Shown piece by piece: positions 1 through 64,000 of a stretch of DNA of 64,000 nucleotides. The position numbers and the translations under genes were made by a program. The stretch spans positions 21,915 through 85,914 of the forward strand of contig CANGLD010000001.1 in the NCBI GenBank assembly GCA_947454475.1. Reading direction: 5' to 3'. Positions within the stretch are counted from its first letter, which is position 1; each line of letters starts with the position of its first letter. Under the pieces are notes generated by a model that worked only from the letters and a program-made list of their open reading frames with translations, searched no databases and was not told the origin of the DNA. The stretch comes from Oxalobacteraceae bacterium. GTDB lineage: Bacteria > Pseudomonadota > Gammaproteobacteria > Burkholderiales > Burkholderiaceae_D.

Positions 1-729
1 ATCACCACCACCTGCAGCATTGAAGAATGAAGTACCGAAATGACGATCAGTCAGTGTCATGGTGATTGCACCTGCCAACACTGGCATAACAGCAATCAGT
101 AAGTACGCCGTGATCAACCATGTCCAGCAAAACATTGGCATCTTCATCAGTGTCATGCCAGGAGCGCGCATGTTCAAGATGGTAGTCACAATGTTGATCG
201 AACCCATGATGGATGAAGCACCCATGATGTGCATGGCGAAAATACCCATGTCCATACCGATACCCATCTGGGTTGATAACGGTGCATACAAAGTCCAGCC
301 TGCTGCAGTTGCGCCACCTGGAACTAAGAAGGAAGACACCAACAGAATGGCTGCTGGTGGCAATAACCAGAAGGAGAAGTTATTCATACGAGCGAATGCC
401 ATATCCGCAGCACCAATTTGCAGCGGAATCATCCAGTTCGCAAAACCTACGAAGGCCGGCATGATGGCACCGAACACCATGATCAGACCATGCATGGTGG
501 TTAACTGATTAAAGAATTCAGGCTTAAATAATTGCAAGCCAGGTTGGAAGAGTTCAGCACGAATACCTAATGCTAAAACACCACCAGTCAATAACATGGC
601 AAACGAAAACCATAAATATAAGGTGCCGATATCTTTATGATTGGTCGCAAACAACCAACGCTGCCAACCATGAGGATGATGATCGTGCGCGTCGTGACCG
701 TCGTGTGCGTGATCGATAGTTGTACTCAT
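1..729 (-). CDS. ctaD: cytochrome c oxidase subunit I, N-terminal part (truncated by window edge)
   Basis: Reverse-strand reading from ATG at 729 gives MSTTIDHAHDGHDAHDHHPHGWQRWLFATNHKDIGTLYLWFSFAMLLTGG..., the classic CoxA N-terminus; absent from the ORF track because it runs off the window. Confidence 0.95.
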   Translation of the reverse strand, partial: MSTTIDHAHDGHDAHDHHPHGWQRWLFATNHKDIGTLYLWFSFAMLLTGGVLALGIRAELFQPGLQLFKPEFFNQLTTMHGLIMVFGAIMPAFVGFANWMIPLQIGAADMAFARMNNFSFWLLPPAAILLVSSFLVPGGATAAGWTLYAPLSTQMGIGMDMGIFAMHIMGASSIMGSINIVTTILNMRAPGMTLMKMPMFCWTWLITAYLLIAVMPVLAGAITMTLTDRHFGTSFFNAAGGGD

Positions 730-762
730 CTGATTCTCCTGATATTTCAGTTCTATGCGTGA

Positions 763-1917
763 TTATTTGCGTGCAGCTAAAACTTCAGCTGCTTGCACGA
801 TATTTTGACCAGCCTTGTTCGACCAGTGATTACGGGTATAAGTAATCACCGCAGCGATTTCAGCGTCAGACAAGGTTTTCCATGAAGGCATAGCGTTTTT
901 GCCATTCAACAGCAAAGCAACTTGATCAGCCTTAGGACCATTCACAACTTTGGATCCATCCAATGCAGGGAAAGCACCTGGTACGCCCTTACCGGTTTCT
1001 TGATGACAGGCTACGCAGTTAGCTGCATACACTGATGCACCACGTGTTGTCAGCTCAGCTAAGGTCAATGGCTTATTTGCATCTTCTGCACCAGCTGTTG
1101 AGCCCTTTTTCTTTTCTGCCACCCACTTTGCATAATCTTCTTCGCTGAGTACATTCACAACGATAGGCATGAACGCATGCTCTTTGCCACACAACTCATA
1201 GCAGTTACCGCGATAGGTACCTACCTTCTCAGCTTTAAACCATGTGTCGCGCACAAAACCAGGAATCGCATCTTGTTTCACGCCCAGAGCAGGAACACCC
1301 CATGCATGAATCACATCATTCGCTGTTGTGACGATACGAATTTTTTTATTCACTGGAACCACGAGTGGGTTATCCACTTCAATCAGATAGTTGTCGCCCT
1401 TAGGTGCACCTTCGTGAATTTGATCACGTGGAGTGGCAAGTGCTGAGTAATAAGCGATACCTTCGCCTTCACCCTTGATGTAGTCATAGCCCCATTTCCA
1501 TTGCATACCCGTAGCTTTAATCGTGATATCTGCATTGGATGTGTCTTTCATCGCTACGACGGTTTTAGTCGCAGGCAACGCCATCAAAATAACGATTATG
1601 AATGGCACGACTGTCCATGCAATCTCCACCGTTGTGCTCTCGTGAAAGCTGGCCGCTTTATGACCTAAGGATTTACGATGTTTCAATATGGAGTAAAACA
1701 TCACACCGAACACAGCAAGGAAAATAACCACGCAGATCACCATCATCAACGTATGTAACTGATAAATATCAGCAGCAATCGCCGTCACAGGTGTTTGGAA
1801 ATTTAATTCACGAACGGCAGGACCACCCACCATATCATTGACAGCAAATGATGAGGTCGCAACCAGTTGCCCAGAAATTGCTGCAATCATCATGAGTAGG
1901 CGCTTCGCGTATTTCAT
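763..1917 (-). CDS. coxB: cytochrome c oxidase subunit II with C-terminal fused cytochrome c domain
   Basis: CuA motif region GNCYELCGKEHAFMPIVV plus a C-terminal CVACH heme c motif; next to ctaD. Confidence 0.95.
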   Translation of the reverse strand: MKYAKRLLMMIAAISGQLVATSSFAVNDMVGGPAVRELNFQTPVTAIAADIYQLHTLMMVICVVIFLAVFGVMFYSILKHRKSLGHKAASFHESTTVEIAWTVVPFIIVILMALPATKTVVAMKDTSNADITIKATGMQWKWGYDYIKGEGEGIAYYSALATPRDQIHEGAPKGDNYLIEVDNPLVVPVNKKIRIVTTANDVIHAWGVPALGVKQDAIPGFVRDTWFKAEKVGTYRGNCYELCGKEHAFMPIVVNVLSEEDYAKWVAEKKKGSTAGAEDANKPLTLAELTTRGASVYAANCVACHQETGKGVPGAFPALDGSKVVNGPKADQVALLLNGKNAMPSWKTLSDAEIAAVITYTRNHWSNKAGQNIVQAAEVLAARK

Positions 1918-1969
1918 ATTGTCCTCAAAAGCCTAAATAAAAAATTAATGCGGATGGTTAAGCATCCAA

Positions 1970-2464
1970 TTAAAAAAACTGAGGTGAACCTGCGTACTGC
2001 CCTAGTTCTTCACTCAGTTCTTTTGCAAATTCACGTCGCTTGCGTTCAGTGACAAATCGACCAACGTCCACTCTGGCACCGCCTGCTTCCAAACTGACCA
2101 ATCCGTGTTTGACCTTAGGTAAAGCCACACGCGTTCTGCTTGGATCGAGTCTGATCTTTTCCGTTTTTTCTGCTCGCACCATTTCGACCACGAGACCCGA
2201 TGCACTTAAAGCTATCTGATCTCTGTCGCTTGCATGCCGCCCGAAATAAAGAAACGCAAAAGCAACCGCCAACATTTCACAAACCGCAAATACCATCACC
2301 ACCCATGCGCCATGAAAAGTGAAGTAACTCGCTACTATCAATGAGGCAGCACATAAGACCGAGTAAGCCTTAATCAACTGGGTAGGCGAGATCGAGCAAT
2401 TTTGTTTCAAAATCCACTCACGCGTCGCCAACACACAACACCTCAATCTAAGAACGGGCTGCAA
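1970..2464 (-). CDS. DUF2244 domain-containing membrane protein
   Basis: REWILKQNCSISPTQL start and two TM helices, with YFGRHASDRD; usual neighbour of cox genes in betaproteobacteria. Confidence 0.75.
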   Translation of the reverse strand: MQPVLRLRCCVLATREWILKQNCSISPTQLIKAYSVLCAASLIVASYFTFHGAWVVMVFAVCEMLAVAFAFLYFGRHASDRDQIALSASGLVVEMVRAEKTEKIRLDPSRTRVALPKVKHGLVSLEAGGARVDVGRFVTERKRREFAKELSEELGQYAGSPQFF

Positions 2465-2573
2465 ATGTTTATCGGTTAACTTTGAAAGTATAAGTCAAAA
2501 GACAATTGATCGCCAAGAGGAAACACTTTCGTTACGGTTAGTAGACTAACCAGTCACTTTTTTGATCTATCGG

Positions 2574-3518
2574 TTACTTACGCAAAGCATCAAATCGGAT
2601 GATGCTACTTCCATCGGCGGTTTGTTTAGGGACAGGCCTAAAAGCATGACCATTAATCAATTCCACGCTTAAGTGAATTTTTCCATCCGGCTTGCGGCAT
2701 TGCTCCAAGCCCTCACGCACTCGATCCCACATACGTTTTCCAACTAGGGATTTTCGTCTAGTCAGCAAAGGATTTCCGCCCAAAGACCGAATATCTTGCA
2801 AAAGTTTTTCGATTGATGAATAAGTGATATTCATCATTTCCATATCCATCACGGGCGTAGCAAAACCAGCTGCCACCAGCATGTCACCTAAATCATGCAA
2901 ATCCACAAAAGGCAGCACGGCTTGTTGATGACCCAATTCTGCAAAAACATCGCTCAATGGCTTAAAGGTATTGGGACCAAAACAAGAAAACATTAGTAAA
3001 CCGTTGACCCGCAAGACACGCCTCCATTCTGCAAATACGCGATCGGGCTGAGGATGCCAATGTAAAGCGAGATTCGACCAAACCAAATCCAAACTGCCAT
3101 CCCTCAAGGGTAATTGCGCAAAGTCAGCACAGCCCAACATGGAATGACCTGGACCGAAACCCTGACGAACGCTCAGGTGTGACAACCAACGCTGAGGTAG
3201 CGACTTAGCTACTAGCGCTCGACTACGCGCCATTGCAAGCATGTCCTGCGAAGCATCCACACCACACAAGACCGCATCAGGAAAGCGGGTGCGCAAAGTC
3301 AATAAATCATCACCCTCACCACATCCGGCATCACATAGCGTGCTGGGATTAGTCTTAATCAAAGAGAGACGTTCAAACATGCGCGCTGAAATTTCACGTC
3401 GCAAAAATTGTGACTCTTGCACGCGATCAGTGTGCGTAAACAAACGCCGCACCTCTTTTAAAGAAATTGGTGCGCTTTGCAATGCAGTATTTTGCGAATC
3501 TAAATCTTGCACAGCCAT
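2574..3518 (-). CDS. SAM-dependent methyltransferase, BioC-like (malonyl-ACP O-methyltransferase family)
   Basis: DAGCGEGDDLL SAM motif, DLVWSNLALHWHPQPDRVFAEWRRVL; start probably the internal Met (MAVQDLDSQ) rather than 3545. Confidence 0.8.
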   Translation of the reverse strand: MAVQDLDSQNTALQSAPISLKEVRRLFTHTDRVQESQFLRREISARMFERLSLIKTNPSTLCDAGCGEGDDLLTLRTRFPDAVLCGVDASQDMLAMARSRALVAKSLPQRWLSHLSVRQGFGPGHSMLGCADFAQLPLRDGSLDLVWSNLALHWHPQPDRVFAEWRRVLRVNGLLMFSCFGPNTFKPLSDVFAELGHQQAVLPFVDLHDLGDMLVAAGFATPVMDMEMMNITYSSIEKLLQDIRSLGGNPLLTRRKSLVGKRMWDRVREGLEQCRKPDGKIHLSVELINGHAFRPVPKQTADGSSIIRFDALRK

Positions 3519-3607
3519 GAAATAAACCATCCTGATGACAAACAAATAGGTAAGTTAGTTTACACGCGACTACCTTTCTTCATGCTGTATCACTCTATTT
3601 TTGAAAT

Positions 3608-4357
3608 ATGAACTTAAATTTAGTTTGCAAAAAATTGTTAGATCAACTCTTACCTAGCACGTGCGTCTTATGTGAATGCGCCATACTTGACTTAAAAAAT
3701 ATGCAGCAATTCAGTCATACTGGCGTATGCGAGGCGTGTTTCTTGCGATTTTTTAATCAAAGAACATTGCGCTGCAAGATATGTGCAAATAAATTAGATA
3801 TGACAGCAACTTATGCTTTATGTGGCACTTGCCTAACTCATCCACCCGCTTTCGATCACACTATTGCAGTTACTGATTACGTTGCTCCTTACAATACGCT
3901 GATACACGCATTGAAATTTCAGCATCGTCTCGCGCTAGCACCTCTGTTTGCTCAACTGTTAGCGCAAGCATGGACTCAATCTAAGATAAAGCAAGTCGAC
4001 ATCATGACCGTTATTCCTTTATCTGCAGAACGACTCATAGAAAGAGGATTCAATCAATCATTAGAAATTGCTAAACCTCTTGCGAAAATTTTGTCTATTC
4101 CCTTGATGCCTAAACTAGCCATCAGAAGTCGTCATACACAAGCGCAAAGCAGCTTAGCTTTTCATAAAAGAAGGGATAATTTACGTGGAGCGTTTATCAT
4201 TCCTACTACGTCACAGACATTTAAGAATAAACACATCCTCGTCATTGATGATGTGATGACGAGTGGGCACACTCTGAATGAATTCGCCGCTTGCTTAAAA
4301 CGCCATGGCGCGGCGAGCGTGACCAATTTGATTGTTGCGCGTACTGTTGCGCATTAA
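3608..4357 (+). CDS. ComF family phosphoribosyltransferase-like protein
   Basis: N-terminal CxxC zinc-ribbon pairs (CVLCEC, CKIC, CGTC) and PRPP-type motif ILVIDDVMTSGHT. Confidence 0.9.
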   Translation: MNLNLVCKKLLDQLLPSTCVLCECAILDLKNMQQFSHTGVCEACFLRFFNQRTLRCKICANKLDMTATYALCGTCLTHPPAFDHTIAVTDYVAPYNTLIHALKFQHRLALAPLFAQLLAQAWTQSKIKQVDIMTVIPLSAERLIERGFNQSLEIAKPLAKILSIPLMPKLAIRSRHTQAQSSLAFHKRRDNLRGAFIIPTTSQTFKNKHILVIDDVMTSGHTLNEFAACLKRHGAASVTNLIVARTVAH

Positions 4358-4379
4358 TTTTTCCGTTTAGGAGCAAGCC

Positions 4380-4850
4380 TTGTTTCATGTCGTTTTAGTC
4401 GAACCAGAAATACCACCCAACACTGGCAATATCATTCGGCTATGCGCCAATAGCGGAGCACAACTACATTTAATTGAACCACTAGGCTTTCCTTTAGATG
4501 ACGCCAGAATGCGCCGCGCCGGATTGGATTATCATGAGTACACGAACATGCAAGTGCATGCAGATTGGCCAGCATTTATCCATCACTTACAACCCAATCC
4601 CACTCGATTATTCGCCATCACTACACATGGATCACACACTTATACGAAAACACAATTTCAAGCAGGTGATGTATTCGTATTTGGCTCTGAAACTAAAGGA
4701 CTCGATCCCGCATTACGTAATCACTTTCCAGAGCAGCAGCGATTACGACTTCCTATGCAACCCGATAATCGCAGCTTAAATTTATCGAATGCAGTCGCGA
4801 TCATTGTGTATGAGGCTTGGCGTCAACATGATTTTGTAGGTGGCAATTAA
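4380..4850 (+). CDS. trmL: tRNA (cytidine(34)-2'-O)-methyltransferase
   Basis: SPOUT signature: FHVVLVEPEIPPNTGNIIRLCANSGAQLHLIEPLGF ... FGSETKGL ... MQPDNRSLNLSNAVAIIVYEAWRQ; TTG start. Confidence 0.93.
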   Translation: MFHVVLVEPEIPPNTGNIIRLCANSGAQLHLIEPLGFPLDDARMRRAGLDYHEYTNMQVHADWPAFIHHLQPNPTRLFAITTHGSHTYTKTQFQAGDVFVFGSETKGLDPALRNHFPEQQRLRLPMQPDNRSLNLSNAVAIIVYEAWRQHDFVGGN

Positions 4851-4892
4851 TCTTATCTATCTTTTTATTTTTTACTTATTCAAGGAATTCAC

Positions 4893-5363
4893 ATGATCAT
4901 TAAGAAAATTCTTATCGCCTGTTTCATGCTAAGCAGTGCATGCGCGCTTGCCCATGATTTTCAAGTTGGTAGCATCAAAGTGGATCACCCCACTGCGCGC
5001 GCAACCGCAGCAGGCCAAACGAATGGCGCCGCCTTTATGGAAATTATGAATAAAGGAAAATCAGTTGATAAACTAATTTCTGCAAATTCACCCACAGCAG
5101 AAACCGTAGAAATTCACAGCATGAGTATGGAAGGTGACGTGATGAAAATGCGTGCTGTGGAAAACTTGGAATTACCTGCAGGTTCCAATGTGAAATTACA
5201 GCATGGACAGGGTTATCACATTATGTTGTTAGGCTTAAAAAAGCCTTTAAGCGCAGGTGACAAATTTCCTATGACGTTGCAATTTGAAAAAGCAGGGAAA
5301 TTAAAGTTAGTCGTGCATGTAGAAGAGAAACCAGCCCAACATGGGGCAGAACATCATCATTAA
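4893..5363 (+). CDS. periplasmic copper chaperone PCu(A)C
   Basis: Signal peptide, HPTARAT...GAAFMEIMN...VEIHSM...GYHIMLLGLK, His-rich C-terminus. Confidence 0.9.
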   Translation: MIIKKILIACFMLSSACALAHDFQVGSIKVDHPTARATAAGQTNGAAFMEIMNKGKSVDKLISANSPTAETVEIHSMSMEGDVMKMRAVENLELPAGSNVKLQHGQGYHIMLLGLKKPLSAGDKFPMTLQFEKAGKLKLVVHVEEKPAQHGAEHHH

Positions 5364-5375
5364 ATCTTAATCAAC

Positions 5376-5437
5376 AAGTTATGACTAGCATGCGTAGAAA
5401 CTTTAATTCACATGCTAGTCAACTTATTCAGATTTTT
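5376..5437 (+). terminator. hairpin between convergent genes
   Basis: TGACTAGCATG (5382-5392) pairs perfectly with CATGCTAGTCA (5411-5421), followed by GATTTTTTAAATC; between convergent PCu(A)C and ferritin-like genes. Confidence 0.65.
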
Positions 5438-6297
5438 TAAATCGCTGAGAGAGTCGCACCCTCTGCTCTTGCAATTGCTTCTTTGCGATAGCGATTCAAG
5501 TCCTGCACTGTCGTGAATGCACGCTCGAATAATAATGAGAGATTGTGCAAAATACGATCAACTACTTTTTTCTCCCACTCAGCATCAAAACAAATTTGTT
5601 TATCTAGCCATGCTTCTAACCAAGCAGGATCAGGCAAGCGACTTTGCACTGTGTCATTCGGAAAGAGCGCGCGGTTGACGTGTAAATTTGTAGGATGCAA
5701 TGGTTTTTCTGTGCGTCTTGCAGATGCCATGAGCACACCAATTTTTGCAAACGCTATACGTGCTGGCTCACCGACTTCACTTAACGCTTTTTTCATATAG
5801 CGCAGATACGCACCACCATGCCGTGCTTCATCTTGACTAATAATTTTATAAATCTGTCGAATAACAGGCTCAGTGTGCCATTCTGATGCACAGCGATACC
5901 AGTGATTAAGACGAATCTCACCACAAAAATGCAGCATCAGTGTTTCTAATGGTGGTGCTGGATCAAATTCGAAACGTACTTTATCTAACTCCGCTTCAGT
6001 AGGAACCAGCTCTGGCCTAAAGCGTCGCAAATATTCCATTAATACGAGCGAGTGTTTTTGTTCTTCAAAAAACCACACCGACATGAACGCAGAAAAATCA
6101 CTATCGTGTCGGTTGTCTCTTAAAAACATTTCTGTCGCAGGCAAGGCTGACCATTCCGTGATGGCATTCATGCGTATGGTTTGCGCTTGCTCCTCTGTGA
6201 GACTCGCAGCATCAAACTGATCCCATGGAATATCGGTTTCCATGTTCCAGCGCACTTGTTCCAAGGACCTAAATAATTCGGGATACAACATAGGCAT
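5437..6297 (-). CDS. ferritin-like / rubrerythrin-type diiron-fold protein
   Basis: Helical protein with paired ExxH-type motifs (FFEEQKHSLVLMEYL, ISQDEARHGGAYLRYM). Confidence 0.75.
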   Translation of the reverse strand: MPMLYPELFRSLEQVRWNMETDIPWDQFDAASLTEEQAQTIRMNAITEWSALPATEMFLRDNRHDSDFSAFMSVWFFEEQKHSLVLMEYLRRFRPELVPTEAELDKVRFEFDPAPPLETLMLHFCGEIRLNHWYRCASEWHTEPVIRQIYKIISQDEARHGGAYLRYMKKALSEVGEPARIAFAKIGVLMASARRTEKPLHPTNLHVNRALFPNDTVQSRLPDPAWLEAWLDKQICFDAEWEKKVVDRILHNLSLLFERAFTTVQDLNRYRKEAIARAEGATLSAI

Positions 6298-6392
6298 GCT
6301 TTTTTGCTAAATAAATTGATGCTTGGATTCTACCAACAACATATGACAATTCTCTTATACCAATAACAAAAGTGCGTGTTTTCAACTTGATA

Positions 6393-7937
6393 TTACAAAC
6401 AATCTAAGTCTTCCAACATGATTGCTGCTCGCTGCCTAATTAATTCCAATTCATCAGGCTTAATCTTGTCGAGATTTTTTGCCATTAATGCAGTGCGAGG
6501 ATTTGACGTTAGTTCAGCAGCGTGGCGATCTATGAAGTTCCAATACAGCGTTGTGAAGGGACAGGCATCTGCTCCGCTGCGTTGTGCAGGTTGATATTTA
6601 CAGTTGTTACAGTAGTTACTCTGACGATTGATATAAGCACCACTAGAGATGTATGGCTTACTAGTGAATCTACTGCCACATGCATGCAACGCCATACCTG
6701 CCGTGTTAGGTAACTCTACCCATTCCACTGCGTCGACATAAATCGCTAAAAACCAATCTCCCACAGCCTGCGGTGAGAGCTCCGCCAACAAAGCAAAATT
6801 TCCCATAACCATTAAGCGCTGTATGTGATGCGCATAACCATAGCGCAAGGTTTGTCGCAAACTATCTTGCATACACGCCATTTGCGTTTCACCTGTCCAG
6901 TACCACGCCGGCAAGTTGCGCTGATGTGCATAGTGATTGGCCTGTTTCATTTTGGGCATATCCAACCAATACATACCGCGTATAAATTCACGCCAGCCTA
7001 GAACCTGCCTAATGAAACCTTCTACATTTTCTAAGCTTGCCTGACCCTCGCTATAAGCTTGTTCAGCTCGTGCAATCACTTCCCTCGGATCGAGTAAATG
7101 TAAATTCAATGCAGCAGATAATAAGGAGTGCCAGCCATAGGGCGTATCCGTCCACATCGCATCTTGGTAGGTTCCGAACTGCGATAAGCGATGCATGATA
7201 AAAATATCTAATGCCTCTAATGCCTGTTCACGCGTAACCGGCCAGCTAAAATCTTTTAGTTCTCCCGGATGATCAGGAAACAATTTTTGCACTAAGGCCA
7301 TGACTTCGAGAGTGATCGCATCGGGCAGAAATCCGGCGGGGGCTGGAATTAGCCCTGGACCAACTTGTGCTCCACGCTTGGGGTAAGCGCTTCTATTTTC
7401 AGCATCAAAATTCCACGTTCCTCCAACTGGCTGACCTTTATCCATCAGGACAGAATATTTTTTGCGCATGACACGATAAAAAAACTCCATGCGCAATTCT
7501 TTTTTACCAGCTGCCCAAGTAGAAAATTCCGCCCGACTGCACATGAAATGGGTGTCATCAATGACGAATAAAGTCATCCCCATTTGCTCGCAACTTTTCT
7601 CTATCATTTTTTGCATGCGCCACTCACCTGGATCCGCGACTCGCAAACCTGAGGCTAAGCAGCGCTGCAAAACCGATTCCAATCTGAGGGAAAAATCTGG
7701 TTCTAGTCTATCGTCCAGTTGTACATATTCCAGCGTCCAACCACGTGCTACAACCTGATTAGCAAAATGCCGCATAGCAGAGAGAAACAGAGTAATTCTG
7801 GCCTTATGCGACCATACTGCTGTGGCTTCCCCAGCCGCCTCTATTAAAAGCACGCGATCTTGCGAAGGATCGAAACCCTCTAATGCGGGGTTAGTAAAAC
7901 TGAGCTGATCCCCAAGTATCAGGACAAGATTGCGCAT
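6393..7937 (-). CDS. cryptochrome/photolyase family protein, iron-sulfur (FeS-BCP / PhrB-like) type
   Basis: MRNLVLILGDQLS start; IRQVLGWREFIRGMYW; HACGSRF ... YCNNCKYQ ... ADACPFTTLYWNFIDRH, the Cys pattern of FeS photolyases. Confidence 0.92.
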   Translation of the reverse strand: MRNLVLILGDQLSFTNPALEGFDPSQDRVLLIEAAGEATAVWSHKARITLFLSAMRHFANQVVARGWTLEYVQLDDRLEPDFSLRLESVLQRCLASGLRVADPGEWRMQKMIEKSCEQMGMTLFVIDDTHFMCSRAEFSTWAAGKKELRMEFFYRVMRKKYSVLMDKGQPVGGTWNFDAENRSAYPKRGAQVGPGLIPAPAGFLPDAITLEVMALVQKLFPDHPGELKDFSWPVTREQALEALDIFIMHRLSQFGTYQDAMWTDTPYGWHSLLSAALNLHLLDPREVIARAEQAYSEGQASLENVEGFIRQVLGWREFIRGMYWLDMPKMKQANHYAHQRNLPAWYWTGETQMACMQDSLRQTLRYGYAHHIQRLMVMGNFALLAELSPQAVGDWFLAIYVDAVEWVELPNTAGMALHACGSRFTSKPYISSGAYINRQSNYCNNCKYQPAQRSGADACPFTTLYWNFIDRHAAELTSNPRTALMAKNLDKIKPDELELIRQRAAIMLEDLDCL

Positions 7938-8061
7938 GGAACTGGCCTTTGTATGTGTCTTTTATATAAATATTTCAGCCTGATTAGCGCATCCCACAAG
8001 CTGCGGATTTGCGCTAGAATAGACTAATCAGTTTAAATTAAAACTTCTCGGTATTGTACCT

Positions 8062-8640
8062 ATGACAAACACTCTGCAGCGTTCTTTTTTATCCCAACTC
8101 AGCCGGTTTTGCTTGTTCGCCTGCACTAGCCTTGTGGCTGTCAGTGTTTACGCAAATGATTGCCCTAGCTTGCTGGATCATAAATTCAATCGCTTGCAAG
8201 ACGATGCGCCGCAAAATCTTTGTCAATATGCGGGCAAAGTCGCCTTGGTCATTAATACGGCTAGCTATTGTGGATACACCGCGCAATATGAAGGTTTAGA
8301 AAAACTCTACGCAAAATATAAAGATAAAGGCTTAGTCGTACTGGGTTTTCCTTCGAACGACTTTAGCCAAGAGCCTGGCAACAATAAAGAGATTGCAGAT
8401 TTTTGCTACAACACCTACGGCGTGAAATTTCCTATGTTTGCGAAATCTTCCGTCAAAGGCAAAGACATGAATCCTTTATTTTCTGCTTTGTCTAAAGCGA
8501 GTGGAAAATCGCCTGGTTGGAATTTTCATAAATACTTAATTGATAAAGAAGGCAAATTAGTTGCTAACTATGGCAGCAGCGTTAGTCCTGATGATAAAAA
8601 TTTAGTGGCTGCTATAGAAAAAGCACTCTCTGTAAAATAA
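8062..8640 (+). CDS. glutathione peroxidase (Cys type)
   Basis: ALVINTASYCGYTAQYEGLEKLYAKYKDKGLVVLGFPSNDFSQEPG; signal peptide. Confidence 0.93.
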   Translation: MTNTLQRSFLSQLSRFCLFACTSLVAVSVYANDCPSLLDHKFNRLQDDAPQNLCQYAGKVALVINTASYCGYTAQYEGLEKLYAKYKDKGLVVLGFPSNDFSQEPGNNKEIADFCYNTYGVKFPMFAKSSVKGKDMNPLFSALSKASGKSPGWNFHKYLIDKEGKLVANYGSSVSPDDKNLVAAIEKALSVK

Positions 8641-8686
8641 ATTGCCTTAACTAATAGACGTTTCGTATGTAGTACGTCCTGTTTCT

Positions 8687-8776
8687 GCTGTGATGACTCC
8701 AGCTCAGCTGGTGACCAGCACCAGAGTATGCTTTTCCCCAACCCAAATTTCTCTGGTCATCATCACAGCGTTTTTA
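8687..8776. other. multi-stem inverted-repeat element (candidate structured RNA or leader)
   Basis: Outer stem GCTGTGATGA (8687-8696) / TCATCACAGC (8760-8769); inner CCAGC/GCTGG (8699-8703/8707-8711) and ACCAGAG/CTCTGGT (8720-8726/8751-8757); GTTTTTATT follows on the + strand. Confidence 0.5.
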
Positions 8777-8846
8777 TTCCATAGGGTTGTGGCATTGTGC
8801 ATGTCATTCTCATCCATGCGCAAAGCTGAATAACTAATTAATCTCC

Positions 8847-10130
8847 ATGAAAATAGCTGTCGTTGGTTCAGGCATTTCCGGTTTGTATTCCGCATGGCAG
8901 CTTACACAAAGTGGCCATGAAGTCTCGCTATTTGAAGCGAATGATTATTTCGGCGGTCATACGAATACGGTGGATGTCACTCTCGATGGTGTAACACATG
9001 GTGTTGATACTGGTTTTTTAGTTTTTAATGAACGAACCTATCCGAATCTGATTGCACTGTTTAATCACTTAGATGTGCACACGACCGGCAGTGATATGTC
9101 GTTCTCGGTAAAGCTTCCACTTAGCTCCGATAGTCATGCACGTACTTTGGAATGGGCAGGCGCTAATCTACAAACTGTCTTCGTACAAAAACGTAATTTA
9201 TTCAATATTCGTTTTTGGCGCATGTTGCGCGACATATTACGTTTCAATCGTCAAACCACTGCACTTGCTGAGCAATCAAACACCTCTTCACTCTCGCTAG
9301 GCGACTTCCTGATTCAACATCGTTATAGCCAAGAATTCAGAGATTGGTATTTACTCCCTATGGTCGGTTGTATCTGGTCATGCCCAACCGAACAAATGCT
9401 AGCTTTTCCACTCGCTAGCTTTGTCTCGTTTTGTCATAACCATGGATTGTTACAAGTAGAAAATCGTCCTAAATGGTTTACGGTGACAGGTGGTGCTAAA
9501 AATTATGTGGAAAAATTATTGAGTGCTATTCAACAAAAACACCTTCATTCCCCTGTGTTATCTATTAAAAGAGAAGACTTTGGTTTACACAAGCAAGTTC
9601 GACTAGAAGTGCAAGGTACATCGCATTTATTTGATCACGTTGTATTAGCTACCCATAGCGATCAAAGTCTAGCCATGCTGAGCGATGCTAGTGAAGATGA
9701 AAAAAATATTTTATCTGCAGTTACTTATCAGCCTAATCAAGCCATACTGCATACCGATGCTAGCTGCCTACCTAACAATAAGGATGCATGGTCAGCATGG
9801 AATTATGAAAGCATCAGTGGTGCAGAGCCACGCGTGTGTGTGCACTATCTGATTAATAAACTACAACCTCTGCCTTTCACTACACCAGTCATTGTGTCCC
9901 TTAATCCACTACATGAACCCGATCCAACAAAAATCTTAGGTCGCTATGATTATGCGCATCCAGTCTTTGATGCCGCTGCCATCACAGCACAAGAAAATTT
10001 GCATCGCATTCAAGGCCAGAACAACACATGGTTTGCAGGCGCATGGACTGGCTATGGCTTTCATGAAGATGGTTTGAAATCTGGCATGCGTGTATGTCAA
10101 GCATTAGCCCAGAGTGCGGAACATCACTAA
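8847..10130 (+). CDS. FAD-dependent amine-oxidase-like oxidoreductase
   Basis: MKIAVVGSGISGLYSAWQLTQSGHEVSLFEANDYFGGHTNTV; FAGAWTGYGFHEDGLKSG C-terminal signature of the CFA-linked family. Confidence 0.9.
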   Translation: MKIAVVGSGISGLYSAWQLTQSGHEVSLFEANDYFGGHTNTVDVTLDGVTHGVDTGFLVFNERTYPNLIALFNHLDVHTTGSDMSFSVKLPLSSDSHARTLEWAGANLQTVFVQKRNLFNIRFWRMLRDILRFNRQTTALAEQSNTSSLSLGDFLIQHRYSQEFRDWYLLPMVGCIWSCPTEQMLAFPLASFVSFCHNHGLLQVENRPKWFTVTGGAKNYVEKLLSAIQQKHLHSPVLSIKREDFGLHKQVRLEVQGTSHLFDHVVLATHSDQSLAMLSDASEDEKNILSAVTYQPNQAILHTDASCLPNNKDAWSAWNYESISGAEPRVCVHYLINKLQPLPFTTPVIVSLNPLHEPDPTKILGRYDYAHPVFDAAAITAQENLHRIQGQNNTWFAGAWTGYGFHEDGLKSGMRVCQALAQSAEHH

Positions 10131-10159
10131 CTATTAGCTGCTCACCCTGACTTATCTGT

Positions 10160-10954
10160 ATGCATCAACTCACTCCACAAGTACATGTCAGTTGCGGCCT
10201 AGTGCGCCACACGCGTCTACGTCCTACTAACAATGCATTTAGCTATGGTGTATACACTTTGCTGCTACCGTTACGTAGCCTAGGCAATGCAGCATTGCCT
10301 AGTAAATTATGTTCACGTAATCATTTTAATTTACTGGCATTTTATGACAGTGATCATGGTGACGGACACACACCACTTCTCACTTGGATCGATCAGTTAT
10401 TACATCAAGAAGGCATTACCGATGCCGATGGTGAAATCTGGTTACAAGCCTTTCCCAGAGTATTAGGCTATGTATTTAATCCTGTTTCATTTTGGTTTTG
10501 TCATAAAAAATCAGGTGAACTACGCGCCATCCTCTGTGAAGTGAGAAACACCTTTGGTGAAAAGCATAGTTATTTACTCGACGTTGGTAGCAGCATGCCA
10601 TGGGGTTTGCCATTAAGCGCAAAAAAGATTTTTCATGTTTCGCCTTTTTGCGAAGTGAAAGGTGCTTATCGTTTTCGCTTCATGTCGGCACAACAGCAGA
10701 TTGCGCAGCATACTCACCATCGTATAACTGCACGCATAGATTATGACGATGCAGAGGGCCCGTTACTTTTGACCAGCATCTCTGGAAAAGTACAACCTAT
10801 CACCGACAGCAAACTACTATTTGTCTTCTTACGATATCCCCTCATGACATTTGGCGTGATTTTCCGTATTCACTGGCAAGCCGCAAAATTATTTATTAAG
10901 GGCGTACCTTTTTTTAAAAAACCAGCACCACCATCTAGCGAATTAAGCCGATGA
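10160..10954 (+). CDS. DUF1365 domain-containing protein
   Basis: RPTNNAFSYGVYTLLLPL, FNPVSFWFCH, EVRNTFGEKHSYLL; lies between FAD oxidoreductase and CFA-synthase-like gene. Confidence 0.88.
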   Translation: MHQLTPQVHVSCGLVRHTRLRPTNNAFSYGVYTLLLPLRSLGNAALPSKLCSRNHFNLLAFYDSDHGDGHTPLLTWIDQLLHQEGITDADGEIWLQAFPRVLGYVFNPVSFWFCHKKSGELRAILCEVRNTFGEKHSYLLDVGSSMPWGLPLSAKKIFHVSPFCEVKGAYRFRFMSAQQQIAQHTHHRITARIDYDDAEGPLLLTSISGKVQPITDSKLLFVFLRYPLMTFGVIFRIHWQAAKLFIKGVPFFKKPAPPSSELSR

Positions 10955-12174
10955 CAAAATCAATGACTTCATCACCGATGCAAACATCTAATAGCCATGC
11001 TGCGCTCGCTATGCCAGCACAAGCTAAATTAATTTTACAATTATTAAAAAAAATTAAGTATGGCTCTCTGCGATTGGAATGTCCTGATCACAGTGTTCTG
11101 CATTATGGCGACCAGACTAATCCCGTCACACTCAGCTTAAAAAATTGGCAGCCTTGTATTGCAGCCGTGAAGTCTGGTGACATTGGTTTTGCAGAATCTT
11201 ATATTCATGGCGATTGGACAACTGACAACTTGCCACGCTTACTCGAATTTTTTATTCATAATCGTCAAGCTGTAGAAACAGCAATCTATGGCACTTGGTG
11301 GGGCAGTCTGCTTTATCGTATTAAACATATTTTTAATCGCAACTCACGCTCAGGCAGTCGTCGCAATATCCATGCTCATTACGATATAGGTAATCATTTT
11401 TATCGTTTGTGGCTGGATCCTTCCATGACCTACTCCAGTGCTTTATTTAAAGAAGAACAACACACTTTAGAACAGGCGCAACAAGCCAAATACGCACGTA
11501 TTTATTCTCAGATTGATGTGCATGCAGGCAGTAAGATTTTAGAAATAGGCTGCGGCTGGGGTGGCTTTGCAGAATGCGCAACGCGACTAGGCTCACATGT
11601 CACCGGACTCACCCTCTCAACTGAACAACTTGAATTTGCACGCGCTCGCTTAGCCGATGCTGGTCTAGATCAACATGCTGATTTGCGTTTACAAGATTAT
11701 CGCGATACCGAAGGTGAATTTGATGCGATCGCTTCCATAGAAATGTTTGAAGCAGTGGGAGAGAATTATTGGGACAGCTATTTCTCTTGTGTTGCACAAC
11801 GCTTGAAAACAGGTGGCAAAGCTTGCATACAAACTATCACCATTGCCGACGAGTTGTTTGAACGTTATCGCAAAGGCACAGACTTCATTCAACAATATAT
11901 TTTCCCAGGTGGCATGTTGCCTTCTCCCGCAGTTTTCCGTGCTCGCGCGGAAAAACATGGCTTACAGGTTATCGACGAATTTGCATTTGGATTGGACTAT
12001 GCGCGCACTCTGTCGCTGTGGGATCAAGCATTTCAAGCAAAGCAAGCAGAAATCTTTGAATTAGGTTTTGATGAACGTTTCAAACGTACTTGGGAATTTT
12101 ATTTAGCTTATTGTGAAGCTGGATTTCGCGCTAAGAGTATTGATTTATTTCAATTCACTTTGCAAAAAAAATAG
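10951..12174 (+). CDS. cyclopropane-fatty-acyl-phospholipid synthase family methyltransferase
   Basis: HYDIGNHFYRLWLDPSMTYSSALF, ILEIGCGWGGFAECA, IEMFEAVGENYWDSYF, QYIFPGGMLPS. Confidence 0.92.
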   Translation: MTKSMTSSPMQTSNSHAALAMPAQAKLILQLLKKIKYGSLRLECPDHSVLHYGDQTNPVTLSLKNWQPCIAAVKSGDIGFAESYIHGDWTTDNLPRLLEFFIHNRQAVETAIYGTWWGSLLYRIKHIFNRNSRSGSRRNIHAHYDIGNHFYRLWLDPSMTYSSALFKEEQHTLEQAQQAKYARIYSQIDVHAGSKILEIGCGWGGFAECATRLGSHVTGLTLSTEQLEFARARLADAGLDQHADLRLQDYRDTEGEFDAIASIEMFEAVGENYWDSYFSCVAQRLKTGGKACIQTITIADELFERYRKGTDFIQQYIFPGGMLPSPAVFRARAEKHGLQVIDEFAFGLDYARTLSLWDQAFQAKQAEIFELGFDERFKRTWEFYLAYCEAGFRAKSIDLFQFTLQKK

Positions 12175-12175
12175 G

Positions 12176-12736
12176 ATGATGCATCGTTTTATGAAATTCA
12201 TCGCTATCAGCGCTGGCATTGTTCTGTGCATCTTGCTCACAACACGCAGTGCTCATGCTTATATCGTGCCGGAATACATCAACGCAGAAATCTCTGAAGC
12301 CCAGCTGCAAGGACATGGCTTACTAACTTGGTTTGGTTTAAAAATTTATTCAGCTAATTTATGGGTAAGTAAAAAAAATAATTTGTCGCAGAATTTTTTG
12401 AATCAGCATTTTGCTCTTGAATTACATTATCAACGCAAATTAGAAGGTGCTGAGATAGCAAAAGTCAGCATAGAAGAAATTAAACGCTTAAACATAGGCA
12501 CCGATGCGCAACAAGCAGTCTGGTTACGTAGCATGAAAGCGATTTTTCCTAATGTAGAAAAAGGTTCACATTTAACCGGCATACATTTACCTGGAGAAGC
12601 CACGCGTTTTTATCGAGACGGAAAATTTTTAGGTGAAATCACTGACCCTTTATTTGGCACAGCATTTTTTTCTATTTGGCTAGATACAAAAACCCGTGAA
12701 CCCGCCCTGCGTCAGGCCTTATTAGGAATGAAGTGA
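12176..12736 (+). CDS. exported chalcone isomerase-like protein
   Basis: Signal peptide then LLTWFGLKIYSANLWV ... FSIWLDTKTREPALRQALLG; ORF 5' part (12113-12175) overlaps the upstream gene. Confidence 0.75.
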   Translation: MMHRFMKFIAISAGIVLCILLTTRSAHAYIVPEYINAEISEAQLQGHGLLTWFGLKIYSANLWVSKKNNLSQNFLNQHFALELHYQRKLEGAEIAKVSIEEIKRLNIGTDAQQAVWLRSMKAIFPNVEKGSHLTGIHLPGEATRFYRDGKFLGEITDPLFGTAFFSIWLDTKTREPALRQALLGMK

Positions 12737-13971
12737 AGCACTTATCGCGCGCAGCATTATTTTCTTATGGCTTGTTTGGCCTGCCACTGGCATTGGTTGC
12801 TTTGCCGATTTATGTTTTAGTGCCACAGCTTTATGCACAACAATTTGGTTTGTCCTTAACTGTGATTGGACTAACCCTGCTAGTTGCGCGCATCATGGAT
12901 GCCTTCATTGATTTGCCCATAGGTTTATGGATAGATAAAAAAAATACCACCTTAGGCTATGCCTATTTTATTTTGCTGTCGTTACCGTTTTTATTGCTTG
13001 GATTTATTGCGCTTTTTCATCCCCAAGTTTCTGAATCAACGCCCCTTGCGATTTGGTTTTTTCTCAGCTTAACTTTGGTGTACTTAGGTTTTAGTCTTGC
13101 TAGCATTGCTCACAATAGCTGGGGTGCTAGCCTGACTTGGGAGCGTGGCGAACGAGCACGACTGACAGCAGTACGTGAAGGTTGCGGCTTACTGGGCGTT
13201 ATTCTTGCCGCTGCAGTTCCTGCTGTATTTGGTCTAGCTTGGCTATCTGTTTTATTTAGTATTAGCTTACTACTTTGCGCATTTGTCTTATTGCGCTTCG
13301 CCCCTAAAGGACGACACACCGCAGTTAACACACAAGCTGAATCTTTATTTTCCCCTTTACGGAATAAACAATTTCTAAGCTTGCTCAGCGTTTTTGCAAG
13401 CAATGGTATTTCTGCGGCTATTCCTGCCAGCTTATTTCTTTTTTTTGTTTCAGATAGATTGCAATTAGCGAGCTATGCGGGTTTATTTTTAGTTCTCTAT
13501 TTTCTTGCAGCTGCTTGTGCACTTCCGCTTTGGATAAAACTAGCTCGCGAGTTTGGAGAAGCACGTTCTTGGTTAGTTGCTATGGCGTTAGCCCTTGCTT
13601 CATTTATTTGGGCGGCTAACTTAGCAAGCGGTTCTTTGCTTGGTTTCGCTTGTGTTTGTATCGCATCTGGCATCGCTTTAGGTGCCGATCTTGCACTGCC
13701 ACCGGCTTTACTAGCAGCTGTAATAGGTGTCGCAGGTGACGATGGACATCGTGAGGGCACTTATTTTGGTATCTGGAGTTGGACGACCAAAATGAATTTA
13801 GCTTTAGCAGCAGGCATATCACTACCCTTACTAGAATATTTAGGTTACAGCCCTGGTAGTACTACTCCCTCATCTTCTAGTGCACTCGTCATTGCTTATG
13901 TCTGGCTACCTTGTTTATTGAAATGTATCGCTATGTTTTTGTTATGGCGTGCCCCTTTAAAAAATTTATAA
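12733..13971 (+). CDS. MFS/GPH-type transporter
   Basis: About 12 hydrophobic segments; VARIMDAFIDLPIGLWIDK near N-terminus; GTG start overlaps upstream stop. Confidence 0.85.
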   Translation: MKHLSRAALFSYGLFGLPLALVALPIYVLVPQLYAQQFGLSLTVIGLTLLVARIMDAFIDLPIGLWIDKKNTTLGYAYFILLSLPFLLLGFIALFHPQVSESTPLAIWFFLSLTLVYLGFSLASIAHNSWGASLTWERGERARLTAVREGCGLLGVILAAAVPAVFGLAWLSVLFSISLLLCAFVLLRFAPKGRHTAVNTQAESLFSPLRNKQFLSLLSVFASNGISAAIPASLFLFFVSDRLQLASYAGLFLVLYFLAAACALPLWIKLAREFGEARSWLVAMALALASFIWAANLASGSLLGFACVCIASGIALGADLALPPALLAAVIGVAGDDGHREGTYFGIWSWTTKMNLALAAGISLPLLEYLGYSPGSTTPSSSSALVIAYVWLPCLLKCIAMFLLWRAPLKNL

Positions 13972-13987
13972 ACCTGAAAGGTTGATA

Positions 13988-14533
13988 ATGTTACTTAGAA
14001 AAATATCCATCTTACTGATGATAAGTAGCCTGAGTTTGTTGTCGAGCTGCAGCACGACGATCTCGCCCAATGACTATGCATCAGAAAAACCCACTTTAGA
14101 TTTGCAAACTTATTTCAATGGCACTATTGATGCATGGGGCATGTTTCAAGATCGATCCGGCAAAGTAGTCAAACGTTTCACTGTCGTGATGCGTTGTACT
14201 TGGCAAGGTGATGTCGGTACCTTAGATGAGGATTTCACTTACTCAGATGGTAAAAAACAAAAACGCGTATGGACCTTAAAGAAAATCGCACCGAATCGTT
14301 ATGTGGGTAATGCTTCTGATGTTGTAGGTGTAGCAGAAGGCGTGGTCAGTGGTAATGCATTGCGTTGGCAGTATGTCTTAGCTTTACCTGTAGATGATCA
14401 TGTTTACAACATGAACTTTGAAGACTGGATGTTCCAAATGGATGACAAAGTCATGCTGAATCGTGCTGTGATGAGTAAATTTGGTATACGGCTAGGCGAA
14501 GTCACACTCTCATTTACTAAGCGAGCTGAGTAA
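13988..14533 (+). CDS. DUF3833-family lipoprotein
   Basis: Lipobox LLSSC; FNGTIDAWGMFQDRSGKVVKRFTVVM...; ATG at 13988. Confidence 0.85.
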   Translation: MLLRKISILLMISSLSLLSSCSTTISPNDYASEKPTLDLQTYFNGTIDAWGMFQDRSGKVVKRFTVVMRCTWQGDVGTLDEDFTYSDGKKQKRVWTLKKIAPNRYVGNASDVVGVAEGVVSGNALRWQYVLALPVDDHVYNMNFEDWMFQMDDKVMLNRAVMSKFGIRLGEVTLSFTKRAE

Positions 14534-14602
14534 TGCCCACACTATTTCTTAGCTTAGCTTTCTCTCCACAATCACGTTTAGATATTTCATACAAGGCAGC
14601 GC

Positions 14603-15370
14603 ATGAATCCCAAGATTAACTCGTGGAAGAATAAGCGTGTCTGGATTATTGGCGCCTCTTCCGGTATAGGCGCAGAGCTTGCTCTACAATTATTAGTACT
14701 AGGCGCACGTGTTGCAGTCTCAGCTAGAAATCAATCTGCATTAACCAAGCTTGCGCAACCCTTTGATGCTGCAGTGGTGTTGCCCTTAGATGTGACAAAC
14801 GCTGATCAAGTACAAGCAGCAGCAGATCAACTTAAGCAACAATGGCAGGGTATAGATTTAGTTTGTGTCGTGGCTGGTGTCTATAATGAAATGCGTGCGG
14901 ATACTTTTAATTTAGAAGTCGCGAATGCATTAATTGATGTCAACCTGCGCGGTGTGTTTAATTGTCTCGCAGCGACCCTACCTACTTTGCTTGAACAAAA
15001 AAATGGTGGCATCGCTATTGTGTCTTCCGTTGCGGGACTAAGCGGTCTTCCTAAAGCACTGATCTACGGCCCTACCAAAGCAGCACTGATTAATTTATGT
15101 GAATCCTTGTATATCGATTTGCATTCCAGAGGGAATGCAGTGTATTTAATTAATCCTGGTTTTGTTGCAACCTCTGCTACAGCGAATAATGATTTTGCTA
15201 TGCCTGCATTGATAAGCGCAGAAATCGCCGCCAAAAAAATTATTTTAGGATTTGAACAAGGTGATTTTCATATTCACTTCCCGAAGCGCTTTACTAACTG
15301 GCTAAGACTAGCGCGCTTACTACCTTATGCTTGGTACTTCAAGCTTATACATAAAGTGACTGGATTATGA
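14603..15370 (+). CDS. SDR family oxidoreductase
   Basis: VWIIGASSGIGAELALQL nucleotide motif; YGPTKAAL catalytic motif. Confidence 0.88.
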   Translation: MNPKINSWKNKRVWIIGASSGIGAELALQLLVLGARVAVSARNQSALTKLAQPFDAAVVLPLDVTNADQVQAAADQLKQQWQGIDLVCVVAGVYNEMRADTFNLEVANALIDVNLRGVFNCLAATLPTLLEQKNGGIAIVSSVAGLSGLPKALIYGPTKAALINLCESLYIDLHSRGNAVYLINPGFVATSATANNDFAMPALISAEIAAKKIILGFEQGDFHIHFPKRFTNWLRLARLLPYAWYFKLIHKVTGL

Positions 15371-15798
15371 ACACGTCGCCTCGCCTAGATAATCTCATTC
15401 ATTTCTTTGAAAATATTCGCAGAGAAAATATAAAAGATCTGGCAAAAATTTATACCGAAGATGTTTTTTTCAAAGATCCCTTTAATGAAGTACATGACAT
15501 CCAATCTGTGATCGCTATTTTTGATCACATGTTTGACCAACTCGATCAGCCTCGATTTGTGGTGACTACACAGGTGAGTCAAGGCGATCAAGCTTTTCTG
15601 ACTTGGGATTTTTTATTTAAGATGAAGCGCTATAAACGTGAGGAACAATGCATACGTGGCGCTAGTCATATACGATTTGCTGCTGATGGCCGCGTTTGCA
15701 TGCATAGAGATTATTGGGACGCAGCAGAAGAGCTGTATGAAAAACTACCTTTAATAGGCAGTGTTATGCGCGTATTGAAAAAAATGGCGAACAACTAA
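15367..15798 (+). CDS. NTF2/SnoaL-like protein
   Basis: Small alpha+beta protein: DLAKIYTEDVFFKDPFNEVHD...HRDYWDAAEELYEKLP; ATGA overlap with SDR gene. Confidence 0.8.
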   Translation: MNTSPRLDNLIHFFENIRRENIKDLAKIYTEDVFFKDPFNEVHDIQSVIAIFDHMFDQLDQPRFVVTTQVSQGDQAFLTWDFLFKMKRYKREEQCIRGASHIRFAADGRVCMHRDYWDAAEELYEKLPLIGSVMRVLKKMANN

Positions 15799-15809
15799 TT
15801 TCGAAGAAC

Positions 15810-16475
15810 TTAATCAGGTTTTTTTCTAGCTGTTGTCGTTGTTTTTTTCGCGCCACTGGTAGTCTTGGTACTTGCTTTTTTAGTGCCACTACTTGTTTTA
15901 GGTTTACTTGCTTTTGCTGCAGTAGTTTTCTGCCCTGTAGATTTTCCAGTCGATGAAGTTTCTGCTGATGTTGCCATGGCATTGCCCACAGCCTGTGAAA
16001 ACTGATCTTGCACCACACTCCACCATGCAGCAGGATTAGTAAATTGCGCTGCCATATTCCCATTTTCTTCACTCTGCTCTGATTGCGCTGGCTTTTCAGG
16101 TTCTGGATCAGGTGCCGGTTTAGCGTAAGCATAACTAGCAAAAGGTGATTGAAATTCTTGCTTCTCAGGCTCTGGTTCTGGCGTCATGGATTTCATGGTT
16201 TGCGCAAAATTATCACCCATGGTTTGCAAGGTAGTGAGTGTTGCGCTTTGCATTTCTAACGCTTGTATAGAACTACGCAGCATATTCATATTTAACTGCA
16301 GCCAAGACTCTACGGCCTTTAAGTCTGTTATTTGTTTATTGATTTCTTCTGGCGACATGGAGGGCATGGTCATGCCCGGTACTTTCATAGCACCCCACAT
16401 ATTGCGTACAAATTCCATGGTGTCGTTCATGGCATTCATACCAGGTATTTCATTGTTGCCAGATTGTGTAGACAT
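15810..16475 (-). CDS. PhaM-like PHA granule-associated protein
   Basis: N-terminal MNDTMEFVRNMWGAM..., phasin-like helices, then Ala/Lys/Thr-rich tail (KTTAAKASKPKTSSGTKKASTKTTSGAKKTTTTARKK). Confidence 0.75.
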   Translation of the reverse strand: MSTQSGNNEIPGMNAMNDTMEFVRNMWGAMKVPGMTMPSMSPEEINKQITDLKAVESWLQLNMNMLRSSIQALEMQSATLTTLQTMGDNFAQTMKSMTPEPEPEKQEFQSPFASYAYAKPAPDPEPEKPAQSEQSEENGNMAAQFTNPAAWWSVVQDQFSQAVGNAMATSAETSSTGKSTGQKTTAAKASKPKTSSGTKKASTKTTSGAKKTTTTARKKPD

Positions 16476-16688
16476 GTACTTCCCCTAAAAATAGGCCAGA
16501 CCAAAAAGCTGGTTTTTCGCTGCCCGCTTCATTGCCAGTTTTTACTTCAATGGGCTAAGCGTAGCAGATCACGCCAATCTGGCAAACAAAGTACTAAAAA
16601 AATCCGTTTCGCTATAAGACGCACATTTGCTTACTTTCATTTACAGTTCATATTTCAATAAGCTTATTGAACGCATTACACTCTTGCT

Positions 16689-17834
16689 ATGTCGCCTCGA
16701 ATAGCCACTCTTACTCCTTACCCCGCTTTACGTCTAAGCTGGGCAGCTGTGGTCATTCTTAGCCTAACGCTACTGTTACATCTGCTCATGCTGCGATGGG
16801 TAGAAGATGAGCTAACCCTGTCTGTATTAACGCCACCAGATGCAGCCCTACTTGATATGGAGTTAGAGCCAACCACCAGTGTGACGTTATTACGAACACC
16901 TGCCCGAACATCCCTCAAACATAAATCGCCTGCTAATAAAAATCTGCCACCACCCTCTGCGACTCCTGAAGAAGCTATTGCAGCCTCGGACCCGACAACA
17001 TCAGAGAACACTGCTCAAGCTGAAATCAGTCAAGCTGAGGCTACAGCTCCGGCAACAGCAGCTCCCCAAAATACCATTGACTCAGCCAACTCAGAAACAG
17101 CAACGGCTAACGCAGTACCTGAAGGCCAAGGTCTACCGCCACCGGTAGCAGCTTCTACTATTTTTACCAAGGTTAGTCTGCCACCTGCTGCAAATCTTAG
17201 CTATAGCGTGACTGCTGCCAGAGAAGGACGTAAGGTAGAAGGGCGCGGCACAATCAACTGGCAACCGAATGGTGAAACGTATTCCATCTCTGGTGATGCT
17301 GGTATTATTTTTTTCACAGTACTCACTTATAAAAGTAGTGGCAGTGTCGATCTGTCTGGCATCTCACCAGAATTGTATGTAGAAAAACGATTCGGCAAAT
17401 CAGAAACGAATACGCATTTTCATCGTGAACGTAAAACGATAAGCTTTTCAGCTTCCACGAATAGTTATCCGACCTCAGGTGGCGAACAAGATCGCGCCAG
17501 TGTGATTTGGCAAATTGCTGCTATGGGACGAGGCGATAGTGATAAATTCATACCTGGCTTACATTTCGGTATGCTCATAGCTGGTACACGTTCAGCTGCT
17601 GTTTGGCGTGTCGTCGTGAACGGCAAAGAATCTCTACAACTTGCGGGCGAAACTTTGCAAGCTTGGCATTTAACTATTATGCCCGCCGAACAAAGTCAGG
17701 AATTACAATTTGAATTATGGCTAGCGCCACAAAAAGAATGGTATCCCGTTAAGCTCGTTTATTCAGACAAGAAAAGTGGTTATTTGGAATTAGTATTAAA
17801 CAAACTCGAACAAAAGCTTACAAGCACGCGTTAA
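16689..17834 (+). CDS. DUF3108 protein with N-terminal TM and Pro/Ala-rich linker
   Basis: Shares motif series with following gene: YSVTA..GRKVEGRGTINWQPNGETYSISGDAGI; GGEQDRASVIWQIA; ELWLAPQKEWYPVKLVYSDK. Confidence 0.8.
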   Translation: MSPRIATLTPYPALRLSWAAVVILSLTLLLHLLMLRWVEDELTLSVLTPPDAALLDMELEPTTSVTLLRTPARTSLKHKSPANKNLPPPSATPEEAIAASDPTTSENTAQAEISQAEATAPATAAPQNTIDSANSETATANAVPEGQGLPPPVAASTIFTKVSLPPAANLSYSVTAAREGRKVEGRGTINWQPNGETYSISGDAGIIFFTVLTYKSSGSVDLSGISPELYVEKRFGKSETNTHFHRERKTISFSASTNSYPTSGGEQDRASVIWQIAAMGRGDSDKFIPGLHFGMLIAGTRSAAVWRVVVNGKESLQLAGETLQAWHLTIMPAEQSQELQFELWLAPQKEWYPVKLVYSDKKSGYLELVLNKLEQKLTSTR

Positions 17835-17859
17835 TTTTTTATTCACTTATGAGTATTGT

Positions 17860-18615
17860 ATGAATTCTTCACTCGTTTTTTTCAAACAAATTAAGCTAGT
17901 TATCTTATTTGCCTTAACATTTAGTTTTTGCTTTGCTACGCAAGCAGCAGAAAACAAAATCAAACTCAACTATCCGCCAACAGCAAAATTATTTTATTTT
18001 ATTCGTGCTGATATCAAAGGCTTGAATATTGAAGGCGCAGGATTAATTGATTGGGATAAGGCTGGCGATAAATACCATATCAACTCTGAGACTAGAACTG
18101 CATTAACTGGCGTCTTAGTTGCTGAAAAAAGTGAAGGCTTGATCGATAACACTGGATTAGCGCCAGAAATTTTTTCAATTAAGCGTTTTCGTAAAGAACT
18201 GATTACAACACGCTTAGATAGAAAAAATCATCAAATTAATTATCAAGGCAATGCAAACCCTCAATCTTTACTAGGCACGGAACAAGACAGATTAAGTGTC
18301 TTATGGCAGTTACTCTGTCTTGCCCGTTCAACACCGAATAAATTTTCTGCAGGCTCAAAACATAAATTTACAGTGATAGGCACTCAAGATAGTGAGCCTT
18401 GGATATTTGAAGTTAAAAACCCGCAACGTATACAAACCGGCTTAGGCGAAGTTGACGCACTACAAATCACGCGCCTGCCATCAGAAAATCCTGATGCACA
18501 AGGCATGGAAATTTGGCTTGCGCCTTCTTTAGATTGGTATCCTGTACAAATTCGACTCTCTGAAAAAAATGGTGACTACATAGAACAGTCATTAGAAAAA
18601 ATAGAAAAGAAATGA
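17860..18615 (+). CDS. DUF3108 exported protein (paralogue of upstream gene)
   Basis: [78 protein letters not shown]. Confidence 0.8.
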
Positions 18616-19310
18616 TGAACTCAGCACTGGTTTTATTTTCAGGCGGCCAAGATTCCACAACTTGTTTAGCCTGGGCACTCAATCGTTATGATCATGTTGA
18701 AACCCTAGGGTTTGATTATGGTCAGCGCCATGCTATCGAGTTAACGATGCGACCGCAGTTATTAGACAGCTTACGTGGCATGCGCCCTGATTGGAAAAAT
18801 AAATTAGGCGATGATCACATGCTAGATCTATCACTACTAGCAGCCATCTCCGATACTGCATTAACTCGCGATGTCGTCATTAGCATGCAAGAGAATGGTT
18901 TACCGAATACTTTTGTACCTGGCCGTAATTTATTATTTCTCACTAGTGCTGCTGCTTTAGCTTATCGACGCGGTATCAGCGATTTAGTAGGCGGTATGTG
19001 TGAAACCGATTATTCAGGCTACCCCGATTGTCGCGATGAAACCTTACGCAGCTTAGAACAAGCCATCAATTTAGGTATGGCGACCAAGCTAACTATACAA
19101 ACGCCACTTATGTGGCTGAATAAAGCACAGAGCTGGGAATTGGCTGCAACACTAGGCGGTAAGGCATTGGTCGAATTAATTCGCACCGATACACACACAT
19201 GCTATCTGGGTGAGCGCGGTGTTTTACATGCATGGGGGCATGGTTGCGGTACTTGCCCCGCGTGCGAATTACGCGCACGCGGCTATACAGATTATTTAGC
19301 TACAAAATAA
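18612..19310 (+). CDS. queC: 7-cyano-7-deazaguanine synthase
   Basis: [20 protein letters not shown]-loop; [30 protein letters not shown]. Confidence 0.96.
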
Positions 19311-19338
19311 AAACTCAACTACGCTAACCTAGCTGCGC

Positions 19339-22300
19339 TTAAGCAGCATGCTTACCTTGATCATCGCTGCCAAATTTTTGTAATGACAGACTTGCTAGCA
19401 AATCCTTTTCTTTTTGTTTTGCTGCATGCAGATGTCTTTCTTTAACATGACCATAGCCACGTATCTCTTCAGGAATACTAGCGATAGCTATGATCTGCTG
19501 GTAATTATTTGCAGTTAAGTTAGGCAGCAAGGACATTATCTGTGCTTTATATTGCAGTATCAATGCACGTTCAGTCTTGCGTTCTTCGGTATAACCAAAT
19601 GGATCAAGAAAACTGCCACGCAAAAACCGTAGGCTGGCTAGTATAGGAAAAACTTTTCCTACCCATGACCCAAATTCACGTTTAATTAAATGCCCTTGTG
19701 CATCATGCTTAGATAACAAAGGTGGAGCTAAATGATATTTAATGGCGTAGTCGCCTTCAAATATAGTGGCAATTTTTTCTTTAAAGCGGCCATTTGAATG
19801 TAGACGTGCCACTTCATATTCATCTTTGTAAGCCATAAGTTTGAATAAATATTTTGCGACAGCTGTTGTCAGTTTTAATCCAGAACTTCCTTCATGCAGC
19901 TTTTCTTCTGCTGCCTTTATCTGATTAACAAAATCTTCATAGCTTTTTGCATAAGCTTGGTTTTGATAAGCGCGTAAAAATGCACTACGCTGCGCTACAA
20001 CTTCTTCCAAGCTAGGCGTACGTTTAAATGTAATCACTTGCCCTGGTGCGATCACACTTAATTCTTTTTCCACGGCTGCTAAATCATGGGCTGCCAGACG
20101 ACCCCAAGCAAATGATTGCTGATTAAATTCTATAGACACGCCATTTAACGCTATTGATTGTAATATCGCAGCTTCTGATAAAGGCACCCATCCTTGTTGC
20201 CATGCATAACCCAACATAAACATATTTGTAGCTATTGCATCACCCATGAGTGCGGTTGCAATTTTTCCTGCATCTATAGCTGCGACAGCTTCTGCTCCAC
20301 ACGCTGTACGGATTTTTTCTACTGCACCTGCATCAGGATATTTCCAGTCTGGATTTTTTACAAAAGCTGCTGTTGGTGCAAGCGTAGAATTCAATGCTGC
20401 ATGAGTGCGTTGATTACCCATACGTGACAGAGCATCTTTGCTTGCAGCGACAATCACATCACAACCTATGACGAGATCCGCTGCGCCAGTACCGACTCGC
20501 GTAGCATGTATCTGCTCAGGTGCATCAGCTAGTCGGACATGCGACATCACTGGCCCACCTTTTTGCGCTAAGCCACTCATGTCTAAGACTGTACAAGCTT
20601 TACCTTGTACATGCGCAGCCATAGCAAGAATTTGACCTACTGTGACCACACCTGTTCCCCCTATGCCTGTCACTAGCACGCCATACGGTTGCGCTGTTGA
20701 TGGCAATTGCGGAGTGGGTAGTGTTGCAGCACGTTCTAGCGCTGATATTTTTTTACCTGTTACATCAGCTAATGCGGCTTTCTTAGGTTTGCGTAGCTGA
20801 CCACCTTCTACGGTAACAAAGCTAGGACAAAAACCTGTGACGCAAGAAAAATCTTTATTACAACTAGACTGATTAATTTCGCGCTTACGTCCAAAATCTG
20901 TTTCTAATGGCTCTATAGATAAACAATTAGATTGCACACCACAATCACCACAACCTTCACATACAGCTTCATTAATCACGGTGCGTTTTGCTGGATCAGG
21001 ATATTCATTGCGTTTACGACGACGTCTTTTTTCAGAAGCACATGTCTGGTCGTAAATCATGGCGGAAACACCTTTTACTTCACGTAGTTCGCGTTGCACT
21101 GCATCGAGCTCACTGCGATGACGTATCGTGACGCCGGGCGCCCAATTGGTATGCTCAGGATATTTATCTGGTTCATCTGTCACCACGATGATTGGATGCA
21201 CACCTTCTGCTGCCACTTGACGTGAAATAGTCGCGGGATCTAAAGGGCCATCATGATGCTGCCCACCTGTCATAGCGACTGCATCATTAAATAAAATTTT
21301 ATAGGTCATATTGACCTTTGCCGAGACAGCGGCACGAATGGCTAATAAGCCTGAATGAAAATAAGTGCCATCACCTATATTGGCAAACACATGTTGTTCA
21401 GACGTGAAGGGCGCTTGACCTATCCATGTAGTTCCTTCTGCACCCATATGGGTAAAAGTGGTAGTAGATCTATCCATCCACAAGGCCATGTAATGACAAC
21501 CTATACCGGCTAAAGCACGACTACCCTCTGGAACTTTAGTGGATGTGTTGTGTGGACAGCCCGAGCAAAAGTGCGGAATACGATCGGTTTGTGTATCAGG
21601 CTTGCTCGTGACTTTTAATACAGATTCACGCGCTTCAAGAAAAGCGATGCGCTCATTCACCCGTTTTTCTATAGGATGACCAACATAATATTTTGCAATA
21701 CGCGCAGCGATGGCACGCGCTATTTGTGTGGGATTAAGTTCATACGTGCCGGGCAATAACCAATCACCATGACCTTCACGACGGACGTTGCTCCACTCTC
21801 CCGTGTCATCAAATTTTCCAACTACACGAGGACGCACATCATCACGCCAGTTATATAACTCTTCTTTTAATTGATACTCGAGTAGCTGACGTTTTTCTTC
21901 TACCACCAACACTTCTTCTAAGCCTTGCGCAAACTCTCGTACACCTGTTGCTTCTAAAGGCCACGTCATACCAACTTTATATAAACGCAGGCCTATGTCA
22001 CGCGCAACACTTTCATCTATTCCTAAATCTTCTAAAGCTTGTCGTGTATCGAGATAAGACTTACCAGCGGTAAGTATGCCAAAGCGGGCGTTAGGACTAT
22101 CCCAAATTAATCGATCAATTTTATTTGCACGCACATAAGCTAGTGCTGCATACCATTTATGATTAACCAGTCGTTCTTCTTGATCCAACACGGCATCAGG
22201 CCAACGTATATTTAAACCACCCTGTGGCATAGCAAAATCATCGGGCAAAATAATATTTACACGATTAGGGTTGATATCAACGGTAGCACCTGATTCCACA

Positions 22301-22944
22301 ATATCGGTGACACATTTAAGCGCTACCCACAAACCGGTATAGCGGCTCATAGCCCAACCGTGTAATCCGTAGTCTAAATATTCTTGTACAGATGATGGAT
22401 AAAAAACCGGTATGCCACATGCTTTAAGTATGTGTTCACTTTGATGTGCATTGGTAGAGGATTTTGCTGCATGATCATCCCCTGCTAACACTAATACACC
22501 GCCATGGGGAGCAGTGCCTGCTCCGTTAGCATGTTTAAACACATCGCCTGATCGATCTACACCAGGCCCTTTGCCATACCAAATAGAAAATACGCCGTCG
22601 TACTGTGCGCCTGGAAACAGATTAACTTGCTGTGTGCCCCATACACTCGTCGCAGCTAGATCTTCATTCACACCCGGTACAAATTTCACATGATGTGCAT
22701 CGAGATATTTTTTTGCCTTCATGGCAGTCTGATCCACACTGCCTAAAGGTGAACCACGATAACCAGTGATAAAGCCTGCTGTATTTAAGCCAGCGGCCAT
22801 ATCACGCTGTCTTTGCATCATAGGCAAGCGTATTAATGCCTGCGTTCCGGTCAAAAATACACGGCCATGATCTTTAGTGTATTTATCGTCGAGAGAAATC
22901 GCATCTGCAAGTTGATCTTGCTGTTTCTCCATGGGTGCGTTCAT
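19339..22944 (-). CDS. fused indolepyruvate ferredoxin oxidoreductase (2-oxoacid:acceptor oxidoreductase)
   Basis: 1201 aa; TPP domain (CSGCPHNTSTKVPEGSRALAGIGCHYMALWMDR), Fe-S cluster Cys run (CEGCGDCGVQSNC), gamma domain GVLVTGIGGTGVVTVGQILAMAA. Confidence 0.92.
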   Translation of the reverse strand: MNAPMEKQQDQLADAISLDDKYTKDHGRVFLTGTQALIRLPMMQRQRDMAAGLNTAGFITGYRGSPLGSVDQTAMKAKKYLDAHHVKFVPGVNEDLAATSVWGTQQVNLFPGAQYDGVFSIWYGKGPGVDRSGDVFKHANGAGTAPHGGVLVLAGDDHAAKSSTNAHQSEHILKACGIPVFYPSSVQEYLDYGLHGWAMSRYTGLWVALKCVTDIVESGATVDINPNRVNIILPDDFAMPQGGLNIRWPDAVLDQEERLVNHKWYAALAYVRANKIDRLIWDSPNARFGILTAGKSYLDTRQALEDLGIDESVARDIGLRLYKVGMTWPLEATGVREFAQGLEEVLVVEEKRQLLEYQLKEELYNWRDDVRPRVVGKFDDTGEWSNVRREGHGDWLLPGTYELNPTQIARAIAARIAKYYVGHPIEKRVNERIAFLEARESVLKVTSKPDTQTDRIPHFCSGCPHNTSTKVPEGSRALAGIGCHYMALWMDRSTTTFTHMGAEGTTWIGQAPFTSEQHVFANIGDGTYFHSGLLAIRAAVSAKVNMTYKILFNDAVAMTGGQHHDGPLDPATISRQVAAEGVHPIIVVTDEPDKYPEHTNWAPGVTIRHRSELDAVQRELREVKGVSAMIYDQTCASEKRRRRKRNEYPDPAKRTVINEAVCEGCGDCGVQSNCLSIEPLETDFGRKREINQSSCNKDFSCVTGFCPSFVTVEGGQLRKPKKAALADVTGKKISALERAATLPTPQLPSTAQPYGVLVTGIGGTGVVTVGQILAMAAHVQGKACTVLDMSGLAQKGGPVMSHVRLADAPEQIHATRVGTGAADLVIGCDVIVAASKDALSRMGNQRTHAALNSTLAPTAAFVKNPDWKYPDAGAVEKIRTACGAEAVAAIDAGKIATALMGDAIATNMFMLGYAWQQGWVPLSEAAILQSIALNGVSIEFNQQSFAWGRLAAHDLAAVEKELSVIAPGQVITFKRTPSLEEVVAQRSAFLRAYQNQAYAKSYEDFVNQIKAAEEKLHEGSSGLKLTTAVAKYLFKLMAYKDEYEVARLHSNGRFKEKIATIFEGDYAIKYHLAPPLLSKHDAQGHLIKREFGSWVGKVFPILASLRFLRGSFLDPFGYTEERKTERALILQYKAQIMSLLPNLTANNYQQIIAIASIPEEIRGYGHVKERHLHAAKQKEKDLLASLSLQKFGSDDQGKHAA

Positions 22945-23197
22945 GACCGTCCTTGTATTGGGTTACTAGCTAATTGCAGTATAGGCAGGGTATGCGCCCG
23001 CGACAAATCAAAAATATTCATGCTTATACATTAAGAATTGTAGTGCATGAAAGGGGATTCAACTTGCAGCTCGTTCTATTCTGGCGACCATTATTTTCAG
23101 CCAAATTCAGGTGTTTTGGCGATTTACCCTTTCATAAGTGGCACTTAATATCTACTAACTGTGAGGAATCCTCGTTATTTATGTAAATACCATGTTC

Positions 23198-23331
23198 CAC
23201 CTCACGAAACCCCTCACTAGATAGGGTTAAGGTGATTTGCTCTCAGATTACGACTGCATTACGGAATGCGCTGTGAAGTCACACAGCAGGTTTCTGTAAC
23301 TAGAAGTAATTCGGGCGCTGTTACTCACCTT
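23198..23331 (+). promoter_or_regulatory. candidate structured leader upstream of EF-hand gene
   Basis: AAGGTGA (23229-23235) can pair with TCACCTT (23325-23331, 7 bp) or, in part, with CACCT (23198-23202); hairpins GCATT/AATGC and CTGTG/CACAG lie inside. Confidence 0.4.
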
Positions 23332-23384
23332 ATTCAGCAAATAATGTTTTGGGATTTTTTTAATCATTTTTTAGAAAGAGCTTT

Positions 23385-23855
23385 ATGAAAATGCATCAAT
23401 TAGTCTTACTCACAGGTTTAGCCATTTCTGCCTTTGCACATGCTAATCATCATGAAGGCCATACTAAGCACGATGGTGATATGCGCGATGGTGGCATGCA
23501 TCCCCTGTTTAGTCAGTTTGATAAAGACAAAGATGGAAAAATCAGTCAGGTAGAACTCAAAGAAGGTATGGATAAATTATTTACGGATATCGATACCAAC
23601 AAAGATGGCTTTATTACTAAAGACGAAATGCAAGCGCATCACAAGTTGATGCATGAAAAATATCAAGGTGCAATGCAAGAGCATTGGAAGCTGGCGGATA
23701 AAGATGGCGATGGCTTGCTAAGTAAGGCTGAAGCAGAAAGTGGTGATATGCCGCGCTTAGTAAAAGATTTCGACAAACTCGATAAAAACAAAGATGGCAA
23801 ACTCAGCCATGAAGAAATTGAAGAGGGTATGAAAAAAAGACACAAGTCACATTAA
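23385..23855 (+). CDS. secreted four-EF-hand calcium-binding protein
   Basis: Signal peptide and four loops: DKDKDGKISQVE, DTNKDGFITKDE, DKDGDGLLSKAE, DKNKDGKLSHEE. Confidence 0.93.
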   Translation: MKMHQLVLLTGLAISAFAHANHHEGHTKHDGDMRDGGMHPLFSQFDKDKDGKISQVELKEGMDKLFTDIDTNKDGFITKDEMQAHHKLMHEKYQGAMQEHWKLADKDGDGLLSKAEAESGDMPRLVKDFDKLDKNKDGKLSHEEIEEGMKKRHKSH

Positions 23856-23884
23856 TTTTTATTACACGCTGTTTTGCGTGTGCC

Positions 23885-23916
23885 GGATCCGATCACCCCC
23901 TCGGATCCTTTTTTAT
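23885..23916 (+). terminator. rho-independent terminator after EF-hand gene
   Basis: GGATCCGA-tcaccccc-TCGGATCC followed by TTTTTTATTTTT. Confidence 0.9.
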
Positions 23917-23940
23917 TTTTAAAATTGATGACGAGCGCAT

Positions 23941-25194
23941 TTAATTCAACACTCGCTCTATAGCAGCCACTCGTGCTTTGTGTATAGCATCTGCAATAGG
24001 CTCAGCAGCATTGCCCGTTACTTGAGCAGACACGGTTGCAGCTATAGCTCCTGCCGGCACGGCCTGAGCTGCTGCAAGTGCTACTCTTAGTTTTGTAGTT
24101 TGAGGCAATATCAGATGATGTGATTCCGTTAGCGTTAGTTGATGACATTCCATGGCCACTAACAATTCACCAAAGCGCTCTGGTCTGCGCAATGCATCAC
24201 AACGTTCTAATAATTTCACTAATAACTCTGCTGGTAACTCTTTTGCTCGATGCAGATTATTTAATTCTCTTGCAAGTATGATTGCTAAATCACGCACCTC
24301 ATTTTGCATCTTTAGTCGAGCACAGAGTGTCTCGACTAATTTTGTACTGAGTGTTAAGAGTGTAGAAGTGTTAGATTCATTCTGATTCTCTCTATTCACT
24401 TCCTCCACATCACACAGCAATGCCGCAACACGAATCGCTAGGTTAGTATTTTTTTCAGCTGCGGCATCGACCACCTGCATTGCATGTAAGAAGGCAGTCG
24501 TTTCTGACTGAGAAAAATTGGTATGCGGGGTTTTTTCTAGTGCAGCCAACTCAGGCAGAATTTTTTCTAACGCACCACATTCTTGCAAGACCTGAAGCAT
24601 GCGCGATGGTTTTTTCTCCATCAGTCCACGCGATAATTCTTGCCACACGCGTTCTGGTACAAGTGCATCCACCTCACCAGCATGCACCATATGCTGCATG
24701 AGCTGCATCGTTTCAGGAGCAATATTAAAATCATGAAACCGCGCTGCAAATCTCGCTAGTCGCAAGATGCGAACTGGGTCTTCAGCAAATGCGGTTGATA
24801 CATGTCGGAAGATTTTATTTTGTATATCTGCTTGACCACCATAGGGATCCGTCAAATTGCCATGCTCATCCATCGCAATGGCATTGATGGTCAAATCTCT
24901 ACGCATTAAATCTTGTTCTAGCGTGACATCAGCTGCAGCATGAAAAACAAATCCAGCATAACCAGGTGCAGTTTTGCGCTCTGTACGTGCTAATGCATAT
25001 TCTTCGTGTGTGTCGGGATGAAGGAAGACAGGAAAATCTTTACCTACTGGTAAATATCCTAAGGCTTGCATTTGCTGTGGGTCTGCCCCCACTACCACAT
25101 AGTCGCGATCTTTAACTGGCAGACCAAGTAAGGCATCTCGCACCGCGCCACCTACGGTATAGATAGAAAATGGCTGTGACATTTTTTTAGTCAC
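23941..25194 (-). CDS. cca: multifunctional CCA tRNA nucleotidyltransferase
   Basis: IYTVGGAVRDALLGLPVKDRDYVVVGA; RRDLTINAIAMDE; EDPVRILRLARFAARF. Confidence 0.95.
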   Translation of the reverse strand: MTKKMSQPFSIYTVGGAVRDALLGLPVKDRDYVVVGADPQQMQALGYLPVGKDFPVFLHPDTHEEYALARTERKTAPGYAGFVFHAAADVTLEQDLMRRDLTINAIAMDEHGNLTDPYGGQADIQNKIFRHVSTAFAEDPVRILRLARFAARFHDFNIAPETMQLMQHMVHAGEVDALVPERVWQELSRGLMEKKPSRMLQVLQECGALEKILPELAALEKTPHTNFSQSETTAFLHAMQVVDAAAEKNTNLAIRVAALLCDVEEVNRENQNESNTSTLLTLSTKLVETLCARLKMQNEVRDLAIILARELNNLHRAKELPAELLVKLLERCDALRRPERFGELLVAMECHQLTLTESHHLILPQTTKLRVALAAAQAVPAGAIAATVSAQVTGNAAEPIADAIHKARVAAIERVLN

Positions 25195-26116
25195 GCGCTA
25201 AATAATGTGGCGCCACTGCCTCTAGCGGTGTGGCCTGCCAATCTGGCGGCAACTGACTACGAGAACCGGCCACATTATCTACTTTCATAGAATCGACATT
25301 ATCACGACTCATGAGTGGACCACCCGGCACATACTCCAGCATCCACGCCTGACATTTCGCTAAGAAATTCGGCAAGCCTATCAATGGCCGCATATGCCCA
25401 CTATAAGACCCCGCTAGTTTAATTAACTCACGCAAGGTATAGACCTGCGAACCAACTAGATCATAGGTTTTTCCATACGTCTGCTGATTATCTATTGCAG
25501 CAACAAATGCATGGGCTACGTCTCGGACATAGACTGGCTGAAATTTCGCCTCTGTTCCACCCAAGGCTAAGACAGGCATCAATTTTTGTAACTTGGCAAA
25601 TAGATTGAGAAATTTATCTTCTTCACCAAACACCACTGATGGACGCATGATGGTGACATCTAAAAACGGTGCTTCCAACATAATTTTTTCAGCAGCCGCT
25701 TTGGAACGCAAATACATGGAAGGCGCATTTAAACCCACGCCAAGTGCACTCATATGTAAGCAACGTCTTACGTTTTGTGTACGACAAGCACGTACTAATT
25801 TGCGTGTTAGCTCAACATGTGCACGCTCAAAATCACGGCCCCATTTACTACCCGCTCGACTTTGCTGTGAATGCAATACACCAACTAAATTAATCACTGC
25901 ATCAGCGCGTTGTACTAAGGACGATAACGTCGCATCATCCATGATGTCTGCTTCTACAATTTGCACAGTCGGCAATACCAATAAATGACGCGCTCTGTTG
26001 TAACGTCGTGTAGGTACGATGACTTTATAACCTGCTGCTGCTAATTGTGCTGCAATATGGGTACCGATAAAACCGCTACCACCTAAGAGCAGAATAGATT
26101 CATGTCGCATAGTCAC
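25187..26116 (-). CDS. complex I NDUFA9-type NAD(P)-binding protein
   Basis: ILLLGGSGFIGTHIAAQLAAAGYKVIVPTR; VTIMRPSVVFGEEDKFLNLFAKL. Confidence 0.87.
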   Translation of the reverse strand: MTMRHESILLLGGSGFIGTHIAAQLAAAGYKVIVPTRRYNRARHLLVLPTVQIVEADIMDDATLSSLVQRADAVINLVGVLHSQQSRAGSKWGRDFERAHVELTRKLVRACRTQNVRRCLHMSALGVGLNAPSMYLRSKAAAEKIMLEAPFLDVTIMRPSVVFGEEDKFLNLFAKLQKLMPVLALGGTEAKFQPVYVRDVAHAFVAAIDNQQTYGKTYDLVGSQVYTLRELIKLAGSYSGHMRPLIGLPNFLAKCQAWMLEYVPGGPLMSRDNVDSMKVDNVAGSRSQLPPDWQATPLEAVAPHYLARD

Positions 26117-26134
26117 TCTGCAAAATTTATAACA

Positions 26135-28096
26135 TTAAGGAAGATCGCCTAATTCAGGCAAATTCGCATCACCTGGCATAACGTAGCCTAGTCTTGCTTT
26201 AAGTGATTGCGGTTTATTTTCAAACAAAGCTGCATACCACGTCGCATTCGCTAATACGCTTTTAACGTAATTACGCGTTTCTGAAAAAGGTATGGTTTCA
26301 GCAAATATGGCACCTTCTATCGGTTTTTCTAAAGTTGCACGCCACATTCTTGGTCGTCCTGGACCAGCATTGTAAGCTGCTGTTGCTAGTGTCTGTGAAC
26401 CGCCTAAATTATTTAACACCATATTGAGATATTGCGTACCCAAGGTAATGTTAGTGCGTGTGTCATTTAAATTATTTAATGTAAAACCAACCATACCAAT
26501 TTTACGTGCCACATACTTTGCAGTCGATGGCATGATTTGCATTAAACCTGAGGCACCCACATTCGAACGAGCTGATTTAACAAAACGCGATTCTTGACGT
26601 ATCAATCCGTAGACCCACGCTTTATCTAAACCCATAGGTTGCGTTGCGGTGTGCATGATGTCATCGTGAGGAGCCGGATAACGATGCGTAAAATCTAATT
26701 CCACTCTAGCGCGATCTGCTGTTGTCACCATTCTGTCTAATACATCACTTTGACGCGCGAATTCTGCTGCTGCTAACAGCTGACGTTCATTCATCCGACG
26801 CAATTGCCAATTCCATTCGCGATTGCCTTCAAATCGCAAACCCAAATCAAAAAAACGAAATGCATGTTGAAAGCCTGGATTGTTAGAGGCTTCTGCTAAT
26901 TCTTCCGACTTAGGCGCAACAGGCTTATCGGACACCATGGCTTTTTGACCCAGTTCTTCATTCGCTAACAAGCCATAAAAATTTGAGAGCGATGCGATGG
27001 ATTGAAAATGTTTTTGCGCCTCTTCATTGCGACCCTGTGCTTTATCTGCTCGTCCATGCCAATACACCCAAGATGCATCTTTTTGTAATTCAGGTGGCAT
27101 ACTACTAATGGCCTTACTCACCATGCTCCAGTCACCTGCACGTAATGCAGCACGTGCACGCCATTGATAGCCATCTTGAGATAATTGCACACCCCATGTT
27201 CTACTCCAATAACTAGCCGCATCACGCGACAGTTGTAATGAAGCTTGTAATGCGATTTGTGCCCACGCTAGTGATTGCTCTTCTGCGCTTAATCTATTTA
27301 AAACTTTATTCAAAGCCTTAACAGATTTTGCAGGCTCATGTCGCGCTACGCGTCCTAAAGCGATAATAAATAATTCATGCGAGGTACGCGGCGCAACAAT
27401 GCCGCGATCAATGACTGATCCAGGTTTATCAATAGCTAAGGCTAATTGTTTTTCTGTCGCATCGGTCACGCTTGCAAGTCGGCGTGCCAAACTGATTTGG
27501 CTATATTCAGCTGCTAAACGAATCTGATGCCAGACATCATCCGTATTAAAATATTTTTCTTTGTAGAGATTTACAATTAATTCTGCACAGGCGACACCAT
27601 ATTGATTCGGTTGCAACAGCAATTCTCTAGCTTGCTTGGCTACATTCTCACGTTTATTCACACGCGAAAGTAAGGCATAGCATTTAACTTGCGTATCGTC
27701 ATTTAGAGTAAATAAGGGATATTGCTCATCAAAGGTGCGCCATATATGAGCATGACCTAATAGTAGTAACCAGTCATTACGCAAACGATCTGCAATAGCC
27801 GTACCTGCATATTTATCCATAAAGGCGCGTATTTCACCTTCTGGTGCTGAAATTAATCTAGGATACAGACGATAGTATTCAACGTAAGATGGAATAGGGT
27901 AGTTAGCAAGGCGATCCGCTATTCTTCCTGCTAGCGCAATGTCACCTCGCAATGAAGCATCACGCAGCATTAAAAAATCTGCATCGGCAGGTGTTAGCGT
28001 GAGTTCATTGCGCGCTGCGTTTGCTGGAGCACAAATGAAGGCGACACCGCTCAGTATTTCAAGCACGACGACAAGCAGACAAACAATTTTCTTCAT
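26135..28096 (-). CDS. soluble lytic murein transglycosylase
   Basis: SLT domain: GLIRQESRFVKSARSNVGASGLMQIMPSTAKYVARKIG, TAAYNAGPGRPRMWR; start likely MKKIVCLLVV at 28096. Confidence 0.93.
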   Translation of the reverse strand: MKKIVCLLVVVLEILSGVAFICAPANAARNELTLTPADADFLMLRDASLRGDIALAGRIADRLANYPIPSYVEYYRLYPRLISAPEGEIRAFMDKYAGTAIADRLRNDWLLLLGHAHIWRTFDEQYPLFTLNDDTQVKCYALLSRVNKRENVAKQARELLLQPNQYGVACAELIVNLYKEKYFNTDDVWHQIRLAAEYSQISLARRLASVTDATEKQLALAIDKPGSVIDRGIVAPRTSHELFIIALGRVARHEPAKSVKALNKVLNRLSAEEQSLAWAQIALQASLQLSRDAASYWSRTWGVQLSQDGYQWRARAALRAGDWSMVSKAISSMPPELQKDASWVYWHGRADKAQGRNEEAQKHFQSIASLSNFYGLLANEELGQKAMVSDKPVAPKSEELAEASNNPGFQHAFRFFDLGLRFEGNREWNWQLRRMNERQLLAAAEFARQSDVLDRMVTTADRARVELDFTHRYPAPHDDIMHTATQPMGLDKAWVYGLIRQESRFVKSARSNVGASGLMQIMPSTAKYVARKIGMVGFTLNNLNDTRTNITLGTQYLNMVLNNLGGSQTLATAAYNAGPGRPRMWRATLEKPIEGAIFAETIPFSETRNYVKSVLANATWYAALFENKPQSLKARLGYVMPGDANLPELGDLP

Positions 28097-28187
28097 AATC
28101 CCTGTTTCAAATTTCCGAATATCAATAGTGTGTTTAGAATAGCATGTCATACCTAATGAATCGGTATGAAATAACCATTATTAAGCT

Positions 28188-28742
28188 ATGCAAGCTAACC
28201 ACGACAAATCTGCATTACGACACTCACTGATTGCGGCACGCAAGGCTTTATCAGCTGAAAACAAAATGCAGTCAGATCAACGCATCATGGCGGGGATACT
28301 CGCCTTTCTGAACTCACACCCAGTGAGTGTATTGGGCGTTTATTTACCGTTATCAGGTGAGCCCGACCTCATGCCTCTGGTTGAAACGCTGCATAAGCGT
28401 GATATTCGTATCGCACTACCCGTGGTGTTAGAAAAAAATCAGGCATTGCACTACGCAACTTGGCAGCCCGGTGACACACTTGTTAAAGATGCAAGCGGCA
28501 CCATGGCACCCGCTAACCGCGATGCATTTATTTCACCTGAATTAATTCTTGTTCCGTGTGTAGGCTTTACAGAAACACGTTATCGCTTAGGCTATGGCGG
28601 TGGTTATTTTGATCGAACCCTAGCTCAACCAATCAAACCACTTGCAGTGGGTATCGCCTATGCTTTTACTTGCGTAGCATTTGCTGCATCGGCTCATGAC
28701 ATCGCACTAGACTGGATACTCACGGAAGAAAAATTAATTTGA
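28188..28742 (+). CDS. 5-formyltetrahydrofolate cyclo-ligase
   Basis: LRHSLIAARKALS; LILVPCVGFTETRYRLGYGGGYFDRTLA. Confidence 0.93.
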   Translation: MQANHDKSALRHSLIAARKALSAENKMQSDQRIMAGILAFLNSHPVSVLGVYLPLSGEPDLMPLVETLHKRDIRIALPVVLEKNQALHYATWQPGDTLVKDASGTMAPANRDAFISPELILVPCVGFTETRYRLGYGGGYFDRTLAQPIKPLAVGIAYAFTCVAFAASAHDIALDWILTEEKLI

Positions 28743-29588
28743 GTTAGCAAGACCCAAGCGCTGCAATATTGCCATGGTTGGCGCAGCTTGATTCAAGGTA
28801 TAGAAATGCAGCCCAGGTGCACCACCTTTGAGTAATTGTTCACATAGCGCTGTCACGACATCTAAACCAAAGGCGCGTATAGATTCTGTATCGTCACCAA
28901 AGCTAGCTAGTTTTAATTTAACCCAACGCGGTATCTCTGCTCCACACATTTCAGAAAAGCGCATGAGTTGTGTGTAATTGGTGATAGGCATAATGCCGGC
29001 TACGATAGGCACATCCACACCCAGCTTGCGTGCTTCATCAACAAAACGGAAATACGCATCGGTATTATAAAAATATTGCGTGATTGCAGAATTTGCACCC
29101 GCCTGTATTTTGCGTACGAAATTTTTTATATCTTCTTGCGGCGATTTTGCTTGTGGATGCATTTCAGGATAGGCCGCCGCTTCTATATGAAACCAATCGC
29201 CGGTTTCTGCGCGTATAAATTCTATCAACTCATTTGCATAACTAAACTGGCCAGATGAAAAACCACCTGCGCCATAACCGCTAGGCAAATCACCACGTAA
29301 GGCAACTAATTGTTTAATGCCATGTGATTTATATTCTGTGATTAAGTCACGCAACTCTTCGCGAGTGCGTCCGATACAAGATAAATGCGGCGCAGCTTGT
29401 AAACCTTCAGCGCGTATTTCTAAAACGGTGTCACGTGTACCGGATTGCGTAGAACCACCAGCACCGAAAGTAACGGAGAAATAAGCCGGATGTAAAGCAG
29501 CAAGCTTAGATCTAACGACACGTAATTTATCTGCACCTTCAGCTGTTTTAGGTGGGAAGAATTCAATACTAAATAATTGTTCGCGCAT
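28734..29588 (-). CDS. metF: methylenetetrahydrofolate reductase
   Basis: FSIEFFPPKTAEGADKLR; LSCIGRTREEL; VALRGDLPSGYG; GLHFYTLNQA. Confidence 0.95.
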   Translation of the reverse strand: MREQLFSIEFFPPKTAEGADKLRVVRSKLAALHPAYFSVTFGAGGSTQSGTRDTVLEIRAEGLQAAPHLSCIGRTREELRDLITEYKSHGIKQLVALRGDLPSGYGAGGFSSGQFSYANELIEFIRAETGDWFHIEAAAYPEMHPQAKSPQEDIKNFVRKIQAGANSAITQYFYNTDAYFRFVDEARKLGVDVPIVAGIMPITNYTQLMRFSEMCGAEIPRWVKLKLASFGDDTESIRAFGLDVVTALCEQLLKGGAPGLHFYTLNQAAPTMAILQRLGLANSN

Positions 29589-29930
29589 TTATTTTCTTAT
29601 GAAAATCGCTGACAGCAGCCATGAAATCACACTGTAAAGCAGTGCACCCATTACAGCCGAGGAAAACCCTGCCACCTGAAATCCTTGCACTAGATCAGAG
29701 GCTGCCCAAAACATCAGGCCATTAATCACGAGTATAAATAAACCCAGTGTGAGAACTGTGACAGGAAAGGTAAAAAAAATCAGTATGGGTCGAATCAGCG
29801 TATTGATTAATCCCAGCACTAGCGCAGCAACGAATGCTGTCGCAAAGCTATCGATTTGCACTGTCTCTAAGATTAAGGGCAAAACGAATAAAGCGATGGT
29901 GTTAATCAGCCAGATCAGTAGCAAGCGCAT
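29589..29930 (-). CDS. 4-TMS holin-superfamily-IV membrane protein (not a phage gene)
   Basis: MRLLLIWLINTIALFVLPLIL...LVLGLINTLIRPILIFFTFPVTVLTLGLF; start reassigned from 29996. Confidence 0.85.
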   Translation of the reverse strand: MRLLLIWLINTIALFVLPLILETVQIDSFATAFVAALVLGLINTLIRPILIFFTFPVTVLTLGLFILVINGLMFWAASDLVQGFQVAGFSSAVMGALLYSVISWLLSAIFIRK

Positions 29931-29956
29931 CTTCGATCCGAAAAGTAAAAAATGAA

Positions 29957-29986
29957 AATGGATTCCGGCGCAAACCGGAATCCATT
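29957..29986 (-). terminator. perfect hairpin downstream of ahcY, REP-like or terminator
   Basis: AATGGATTCCGG-cgcaaa-CCGGAATCCATT, 12 bp stem, followed on the minus strand by a T-rich run. Confidence 0.55.
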
Positions 29987-30010
29987 CAAAGCACAAACAC
30001 GAAGAACAAA

Positions 30011-31435
30011 TTAATAACGATATTGCTCAGGTTTGTATGGACCGTCTTGCTTCACACCGATGTACGCTGCTTGCTCTTCAGTCAGTTCAGTTAATTGTGC
30101 ATTCAGTTTTTGTAACTGCAAACGCGCAACCTTCTCATCCAAATGCTTAGGCAAGGTATACACACCGATAGGATAATCCTTAGTGCGGGTATATAACTCG
30201 ATTTGAGCAATGGTTTGATTCGCAAATGATGAGCTCATGACATAGGAAGGATGGCCGGTACCGCAACCGAGATTAACCAAACGACCTTCTGCTAACAAGA
30301 TGAGACGCTTACCATCTGGGAACACGATGTGATCCACTTGTGGCTTAATGTTTTCCCATGTGTATTGCTTGAGTGCGGCAACTTCGATTTCATTGTCGAA
30401 GTGACCGATGTTACAAACAATCGCTTGGTCTTTCATTTTTTTCATGTGTTCATGGGTGATCACATGATAGTTACCGGTTGCAGTGACAAAGATATCTGCA
30501 TGTTCTGCAGCGTAATCCATAGTCACAATACGATAACCTTCCATTGCAGCTTGCAATGCACAGATAGGATCAATCTCTGTCACCCATACTTGCGCAGACA
30601 AAGCACGCAATGCTTGTGCTGAACCTTTGCCCACATCGCCATAGCCAGCAACAACAGCTACTTTACCTGCGATCATGACGTCAGTTGCACGTTTGATGCC
30701 ATCAACTAAGGATTCACGGCAGCCATACAAGTTATCGAACTTGGATTTGGTGACGGAGTCATTCACGTTAATTGCTGGGAAGGCCAATTTACCTTCTTTG
30801 TGCATTTGATATAAACGATGCACACCCGTCGTGGTTTCTTCTGTTACGCCTTTGACGTGCGCTAAACGAGTTGAATACCAAGTTGGATCGGTTTTCAGTT
30901 TTGCTTTGATAGAGTTGAAGAGGCAAACTGCTTCTTCAGAATCTGGATTGTTCAAGACGCTTAAGTCTTTTTCTGCACGTGTACCTAAGTGCAGCAACAT
31001 GGTGGCATCGCCGCCATCATCCAAAATCATGTTGGTGTAGCCGCCATCAGCCCATTCAAAAATACGATGGGTGTATTCCCAATATTCGTCTAAGTTTTCA
31101 CCTTTGACTGCAAACACAGGTGTACCTGCTGCTGCAATTGCAGCTGCTGCATGGTCTTGAGTTGAATAGATATTGCAGGATGCCCAACGCACTTCTGCAC
31201 CCAGTGCTTCCAGAGTTTGGATTAACACTGCGGTCTGTATCGTCATATGCAACGATCCAGTAATGCGTGCGCCTTTTAAAGGTTGCGCTTTTGCGAACTC
31301 TTCACGAATTGCCATCAGACCTGGCATTTCGGTTTCGGCGATGCGGATTTCTTTATTGCCCCAGTCAGCTAAGCTGATGTCAGCAATGATGTAGTCAGTG
31401 AATGAAGAATTAACGGTTTTTAATACGGCGCTCAT
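30011..31435 (-). CDS. ahcY: adenosylhomocysteinase
   Basis: [75 protein letters not shown]; start at MSAVLKTV with RBS just upstream. Confidence 0.97.
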
Positions 31436-31462
31436 CACGCCCTCCTTTTCTGTGAAAGAAAG

Positions 31463-31540
31463 TAACGTGAGCGCAGTTGCAAAATGACCAGCCAAGCCTG
31501 GCAGAGTGAAACTCTGTCGCAACGCTCCTTGGCAGGGCTG
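31463..31540 (-). ncRNA. S-adenosylhomocysteine (SAH) riboswitch
   Basis: Minus strand: CCAAGGAGCGTTGCGACAGAGTTTCACTCTGCCAGGCTTGGCTGGTCATTTTGCAACTGCGCTCACG, with the GGAGCGxTGC..CCAGGCTxGG..AACxGCGCTCA pattern of SAH riboswitches, just before the ahcY RBS. Confidence 0.93.
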
Positions 31541-31632
31541 TATTTTAATCTAATTTAGAACTTTTCTGCTTGACAGCTTGTTAAAGTGCTCACCAATTTG
31601 AATAAGTTTTCAAAAAATTAATATCTTTAATA

Positions 31633-31673
31633 AAAAAGGACTAGCCGCAAGATTCTGCAAGCTAGTCCTTTTT
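31633..31673 (-). terminator. terminator downstream of metK
   Basis: AAAAAGGACTAGC-cgcaagattctgcaa-GCTAGTCCTTTTT. Confidence 0.88.
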
Positions 31674-31688
31674 ATAGAGCGAGTGCTA

Positions 31689-32852
31689 TTAAATACCAGC
31701 CGCTGCTTTCAATGCTGCTGCCTTGTCCGTACGCTCCCATGTGAACTCTGGCTCTTCACGACCAAAGTGACCATAGGCTGCTGTTTTTTGATAAATAGGA
31801 CGTAGCAAATCCAGCATTTGCACAATGCCTTTAGGACGCAAATCAAAATGCTCACTCACTAAGGCTGCAATTTTTTCATCGCTGATTTTGCCGGTACCGA
31901 AAGTGGTCACCATCACCGAGGTAGGCTTAGCAATACCAATCGCATAAGAAATCTGAATCTGGCAACGTGAAGCCAGTCCAGCTGCAACAATGTTCTTGGC
32001 TACATAGCGACCTGCATAGGCTGCAGAGCGGTCTACCTTGGTAGGATCCTTGCCTGAGAATGCACCACCACCATGGGGTGCTGCCCCGCCGTAGGTATCG
32101 ACAATAATTTTACGACCGGTCAGGCCGCAATCACCTTGTGGACCACCGATCACAAATCGACCTGTAGGATTGACTAAATAACGGGTGTCTTTCAACCATT
32201 CTTTAGGCACGACTGGTTTGATGATGGATTCAATCGCTGCTTCTTCGATCTGCTTATGCTGCATTTCTGGCGCGTGCTGAGTAGACAGAACAATCGTGTC
32301 AATCGCTACTGGTTTGCCATCGACATACTTAAGCGTGACTTGTGATTTTGCATCTGGACGTAACCAAGATAAGCGGCCATCTTTACGCATTTGCGCCTGA
32401 CGCTCAACGATACGATGTGAGTAGTAAATAGCAGCAGGCATGAGCTCTGGCGTTTCATCGCAAGCATAGCCAAACATCAGACCCTGATCGCCAGCACCCT
32501 GATCGAGATCTAAGCCTTTGCCTTCGTCCACACCCTGCGCAATATCTGGTGACTGCTTGTCGTAGCACACCATGACTGCACAACCTTTGTAATCAATACC
32601 GTAATCGGTATTGTCATAGCCTATGCGCTTAATTGTGTCACGTGCCACTTTGATGTAATCGACATTCGCGTTGGTCGTGATTTCACCCGCTAATACGACT
32701 AAACCCGTGTTACAGAGAGTTTCAGCGGCAACGCGTGAACGTGGATCCTGTTCGAGAATCGCGTCGAGAATCGCGTCGGAAATTTGATCGGCTACTTTGT
32801 CCGGATGACCTTCAGATACGGACTCAGAGGTAAAGAAATATTCAGTTGACAT
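31689..32852 (-). CDS. metK: S-adenosylmethionine synthetase
   Basis: [60 protein letters not shown]. Confidence 0.98.
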
Positions 32853-33025
32853 GCAAGCTCCTTGTTAATGATTGACATAGTGTCGCGGTCAACCTAATGA
32901 GCCTGCGACGCTTTAGCGAAATTTATAGACCGCCTCGCAAGTTGTCTGTTAACTCGGCGGGTAACACTTCGTGGTATTTTACGCTTCTTGCTTCAATTCA
33001 GCAAAACCTCCTTACGACTTTTCGG

Positions 33026-33883
33026 ATGCTGCTGCGTTTTTTCCAGTTCCTTTCCATTTTTCCCTTGTCCTTCCTGCATGCTGCAGGCGTCTTGGCTGGA
33101 TGGTTTGTCTATCTTTTATCACCCGGACATCGCCGTCGCATGCGCGAGAATCTGACGCGCGCAGGCTATCTCGACTATCTACATGAAGCAGTGGCCGAAG
33201 CAGGCAAAAATATTTTTGAATTGCCTTTTATCTGGTGTGCGCCTGCGCAAAGAGTTTTAAAAACCGCTGTCATTCATGATTGGGAAATAGCGCAAAGTGC
33301 ATTAAATGCCGGCAAAGGAGTGATTTTTCTCACCCCGCATTTAGGTTGTTTTGAAATCATTGCGCAAGCCATCGCAAGTCGCGTTCCCTTAACAGCGTTG
33401 TATCGTCCACCAAAAAAGAATGCGCTCAAGCCTCTCATGGAGACTGCTCGCGAACGTGAACAACTCCATCTCGCACCGGCCAATCTTGCAGGTGTGCGCG
33501 TTTTATTAAAAACGCTACGTAAAGGTGGTGCTATCGGTTTATTACCTGATCAAGTACCGCAAGCAGGTGAGGGCGTGTGGGCAAAATTTTTTGGTAAATC
33601 TGCTTACACCATGACATTGCCAGGCAAATTAGCCAGTATGAGTGGTGCACAGCTCGTACTCTCCTATGCAAAGCGTTTACCACGTGGGGCAGGTTATGCC
33701 GTGCACTTTGAATTATTTGATGCACCGCTTCCTGAGCATGCATTAGATCAAGCCACACTCATTAACAGCGCGATGGAAAAACTGATCGCACGTTGTCCCG
33801 CTCAATATTTTTGGGGTTATAACCGCTATAAAGGCTCACCTGACAATGATGAAGCGCAGTTGCTTGAGAAAGTCGCATCGTGA
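33026..33883 (+). CDS. lipid A biosynthesis lauroyl-type acyltransferase
   Basis: LysoPLAT motifs: GVIFLTPHLGCFEI, ALYRPPKKN, GGAIGLLPDQVPQAGEGVWAKFFG, QYFWGYNRYK; start likely 33026 rather than 32897. Confidence 0.9.
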   Translation: MLLRFFQFLSIFPLSFLHAAGVLAGWFVYLLSPGHRRRMRENLTRAGYLDYLHEAVAEAGKNIFELPFIWCAPAQRVLKTAVIHDWEIAQSALNAGKGVIFLTPHLGCFEIIAQAIASRVPLTALYRPPKKNALKPLMETAREREQLHLAPANLAGVRVLLKTLRKGGAIGLLPDQVPQAGEGVWAKFFGKSAYTMTLPGKLASMSGAQLVLSYAKRLPRGAGYAVHFELFDAPLPEHALDQATLINSAMEKLIARCPAQYFWGYNRYKGSPDNDEAQLLEKVAS

Positions 33884-34758
33884 GATTACTGTTAGCGCTA
33901 ATGTGGTTGTTGCACTGGCTACCTTTACCTCTACTAGGACGTATTGGTAAAGGCATAGGCAGCTTATTATTTGTGTTCATGCGTAAGCGTAGACACATCA
34001 CACTCACGAATTTGCAACTTTGTTTACCTAACCTGACACAAGCTGAAAGACTGCATCTCGCGCGCAGCCATTTTCAATATTTCGCTCGTAGCGTATTAGA
34101 GCGCAGCATCTTATGGTGGGCCACACCTGCGCGACTATCTCGCTTAATTCAAGTCGTCTCTCCAGTACCGATTCAACAAATGATGAATCGCCCCACGATT
34201 TTTCTTTGCCCCCATTTTGTTTGCCTCGAAGTTGCGGGTGTCGCCATCACGATGCAAGCACCTGCCTGCTCTATTTATACAAAACAGCGCAATAAAATTT
34301 TTGATGCGGCTTTACGTAAAGGACGTTTGCGCTTCACACCGGATGAAAATAATTTACTGTCACGCGAAGCTGGGGTTAAACCTATTATTCGCGCTATGAA
34401 AAGTGGTCGAGCTTTTTTGATGTTGCCTGATATGGACTTTGGTGTGCGCGACTCTATATTCACATCTTTTTTTGGTGTTTCAGCTGCGACCTTAACTTCT
34501 CCGGCACGCTTAACGACTGCAACCGATGGGCAAATCATTCCTGTTGTCACTCGGTTTTTACCTTCTTATCAAGGGTGGCAAGTTATTTTTTATCCGCCAT
34601 GGGAAAACTATCCTGGCACTGATCTCAATGCAGCTACTCGCCGGATGAACGCCTTTATAGAAGAACGTGTACTAGAATCACCTGCAGAATATTTTTGGTC
34701 GCACAAGAGATTTAAAACGCGACCTGAAGGCGAAAAAAATGTTTATGCAATAGATTAA
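33880..34758 (+). CDS. second LpxL/LpxM-type lipid A acyltransferase
   Basis: IFLCPHFVCLEVAG, ..SGRAFLMLPDMDFGVRDSIFTSFFG, EYFWSHKRFKTRPEGE; GTGA overlap with preceding gene. Confidence 0.9.
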   Translation: MRLLLALMWLLHWLPLPLLGRIGKGIGSLLFVFMRKRRHITLTNLQLCLPNLTQAERLHLARSHFQYFARSVLERSILWWATPARLSRLIQVVSPVPIQQMMNRPTIFLCPHFVCLEVAGVAITMQAPACSIYTKQRNKIFDAALRKGRLRFTPDENNLLSREAGVKPIIRAMKSGRAFLMLPDMDFGVRDSIFTSFFGVSAATLTSPARLTTATDGQIIPVVTRFLPSYQGWQVIFYPPWENYPGTDLNAATRRMNAFIEERVLESPAEYFWSHKRFKTRPEGEKNVYAID

Positions 34759-34814
34759 CGTAGCTTACCCTCACACAGCTCTCCTACAAACTGCTTGCGA
34801 CTTATAATTAACTC

Positions 34815-35666
34815 ATGACTCTTAAATTTACAAAAATGCATGGCGCAGGCAATGATTTCATTGTGATTGATGCTATCAATCAGTCAGTCAATCTCACTAG
34901 CGACTTATGCAAACAACTTGCAGACCGTCGCTTTGGCATAGGCGCTGATCAAATTTTATTAGTTGAAAAATCACACACTAAAGACGTTGATTTTCGCTAT
35001 CGCATTTTTAACTCAGATGGTAGCGAAGTCGAGCAGTGTGGAAATGGTGCGCGCGCTTTTGTTAAATTTGTTGTTGATAAAGGTTTGACAGATCAACGTC
35101 AAATCAAAGTTGAAACGATGGCTGGCACTATCGCACCAAAACTAGAAGAAGATGGACGCATTACTGTGGACATGGGCGCACCTATTTTTTCTCCGAATCT
35201 CATTCCATTTGATGCACAAGGTTTGCAAAGCAGACAACAGCATGCTGCTGCTTTATGGCCGTTAAAGATTGGTGATGCAAGCGTTGAACTGTGTGTTGTT
35301 TCCATGGGCAATCCCCATGCAGTGCAGATAGTGCCTGATGCTGAAACCGCTGATGTTTTGCAATCAGGCCCTCTGATAGAAAATCATGTTCGATTTCCTA
35401 AAAGAGTGAATGCAGGCTTCATGCAAATTGTGGATCGTCATCACATACACTTACGCGTTTATGAACGAGGTGCTGGTGAGACTTTGTCTTGTGGTACTGG
35501 AGCTTGTGCAGCAGCAGTAAGTGGCATACAACGTGGTGTGCTTGATTCGCCTGTGAAAGTTACCACGCACGGAGGAACTTTGTCGATTGCTTGGGCTGGC
35601 GATCAACAATCTGTGATGATGACTGGTCCTGCTATGAATGTGTTTGAGGGCAGCATAGAAATTTAA
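34815..35666 (+). CDS. dapF: diaminopimelate epimerase
   Basis: [48 protein letters not shown]. Confidence 0.97.
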
Positions 35667-35702
35667 AGTTCGTTGAGAATATTGATGTATAAGGCATTCA
35701 CT

Positions 35703-37262
35703 TTAAGCACAGAGTGAATTGTTTAAGCTATGCCTTTTACGCGCGCTCATTAAATTTCGGAAACGATATAAACGCTGCCTATAATTTCCTTCTGCTGCGG
35801 TTGCATGCTCACTAAATTTTTCTCTTAATTGCTCAAATCTATCGAGTACTTGACGCTGCTCACCCGTTTTGATTTCTATTAATCGACGCCGGCTTCTAGG
35901 ATGTTCTTCTCGTATATCTACTTCTAAGCAATGCCCATGATCTGCTGATTCTATTTCTAACAGCAAGGCCTCTGCTCGCGTCAATCCAAACCAATAACCT
36001 AGCTCTATACGTACTGCTAAAAATGGATATTGCGCACTCAGCTCCCGATTAAATTTTTCTCTCGCACTACGAGCCCATTCTGAAAGTCGTACAGGTTGTG
36101 TGATTTTTTTTATCAGCTTAGTCGCTTCTGTACTACCTTGATCGCGCGCTTGTTGTAACCAATACAAAGCTCGTATATCGGAACGCGGATCATTTCTTCT
36201 TCCACGCCATGCTGCCAATCCTAATTCTAATTGCGCACGCATATGTCCAGTTTTTGCAGCCATCTCTAAATGTCTGCGAGCCTCTGCTAAACAGCGTCTA
36301 GAAAATTCTGGCTTAAGATAAATACGCGACATGACGTACCATGCTGCTGACAAACCTTGTTCTGCTGCTTGCGATAACCAACGTATCGCTTTTTTGTAGT
36401 GCGCCACACCCGGTATGGCATTAATCTTTGCGCCCGTATGGTCCATACGTGCCATCCACAAACCCAAAGAAAATTGGGCTTTGCTTTCTCCTGACTCTGC
36501 CAATATTTTTAAATACCTATCAATTAAATTGATATTGGTATCCATAGTCATGAGCAATGATGTCGCACAACGTGAAAAAATCTGTAGATCTTGCTCAGTA
36601 AATGACTTACGTTTTAATGCTGACGTCATTGCACGACGCTCACACTCTTGCGCTATCGGTAAAGCCCAAAATAAATATTTCACATAATCAAATTCACGCC
36701 ATGCACAATCTGCCATTAATCTTTGTGCGTCCACGATCCCACCTTTTGCAGCACGTGCCGCCCATTCCAATGCTATGGATCGCCTATCCATAATTTCTTT
36801 ATTCAGTCCTATAGGTGAGCGCGCTGCAAATTCCTTTGCGCCTTTTTGTTGCGCAAGCAACCACTGTCCTTGCGACAAGCCTGACTCAGCAGCGAAATGT
36901 AATGCCTGCAATGCTTTTTGTTGCAATGTGTGATGCGCTCGTGTCCAGTTAGCAAATACCAGCATCGCTAGTACTAAACCTGCACCGGGTTGTCCTTCTT
37001 CGAATGCACGCTCATACCAGATTGCTGCCCTCAATGGCTCACCAACTTGTGATGACACTTCGAATGGAATGTGAGCGCCTATCAAAATCCATGCATCTCT
37101 TTGGTTTTGTTCAGCTGCTCTTTCTAACCAATGCAAAGCAGTAGATAAACTTTTCGGTAATCCCCCGCCACCAAATAAATAACGTTTGCCCAATGCAAGT
37201 TGTGCGACAGCTTGACCAGCTCTTGCGGCACGAATAATCAGTAATTCATCACGATTTGCCAT
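35703..37262 (-). CDS. SEL1-like repeat protein
   Basis: Repeated Sel1 units such as ALHWLERAAEQNQRDAW, AIRWLSQAAEQGLSAAWYVMSRIY, ARRHLEMAAKTGHMRAQLELG. Confidence 0.85.
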   Translation of the reverse strand: MANRDELLIIRAARAGQAVAQLALGKRYLFGGGGLPKSLSTALHWLERAAEQNQRDAWILIGAHIPFEVSSQVGEPLRAAIWYERAFEEGQPGAGLVLAMLVFANWTRAHHTLQQKALQALHFAAESGLSQGQWLLAQQKGAKEFAARSPIGLNKEIMDRRSIALEWAARAAKGGIVDAQRLMADCAWREFDYVKYLFWALPIAQECERRAMTSALKRKSFTEQDLQIFSRCATSLLMTMDTNINLIDRYLKILAESGESKAQFSLGLWMARMDHTGAKINAIPGVAHYKKAIRWLSQAAEQGLSAAWYVMSRIYLKPEFSRRCLAEARRHLEMAAKTGHMRAQLELGLAAWRGRRNDPRSDIRALYWLQQARDQGSTEATKLIKKITQPVRLSEWARSAREKFNRELSAQYPFLAVRIELGYWFGLTRAEALLLEIESADHGHCLEVDIREEHPRSRRRLIEIKTGEQRQVLDRFEQLREKFSEHATAAEGNYRQRLYRFRNLMSARKRHSLNNSLCA

Positions 37263-37632
37263 GTTTCTAATGCAACTCCAGCTAATTTAGTTGAATGGCT
37301 TCAGGCGAAATTGCCGCCCAGCCTAGGCTTTTTGATGACGTACCCACCCACAACCAGCATTTAGTTTTTTTAGTCAGACAAAGCGCTTGCTGAAATCGTA
37401 GTACGCCACAAAAGTTATCAAATTGAGAAGCTCAACTGTGCGCTTTAGCTGGCTATCGCGTCAATGCGCTTAGTAGGAATAAAACAACAGCGCCTAGCGA
37501 AGCAGATTGTTTCGTCCAAGTTCATCGTGAATTGAACGCCGCGCTTTAAAACAGTTTCCATTTAAGAAATTAATGTTCAGCCATCCGACTTCTACGGATT
37601 TTCAACAAACGTTCATTTCTGAGGATGGAAAA

Positions 37633-38703
37633 ATGAAAAAATCAATCGCTGCACTCGCCGTTGCCGGCACCCTGTGTGGATGGGCTCAAGCTCAATCTGC
37701 AGTCAATATTTACGGCATAGTTGATATGGGTTACGTCAACGAACGTGGCGGTGCTGCAGGCTCAAACAGCAAACTCACTAGCGGAGCACAATCGGGTACC
37801 CGTCTAGGCTTTAAAGGCACTGAAGATTTAGGCGACGGCATGAAAGCCCTGTTCGTGCTGGAGACCAGTGTAAAAACAGATGAGGGTGGTTTCAATCAAA
37901 ACGGTACTGCATTCGGTAGACAAACTTTTGTGGGACTACAAAGCGACGGTGGCACACTGACTCTGGGTCGTCAGTACACTCCTTACTTCCTGACCATCAA
38001 TGCAGCCGATCCTTTTGCTTCCGGTACGGCTGGCACCGCACTGAATCTGTTCCCTAATGCGGGTAATGCTAACCGCATGAATAACTCCGTCAAATACGCC
38101 ACACCAAACATTGATGGCTTTAGCGGCGAAATCGCTTATGGCTTCGGCGAAGTACAAGGCAGTAGCGAAAAAAATCGTCAAATCGGTGGTTCTTTAGGTT
38201 ACGCAGCCAATGCGTTCAGTATCAAACTAGCGCATCACAATGTACGTAATGCGACTGACACTGATACAGCAAAAAATACATTATTGGGCGCCACTTGGGA
38301 TTTGGAAGTTGCCAAGATTTTTGCTGCTATTAGTGATAATCGTGGCATAGCTAGCTCACTATACCCAAGCACACTTACATTAACTCCAAATCTCAATCCA
38401 TATGGTTTACCTACCAATCCAGTCGCTTCTAGCAAAACGCGTGACTTCCTGATTGGTTTAAGTGTGCCTATCGAAAAACATACTTTCTTATTTTCTTATA
38501 TCAACAAGGATGATCGCGTTGCGAACAATGATGCTAACCAGGTCGCGATTGGTTACACCTATGCTTTATCCAAGCAAACCAATCTGTATGCAGCTTACGC
38601 GCGTATCAACAATAAAAATCAAGCCTCTTACACTGTAGGCAATAACTCTGAACCTGGTTCAGGCAACAAGGCGCTAAATCTTGGTGTACGCGTTTTATTC
38701 TGA
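37633..38703 (+). CDS. gram-negative porin (Burkholderiales type)
   Basis: MKKSIAALAVAGTLCGWAQAQSAVNIYGIVDMGYV; GSRLGFKGTEDLGDGMKALFVLE-like motif; terminal F. Confidence 0.93.
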   Translation: MKKSIAALAVAGTLCGWAQAQSAVNIYGIVDMGYVNERGGAAGSNSKLTSGAQSGTRLGFKGTEDLGDGMKALFVLETSVKTDEGGFNQNGTAFGRQTFVGLQSDGGTLTLGRQYTPYFLTINAADPFASGTAGTALNLFPNAGNANRMNNSVKYATPNIDGFSGEIAYGFGEVQGSSEKNRQIGGSLGYAANAFSIKLAHHNVRNATDTDTAKNTLLGATWDLEVAKIFAAISDNRGIASSLYPSTLTLTPNLNPYGLPTNPVASSKTRDFLIGLSVPIEKHTFLFSYINKDDRVANNDANQVAIGYTYALSKQTNLYAAYARINNKNQASYTVGNNSEPGSGNKALNLGVRVLF

Positions 38704-38796
38704 TCGTATGATTGAAGGGATAGAAAGCTTCCCTTGTATGTTGTTTAGCTTTCTGATTCATTGACTGTAACCGTTTTAATCTCCTCTGTAATTCAT

Positions 38797-38821
38797 GGGC
38801 ACCTAAGGGTGCCCTTTTTTT
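38797..38821 (+). terminator. rho-independent terminator after porin
   Basis: GGGCACC-taag-GGTGCCC followed by TTTTTTT. Confidence 0.9.
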
Positions 38822-39019
38822 ATGGGCGAGTATTTTTATGTCTAGTCTTGTAGGCTCTGACCAGTACAAATCTTCCTCTAGTAAAGACAGCCATATTTCA
38901 TCTACTCTTTTCCTCGCAGGTAGAGGTAGAATGCACGCAGTCCAAGAGCGCTTGGACCTCAGTAAATAGCTGTGCCTCATGTGCACCTATTTGATTATCA
39001 ACATAAGAATGAACTATCT

Positions 39020-39688
39020 ATGACCGCAACGCTAGACGCTCGCTCAGTTGCTCTTTATCTGAAAGACAATCCTCGTTTTTTTGATGACCATCCTGAGCTC
39101 CTCACTGGACTTAGACTCACCACTCAGCTTGGTGGTCGTACTGTCTCCCTACAAGAGCGACAAGCTGAAATTTTGCGTGAAAAACTCAAAGGTTTAGAGC
39201 TCAAGCTTTCCCATCTCAATCGCATAGCAAAAGAAAATGATGCCATCATGGCTAAATTTCATCTTTGGGTCGACGCCTTACTGCTATCGCATGACACGAG
39301 CAAATCGCCAGACACTTTATTAACCGCCATGCGCGAAGGTTTCGATATACAAAGTGTGAGCCTACGTTTGTGGGATGTGGCTGATGAACATGCAAGCGCA
39401 TGGTTTGCACAAAAAGTCAGTGATGAAACACGCGAGTTTGCTAATCAGTTGCATCAACCTTATTGTGGGCCAGCCTCGGGACAACCAGGTGTTGTTTGGT
39501 TGGATGATGCCGCTTCTATGCAATCCGTTGCTTTGCTTAGCTTGCAGCATTTATCTAGCAAAAAAAGTTTTGGTTTGTTAGTCCTGGGATCAACTGATTC
39601 ACAGCGTTTTTCAGCTGACCTAGCTACAGATTTTTTATCACGCATTGCTCACACAGCCAGTGCGGCATTGCAAATTATGGTGAAATAA
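39020..39688 (+). CDS. DUF484 family protein
   Basis: VALYLKDNPRFFDDHPELLTGLRL; FGLLVLGSTDSQRFSADLATDFLSRIA; directly upstream of xerC. Confidence 0.88.
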   Translation: MTATLDARSVALYLKDNPRFFDDHPELLTGLRLTTQLGGRTVSLQERQAEILREKLKGLELKLSHLNRIAKENDAIMAKFHLWVDALLLSHDTSKSPDTLLTAMREGFDIQSVSLRLWDVADEHASAWFAQKVSDETREFANQLHQPYCGPASGQPGVVWLDDAASMQSVALLSLQHLSSKKSFGLLVLGSTDSQRFSADLATDFLSRIAHTASAALQIMVK

Positions 39689-39697
39689 CTATCGCCT

Positions 39698-40666
39698 GTG
39701 AGTAATACTGCTGATCAGAATGTCATTCAAGATTATCTGCATTATTTGCAGATACAAAGGCAGTATTCTGCTCACACGATTAGTAATTACCAGCGCGATC
39801 TCTTGCAATTAGTCACATTAGCAAGTGATCAAAATACTTTAGCGAAGCTAACCCATTTCGATATACGTCGCTACACAAGCAAGCTCCATGCACTTGGTCT
39901 GTCGGCCGCGACAATCGCTAGAAAATTATCCGCATGGCGAGGATTTTTTTCTTGGCTAGCGCATCGTCAAGCCATGGAATCGAATCCTGTCACTGGTGTG
40001 AAAGCACCGAAACGCGGCAAAGCTCTGCCAAAAGCATTAAGCGTAGATGATGCTATGCATTTAGTAAAAAGCACGCTTTCAGATGCCGAAGAAAATTCTC
40101 CTGATGTCATCTGCAATGCCGCTATGTTTGAATTGCTTTATTCAAGCGGCTTACGAGTTTCTGAATTAACCAGTCTAGATATTAGCTATACAAAAAATAC
40201 CGAGCATCTATCAACAGCGTGGATAGATCTCAGCTCAGCAGAAGTTACTGTCACAGGCAAAGGAAACAAACGGCGTAGTGTCCCTATGGGCGCAGCAGCT
40301 GTCACTGCTCTACGAAATTGGATAGAAGTACGAAATACATTTATTTCACAAATTGCTAACGCTGATACCGCAGCACTTTTTTTGACTAGTCGAGGCAAAC
40401 GTATGACGCCGCGCATAGTACAAGAGCGCTTGAAAAAACATGCCCGCTTAATTGGTATACCGAGCAATGTTCATCCTCATGTTTTACGTCATTCATTTGC
40501 CTCTCATGTTTTACAATCTTCAGGAGATTTGCGGGCTGTACAAGAAATGCTAGGTCACGCATCTATCGCATCCACACAGGTATACACTTCTTTAGATTTT
40601 CAAAGATTAGCGCAAGTGTATGATGCAGCACATCCTAGAGCTAAAAAACAAAACAGCCCTAGCTAA
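39698..40666 (+). CDS. xerC: tyrosine recombinase XerC
   Basis: YSAHTISNYQRDL; ELLYSSGLRVSEL; HVLRHSFASHVLQSSGDLRAVQEMLGHASIASTQVYTSLDF. Confidence 0.95.
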   Translation: MSNTADQNVIQDYLHYLQIQRQYSAHTISNYQRDLLQLVTLASDQNTLAKLTHFDIRRYTSKLHALGLSAATIARKLSAWRGFFSWLAHRQAMESNPVTGVKAPKRGKALPKALSVDDAMHLVKSTLSDAEENSPDVICNAAMFELLYSSGLRVSELTSLDISYTKNTEHLSTAWIDLSSAEVTVTGKGNKRRSVPMGAAAVTALRNWIEVRNTFISQIANADTAALFLTSRGKRMTPRIVQERLKKHARLIGIPSNVHPHVLRHSFASHVLQSSGDLRAVQEMLGHASIASTQVYTSLDFQRLAQVYDAAHPRAKKQNSPS

Positions 40667-40740
40667 AACTGCAAACTCTCACACCCGCTTTTGCAGAATA
40701 ATTCACCATCATCAGCTATTATTTTTTACATTAAGACCCT

Positions 40741-41793
40741 ATGTCACTCATTCCTACCACCATACTCACTGGCTTTCTCGGCGCTGGTAAAACTACTTTA
40801 CTCAATCGCATACTGCATGAAGCGCATGGACAAAAAATCGCCGTTATTGAAAATGAATTTGGTGAAGAAAATATAGACAATGAAATTCTTGTACAAGACA
40901 GTCGCGAACAAATTATAGAAATGAATAACGGTTGTATCTGCTGCACTGTGAGAGGTGATTTAATCGCAGCGCTGAGTGAGCTTGCACGCAAACGATTAGC
41001 TGGTGAACTCCATTTTGATCGCGTAGTGATAGAAACAACCGGCTTAGCGAATCCCGGCCCTGTTGCGCAGACTTTTTTTATGGATGAAGAAATCGGTACG
41101 CATTATTTATTAGATGGCGTCATCACCATCGTCGATGCTAGCCATGCAATGCAGCAGCTAGATCAATATCAAGAAGCACAGCGACAAATTGGTTTTGCAG
41201 ATCGTATGCTGCTCTCAAAAACTGATTTAGTCGAAGCGAATCAACTAGCCGCATTAGAAACACGACTAAAACGCATTAATCCTCGCGCGCCTATTGGGAA
41301 AAGTAATTTTGGCACCTCGCCCATCGCGGAAATTTTCGATATACGCGGCTTTAATCTGAACGAGAAATTAGAAATTGATCCCGATTTTTTAAAGGCTGAT
41401 GAACATACCCATGATTGTGATGATCACTGCGATCACGATCATGATCATGCTGCACACCATCATCACCATGATCATGCTGGACATACTCACACTGATGAGA
41501 TTGCTGCCTTTGTCTTTCGGAGCGACCAACCATTTGACCCCGCGCGCCTAGAAGAATTCGTAGGCAGCATCGTCAAAGTTTATGGCCCTCGTATGCTGCG
41601 CTACAAAGGCATACTCTGGTTACAAGGTGCAGAACGTAAAGTTATCTTCCAAGGCGTGCATCAGACTATGGGGAGCGATCTGGGGGCAAAATGGAGCGCG
41701 GAGGAAAAAAAGGGAAGCAAAATCGTGTTTATTGGACAAGCATTGCCAAAACAGATATTTCTGGAAGGCTTAGAACAATGCCTGATTTCATAG
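40741..41793 (+). CDS. CobW/YjiA-type metal-associated GTPase with His-rich loop
   Basis: TILTGFLGAGKTTLLNRIL Walker A; NGCICCTVRGDL metal motif; HTHDCDDHCDHDHDHAAHHHHHDHAGHTH. Confidence 0.94.
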   Translation: MSLIPTTILTGFLGAGKTTLLNRILHEAHGQKIAVIENEFGEENIDNEILVQDSREQIIEMNNGCICCTVRGDLIAALSELARKRLAGELHFDRVVIETTGLANPGPVAQTFFMDEEIGTHYLLDGVITIVDASHAMQQLDQYQEAQRQIGFADRMLLSKTDLVEANQLAALETRLKRINPRAPIGKSNFGTSPIAEIFDIRGFNLNEKLEIDPDFLKADEHTHDCDDHCDHDHDHAAHHHHHDHAGHTHTDEIAAFVFRSDQPFDPARLEEFVGSIVKVYGPRMLRYKGILWLQGAERKVIFQGVHQTMGSDLGAKWSAEEKKGSKIVFIGQALPKQIFLEGLEQCLIS

Positions 41794-42183
41794 GGTTTTC
41801 GCAGCTCACTTAGCCTAAGAATGGTACTAATTCCTTGATTCAAATACATTTTCCACTAAAGAAACATTTAGTCCATTGATCAATGCCAGCATAAAATTTT
41901 AGGCGCAAAGTGACCAAAAATAGATTAAATACTCATCACGACTAGCCACAAAGCCATTACAATAGCCCCCGATTTTAAAAAACCGCTGCACCTCACATTG
42001 TGACGTGTAGCACCAAGCAGTAAATTTGGCTGCTATCTGGTTACACATAGATGGAAGTCGAGTTCTGCAAAGTAGGGCGAGTGATGTAGTGAACAATCAC
42101 TGGCAAAATCGTGCAACTCTGACAGCAATATGTTGTTAGGGGATCTAGGACGAATGATTGCTTAGTTTTGAAAGTAGGCGACG

Positions 42184-42636
42184 GTGGCAACTAATACTAA
42201 AACTCCAACCTCCTCTGCGGCTGATGGCGCACAGCTCACAGACGAACAGATAATGAAAATGAGCGAACAGGATTATATGAATCCTGTGCAATTAGCTTTT
42301 TTCAAAAGCCGACTGCAACAGCTTGAAAAAGATTTATTGAAGAATGCTGGCGAGACAACGGAACACTTACGAGAAACCGTACTGGTACCCGATCCAGCAG
42401 ATCGCGCCACTATAGAGGAAGAACATGCTCTTGAATTACGTACGCGCGATCGCGAACGTAAGCTGCTGAAAAAAGTACAGCAGTCAATTGTCGCGATAGA
42501 TTCTGGTGATTATGGCTGGTGTGAAGAAACCGGAGAGCCCATCGGCATTCCACGTTTGCTTGCACGACCAACTGCGACACTATCTCTTGAAGCGCAACAA
42601 AGAAGAGAACTCAAGCAAAAACTCTACGGCGATTAA
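42184..42636 (+). CDS. dksA: DksA-family RNA polymerase-binding factor, Cys-poor
   Basis: AIDSGDYGWCEETGEPIGIPRLLARPTATLSLEAQQRREL: DksA globular domain with only one of four zinc-finger Cys; GTG start. Confidence 0.9.
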   Translation: MATNTKTPTSSAADGAQLTDEQIMKMSEQDYMNPVQLAFFKSRLQQLEKDLLKNAGETTEHLRETVLVPDPADRATIEEEHALELRTRDRERKLLKKVQQSIVAIDSGDYGWCEETGEPIGIPRLLARPTATLSLEAQQRRELKQKLYGD

Positions 42637-42657
42637 ACTTCGTAGCTCAGCACTGAA

Positions 42658-42684
42658 CGGGTGTCACCTTATTTGGGGCACCCG
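42658..42684. terminator. weak hairpin between convergent dksA and TonB receptor genes
   Basis: CGGGTG / CACCCG stem; no strong T-run. Confidence 0.35.
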
Positions 42685-42726
42685 CTTCAATATCTTCATG
42701 CCTCACCTCTACCGCACTTGGTTTTT

Positions 42727-44679
42727 TTAAAACCGCGCTCTAACTCCTAGCACTATATTTCTTCCCGGCTGAGGCAATACGTCTTTTAGTAATGAAGTAG
42801 AAAGTCGTATTTCTTCATTCAATAAATTCCGCGCAAGTACAAACCAAGTCAGATCTGTTGTTCCCATTCTCTGCACATAAGACACACTAGCATCTACTCG
42901 TGTATATCCTTGGGTAATGGTTTCAGTCGAAGCAAATCTATCGTGCGCATTCGTTTTTATAATCGACAGTGAAGAACGCCATTGCTTGGCTTGATTTCCT
43001 AATTCAGCGCCAGTACGCATTGCAGGCTGTAGAGGTAAATTTCCTAACTGATCTAATGTGCCACGTGAATTATCAGCAAACAAGCGACTAAACCAACCGG
43101 CTTCATTTAAGTTGTAACTCAACTCTGCTTCAAAACCCCGCAATGTTGCATCAGCTTGTTTGAAATTTCTGTCTATGAATGACGGATCATTCGTATTGCC
43201 ACCCACCTCGCCATAAACAAAATTCTTAACTTTGTTTTGAAAAACATTGAGTTTCCAGCGAAGTTTTTCTGCATTTTTTTGCAATGATAAATCGAAATTA
43301 TTCGATGCTTCTTTTTTTAACTCTGCATTTCCAACATCAAAAGTCTCGGTAGGATGATGCGGTCCATGTGAATACAGTTCTTCAGCAGTCGGGGCGCGCT
43401 CAGCTACAGACGCAGTGAAACCTAATCCATAACCCGGCACAAAAGACCATAAAGCTCCTGCAGAATAAGAACGTAATTGAAAATATCGACTACTACCTGT
43501 TACGGGATTGCGTGCAGCTCCTTCAACACGCGCTCCCAAGTTTAATCGCACCTTGCCGAATTCTTGTTCTTCAACGATAAATGCTGCATTCGAAGTAGAA
43601 CGTGTATGTGGCACTGTAGGAAGTTGTGACGGATCACTCATCATAGTTTGCACTGCAGTTGCTTCTGTTTGCAAACCTAACTTACCTCGCCAACCAGCCA
43701 TGGGGGTATGCGCTAACTCCCAGCGCGATTCAGTTGAATGACTATCAAATCTAATAGTAGGATTACTACCATTTTCTAATTCAGTATGTTGATAATCACT
43801 ATGCGCAAGCTTAATACGCATGGACTCTATGCCATCGAAAGGTGTTTTAACCAAACTATCTACATCAATACGCGTCTGTGACATATCAATTTTAGATTTT
43901 TCATCGCGACCATGTATGCCGTAAAGTTTATTCAATTGCGAAATTGAGGCGCCAACAAAGCCCCATTCTTTGATTGATGAGGCACCAAAGCCCAGAGTAT
44001 TTTCATGATTACCAGTGAAACTCAGTGGTGTATTAGTAACAGGCACACGATAGTCTCCAGCATTTAGCACGCCAGCATCTACATGCAATCCCATCGTGCC
44101 GACTGCGCCATCTCCAGATACATGCAAAGCAGTGCCATGATCAACACTACTCAAGCGCAGCTCTGACTCACCTGTGAATTGTTTTTCAAGAACAGTCGGT
44201 ATCCTGTCATTGACTATATTCACCAAGCCACCTATCGCTCCTGAACCATACATGAGCGCTGCAGGGCCACGTAAAATTTCAACCTGACGCGCGGTCGAAA
44301 TAGCACTACCCACTGCATGATCACTTGAAATGGAAGACAAATCAGAAGTGCTCATTCCATTCTGTAAAATCTTGACTCTGGCACCATCCAATCCACGAAT
44401 CACAGGACGCGAAGAACCTGCACTAAATCCTGACGTACTCACACCCAACTCTTTACTCAAGGTCTCACCTAAAGAGCCACCCAACTTATCGTGCAGCTCA
44501 TCTCCAGCCAAAACCTTAGAGGGAGTCAAAATCATAGCGTTGTCATCACTACTGAAAGGATCTGCCGTTACAACAACCGGGGCAAGACTATTCGTCTGCT
44601 GTTGAGCTAGGGCTTGTATTGCAAATGCGCTTAAAGCACAGGCAACTGCATGCGCCATTACATTGTTATGCAATGTCAT
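42727..44679 (-). CDS. TonB-dependent outer-membrane receptor, ZnuD-like
   Basis: Plug domain: GGSLGETLSKELGVSTSGFSAGSSRPVIRGLDGARVKILQNGMSTSDLSSISSDHAV...EILRGPAALMYGSGAIGGLVNIV; YSHGPHHPTETFDVG. Confidence 0.85.
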   Translation of the reverse strand: MTLHNNVMAHAVACALSAFAIQALAQQQTNSLAPVVVTADPFSSDDNAMILTPSKVLAGDELHDKLGGSLGETLSKELGVSTSGFSAGSSRPVIRGLDGARVKILQNGMSTSDLSSISSDHAVGSAISTARQVEILRGPAALMYGSGAIGGLVNIVNDRIPTVLEKQFTGESELRLSSVDHGTALHVSGDGAVGTMGLHVDAGVLNAGDYRVPVTNTPLSFTGNHENTLGFGASSIKEWGFVGASISQLNKLYGIHGRDEKSKIDMSQTRIDVDSLVKTPFDGIESMRIKLAHSDYQHTELENGSNPTIRFDSHSTESRWELAHTPMAGWRGKLGLQTEATAVQTMMSDPSQLPTVPHTRSTSNAAFIVEEQEFGKVRLNLGARVEGAARNPVTGSSRYFQLRSYSAGALWSFVPGYGLGFTASVAERAPTAEELYSHGPHHPTETFDVGNAELKKEASNNFDLSLQKNAEKLRWKLNVFQNKVKNFVYGEVGGNTNDPSFIDRNFKQADATLRGFEAELSYNLNEAGWFSRLFADNSRGTLDQLGNLPLQPAMRTGAELGNQAKQWRSSLSIIKTNAHDRFASTETITQGYTRVDASVSYVQRMGTTDLTWFVLARNLLNEEIRLSTSLLKDVLPQPGRNIVLGVRARF

Positions 44680-44705
44680 TTTTTCTCCAAAACCAAATTC
44701 ATGAA

Positions 44706-44734
44706 AACAGCAGACATTTACGATGACTGCTGTT
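44706..44734 (-). terminator. intercistronic hairpin between small membrane gene and TonB receptor
   Basis: AACAGCAG-a-CAT-ttacg-ATG-a-CTGCTGTT; short T-run on the minus strand. Confidence 0.45.
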
Positions 44735-44745
44735 AAAAATTTGAA

Positions 44746-45093
44746 TTAGGAGAGGGTAGGCGGAGCGCGAGAAGAAAAAAATCCAGTAAAAACTGGTAGC
44801 CAGAAAGCTAACGGGAATGTAGTAACGGCCTCATTAGGAATGCATCCAAAATCTGCAGAAAAATAGGGGGTATGTAGATTGGCGCCATGCGTTACTGCAT
44901 CCAGTACTACGCAAGCGCTCGATTTTTTTACATGATCAAAAACGACAAATGCGACTTCTTGCTGCGAAGTGGCGACATGCTCTTGACTATTGCTGAAATG
45001 CGCAATGGCATGCCACTGACCTAGCCACTGGCAAAAAACCAGCGCTATCAGCAACAAACCTAAACATGCTTTATGGCGCAACGCAAAACGCAT
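44746..45093 (-). CDS. small exported/membrane-anchored protein upstream of ZnuD-like receptor
   Basis: MRFALRHKACLGLLLIALVFCQWLGQWHAIAHFS hydrophobic N-terminus with His/Cys pattern; start likely 45093. Confidence 0.6.
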   Translation of the reverse strand: MRFALRHKACLGLLLIALVFCQWLGQWHAIAHFSNSQEHVATSQQEVAFVVFDHVKKSSACVVLDAVTHGANLHTPYFSADFGCIPNEAVTTFPLAFWLPVFTGFFSSRAPPTLS

Positions 45094-45343
45094 TATTTCT
45101 CGATATTTAATAAAAAAATCGGTCAATATTTCCTAACGACATCTGATCTTACACCAAAGTAGTCGGGATTTAATAGTCATTCAGGGAGTTATCCCTCTAG
45201 AAAATCCACAAAACTGATCCTTCTAAAATTCTGTTTTTCTATTTTTAGTCATTATTGTTATCTACCTCATATGGCTATGTTAGCCGATCATAAAATTTAC
45301 AAACAATCATCGCGTTAATTCTGATGAATAGCTTAGGTATCTC

Positions 45344-46495
45344 GTGAAAATTTTTGCACTTTTAAAAAAACCTGGATTGAAATCCGGTCAAGATAAATTA
45401 AGTACACGATCGACACTGCATAGTCGATCAGAAGAGACTTTTAAAAAAATTGATGCCATTGAGTGTGAAATGTCTGCTGAATTTGAAGCAAGTTTTTCGC
45501 CTTCGCTAGCTCAGTCTTCTCAACTAGCAGCGCAAGAAAATTCTTTTCCCCATCAAATAGAAGAAGCTGCTGTGCTTTACGCTAGCGGGCAAGAAAATGC
45601 AGCGAAAATTTTACTTCATCATTTAACGCAACAAGAAACTTCCAGTAGATTTCAAGAACAATTAGTTTGGTGGATGCTATTTGATTTACTGCAAATACAA
45701 GGAGCCCATCAAGAATTTGAGCAACTCTCAGTCAAATACGCAGTCCGATTTGAAACATCACCGCCACAATGGACTCTTACACCAGCCTACAAAAAAAACT
45801 ATCCATCATTTAGTGAAAAAATAATTTTTCGTGGAAAGCTGAGTAGCGAAAATGATATAGCGTTTGATCATTGTCGTAAAATTAATATTAAAAATAAAAA
45901 AATTGAATTCGCTTTAGATCATATCAGTGAGTTAGATAATTCTGGCTGCGAAGCTTTACTCAATTTTTTCTTGCTATGGCAATCACAAGGTTGCGCAATT
46001 ATTTTGACTGGCACTGAGCACTTCATCAAATTGCTACATGCCTCTGTTAAATCTACACCGCCTTTAGCGTGTCATAGCACATGGTTGTTACTCATAGAAG
46101 TGATAAGACTACTCAACGATGAATTTGAATATGAAGAAGTCTGTATGAGTTATAGCCTCACCTTTGAAGTCTCACCTCCACCATATAGCCCTCCACTGGG
46201 CATTCATCTCATACCATCCACAACTGAATTCCTGCTGCCGCCCATCATAGAATCACCATTGCATCAATTAATTGACCACATCACTAAGCATGCGCAAAAT
46301 CAAGCTACACTATTGTTAGATTGTTCTTCTTTAGTGAGAGTCAGTTTTAATGCTGCAGCTCCGTTCTTAGAGGCGCTCTCAGCACTAGGCCAGCACAAAA
46401 CGGTAGAATTACGAAATGCAAATTTTCTTGTTTCAGTTCTCTTAAAACTCATAGGTGGCAATAGTCAGCTTTCTATTTTTACGCATAGACTGTGA
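45344..46495 (+). CDS. protein with two STAS-like domains and an internal duplication
   Basis: Two homologous segments WWMLFDLLQIQGAHQEFEQLSVKYAVRFETSPPQW and WLLLIEVIRLLNDEFEYEEVCMSYSLTFEVSPPPY, each followed by a STAS-like stretch. Confidence 0.7.
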   Translation: MKIFALLKKPGLKSGQDKLSTRSTLHSRSEETFKKIDAIECEMSAEFEASFSPSLAQSSQLAAQENSFPHQIEEAAVLYASGQENAAKILLHHLTQQETSSRFQEQLVWWMLFDLLQIQGAHQEFEQLSVKYAVRFETSPPQWTLTPAYKKNYPSFSEKIIFRGKLSSENDIAFDHCRKINIKNKKIEFALDHISELDNSGCEALLNFFLLWQSQGCAIILTGTEHFIKLLHASVKSTPPLACHSTWLLLIEVIRLLNDEFEYEEVCMSYSLTFEVSPPPYSPPLGIHLIPSTTEFLLPPIIESPLHQLIDHITKHAQNQATLLLDCSSLVRVSFNAAAPFLEALSALGQHKTVELRNANFLVSVLLKLIGGNSQLSIFTHRL

Positions 46496-46505
46496 GATAT
46501 CAGCT

Positions 46506-46561
46506 GAAATACATAAGCTGTAATACATAAACTGTAATAAATAAACTTTAAGCCGTAGACT
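46506..46561. repeat. 14-bp imperfect tandem repeat
   Basis: gaaatacataagct / gtaatacataaact / gtaataaataaact / ttaagccgtagact (last degenerate), between the STAS gene and hslV. Confidence 0.75.
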
Positions 46562-46618
46562 GAAACAGATCGCTCTCGACGCAGCAACACATAATCGTTT
46601 TATACCTTAGGAATTCGC

Positions 46619-47155
46619 ATGGAACAGTTTCACGGTACAACCATACTCTCGGTAAGACGCGGCCACGTTGTAGCGCTAGGTGGTGATGGCCAAGTTACGC
46701 TCGGCAATATCGTCATGAAAGGATCGGCGCGCAAAGTTCGCAAACTTTTTCATGGCAAAGTACTAGCCGGCTTTGCTGGTGGTACTGCGGATGCTTTTAC
46801 CCTGCTTGAAAGATTTGAAGCGAAATTAGAAGCCCACCAAGGTAATCTCATGCGCTCATCTGTTGAATTAGCTAAAGACTGGCGTACTGACCGTATGTTA
46901 CGCAGATTAGAAGCCATGCTCTTAGTAGCAGATCGCGATGCAACGCTCATTATCACGGGCAATGGCGATGTACTTGAACCTGAAGATGGTATTGGTGCCA
47001 TAGGCTCAGGCGGAAGTTATGCGCAGTCTGCTGCCAAAGCTTTGCAAGAAAATACCTCTCTTTCGCCTTTAGAGATAGTAAAAAAATCTCTCACGATTGC
47101 ATCGCAGCTTTGCATTTATACCAACATGTCACACACCATAGAGACCTTAGAATAA
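46619..47155 (+). CDS. hslV: ATP-dependent protease subunit HslV
   Basis: [53 protein letters not shown]. Confidence 0.98.
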
Positions 47156-47164
47156 AAAATTTTT

Positions 47165-48505
47165 ATGAACCTCACCCCCCAAGAAATTGTTAATGAACTC
47201 GACAAACATGTCGTAGGACAAAGTCGCGCGAAACGTGCAGTAGCGATTGCATTACGTAATCGCTGGCGTCGCATGCAAGTGCCGCATCCTCTGCAACATG
47301 AAATTACGCCAAAAAATATTTTAATGATAGGACCAACAGGCGTAGGCAAAACAGAAATTGCACGGCGCCTCGCTAAATTAGCTGATGCACCTTTTATTAA
47401 AATCGAAGCAACTAAATTTACTGAAGTCGGTTATGTGGGACGTGATGTCGATACCATTATTCGCGATCTGACCGAAATCAGTATTAAACAAACGCGCGAA
47501 ATAGAAATACGTAAAGTAAAAGAAAATGCACAAGATGCAGCAGAAGATCGCATACTCGATATATTGCTTCCGCCCGCAAGAGATTTTGGTTTTACCAGCA
47601 GTTCTCAAGGTGAGGAAGAAAAATCTGATACCACCACACGACAAACATTTCGCAAACGCTTACGCGAGGGCTCATTAAATGAGCGCGAAATAGAAATTGA
47701 AGTGCAAGAGCCGCGCGCTCAAATGGAAATTATGGCGCCACCCGGCATGGAAGAAATGACGGAACAAATTAAGTCTATGTTTTCTGGCCTAGGGCAGGGA
47801 CGCAAAAAATCGCGCAAAATGAAAATAGGCGATGCTTTAAAATTACTCATAGAAGAAGAAGCATCGCGACTAGTAAATGAGGAAGAGTTAAGGCAATTAG
47901 CCTTACATAATGTTGAACAAAATGGCATTGTTTTTTTAGATGAAATCGATAAGATTGCATCGCGCTCAAATACTTCGGGCGTCGATGTCTCTCGTGCTGG
48001 TGTGCAGCGTGATTTACTACCATTGGTTGAAGGTACAACCGTGAACACAAAATATGGCATGGTCAAAACCGATCATATTTTATTCATTGCTTCAGGTGCT
48101 TTTCATTTAGCCAAACCTTCCGATTTAATTCCTGAGTTACAAGGTCGCTTCCCTATCAGAGTAGAGCTTGAATCATTATCGATTGCAGATTTTGAACGCA
48201 TACTCACTGCAACAGATGCTTGTCTCACACGACAATATCAAGCACTGCTTGCAACTGAAAATGTTACTGTTACATTCGCAGAAGATGGTATACGACGTCT
48301 TGCTGAAATCGCTTTTTCCGTGAATGAAAAAACAGAAAATATAGGCGCACGTCGTTTATATACCGTAATGGAAAAACTATTAGAAGAAATTTCATTTTCT
48401 GCGTGCGCAGAGCATGAAAGTAGCGTTGAAATTACTGCTAGCTATGTAGATGAAAAATTAGGTGCTTTAGCTGTGAATGAAGACTTATCGCGTTATGTCT
48501 TATAG
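47165..48505 (+). CDS. hslU: ATP-dependent protease ATPase HslU
   Basis: [63 protein letters not shown]. Confidence 0.98.
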
Positions 48506-48520
48506 CTAATTTAAAAATCC

Positions 48521-48724
48521 ATGGCAAATAAAGCGCTCTCTAAACGACAAAAACTGACTTTTCGGAGTGAGCCTGCTCAACGTGCGCTTAAGCCTCGCAA
48601 TCCCTTAGTTGTAGCTGCACGATTACGCGTTGCTGGCGCACATAAAAAAACCAATTCCGCCAAACGTCAGCAAGAACGCTTAGCCTTATTAAATGCTTTG
48701 TTTAAACGTCCAGACGATGAATGA
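48521..48724 (+). CDS. small basic hypothetical protein downstream of hslU
   Basis: 67 aa, Arg/Lys-rich, 15 bp after hslU, same strand, no overlap with another gene. Confidence 0.55.
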   Translation: MANKALSKRQKLTFRSEPAQRALKPRNPLVVAARLRVAGAHKKTNSAKRQQERLALLNALFKRPDDE

Positions 48725-48748
48725 AATTTTATGAGGCGCAAACGCTTA

Positions 48749-49312
48749 TTAAGGCTTTTTATTCTCTGTATTTTGTAAAGCGTCTGGGCTCATCGCATTA
48801 CTGCCACCTTCTAATTGTGAAGGTGATACTCTTGCATCTCGTTGTTGTCCTAGTATCGCAGCTCTATTCATGTCATTTGCAGTCGGCATATTCGGTATGG
48901 TGATCGATGATGATGACATAAAAGGTGAAAGTGGTATCTCGCGTCGCCATCCATGATCTAATACCATCACAGAGTTAGCATGAATCTCTTGCAAGAACAG
49001 CCCCGGCATAAATTCTGCATCACGCCGTATCATTCGTGGCGCTGACCCCGCTATACCTAATATCGCTACACTGTCTGTTGGCGTGCCCGATAAAATTACA
49101 CCTCTTAGTATTAACGGCACACGACTCTCATTATTTGAACTACCGCCAAATAAACTCGTTGCTTCAGACAACGAAACTTCATTGATATCATTCTCAGGTA
49201 ATAAGCTCACTTTTTGCGAAGTTGGTGCCATAAAAAATAAACCCCAATACGTTAGCGATGCGCAAATTAATAAAAATAAAAGCGCACTCCATGCTTGAGA
49301 AATTTTCTTCAT
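48749..49312 (-). CDS. gspC: type II secretion system protein GspC (short form)
   Basis: N-terminal TM plus homology-region segment LFGGSS...VPLILRGVILSGTPTDSVAILGIAGSAPRMIRRDAEFMPGLFLQEIHANSVMV; last gene of gsp cluster. Confidence 0.82.
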   Translation of the reverse strand: MKKISQAWSALLFLLICASLTYWGLFFMAPTSQKVSLLPENDINEVSLSEATSLFGGSSNNESRVPLILRGVILSGTPTDSVAILGIAGSAPRMIRRDAEFMPGLFLQEIHANSVMVLDHGWRREIPLSPFMSSSSITIPNMPTANDMNRAAILGQQRDARVSPSQLEGGSNAMSPDALQNTENKKP

Positions 49313-49363
49313 TTTTTACTCACCTAAGTACGTGGCGTATCACTGCAATGTAGTTAATTCTCA

Positions 49364-50593
49364 TTATCGTACTAGCTGATTGATTTCTATAATAGGCATT
49401 AGCACAGCCAATACGATGAGCAATACCACCACGCCCATTCCTAGTATCAATGCTGGCTCTAGTAAACTTGCTATCGTCATAGCGCGTCGCTCTAACTCTT
49501 GTTCTTGTGTATTTGCGACTCGCTTTAACATAGCGGGTAATTCGCCAGTCACTTCGCCTGCTCTAATCATATGAATGAGCAAAGGAGGAAATTGTTTATA
49601 GCTCGCAAGTGCATGCGCCAAACTAGCGCCTTCGCGCACTCGACTGGTTGCTTGCGCAATAAACTGTCGCATAGCCAGATTAGAAAGCGTGTCTTGACTA
49701 ATTTGCAAAGCTCTCAGTATAGGTACGCCTGAATTCGTCGTAATAGATAAGGTACTTGCAAAGCGTGCTGTATTTACACTGCGCTCAAACGCTCCATAGA
49801 ATGGCGCTGTCAGCAACCAAGTATGCCAACGAATTTTAAATGCCTTATTTTTTAATAAGTGTCGCCAAATCATGACTGAACTTAAAATAACAAGCAGCAG
49901 TAACCATCCCCAGTACCGAATAAAATTTGAGATGGCTAACATCACTATCGTTAGTAATGGCAACTGCTGTTTTGAATGAATAAAAACAGCAACGATTTGT
50001 GGCACGACATAAGTCAGCAAAAAAATAACAATTGCTAACGCGACTACCGTCACTATCGCAGGGTAAGTAAATGCTAAACGCATTTTCTGTACGAGTGCTG
50101 CGCGTCGCTCACTATGATCTGCCAATCTAACTAGCACACCAGCTAGCTGACCTATCTGCTCACCAGCAGCAACCAGTGCTCGATAAATATCGCTGAAATC
50201 CGCTTTATGTTGTGCTAAGGCGCTAGACAATGAAGTACCGCCCATGACTTCAGATCGAATAGTAGCTACAAGATTTTTTACATAAGGTCGTTCCGCTTGC
50301 TCTTGCAAGGCAAATAAAGCGCGCTCTAATGGCAAACTCGCTTCTAGTAAGGAGGCGAGTTGACGTGTAAATAAAGATAATTCTGTAGACGATAGTTTTT
50401 CTGCAAACAAATCAAAAAAAAGTATTTTTTTTAGCTTTGCGTGTTCTTTATGACTATCACTCGTTTCCAGGAATACAGTAAGCAATCCTCGGGAACGCAA
50501 ATCAGCACGTGCTGCACGTGGATTATCTGCAATGACCGTGCCTTGCAATGTCACGCCTGCTTGATCAACTGCCTCATATAAAAATACAGGCAT
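49364..50593 (-). CDS. gspF: type II secretion inner-membrane protein GspF
   Basis: ELSLFTRQLASLLEASLPLERAL; FASTLSITTNSGVPILRALQIS; MIRAGEVTGELPAML. Confidence 0.95.
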   Translation of the reverse strand: MPVFLYEAVDQAGVTLQGTVIADNPRAARADLRSRGLLTVFLETSDSHKEHAKLKKILFFDLFAEKLSSTELSLFTRQLASLLEASLPLERALFALQEQAERPYVKNLVATIRSEVMGGTSLSSALAQHKADFSDIYRALVAAGEQIGQLAGVLVRLADHSERRAALVQKMRLAFTYPAIVTVVALAIVIFLLTYVVPQIVAVFIHSKQQLPLLTIVMLAISNFIRYWGWLLLLVILSSVMIWRHLLKNKAFKIRWHTWLLTAPFYGAFERSVNTARFASTLSITTNSGVPILRALQISQDTLSNLAMRQFIAQATSRVREGASLAHALASYKQFPPLLIHMIRAGEVTGELPAMLKRVANTQEQELERRAMTIASLLEPALILGMGVVVLLIVLAVLMPIIEINQLVR

Positions 50594-50595
50594 GT

Positions 50596-52041
50596 TTACT
50601 CTTTTGTCACACGCAGTAACTCTGACTGACTGGTACTACCGTTAAGCAACCAGCGCACCCCATCTTCTCGCATTAATTTCATACCATCTCGTTGCGCACT
50701 GGCTCGTATCTCTGCCTCTCCAGCTCTGTCATGAATTTGTCGTCTTATCCGCTCTGTCGTTAGCATTAATTCATAAATACCTAAACGACCTTGGTAGCCA
50801 GTCTGACTACATTTTGCACATCCCACTTCACGACTATACATACCCTCTTTTTGACGACAATAAATACATAATTTTCTGACCAATCGTTGTGCTATGACGC
50901 CTAGCAAAGAAGAAGACAATAAGAAAGGCTCAATACCCATATCGAGTAAACGTGTAATAGCGGCGGCGGCATCATTGGTATGTAAGGTGGCTAATACTAA
51001 ATGCCCTGTTAGTGAAGCTTGAACTGCGATTTGCGCTGTTTCTAAATCGCGTATCTCCCCTATCATGATGACATCAGGATCCTGCCGCAAAATCGCTCGC
51101 AAGGCTTTTGCAAATGTCATTTCTATACGCGGATTAACTTGTGTTTGACCGACACCAGCTAATTCATATTCAATAGGATCTTCAACAGTGAGTATATTGG
51201 TTGTACTTGCATTTAATCGTGACAGCGCTGCATACAATGTGGTGGTTTTACCTGAGCCTGTGGGTCCAGTCACTAATATGATGCCGTGTGGCTGTGTAAT
51301 TAATTGATCGAATTGTTTGAGCGTTGCCTCACTCATACCCAACTGCTGACAATCTAGACGACCACCTTCTTTATCTAATAATCGCAATACCGCACGCTCA
51401 CCATGACCTGTGGGTAAAGTCGAGACCCTGACATCAATCGGCCTACCACCTATACGTAAAGTAATGCGTCCATCTTGTGGCAATCGTTTTTCAGCAATAT
51501 CCAGATCGGACATGATTTTTATACGAGAAATCAATGCGGCATGTATTGTTTTTTTTGGTCTGACTATGTCTCGCAAACGACCATCTATACGAAATCTGAC
51601 GACCGAGATCTGATCGAATGGCTCTATATGTATATCTGAAGCGCCTTCGCGCACTGCTTGAGTCAATAATGCATTTATCATGCGAATAACAGGTGCATCA
51701 TCTGCAGAATCCAAGAGATCTTCTACTGCAGGCATTTCTTGTATAAGTCGCGCCAAATCATAATCTGCCTCATAAGCATCAATCACTTGTGCTGCATCAT
51801 TACCTGAACCTGCATAGGCAAGCTTGATAGCATTGTCTAATTCCAGTGGCGTCACTTTATTTAGTAGCACGCTACCGTAGCGTCGACTTATTTCAGCCAC
51901 TGCTGTAGTCGGGGTTGATTCTGTTATCCAGCAAGTGATGCCGTCCTCTTGATTTTCATTTGCTTGCGCAAGAATAAAAAAATCTCTGGCATACGCAAAA
52001 GGCAGTAAACGTGATCGCTCGCTAAGATTCATATTGATCAT
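50596..52041 (-). CDS. gspE: type II secretion ATPase GspE
   Basis: REGASDIHIEPF; GIILVTGPTGSGKTTTLYAAL; LRQDPDVIMIGEIRDLETAQIAVQASLTGHLVLATLHTNDA; zinc motif CIYC..CAKC. Confidence 0.97.
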   Translation of the reverse strand: MINMNLSERSRLLPFAYARDFFILAQANENQEDGITCWITESTPTTAVAEISRRYGSVLLNKVTPLELDNAIKLAYAGSGNDAAQVIDAYEADYDLARLIQEMPAVEDLLDSADDAPVIRMINALLTQAVREGASDIHIEPFDQISVVRFRIDGRLRDIVRPKKTIHAALISRIKIMSDLDIAEKRLPQDGRITLRIGGRPIDVRVSTLPTGHGERAVLRLLDKEGGRLDCQQLGMSEATLKQFDQLITQPHGIILVTGPTGSGKTTTLYAALSRLNASTTNILTVEDPIEYELAGVGQTQVNPRIEMTFAKALRAILRQDPDVIMIGEIRDLETAQIAVQASLTGHLVLATLHTNDAAAAITRLLDMGIEPFLLSSSLLGVIAQRLVRKLCIYCRQKEGMYSREVGCAKCSQTGYQGRLGIYELMLTTERIRRQIHDRAGEAEIRASAQRDGMKLMREDGVRWLLNGSTSQSELLRVTKE

Positions 52042-52106
52042 TAATTTTTTTAATCAACACATAGCTGTTTAATTAAAATTCGTATTAAATTCCGTATTAA
52101 ATAAGT

Positions 52107-54275
52107 TTATTCAGGTGAGATAAATTGATCCGGAAAGTAGTACGGAGATTTTTTAAGTAAAGCACCGCCTACTGGTTTTCCATTTTGCAAAGGAGGTAAT
52201 CTCGGCTCTTCAGACTGCGGCAAAAAGATATTTTTTTCTGACTGCGTATTTCCTTGTGCTGCTTGTATATAGTCATAACGATCGCCTGCAACAGCAACAC
52301 TTTCATTATTTGACCGAATTACAGTAGGCCGTAGAAACACCATAAGGTTGGTCTTGCCACGTTTTTTAGATTGATAGCGAAATAAATATCCTAGTAAAGG
52401 AATATCACCTAATAAAGGGACTTTTTCTACGCTATCACTCAGGGTATCTTCTATCAAACCACCTAACACGACGATTTGTCCGTTATCGACTAATACATTC
52501 GTATCAATTGAACGCTTACTGGTAATTAATCCCGAACTAGTCGATTCTTGTATATTGGATGTCTCTTGATAAATCGACATTTTGACAGTGCCGCCCTCAG
52601 AAATTTGTGGCCGCACACGCAATGACAAACCTATATCACGTCGCTCTATGGTTTGAAATGGATTGACACCAGCACCACCACCTGATGCTGGCGTCGTAAA
52701 TTGCCCTGTAATGAATGGCACATTCTGACCCACAATAATGCGCGCCTCTTCATTATCTAGTGTGATTAAATTAGGCATAGATAAAATATTTGCTTTGGTA
52801 TTGCTCTCTAATGCACGCGCCAATGCACCTAGTGTTAGCTGACCATTCATTTGTTTAAATGCGCCCACGTTAATACCATTGCCAAATGGTAGTGCTGTTT
52901 GATCTTTACCTAAGATGGATGTCGCTTGCGTAGCAAGATTATTTCCGCCTGAAGAAAAACCCGTTAATACACCCACACGCAACCCATTATTTGTATTCCC
53001 CGATAAGCCTGCCCATTGCACACCAAATTCAGCTGCAGTATTCGCAGAGACTTCCACAATTAAGGACTCTACATACACCTGTGCTCGTCTTGCATCTAAC
53101 TGATCAATAATGATGCGTAAATTACGATAAGTCGTTTCATTCGCAGTGATGATTAATGTATTTGTTGTCGGATCGGCTTGTATGTATCCCGCCATTCCTC
53201 CGCTGGCTAGTGGGGCTTGATTTAATGCAGGCGATGAAACAAGTGCAGTAGGCGCATTGACATTCACAGATGGAGCACTCAATGAATTTTGCATCAACGA
53301 TGCTGGCTGCCCAGCATTCCCATTAGCATTAGCATTAGAATTCATATTCTGATTTGCTGCGCCAGCCTCACCCAGAACGACAGCACGTAACACTTGTGCA
53401 AGCTTGACTGCTTCTGCATTTTTTAAATAAACCACATGCACATTCCCTGGCAAGGCAGTTGGTTGATCTAGTCGTGTAATTAATGATCGCGCTAAATTCC
53501 CTTTAGCTGATGTAGGCGCACGAAGTATCAAACTATTCGTACGCGCATCTGCAAGTAAAAAAACTCTACCCCCATCATTTGCGCCGGGTGTATTTAGTCC
53601 AGCACCTTGATCAAGTAAACGATTAATCATGAATGCCATATCCGTTGCTAGGGCATGCTGAACTTTAATAATATCTAACTCACCTATCGTTGGGACATCT
53701 AATGCCGCAACTATGCGCGACAATCTTTTTAAATTGTCAGCATAGTCTGTAATAACGAGTGTATTTGTTGCTGGATTTGCGTTGATTGCATTATTTGAAC
53801 TTACTAAGGGGCGCAATATAGTGACCAAACCTTGTGCGGATTCATGATTGAGTTTAATAACCTGCGTAGCAATTTGATCGCCTTTTACAGCGTCTGCAAT
53901 CACTGGACTTGCTTGCTGCTTTGCCTCTGCTTCAGGTACGACTTTTGTAAATGTGGACATACGCACCACAGCATAGGCATTCAGTCTCAAGACCGAAGTC
54001 AGCATATCTAAGGCCTGTGCTTTACTCACCGGTTTTTCTGAAACGAGATTAATCGTTCCTTTGACACGAGGATCAATCACAAAAGTCGTGCCCGTGTAAT
54101 GGCCTATTGCTCTTATGACTGTTTCTATATCCGCGCCCACAAAATTCATGATGGCTAGATTTTTATCAGGCTCTTGCGCCAAACAAGAAAAACTGAATAG
54201 GGTGTTCCACAAAAAAAACCCCCTTAAGAAAAATTTAAACATGGCTACAAGAGAAAAACGTGAAATAGATTTCAT
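52107..54275 (-). CDS. gspD: type II secretion secretin GspD
   Basis: NFVGADIETVIRAIGHYTGTTFVIDPRVKGTI; VYVESLIVEVSANTAAEFGVQW; VVLGGLIEDTLSDSVEKVPLLGDIPLLGYLFRY. Confidence 0.97.
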   Translation of the reverse strand: MKSISRFSLVAMFKFFLRGFFLWNTLFSFSCLAQEPDKNLAIMNFVGADIETVIRAIGHYTGTTFVIDPRVKGTINLVSEKPVSKAQALDMLTSVLRLNAYAVVRMSTFTKVVPEAEAKQQASPVIADAVKGDQIATQVIKLNHESAQGLVTILRPLVSSNNAINANPATNTLVITDYADNLKRLSRIVAALDVPTIGELDIIKVQHALATDMAFMINRLLDQGAGLNTPGANDGGRVFLLADARTNSLILRAPTSAKGNLARSLITRLDQPTALPGNVHVVYLKNAEAVKLAQVLRAVVLGEAGAANQNMNSNANANGNAGQPASLMQNSLSAPSVNVNAPTALVSSPALNQAPLASGGMAGYIQADPTTNTLIITANETTYRNLRIIIDQLDARRAQVYVESLIVEVSANTAAEFGVQWAGLSGNTNNGLRVGVLTGFSSGGNNLATQATSILGKDQTALPFGNGINVGAFKQMNGQLTLGALARALESNTKANILSMPNLITLDNEEARIIVGQNVPFITGQFTTPASGGGAGVNPFQTIERRDIGLSLRVRPQISEGGTVKMSIYQETSNIQESTSSGLITSKRSIDTNVLVDNGQIVVLGGLIEDTLSDSVEKVPLLGDIPLLGYLFRYQSKKRGKTNLMVFLRPTVIRSNNESVAVAGDRYDYIQAAQGNTQSEKNIFLPQSEEPRLPPLQNGKPVGGALLKKSPYYFPDQFISPE

Positions 54276-55045
54276 TTGAATTCGAGCGCAATAAGATTGG
54301 GATTTCCCTCTCGCTTAGGCTGTCCTAATAAATTCAACAATAGGGATAATTTTTTTTCTTGCCCAGCATCGGCATATGCCTCGCCAGTAAACTTGAGTCG
54401 ACCTTGGTTAAAAATTCCACGACCTTGAAGTTGCAAAGGCCCTTGCAAAGTCTTTAGTTGTACGTTTGCATATTGTCTTAGGCATGTAATTTTTAATTGA
54501 TATTCCCCCAAGGGTTTAACAGGCGATAACGCGGAAGAAATTTTTTTGAAATCCACTTGCATCATTCCTATGATTTCAATTTCATGGTCTTGCAACGCGA
54601 TTTGCATTTCTTGCCAAGACATCAAAAAATCACCGCTGAGTTTTAATGTATTAAATGGTGCGCCTAATAAAGCTAACTGCTCAGCTTTCAAACGTATACC
54701 CGATGGATGTATCAACCACTGATGCCAATCTCCATTTATTTTTATAACTTCAGTTAACGCCTCTGTATTTTCGATTTGAATGGCAATCTGCCCTAACAAC
54801 AGCATGGGCGATATATGCCATGCAAATCTTCCTGGAAGATAAGCCACTCGAATACCATTTTGATCAGGAGCAGAAACAAGAATTGCCGATCCCTCCCACA
54901 CCGTTCCACGCACATCTTCTAGCGCATATCGTCCCAGTGATTTTTCTTCGGCTAGAGAGCTTACATACACTGCGGGCAAATAAATAAGCACAGTTACACT
55001 AAATACGACTAATGCTGCAACCCCTAGTAAAAATATGCGCAGCAT
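54272..55045 (-). CDS. gspN: type II secretion protein GspN
   Basis: LEDVRGTVWEGSA...LPGRFAWHISP; overlaps gspD and gspM in operon order. Confidence 0.85.
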   Translation of the reverse strand: MLRIFLLGVAALVVFSVTVLIYLPAVYVSSLAEEKSLGRYALEDVRGTVWEGSAILVSAPDQNGIRVAYLPGRFAWHISPMLLLGQIAIQIENTEALTEVIKINGDWHQWLIHPSGIRLKAEQLALLGAPFNTLKLSGDFLMSWQEMQIALQDHEIEIIGMMQVDFKKISSALSPVKPLGEYQLKITCLRQYANVQLKTLQGPLQLQGRGIFNQGRLKFTGEAYADAGQEKKLSLLLNLLGQPKREGNPNLIALEFK

Positions 55046-55530
55046 TACGTCAGTTTCTTGAAAATTAAAATAGCACGAACTTGATCTATTTCATTCAATG
55101 GTGCAATGCTAGCCTCTACAACCACAATATGAAAATTTATTTGTGCATCATGTGACCATCTAATTAATTTTGAAAAAGAACTATTTTCAAATTCTATGTC
55201 GATATTATTTTCATGGATAAATATTTTTTTAGGATGTAATCCGACTGCAATTAAATTTTTCTGCAGGTTTTCTATAGATATTTCTAGCTCTTGATCTTGT
55301 TGATCAATGAGCAGTGAAATTTGATGCGATTGCAATGCAGCACGTGCCACTTGATTGCGCAATACAGGCAGCTGCTTAGTTAATTGTTGTCGCTCATGAA
55401 TGATAGGAATTAACCATAACAGGCATAGCGTAGTCGCAAGTATGAATCCACATCCTATAAAAAATAGATTTTTTTCTTTTGCACTTCTTATTTCCCAAAA
55501 AATCACCGCAGGTTTAATCAGTCTTTTCAT
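55045..55530 (-). CDS. gspM: type II secretion protein GspM
   Basis: Single TM at N-terminus, LPVLRNQVARAALQSHQI coiled region; position between gspL and gspN. Confidence 0.85.
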   Translation of the reverse strand: MKRLIKPAVIFWEIRSAKEKNLFFIGCGFILATTLCLLWLIPIIHERQQLTKQLPVLRNQVARAALQSHQISLLIDQQDQELEISIENLQKNLIAVGLHPKKIFIHENNIDIEFENSSFSKLIRWSHDAQINFHIVVVEASIAPLNEIDQVRAILIFKKLT

Positions 55531-56888
55531 GGCTTAACCCGCAAATTCCACACTACCTCACTAGAGTTAGCCTCACTCAATTTTTCATTGCGCTGTAGAT
55601 AAAGATGATTTTCAGCCAACAGTGATTTTGCTTGCTCACTATCTGGAGCCATGGAAGACTTCATGCTTACTCGAAGCTCAGCATTGCTATATGTAATCTT
55701 AGTAATAGCCTGAGCTGTCATTAAGCTAGGGTTATTAATCAATGAATTTGAGGATGCTTTTTTATCCTCGCGACTTATTTTTTTCCATGCAGTCGATGTA
55801 TTGGCTAACATACTCAAGAAATCTTCTGGCGCATGATTACCTTTTTTTTGTCTGAGTGACAGTAATTTTTCCTGTAGTTTTACTAATTGCTGATCGGGTT
55901 GTGCAGCTTGCATGAAATGTTTTTTATAGAGCTTATCTAAACTGGTAGTGAGTTGTTTTTGCTCTTGATGCATGCGCCACCAATCTACATGCAAGGCAAC
56001 GATATTTAAAAAAAATAATAAGGTTGTAAGTGCAAGCGGCAAGCTCCAGATTGCATAGCTTTCCCGCTCACGCAATAAAGTTGATGAGCCCTCCATCAAA
56101 TCTATCTCACTCTTTTTAATTTCAGACAAACATACTTTCCAGTCATCTGGAATGATTTGTATCTTGTTGATTTCAGCATGCTTTATGTTGTCTGTAGTTA
56201 GGCTTACACGACTCACTGCTGCCGAGTAGGCTTGGGCTCTATCAACTTCAACACTGAGGCGTATAAGCTCTTTAGGTGCGAGTAAAAGCAAAGCACGACA
56301 TACATCGTCTTCTTTACTATCGCTGTTTTTTTTCTTATTGATAGCTATACCTAAAGCCACATTGTTAGTCCATCGCATACTTAAATCAGCCTTATCTGCT
56401 GTTTCCATTACTGATGCAGTGACGCTGTTTGCATGTAAAGGCAAGCAAAGCTGTGCTGGATAGGCATGGGATACTTTCACTCCTAGCTTTTGGACTGCAC
56501 TTATCATCGTGCTTAACCAAGCTCGATCTATGACTGCCACTCTGCGCACGCCCTGAATGTCAGCGCCCGCTACAATATGACAAGTGGCTGGATCACTAAT
56601 AATGCTGTTTTCCACTAAGGCAGGTAAGGCTAATTTGAGCTTCTCTGGAGAGAGGGGTGGTACTGCCATGTTGAGTAGCGTGACATCACTCGCTGCAACA
56701 ATAAGATTAATTTTTTTTGCTTTTCTTAATTGCTCGGCGAGCGATATCAGGCTCGCTACTCCACTATGCAAAATATTTTCAGCTTTATCTATTAAGGCAA
56801 ATGGCAAAGGCTGCAGTCGCCAATCATGCAACTCTTTTGCCATATCGCGGGACGGCAATCGCAAAACGATGGAATAAGGAGTTAACAC
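55527..56888 (-). CDS. gspL: type II secretion protein GspL
   Basis: Cytoplasmic actin-like domain followed by TM (LPLALTTLLFFLNIVALHVDWWRM) and position upstream of gspM. Confidence 0.87.
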   Translation of the reverse strand: MLTPYSIVLRLPSRDMAKELHDWRLQPLPFALIDKAENILHSGVASLISLAEQLRKAKKINLIVAASDVTLLNMAVPPLSPEKLKLALPALVENSIISDPATCHIVAGADIQGVRRVAVIDRAWLSTMISAVQKLGVKVSHAYPAQLCLPLHANSVTASVMETADKADLSMRWTNNVALGIAINKKKNSDSKEDDVCRALLLLAPKELIRLSVEVDRAQAYSAAVSRVSLTTDNIKHAEINKIQIIPDDWKVCLSEIKKSEIDLMEGSSTLLRERESYAIWSLPLALTTLLFFLNIVALHVDWWRMHQEQKQLTTSLDKLYKKHFMQAAQPDQQLVKLQEKLLSLRQKKGNHAPEDFLSMLANTSTAWKKISREDKKASSNSLINNPSLMTAQAITKITYSNAELRVSMKSSMAPDSEQAKSLLAENHLYLQRNEKLSEANSSEVVWNLRVKP

Positions 56889-56899
56889 TTTTTATAGAG

Positions 56900-57853
56900 T
56901 TAGATTTCTCTAACCCATATCACTGCTGTGTTACGATCATTTCTCTCGACTAAGGCCACTATTTGTAGTCCATTCTGTTGCAGAGAGATGCGGCCATGTA
57001 CTAGAAAATAATTTGTGGCTAACGATATTTTATGAGCGTCTATTTCAGTTTGCGTCCCCGCCAACTGTGCTGTTAATTCATTCAGATTATGGAATGGTGA
57101 CTGCAACCGTTTTGCTATCAATGCTTTCGCATCTGCTAGTGACAGCGGCGCTAAGGTGGCTGACAACACGAATTCCGATGCGGTGTTTGCATTGATCGTG
57201 GTCTCACGCGGAAGGAAAATGACATAGTCCTGTAATGCGTTCACTATTTCAGGGGTAAAACCCGCAACGGTTAACAAGTCATTTGTGTATTGAAACCCCA
57301 AATAACGCACACTGCTCACTCCGCCTGATTCATTTTGCTGACTCGCCGCTATTTGGTTGGCTGCTTGTCGTGCAAGAGTGGTTTCGATTTGCAAGCTGCT
57401 TAATAAGCGCTCAAAAACTAAAATTTCTTTTTCATTGATTTTTCCAGCAGTTGCCAAGCCTGTTAGGTTCAAACGTGACTGTGCGTCTTGTATAGAGCCA
57501 GACAATACGGCTAGCTTTGCTATTTCTTGATCTTCATTTTTTTGCACATACTGATCTAGTGATGTATCTGCCAACGGCACAGCCCAAGGTTCAGTCAAAT
57601 CATCGGTTGAGGAATATTTTCCATCTTCACGCAAAATTAATTTCGCCCAATCTAATGCGCCACGCAATATCCACTGCTTTTGTAGTTGTAAGCGCTGATT
57701 TTCGACTGCACGTACCTGAATTTGCTGCTGCCAAAACAAACTGGCGACTAGAGTAATCGCCAGTGCTGTTAATAACAGTGCCGTGATGATCGCCACGCCT
57801 TGCTGACATAACGGATAGTCATACCGTTTATTTACAGGAACGTTCTTTTTCAT
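56900..57853 (-). CDS. gspK: type II secretion minor pseudopilin GspK
   Basis: QQGVAIITALLLTALAITLVASLFWQQQIQVRAVENQRLQLQ; DAQSRLNLTGL; start at 57853 with ATGA overlap to gspJ. Confidence 0.92.
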   Translation of the reverse strand: MKKNVPVNKRYDYPLCQQGVAIITALLLTALAITLVASLFWQQQIQVRAVENQRLQLQKQWILRGALDWAKLILREDGKYSSTDDLTEPWAVPLADTSLDQYVQKNEDQEIAKLAVLSGSIQDAQSRLNLTGLATAGKINEKEILVFERLLSSLQIETTLARQAANQIAASQQNESGGVSSVRYLGFQYTNDLLTVAGFTPEIVNALQDYVIFLPRETTINANTASEFVLSATLAPLSLADAKALIAKRLQSPFHNLNELTAQLAGTQTEIDAHKISLATNYFLVHGRISLQQNGLQIVALVERNDRNTAVIWVREI

Positions 57854-58533
57854 GTTGCACCAAGCAGAATGGTCTTGCTTAATTCCCCTGGTGATTTTAT
57901 TAAGCTTAACGAGACTTCGATACCACGCCATGTGATATTGCTTGTAGTTGACCCTAATTGCGGGTTCATTAAAGAACCTCGCGAAACTAAAGCGGTTGTC
58001 GTTGCAAGCATGTCTTTTTGGTTAATCCATCCACGTCCGTCATTCGCCCAAACGCGTAGACCAAATTTTTCCACTTCTGTTTGTAAGTTAACGCGTGAGC
58101 TTGAAGTCTCGTTTTCAACATCAAGCTGTAACTTGTAAGCTTGTAGTGCTAGAAGGTCACGTGTAGCAGGGCTGACTACGCGATATAAAATATTATTTTG
58201 TAATCGATAAGACACCCATTGCAATCTAGTCGGCATCGCTTCCACAGAAACTTCTCTCACTAGACTCAGTTGATTGAGATCTACAATCAATGGCGCTTGT
58301 CCATCAATTACATTTGTATTCACAATATGCGCACAATCATTTTGTAATTGTGCAAAAATAATTTGTAAATTTCTTGTTTGCTCTAACTCTTGATCTAGAC
58401 TGCTATGTGTTCTTATTAAAGACTCTAGTCCACGCCAGCCTAATACGGCAATAAATGCGAGTATGCCTATTGCGACTAGCAACTCTATGAGTGTGAGTCC
58501 ACACATCAATGTAGATCTATGTTTACATTTCAT
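57850..58533 (-). CDS. gspJ: type II secretion minor pseudopilin GspJ
   Basis: CGLTLIELLVAIGILAFIAVLGWRGLESL; QLSLVREVSV; start likely 58533. Confidence 0.92.
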   Translation of the reverse strand: MKCKHRSTLMCGLTLIELLVAIGILAFIAVLGWRGLESLIRTHSSLDQELEQTRNLQIIFAQLQNDCAHIVNTNVIDGQAPLIVDLNQLSLVREVSVEAMPTRLQWVSYRLQNNILYRVVSPATRDLLALQAYKLQLDVENETSSSRVNLQTEVEKFGLRVWANDGRGWINQKDMLATTTALVSRGSLMNPQLGSTTSNITWRGIEVSLSLIKSPGELSKTILLGAT

Positions 58534-58936
58534 GCGGAACAATCTGCGACAACATGATGATGCGTCTTGCTGCATCTTGTGTAGGAAAAACTGAAACTTC
58601 GACTTTGCGAAATGCAGGATTAGGTGTGTCTACGATATTTTCTTTGCATTCCAATGCAATATCTGCTTGATTGCAAGAAAACTGACGACTACCTAGTGAA
58701 GGCCATTCGCGCGCCAAACGTATTTGACTTAATCTATTTTCTGCGGACCAAGTAGCAAATAAAGCTAAGCGCAAATCACTGCTATTTTGTGTCAGACTTC
58801 CTACAGCTCGCAAACTTGCACCTAATACAGTTGCAACTATACTCAACGCGACCAGTACCTCTAACAAGGTAAATCCTTTATTAAAAAAATTACTGGTCAT
58901 GTTATTCAACTCTGAAATGACCAATGCCATCTGCAC
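58523..58936 (-). CDS. gspI: type II secretion minor pseudopilin GspI
   Basis: NKGFTLLEVLVALSIVATVLGASLRAVGSL. Confidence 0.92.
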   Translation of the reverse strand: MQMALVISELNNMTSNFFNKGFTLLEVLVALSIVATVLGASLRAVGSLTQNSSDLRLALFATWSAENRLSQIRLAREWPSLGSRQFSCNQADIALECKENIVDTPNPAFRKVEVSVFPTQDAARRIIMLSQIVPHEM

Positions 58937-59390
58937 TTATGCTGTATGTGTCTTGCGCATACTGCAAAGCCAACACAAATGGCTGATCAACCGGATCTCG
59001 TCCAAACACTAAGCGCCATGAAGAACTATGACTCGCGCCATTTAATAAAGAAAATTCTATAGGGCTAAGTTTGAATATACGTTCACGCAATACATCGTCT
59101 TGTAATACCTGCCAACCATTATCATTTTTAATGAAGAAGCGGTAACGATCTGCATCAAGCTCTAATGCTATCAAGCGATTTTTTACTATGGCTTCATCAC
59201 GAGCTAATTGCATCAGCGCTGCTAATCGCTGCACATCTTCTTGCAAAATTTTCTTGTTTGACTGTGCAGCACTCAAACCCACTGCACCCAATACCACACC
59301 CATAATCAACATGACGATGAGTAATTCGAGTAAGGTAAATCCGGCCTTGTACTTGCTGTTACACCAACCATAACCAACTTCGATTTGCAT
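58902..59390 (-). CDS. gspH: type II secretion minor pseudopilin GspH
   Basis: KAGFTLLELLIVMLIMGVVLGAVGLS; RDEAIVKNRLIAL. Confidence 0.92.
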   Translation of the reverse strand: MQIEVGYGWCNSKYKAGFTLLELLIVMLIMGVVLGAVGLSAAQSNKKILQEDVQRLAALMQLARDEAIVKNRLIALELDADRYRFFIKNDNGWQVLQDDVLRERIFKLSPIEFSLLNGASHSSSWRLVFGRDPVDQPFVLALQYAQDTYSISADGIGHFRVE

Positions 59391-59396
59391 AGTCAG

Positions 59397-59867
59397 CTAA
59401 TCCATCCATGACCCTATGTCTGCATCTATGCCAGATCCACCTGCTTGACCATCTGCGCCCATAGAAAACACATCGATTTCTCCATGCGAGCCAGGAGATT
59501 GGTATTGATAAGTATTACCCCATGGGTCTTTACTTAAGCGATCTAAATAACCACCTGATTTCCAGTTAGCTGGTATGGGCGAGCTGGTTGGTATGCTAAT
59601 AAGTGCTTGTAATCCTTGCCCTGTAGTTGGATAGCGCTGATTATCCAAACGATAAAGTTTCAGCCCTTGCATTATGGTTGCAATGTCTTGCTTAGCTGCG
59701 AGTATGCGTGCGTCATCGGTTCTACCCATCATCTTAGGCACAACAAGCGCAGCTAGTATGCCCATGATGACTACGACCACCATAATTTCTACTAAGGTAA
59801 AACCTTTTACTTTAGGTGTTGCTTGAAGGTGCGAGTGAGTAAATTTCATAGCTATATTTATTTTCAA
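59397..59867 (-). CDS. gspG: type II secretion major pseudopilin GspG
   Basis: VKGFTLVEIMVVVVIMGILAALVVPKMMGRTDDA...LDNQRYPTTGQGLQAL...DPWGNTYQYQSPG. Confidence 0.97.
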   Translation of the reverse strand: MKINIAMKFTHSHLQATPKVKGFTLVEIMVVVVIMGILAALVVPKMMGRTDDARILAAKQDIATIMQGLKLYRLDNQRYPTTGQGLQALISIPTSSPIPANWKSGGYLDRLSKDPWGNTYQYQSPGSHGEIDVFSMGADGQAGGSGIDADIGSWMD

Positions 59868-59885
59868 AAAATATTTTTAATCACA

Positions 59886-59930
59886 CCTCGGTTTTGAGGC
59901 ACATTGCTTTAGCCTCGAAGACTAAAGCAA
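59886..59930 (-). promoter_or_regulatory. hairpin-containing leader of the gsp operon
   Basis: TTGCTTTAG-cctcgaaga-CTAAAGCAA (59904-59930) and CCTC-ggtttt-GAGG (59886-59899) just upstream of gspG. Confidence 0.4.
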
Positions 59931-60057
59931 GTATTGGAGTACAAATATTTATAGAAGTGCCCGCGGCGAATAAAAATACTGTTCTATTTAGCTTATGCAC
60001 TGAATGATATGAATAATTACTAAAATCATTTGTTTACACAGCAATAATTAGTACTCT

Positions 60058-60220
60058 TTGCTAATTGCCGAATGCAAATTTATATTTCGACCAAATATTC
60101 GATTATCGATTTGCTTAAACGCCAATCACTCTTAGCACTATCGTGTAAGAGTTCTAAATTAAAAACGGGATGTGATTGAATTACTTGATAACTACGTACT
60201 AATTAGTACGTAGTTTTTTA
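60058..60220 (+). ncRNA. candidate small RNA with promoter and terminator
   Basis: TTGCTA (60058-60063) - 17 bp - TATATT (60081-60086); inner hairpin ACTCTTA/TAAGAGT (60128-60134/60146-60152); 26-bp palindrome AACTACGTACTAATTAGTACGTAGTT (60190-60215) then TTTTA on the + strand. Confidence 0.45.
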
Positions 60221-60229
60221 GGTAGGATA

Positions 60230-61222
60230 TTAATTTGCTTCTAATCGCGACTCACGCGCTAGTAATCGTTGCACCATTTGTTTAGGCGAGTCATGTTGAA
60301 ATAAAACTCTTGCCACCGCATCAACAATCGGCATTTCGATGTTATGCAACTGTGCTAAATGCATGATGGCTTGCACACTATGCACACCTTCCGCCACATG
60401 ACCCAATTCAGTCGTAATTGTCTCTAAGGATTTACCTGTCGCAAGTTGCAATCCCACACGACGATTTCTTGATAAATCGCCAGTGCAAGTAAGTATCAAA
60501 TCACCCATACCCGTTAAACCCATAAAGGTCTCGGCACGGCCACCCATAGCAACACCTAATCTTACGATCTCTGCTAATCCACGTGTAATTAATGCGGCAC
60601 GTGCATTCAACCCTAAACCTAAACCATCTGTCACGCCGGTTGCAATCGCAAGAATATTTTTAACAGCACCACCCACTTCTACGCCGATTACATCATCGGT
60701 GGAATAGACGCGAATAAATCCACCGTGTATTGCAGAGACAACTAGTTCGCGCAATGCGTTATTCGACGAGCCTATGGTTAATGCACAAGGCAATCCAGCT
60801 GCGACTTCTTGCGCAAAGGAAGGGCCAGATAAAGCGCCGCATGCAATTTGATCACCCAACTCTTGTTGCACAATTTGATGCGGCAATAAATTTGTTTGTG
60901 TTTCCACGCCTTTACATAGCCACACTATATTGGGGAGTGCATAACTATGAATTTTTTGTAAAGTGGGTCGCAATCCTGCTACCGACGTTGCAAGTATCAG
61001 CAAGCCTTGTTCTGCGTGGGTGAGTGCTGTATGTAAATCAGAAGTCAGAGATAGAGCATCGGGCAATATCGCTGTAGGTAAACGTTTTGTGTTTTCACGT
61101 TTTATTTGCATTTGGTGCATCACATCTTGATCACGCCCCCACAATACGACTTGGTGTTGACGTGATGTTGCGATTGCTAATGCAGTGCCCCAGGCTCCAG
61201 CGCCTAGTATGCTGATCTTCAT
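60230..61222 (-). CDS. gpsA: NAD(P)-dependent glycerol-3-phosphate dehydrogenase
   Basis: ISILGAGAWGTALAIATSRQHQVVLWGRD; LSGPSFAQEVAAGLPCALTIGS; GVEVGGAVKNILAIATGVTDGLGLGLNARAALITRGLAEI. Confidence 0.97.
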   Translation of the reverse strand: MKISILGAGAWGTALAIATSRQHQVVLWGRDQDVMHQMQIKRENTKRLPTAILPDALSLTSDLHTALTHAEQGLLILATSVAGLRPTLQKIHSYALPNIVWLCKGVETQTNLLPHQIVQQELGDQIACGALSGPSFAQEVAAGLPCALTIGSSNNALRELVVSAIHGGFIRVYSTDDVIGVEVGGAVKNILAIATGVTDGLGLGLNARAALITRGLAEIVRLGVAMGGRAETFMGLTGMGDLILTCTGDLSRNRRVGLQLATGKSLETITTELGHVAEGVHSVQAIMHLAQLHNIEMPIVDAVARVLFQHDSPKQMVQRLLARESRLEAN

Positions 61223-61274
61223 GGTATTGCCGAAAAAAGGCTAAATGAAAAAGTCATGGGCAGGTAGAGAAAAT

Positions 61275-61721
61275 TTATTCCCCCCACACCTCAGATGCTT
61301 TGAGATAACCGGTCTCGCCATCACGATGTTTTACTTTAATCCAGCTAGAAGTAATCGGCTCTGCAAGTTCGAGTAGCACACCTTTTGATGCAGTGAACAC
61401 TGCAGCACCTGACTCGCTCGCTGTAGCACGTACCGTGACTTGTGGCACTTCAACGATTAAATTTCTTTGATTACTGAGTGCGCGTGATTCTACCCAGCTT
61501 AATTCACCCGTTAAGTCACGCACACGAGACCATTCTCCGTTTACCAAAACAATTTCAACTGGCATGCCGGGAGGCGCAACAAATAACTTGCGTCCTCGCT
61601 GACTAGGAGCATCGAACATGACTGCGGGCGTCAAACCTATCGATTTGAATTCTACATTTGCAGCACGCGCTGTTCCCAACAGTGCCAACAAACTGATTAA
61701 GAAAACTCGCAACATGTTCAC
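61275..61721 (-). CDS. exported SH3-like domain protein
   Basis: Signal peptide; two SH3b-like repeats (MPVEIVLVNGEWSRVRDLTGELSWVESRAL ... ELAEPITSSWIKVKHRDGETGYLKASEVWG). Confidence 0.87.
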   Translation of the reverse strand: MNMLRVFLISLLALLGTARAANVEFKSIGLTPAVMFDAPSQRGRKLFVAPPGMPVEIVLVNGEWSRVRDLTGELSWVESRALSNQRNLIVEVPQVTVRATASESGAAVFTASKGVLLELAEPITSSWIKVKHRDGETGYLKASEVWGE

Positions 61722-61732
61722 GATGATTAAAC

Positions 61733-62197
61733 TTAATGCGGCGCAGTGGCGCCATTACCGGCTTGGGTTAAAGCAGCTTTACGCTGTTGATAAAAGACTT
61801 CGAAATTAATTTCAGTCAAATGTATAGGTGGGAAACCTGCGCGTGTCACAACATCAGCAATATTTGCACGCAAATAAGGATACAAAATATTTGGGCATGC
61901 AATCCCAAGCAAGGGTTCTAACTGGCCTTCTGGAATATGACTTGCCTCAAAAATTCCAGCTTGTTTGCATTCAATTAGAAACGCTACTTTGTCTTTAATC
62001 TTAGCGGTAATGGTAATCGTGATGGTCGATTCGAAAATATTCTCACTTAATTTTTCATCGCCTATGTCTATGGCCACTTCTATACCAGGACCTTCCTGTT
62101 CCAGAAAAATCGATGGAGAATTAGGCTGCTCTAGCGATAAATCTTTTAAATAAATACGCTGAATATTAAAAACAGGCTGCTGGTTCTGGTCTGACAT
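61733..62197 (-). CDS. secB: protein-export chaperone SecB
   Basis: [75 protein letters not shown]. Confidence 0.97.
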
Positions 62198-62264
62198 AAA
62201 GACTTTCTATTCTATGAGTAAAAAATGCTGATTTCATTCAGCTAGAAAATGCATAAGGAGCGAA

Positions 62265-62528
62265 TTAGGCGCCTTGTAACAAAGGCATGAGTTTACCTTC
62301 ACGATCCAAAGCAGACAAATCATCAAAGCCACCTACATGCGTCTCACCTATGTAAATCTGAGGCACCGTACGACGACCAGTTTTTTCCATCATGAGTGCG
62401 CGCTGCGCAGGATCAAGATCAATGCGAATTTTCTCGATCTCGTCTACACCTTTTGCTTTTAAAAGCCTTTCAGCCTGCGTGCAATAGGGACAGACTCCTG
62501 TGCTGTACATGATCACTTTTGTGCTCAT
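62265..62528 (-). CDS. grxC: glutaredoxin 3
   Basis: VIMYSTGVCPYCTQAERLLKAKGV; TGRRTVPQIYIGETHVGGFDDL. Confidence 0.96.
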   Translation of the reverse strand: MSTKVIMYSTGVCPYCTQAERLLKAKGVDEIEKIRIDLDPAQRALMMEKTGRRTVPQIYIGETHVGGFDDLSALDREGKLMPLLQGA

Positions 62529-62540
62529 TGTTGTTTCCCT

Positions 62541-62936
62541 TTATTTGGCAATCGGTAGTCCTTCGGACTGCCATTGCGTTACACCACCCTCTAGACTATA
62601 CAGATCTTGAAAGCCTGCGTGAGCCAACTGATGTACGCCTCGCAAAGCCTGAGTGCCGCTGCCACAAACCACTAACACTGCCTCGGATTTATTGAGTTCG
62701 CCTAGCCGACTGGTTAAGTCTTTTAAGGGTATATGTTTGGAAGCACGCAGATGGCCGGCTGTATATTCTTCCGCCGAGCGTACATCAAGTATCTGTAGCT
62801 TGCCTTTGTTAATGAGCTGAATTGCCTCTAAAGTCGAGACAGAGTGCTTGCTACGAGACAGAGCAGGCCAGGCTAATGCTCCCCCAGATAACAGTGCAAT
62901 CAGGATAAGCCAAATATTATCAATCAAGAATTTCAC
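62541..62936 (-). CDS. membrane-anchored rhodanese-like protein
   Basis: TM helix then LQILDVRSAEEYTAGHLRASKHIPL; VVCGSGTQALRGVHQL. Confidence 0.92.
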   Translation of the reverse strand: MKFLIDNIWLILIALLSGGALAWPALSRSKHSVSTLEAIQLINKGKLQILDVRSAEEYTAGHLRASKHIPLKDLTSRLGELNKSEAVLVVCGSGTQALRGVHQLAHAGFQDLYSLEGGVTQWQSEGLPIAK

Positions 62937-63038
62937 AAAGTTCCCATCGTTTAAAGCAAGCTTGCATTATAAAATAGAAGAGAGAAATCAATTCAAGCTT
63001 CATTTTCCCTTTTTCTTCCCGCGAAAGCACGACAGAAC

Positions 63039-63785
63039 ATGTACAAAATCGTATTCATGCGCCACGGCGAATCTACTTGGAATTTAGAAAACCGTTTTAC
63101 TGGCTGGACCGACGTTGATTTGACTGAAAAAGGCGTGGCTGAAGCACGCCATGCAGGCAAACTGTTGACCGAATCCGGATTCACTTTTGACCTCACTTAC
63201 ACCTCTGTATTAAAACGCGCCATCCGTACTTTATGGCTCACTCTGGATGCCATGGATTTAATGTGGATCCCAACAGTCCATAGCTGGCGTCTCAATGAGC
63301 GGCATTATGGTGCATTACAAGGCCTGAATAAATCTGAAACAGCTGCGCAATACGGCGATGATCAAGTCATGATTTGGCGTCGTAGCTATGATATTCCACC
63401 TCAGCCTTTGTCACAGGATGATACGCGTTCATCATTCCATGATCCTCGTTATGCATCGCTGAGTCGTGAAGAAATTCCATTAACTGAATGCCTCAAAGAT
63501 ACCGTTGCACGCGTGATGCCTATCTGGAACGATGCAATTGCTCCAGCTATCTTATCTGGCAAGCGCATCTTAATCTCAGCCCATGGGAATAGCTTGCGTG
63601 CTTTAATAAAATATCTGGATGACATGAGCGATCAAGATATCGTTAGCCTAAACATTCCGAATGGTCAGCCTTTGGTGTATGAATTAGATGCCCATCTCAA
63701 ACCTATACGACATTATTATTTAGATGATCCAGCAGCCATCGCTGCCGCGCAACAAGCCGTTGCTAGCCAAGGTAAGGCTAAATAA
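63039..63785 (+). CDS. gpmA: 2,3-bisphosphoglycerate-dependent phosphoglycerate mutase
   Basis: [73 protein letters not shown]. Confidence 0.98.
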
Positions 63786-63791
63786 AACCTC

Positions 63792-64000
63792 ATGCGACTA
63801 CACTATAGGCACTCTACTTTTTTGCTTGCGGCTACGTTAGTTTGGCCGCTCTTAGCTCTGCATGCTGAACCCGCAAGCAAATTAAGTGAGCGCGCTCGAC
63901 AAAAGCAAATCGCAGAAGAAACGCGTGCTGATTTACGTAAAAAACTCAGCGAACTAAAAGAAAACATACTCAAAACTGAAAAAGCGCATACCCATGCTGC
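63792..64000 (+). CDS. N-terminus of EnvC-like murein hydrolase activator (truncated by window edge)
   Basis: MRLHYRHSTFLLAATLVWPLLALHAEPASKLSERARQKQIAEETRADLRKKLSELKENILKTEKAH: signal peptide plus coiled coil, directly after gpmA. Confidence 0.65.
   Translation, partial: MRLHYRHSTFLLAATLVWPLLALHAEPASKLSERARQKQIAEETRADLRKKLSELKENILKTEKAHTHA

Follow-up and report, generated by a model that had tools for sequence, protein, structure and literature searches.

A two-STAS protein with duplicated FimV-type helical modules is encoded directly before hslV in Burkholderiales

In the genome of an Oxalobacteraceae bacterium, the genes for HslUV, the bacterial relative of the proteasome, are directly preceded by a gene whose product had been sketched in a preliminary description as a two-STAS protein built by internal duplication. 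To our knowledge HslUV has no established adaptor, and the locus raises the question of what kind of protein this is and what its place beside hslV means. We analysed it within a window of 64,000 nucleotides, i.e., the whole stretch of DNA under study, to which the coordinates below refer, together with relatives of the protein from other genomes. The features of the locus are:

45344..46495, + strand: whole gene, 383 aa, GTG start (dN/dS in close pairs of relatives)
45344..45370, + strand: conserved N-terminal tip MKIFxLFxK, aa 1-9 (mean pairwise identity 0.57, 24 relatives)
45413..45490, + strand: predicted helix aa 24-49, including the conserved motif TxxKIDAIExEM (alignment of relatives, structure model)
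45545..45628, + strand: predicted TPR-like helix pair aa 68-95 (IEEAAxLxAxGQ..A), within the coverage of the FimV-type module profile
45647..45772, + strand: helical module 1, aa 102-143, C-terminal end FETSPPQW (repeat, model, FimV-type profile)
45812..46054, + strand: STAS domain 1, aa 157-237 (Pfam STAS; family profile matches MlaB structures)
46061..46186, + strand: helical module 2, aa 240-281, C-terminal end FEVSPPPY (repeat, model, FimV-type profile)
46220..46492, + strand: STAS domain 2, aa 293-383 (Pfam STAS_2 aa 307-371, E 1.5e-6; 24/24 relatives)
46619..47155, + strand: hslV, 123 bp downstream of the STAS gene, the conserved neighbour
47165..48505, + strand: hslU, next after hslV; relocated in three families

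The open reading frame is intact, and its GTG start lies at the same position in most same-genus relatives. From the N-terminus, the product comprises the tip, the helix with the KIDAIExEM motif, the TPR-like helix pair, module 1, STAS 1, module 2 and STAS 2, with the modules ending in FETSPPxW and FEVSPPxx, respectively, across the family. Mean identity among 24 relatives is 0.45-0.57 in the tip, coil and helical modules versus 0.32-0.38 in the STAS parts. In close pairs of relatives dN/dS is 0.11-0.23; the protein is therefore under purifying selection in these relatives. By eye, no membrane-like hydrophobic stretch was recognized in the 383 aa, and the protein is probably cytoplasmic.

The two 35-residue segments previously singled out as related lie exactly at aa 109-143 and aa 247-281 of the product, and share 10 identities and 23 positives. 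Their ungapped score of 70 compares with a maximum of 41 in 200 shuffles of the protein, and local alignment of the two halves of this single sequence scores 71 against a mean of 26.7 and a maximum of 61 in 5000 shuffles. With 24 relatives included, a profile-profile comparison of aa 60-236 with aa 237-383 gave an E-value of 6.2e-20 (prob 99.2); the helical parts taken separately gave 1.4e-16 (prob 98.8) and the STAS parts 7.5e-8 (prob 94.5). Since the scores exceed all shuffles and the profiles of the halves match at this level, chance likeness is ruled out and the duplication of a helical plus STAS unit is real. Both units are present in every full-length relative inspected.

Both beta/alpha stretches proved to be STAS domains, as had been proposed. 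In the window protein itself the Pfam matches fall just under the curated cut-offs (STAS_2, aa 307-371, 28.7 bits against 29.2; STAS, aa 181-225, 20.2 bits against 22.6); among the relatives, STAS_2 is matched by 24/24 (best 2e-17) and STAS by 19/24 (best 1e-10). An AlphaFold2 model built from three sequences (pLDDT 65, pTM 0.41), which we used for the order of elements only, shows the same succession twice, two helices followed by a beta/alpha domain with a STAS-like fold. A Foldseek search with this model retrieved Bacillus subtilis RsbV with prob 1.00 and a TM-score of 0.62 on the target, at a weak E-value of just 0.016. The Pfam profiles thus place the protein in the STAS superfamily, and the fold model, of low to medium confidence, is consistent with this. 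The family profile further matched the MlaB structures 6xgy, 6xbd and 6zy2 over the STAS 1 part at E-values of 0.002-0.003, and the curated models mlaB_1 and ant_ant_sig found weak matches in 10/24 and 8/24 relatives, respectively; with the window protein as a single query, NCBIfam and PDB searches returned no match.

Neither MlaB nor the SpoIIAA/RsbV type accommodates the family. The family shares the STAS fold with MlaB, which among solved structures and curated models is closest to STAS 1. However, MlaB is a lone STAS domain of about 100 aa encoded in the mla operon with a threonine at the switch position (PMC7367683), whereas the family has two STAS domains, no conserved switch residue, TPR-like modules and an adjoining hslV; the window protein has no NCBIfam match, and no mla genes adjoin the STAS gene in the window. 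Thr52 of MlaB, the equivalent of the switch residue, is located where MlaB meets MlaF and may serve in regulation (PMC7367683); it has no fixed counterpart in either STAS domain here. With SpoIIAA/RsbV, too, the fold is shared, but the two-domain chain with its helical modules differs from these proteins in lacking a conserved phosphosite: across 24 relatives, the residue before the G of STAS 1 is S, I, A, P, F, D, E, G or V and the matching STAS 2 position is N, S, T, G or V, such that neither domain has a conserved phosphorylatable Ser/Thr at the SpoIIAA-type switch position. In the genome, which is 88.8% complete, we found neither a SpoIIE phosphatase nor a small RsbW/SpoIIAB-type anti-sigma kinase frame; HATPase_c_2 matches occur only in frames of 438-629 aa, which from their length are probably ordinary kinases.

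What had been called a helical linker can be described more specifically as a TPR-like, FimV/HubP-type module. Outside Burkholderiales, the family profile matched the C-terminal part of FimV_N-bearing frames of about 700 aa (E-values 3.7e-11 and 3.3e-10), which also give a weak FimV_core match. In the reverse direction, a profile of the FimV-type module alone found the family proteins, covering both helical modules in members; the window protein was recovered at an E-value of 3.4e-12, and no shuffled decoys were among the matches listed. Detection in both directions indicates, at the level of sequence profiles, that the module is common to this family and the C-terminal region of FimV/HubP-type LysM landmark proteins. 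The likeness extends to the module end, P-x-W (SPPxW in the family), but FimV/HubP proteins also possess LysM, FimV_N and a transmembrane segment, which are absent here (in Pfam and NCBIfam searches the 383-aa protein matched neither LysM nor FimV_N), and the module is here repeated, each copy being followed by a STAS domain. FimV itself is encoded at another place in the genome. The C-terminal TPR domain of HubP is thought to be its main client-binding interface (PMC12918733).

Full-length matches, defined as those above 110 bits and counted from the search table, were found in 102/250 sampled Burkholderiales genomes, and none was seen outside Burkholderiales in a class sample of 274 genomes. 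One further genome has the gene split over two frames (L149, 3794-5003, an interrupted copy); two other loci carry an in-frame TAG (L009, 361-1512) and a frameshift (L026, 1474-2621), and these three are decaying genes or assembly errors. In some genomes the gene has been cleanly lost between dksA and hslV (L151, L154). Four genomes encode single-STAS relatives of about 235 aa (L145, 1093-1791; L146, 1147-1842; L147, 1120-1866; L148, 306-1890, the last with two tandem copies), in which helices, a STAS domain and a helical module ending ISPPSW succeed each other. They are made of the same module types and align with STAS 1 and helical module 2 of the family (E-values 1e-14 to 1e-16), but differ in having one STAS domain and no adjacent hslV, and they may resemble the unit as it was before duplication. 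In L145 and L146 the single-STAS gene lies directly downstream of a RelA/SpoT-type gene; this adjacency is confined to one genus and does not hold in G163 and G200, and we discarded it as a functional link.

The position beside hslV is no accident: in 110/117 loci of distinct sequence the gene is followed directly by hslV in the same orientation, with a median gap of 75 bp and nearly all gaps below 260 bp. The pair persists where hslV has no adjoining hslU (L087, L099, L112, L114, L115, L118, L121, L125, L126, L133-L136); in the ten such genomes that were checked, belonging to families f5, f38 and f43, hslU has a different genomic location and the STAS gene is still paired with hslV. No terminator-like site was found in the 123 bp before hslV in the window. 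Because the gene almost always stands directly before hslV, both probably take part in one and the same process, concerned with stress or protein quality; long-lasting gene order can, however, mean no more than a shared promoter. The gene is not found only where HslUV is found: 4/102 carriers (G065, G067, G099, G210) keep it without HslV or HslU, showing only ClpX-like partial matches, and conversely 93 genomes have HslV without the STAS gene (of 191 with HslV, 98 are among the 102 carriers). The protein's link with HslUV, if any, is therefore optional, and it is not an obligate HslUV subunit. Across loci, identity to the window's copy is 72-95% for HslV versus about 21-43% for the STAS-gene protein.

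The other side of the gene is more variable. In the window, 40741-45126 holds a zinc-acquisition-like cluster of a His-rich CobW-type GTPase, DksA, a ZnuD-like TonB receptor (matching the ZnuD model at E 1e-113, below that model's cut-off) and a 126-aa ORF. The DksA (42184-42636) is missing most of its C4 zinc-finger cysteines (WCEETGEPIG...ATLSLEAQ), which we take to fit the description of zinc-independent DksA paralogues. The earlier view that no kinase, phosphatase, sigma factor or transporter partner is adjacent is correct in the window as far as cytoplasmic STAS partners go, with the qualification that the ZnuD-like receptor is encoded upstream on the other strand. Among 61 wider loci, about a fifth have cobW and dksA upstream, and others have xerC, an MsbA-type ABC gene or further genes; dksA, present in just 12/61, was rejected as a constant neighbour. 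In 16/61 the upstream place is taken by a gene for an outer-membrane protein, a ZnuA/AztC-like gene and often an AztB/ZnuB-like gene, and in 11/61 the STAS gene is closely preceded by a zinc-type ABC permease gene, one of these loci being in a genome without HslV. A search for the Zur-like site TGTTATANTATAACA, allowing up to 3 mismatches, found none in the window, and Zur-type control was set aside for want of a consensus site there. Beyond hslU, the minus strand at 48749-54275 carries Type II secretion genes (GspC-like, GspF, GspE and GspD, assigned by eye).

The preliminary description had ended on an uncharacterised scaffold or regulator, which stands as a type of protein, the function itself being what we infer. 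The reading we prefer, tentatively and at something short of an even likelihood, is that of a duplicated TPR-like/STAS scaffold that acts independently of phosphorylation. It would have arisen by duplication of a unit consisting of a FimV/HubP-type TPR-like module ending in S-P-P and a STAS domain; the TPR-like modules would hold on to clients, and the STAS domains would form stable contacts that do not depend on a Ser/Thr phosphorylation switch like that of SpoIIAA/RsbV. Its expression would be coupled to that of the HslV protease, and it would probably have a role in the stress or protein-quality process that HslV serves, e.g., in gathering or presenting proteins, with contacts not confined to HslUV because the gene outlives HslUV in some genomes. 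A narrower possibility, which we regard as unlikely, is a dedicated HslV/HslUV adaptor or gate regulator that would bind HslV or HslU, either to bring clients or to control activity. The nearly invariant adjacency, the survival of the pair after hslU relocation in three families and the presence of TPR-like modules, which are typical client binders, would all suit such a role; against it stand the four genomes that retain the gene without HslV and HslU, the 93 HslV genomes that lack it and the much lower conservation of the STAS-gene protein than of HslV.

An equally doubtful option is a partner in FimV/HubP-type polar organization, which would compete for or bridge FimV clients, such as type IV pili, the flagellum or c-di-GMP enzymes. 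The reciprocal homology of the helical module and the client-binding part ascribed to the HubP TPR domain speak for it, and FimV_N was found in every full-length carrier checked; however, FimV_N is present in 223/250 Burkholderiales genomes anyway, so that co-occurrence says little, TPR-like modules are widely reused, and no pilus or flagellar gene was recognized among the recurrent neighbours. Less probable still is a STAS regulator of an ABC transporter, acting as MlaB does for MlaF, possibly on an upstream-encoded zinc importer: MlaB provides the best curated and solved STAS relatives, and the 11 loci with a zinc ABC permease gene, including the one without HslV, would fit, but most loci, the window included, have no adjoining zinc ABC genes, and the window has no Zur-like site. 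A classical anti-sigma factor antagonist working by partner switching is highly improbable. It could draw on the RsbV-like fold and the weak ant_ant_sig matches, but the phosphoserine position is variable in both domains, neither SpoIIE nor a small RsbW/SpoIIAB-type frame was found in the genome, and no anti-sigma kinase, phosphatase or sigma partner was recognized among the recurrent neighbours; classical partner switching is accordingly unsupported.

The kinds of domain involved are already known, but their combination and the linkage to hslV were not found in the literature searched, which yielded nothing on STAS together with hslV, hslU, FimV or tetratricopeptide; the BPH proteasome paper mentions neither STAS nor a partner gene. 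NCBIfam has no model for the family and Pfam recognizes just its STAS domains, and PGAP presumably labels the members "STAS domain-containing protein". The protein is thus real, conserved, unstudied and betaproteobacterial, and it joins client modules of the FimV/HubP type to STAS domains, the pairing being duplicated in one chain, an architecture for which we found no description. In the boldest version, to which we give little weight, it could be the first dedicated HslUV partner, a betaproteobacterial scaffold in which FimV-type modules and phosphorylation-independent STAS domains would recruit clients to HslV or regulate it. With a conserved, unmodelled protein encoded before hslV in much of the betaproteobacteria, also where hslU has moved away, whether HslV has partners becomes directly testable.
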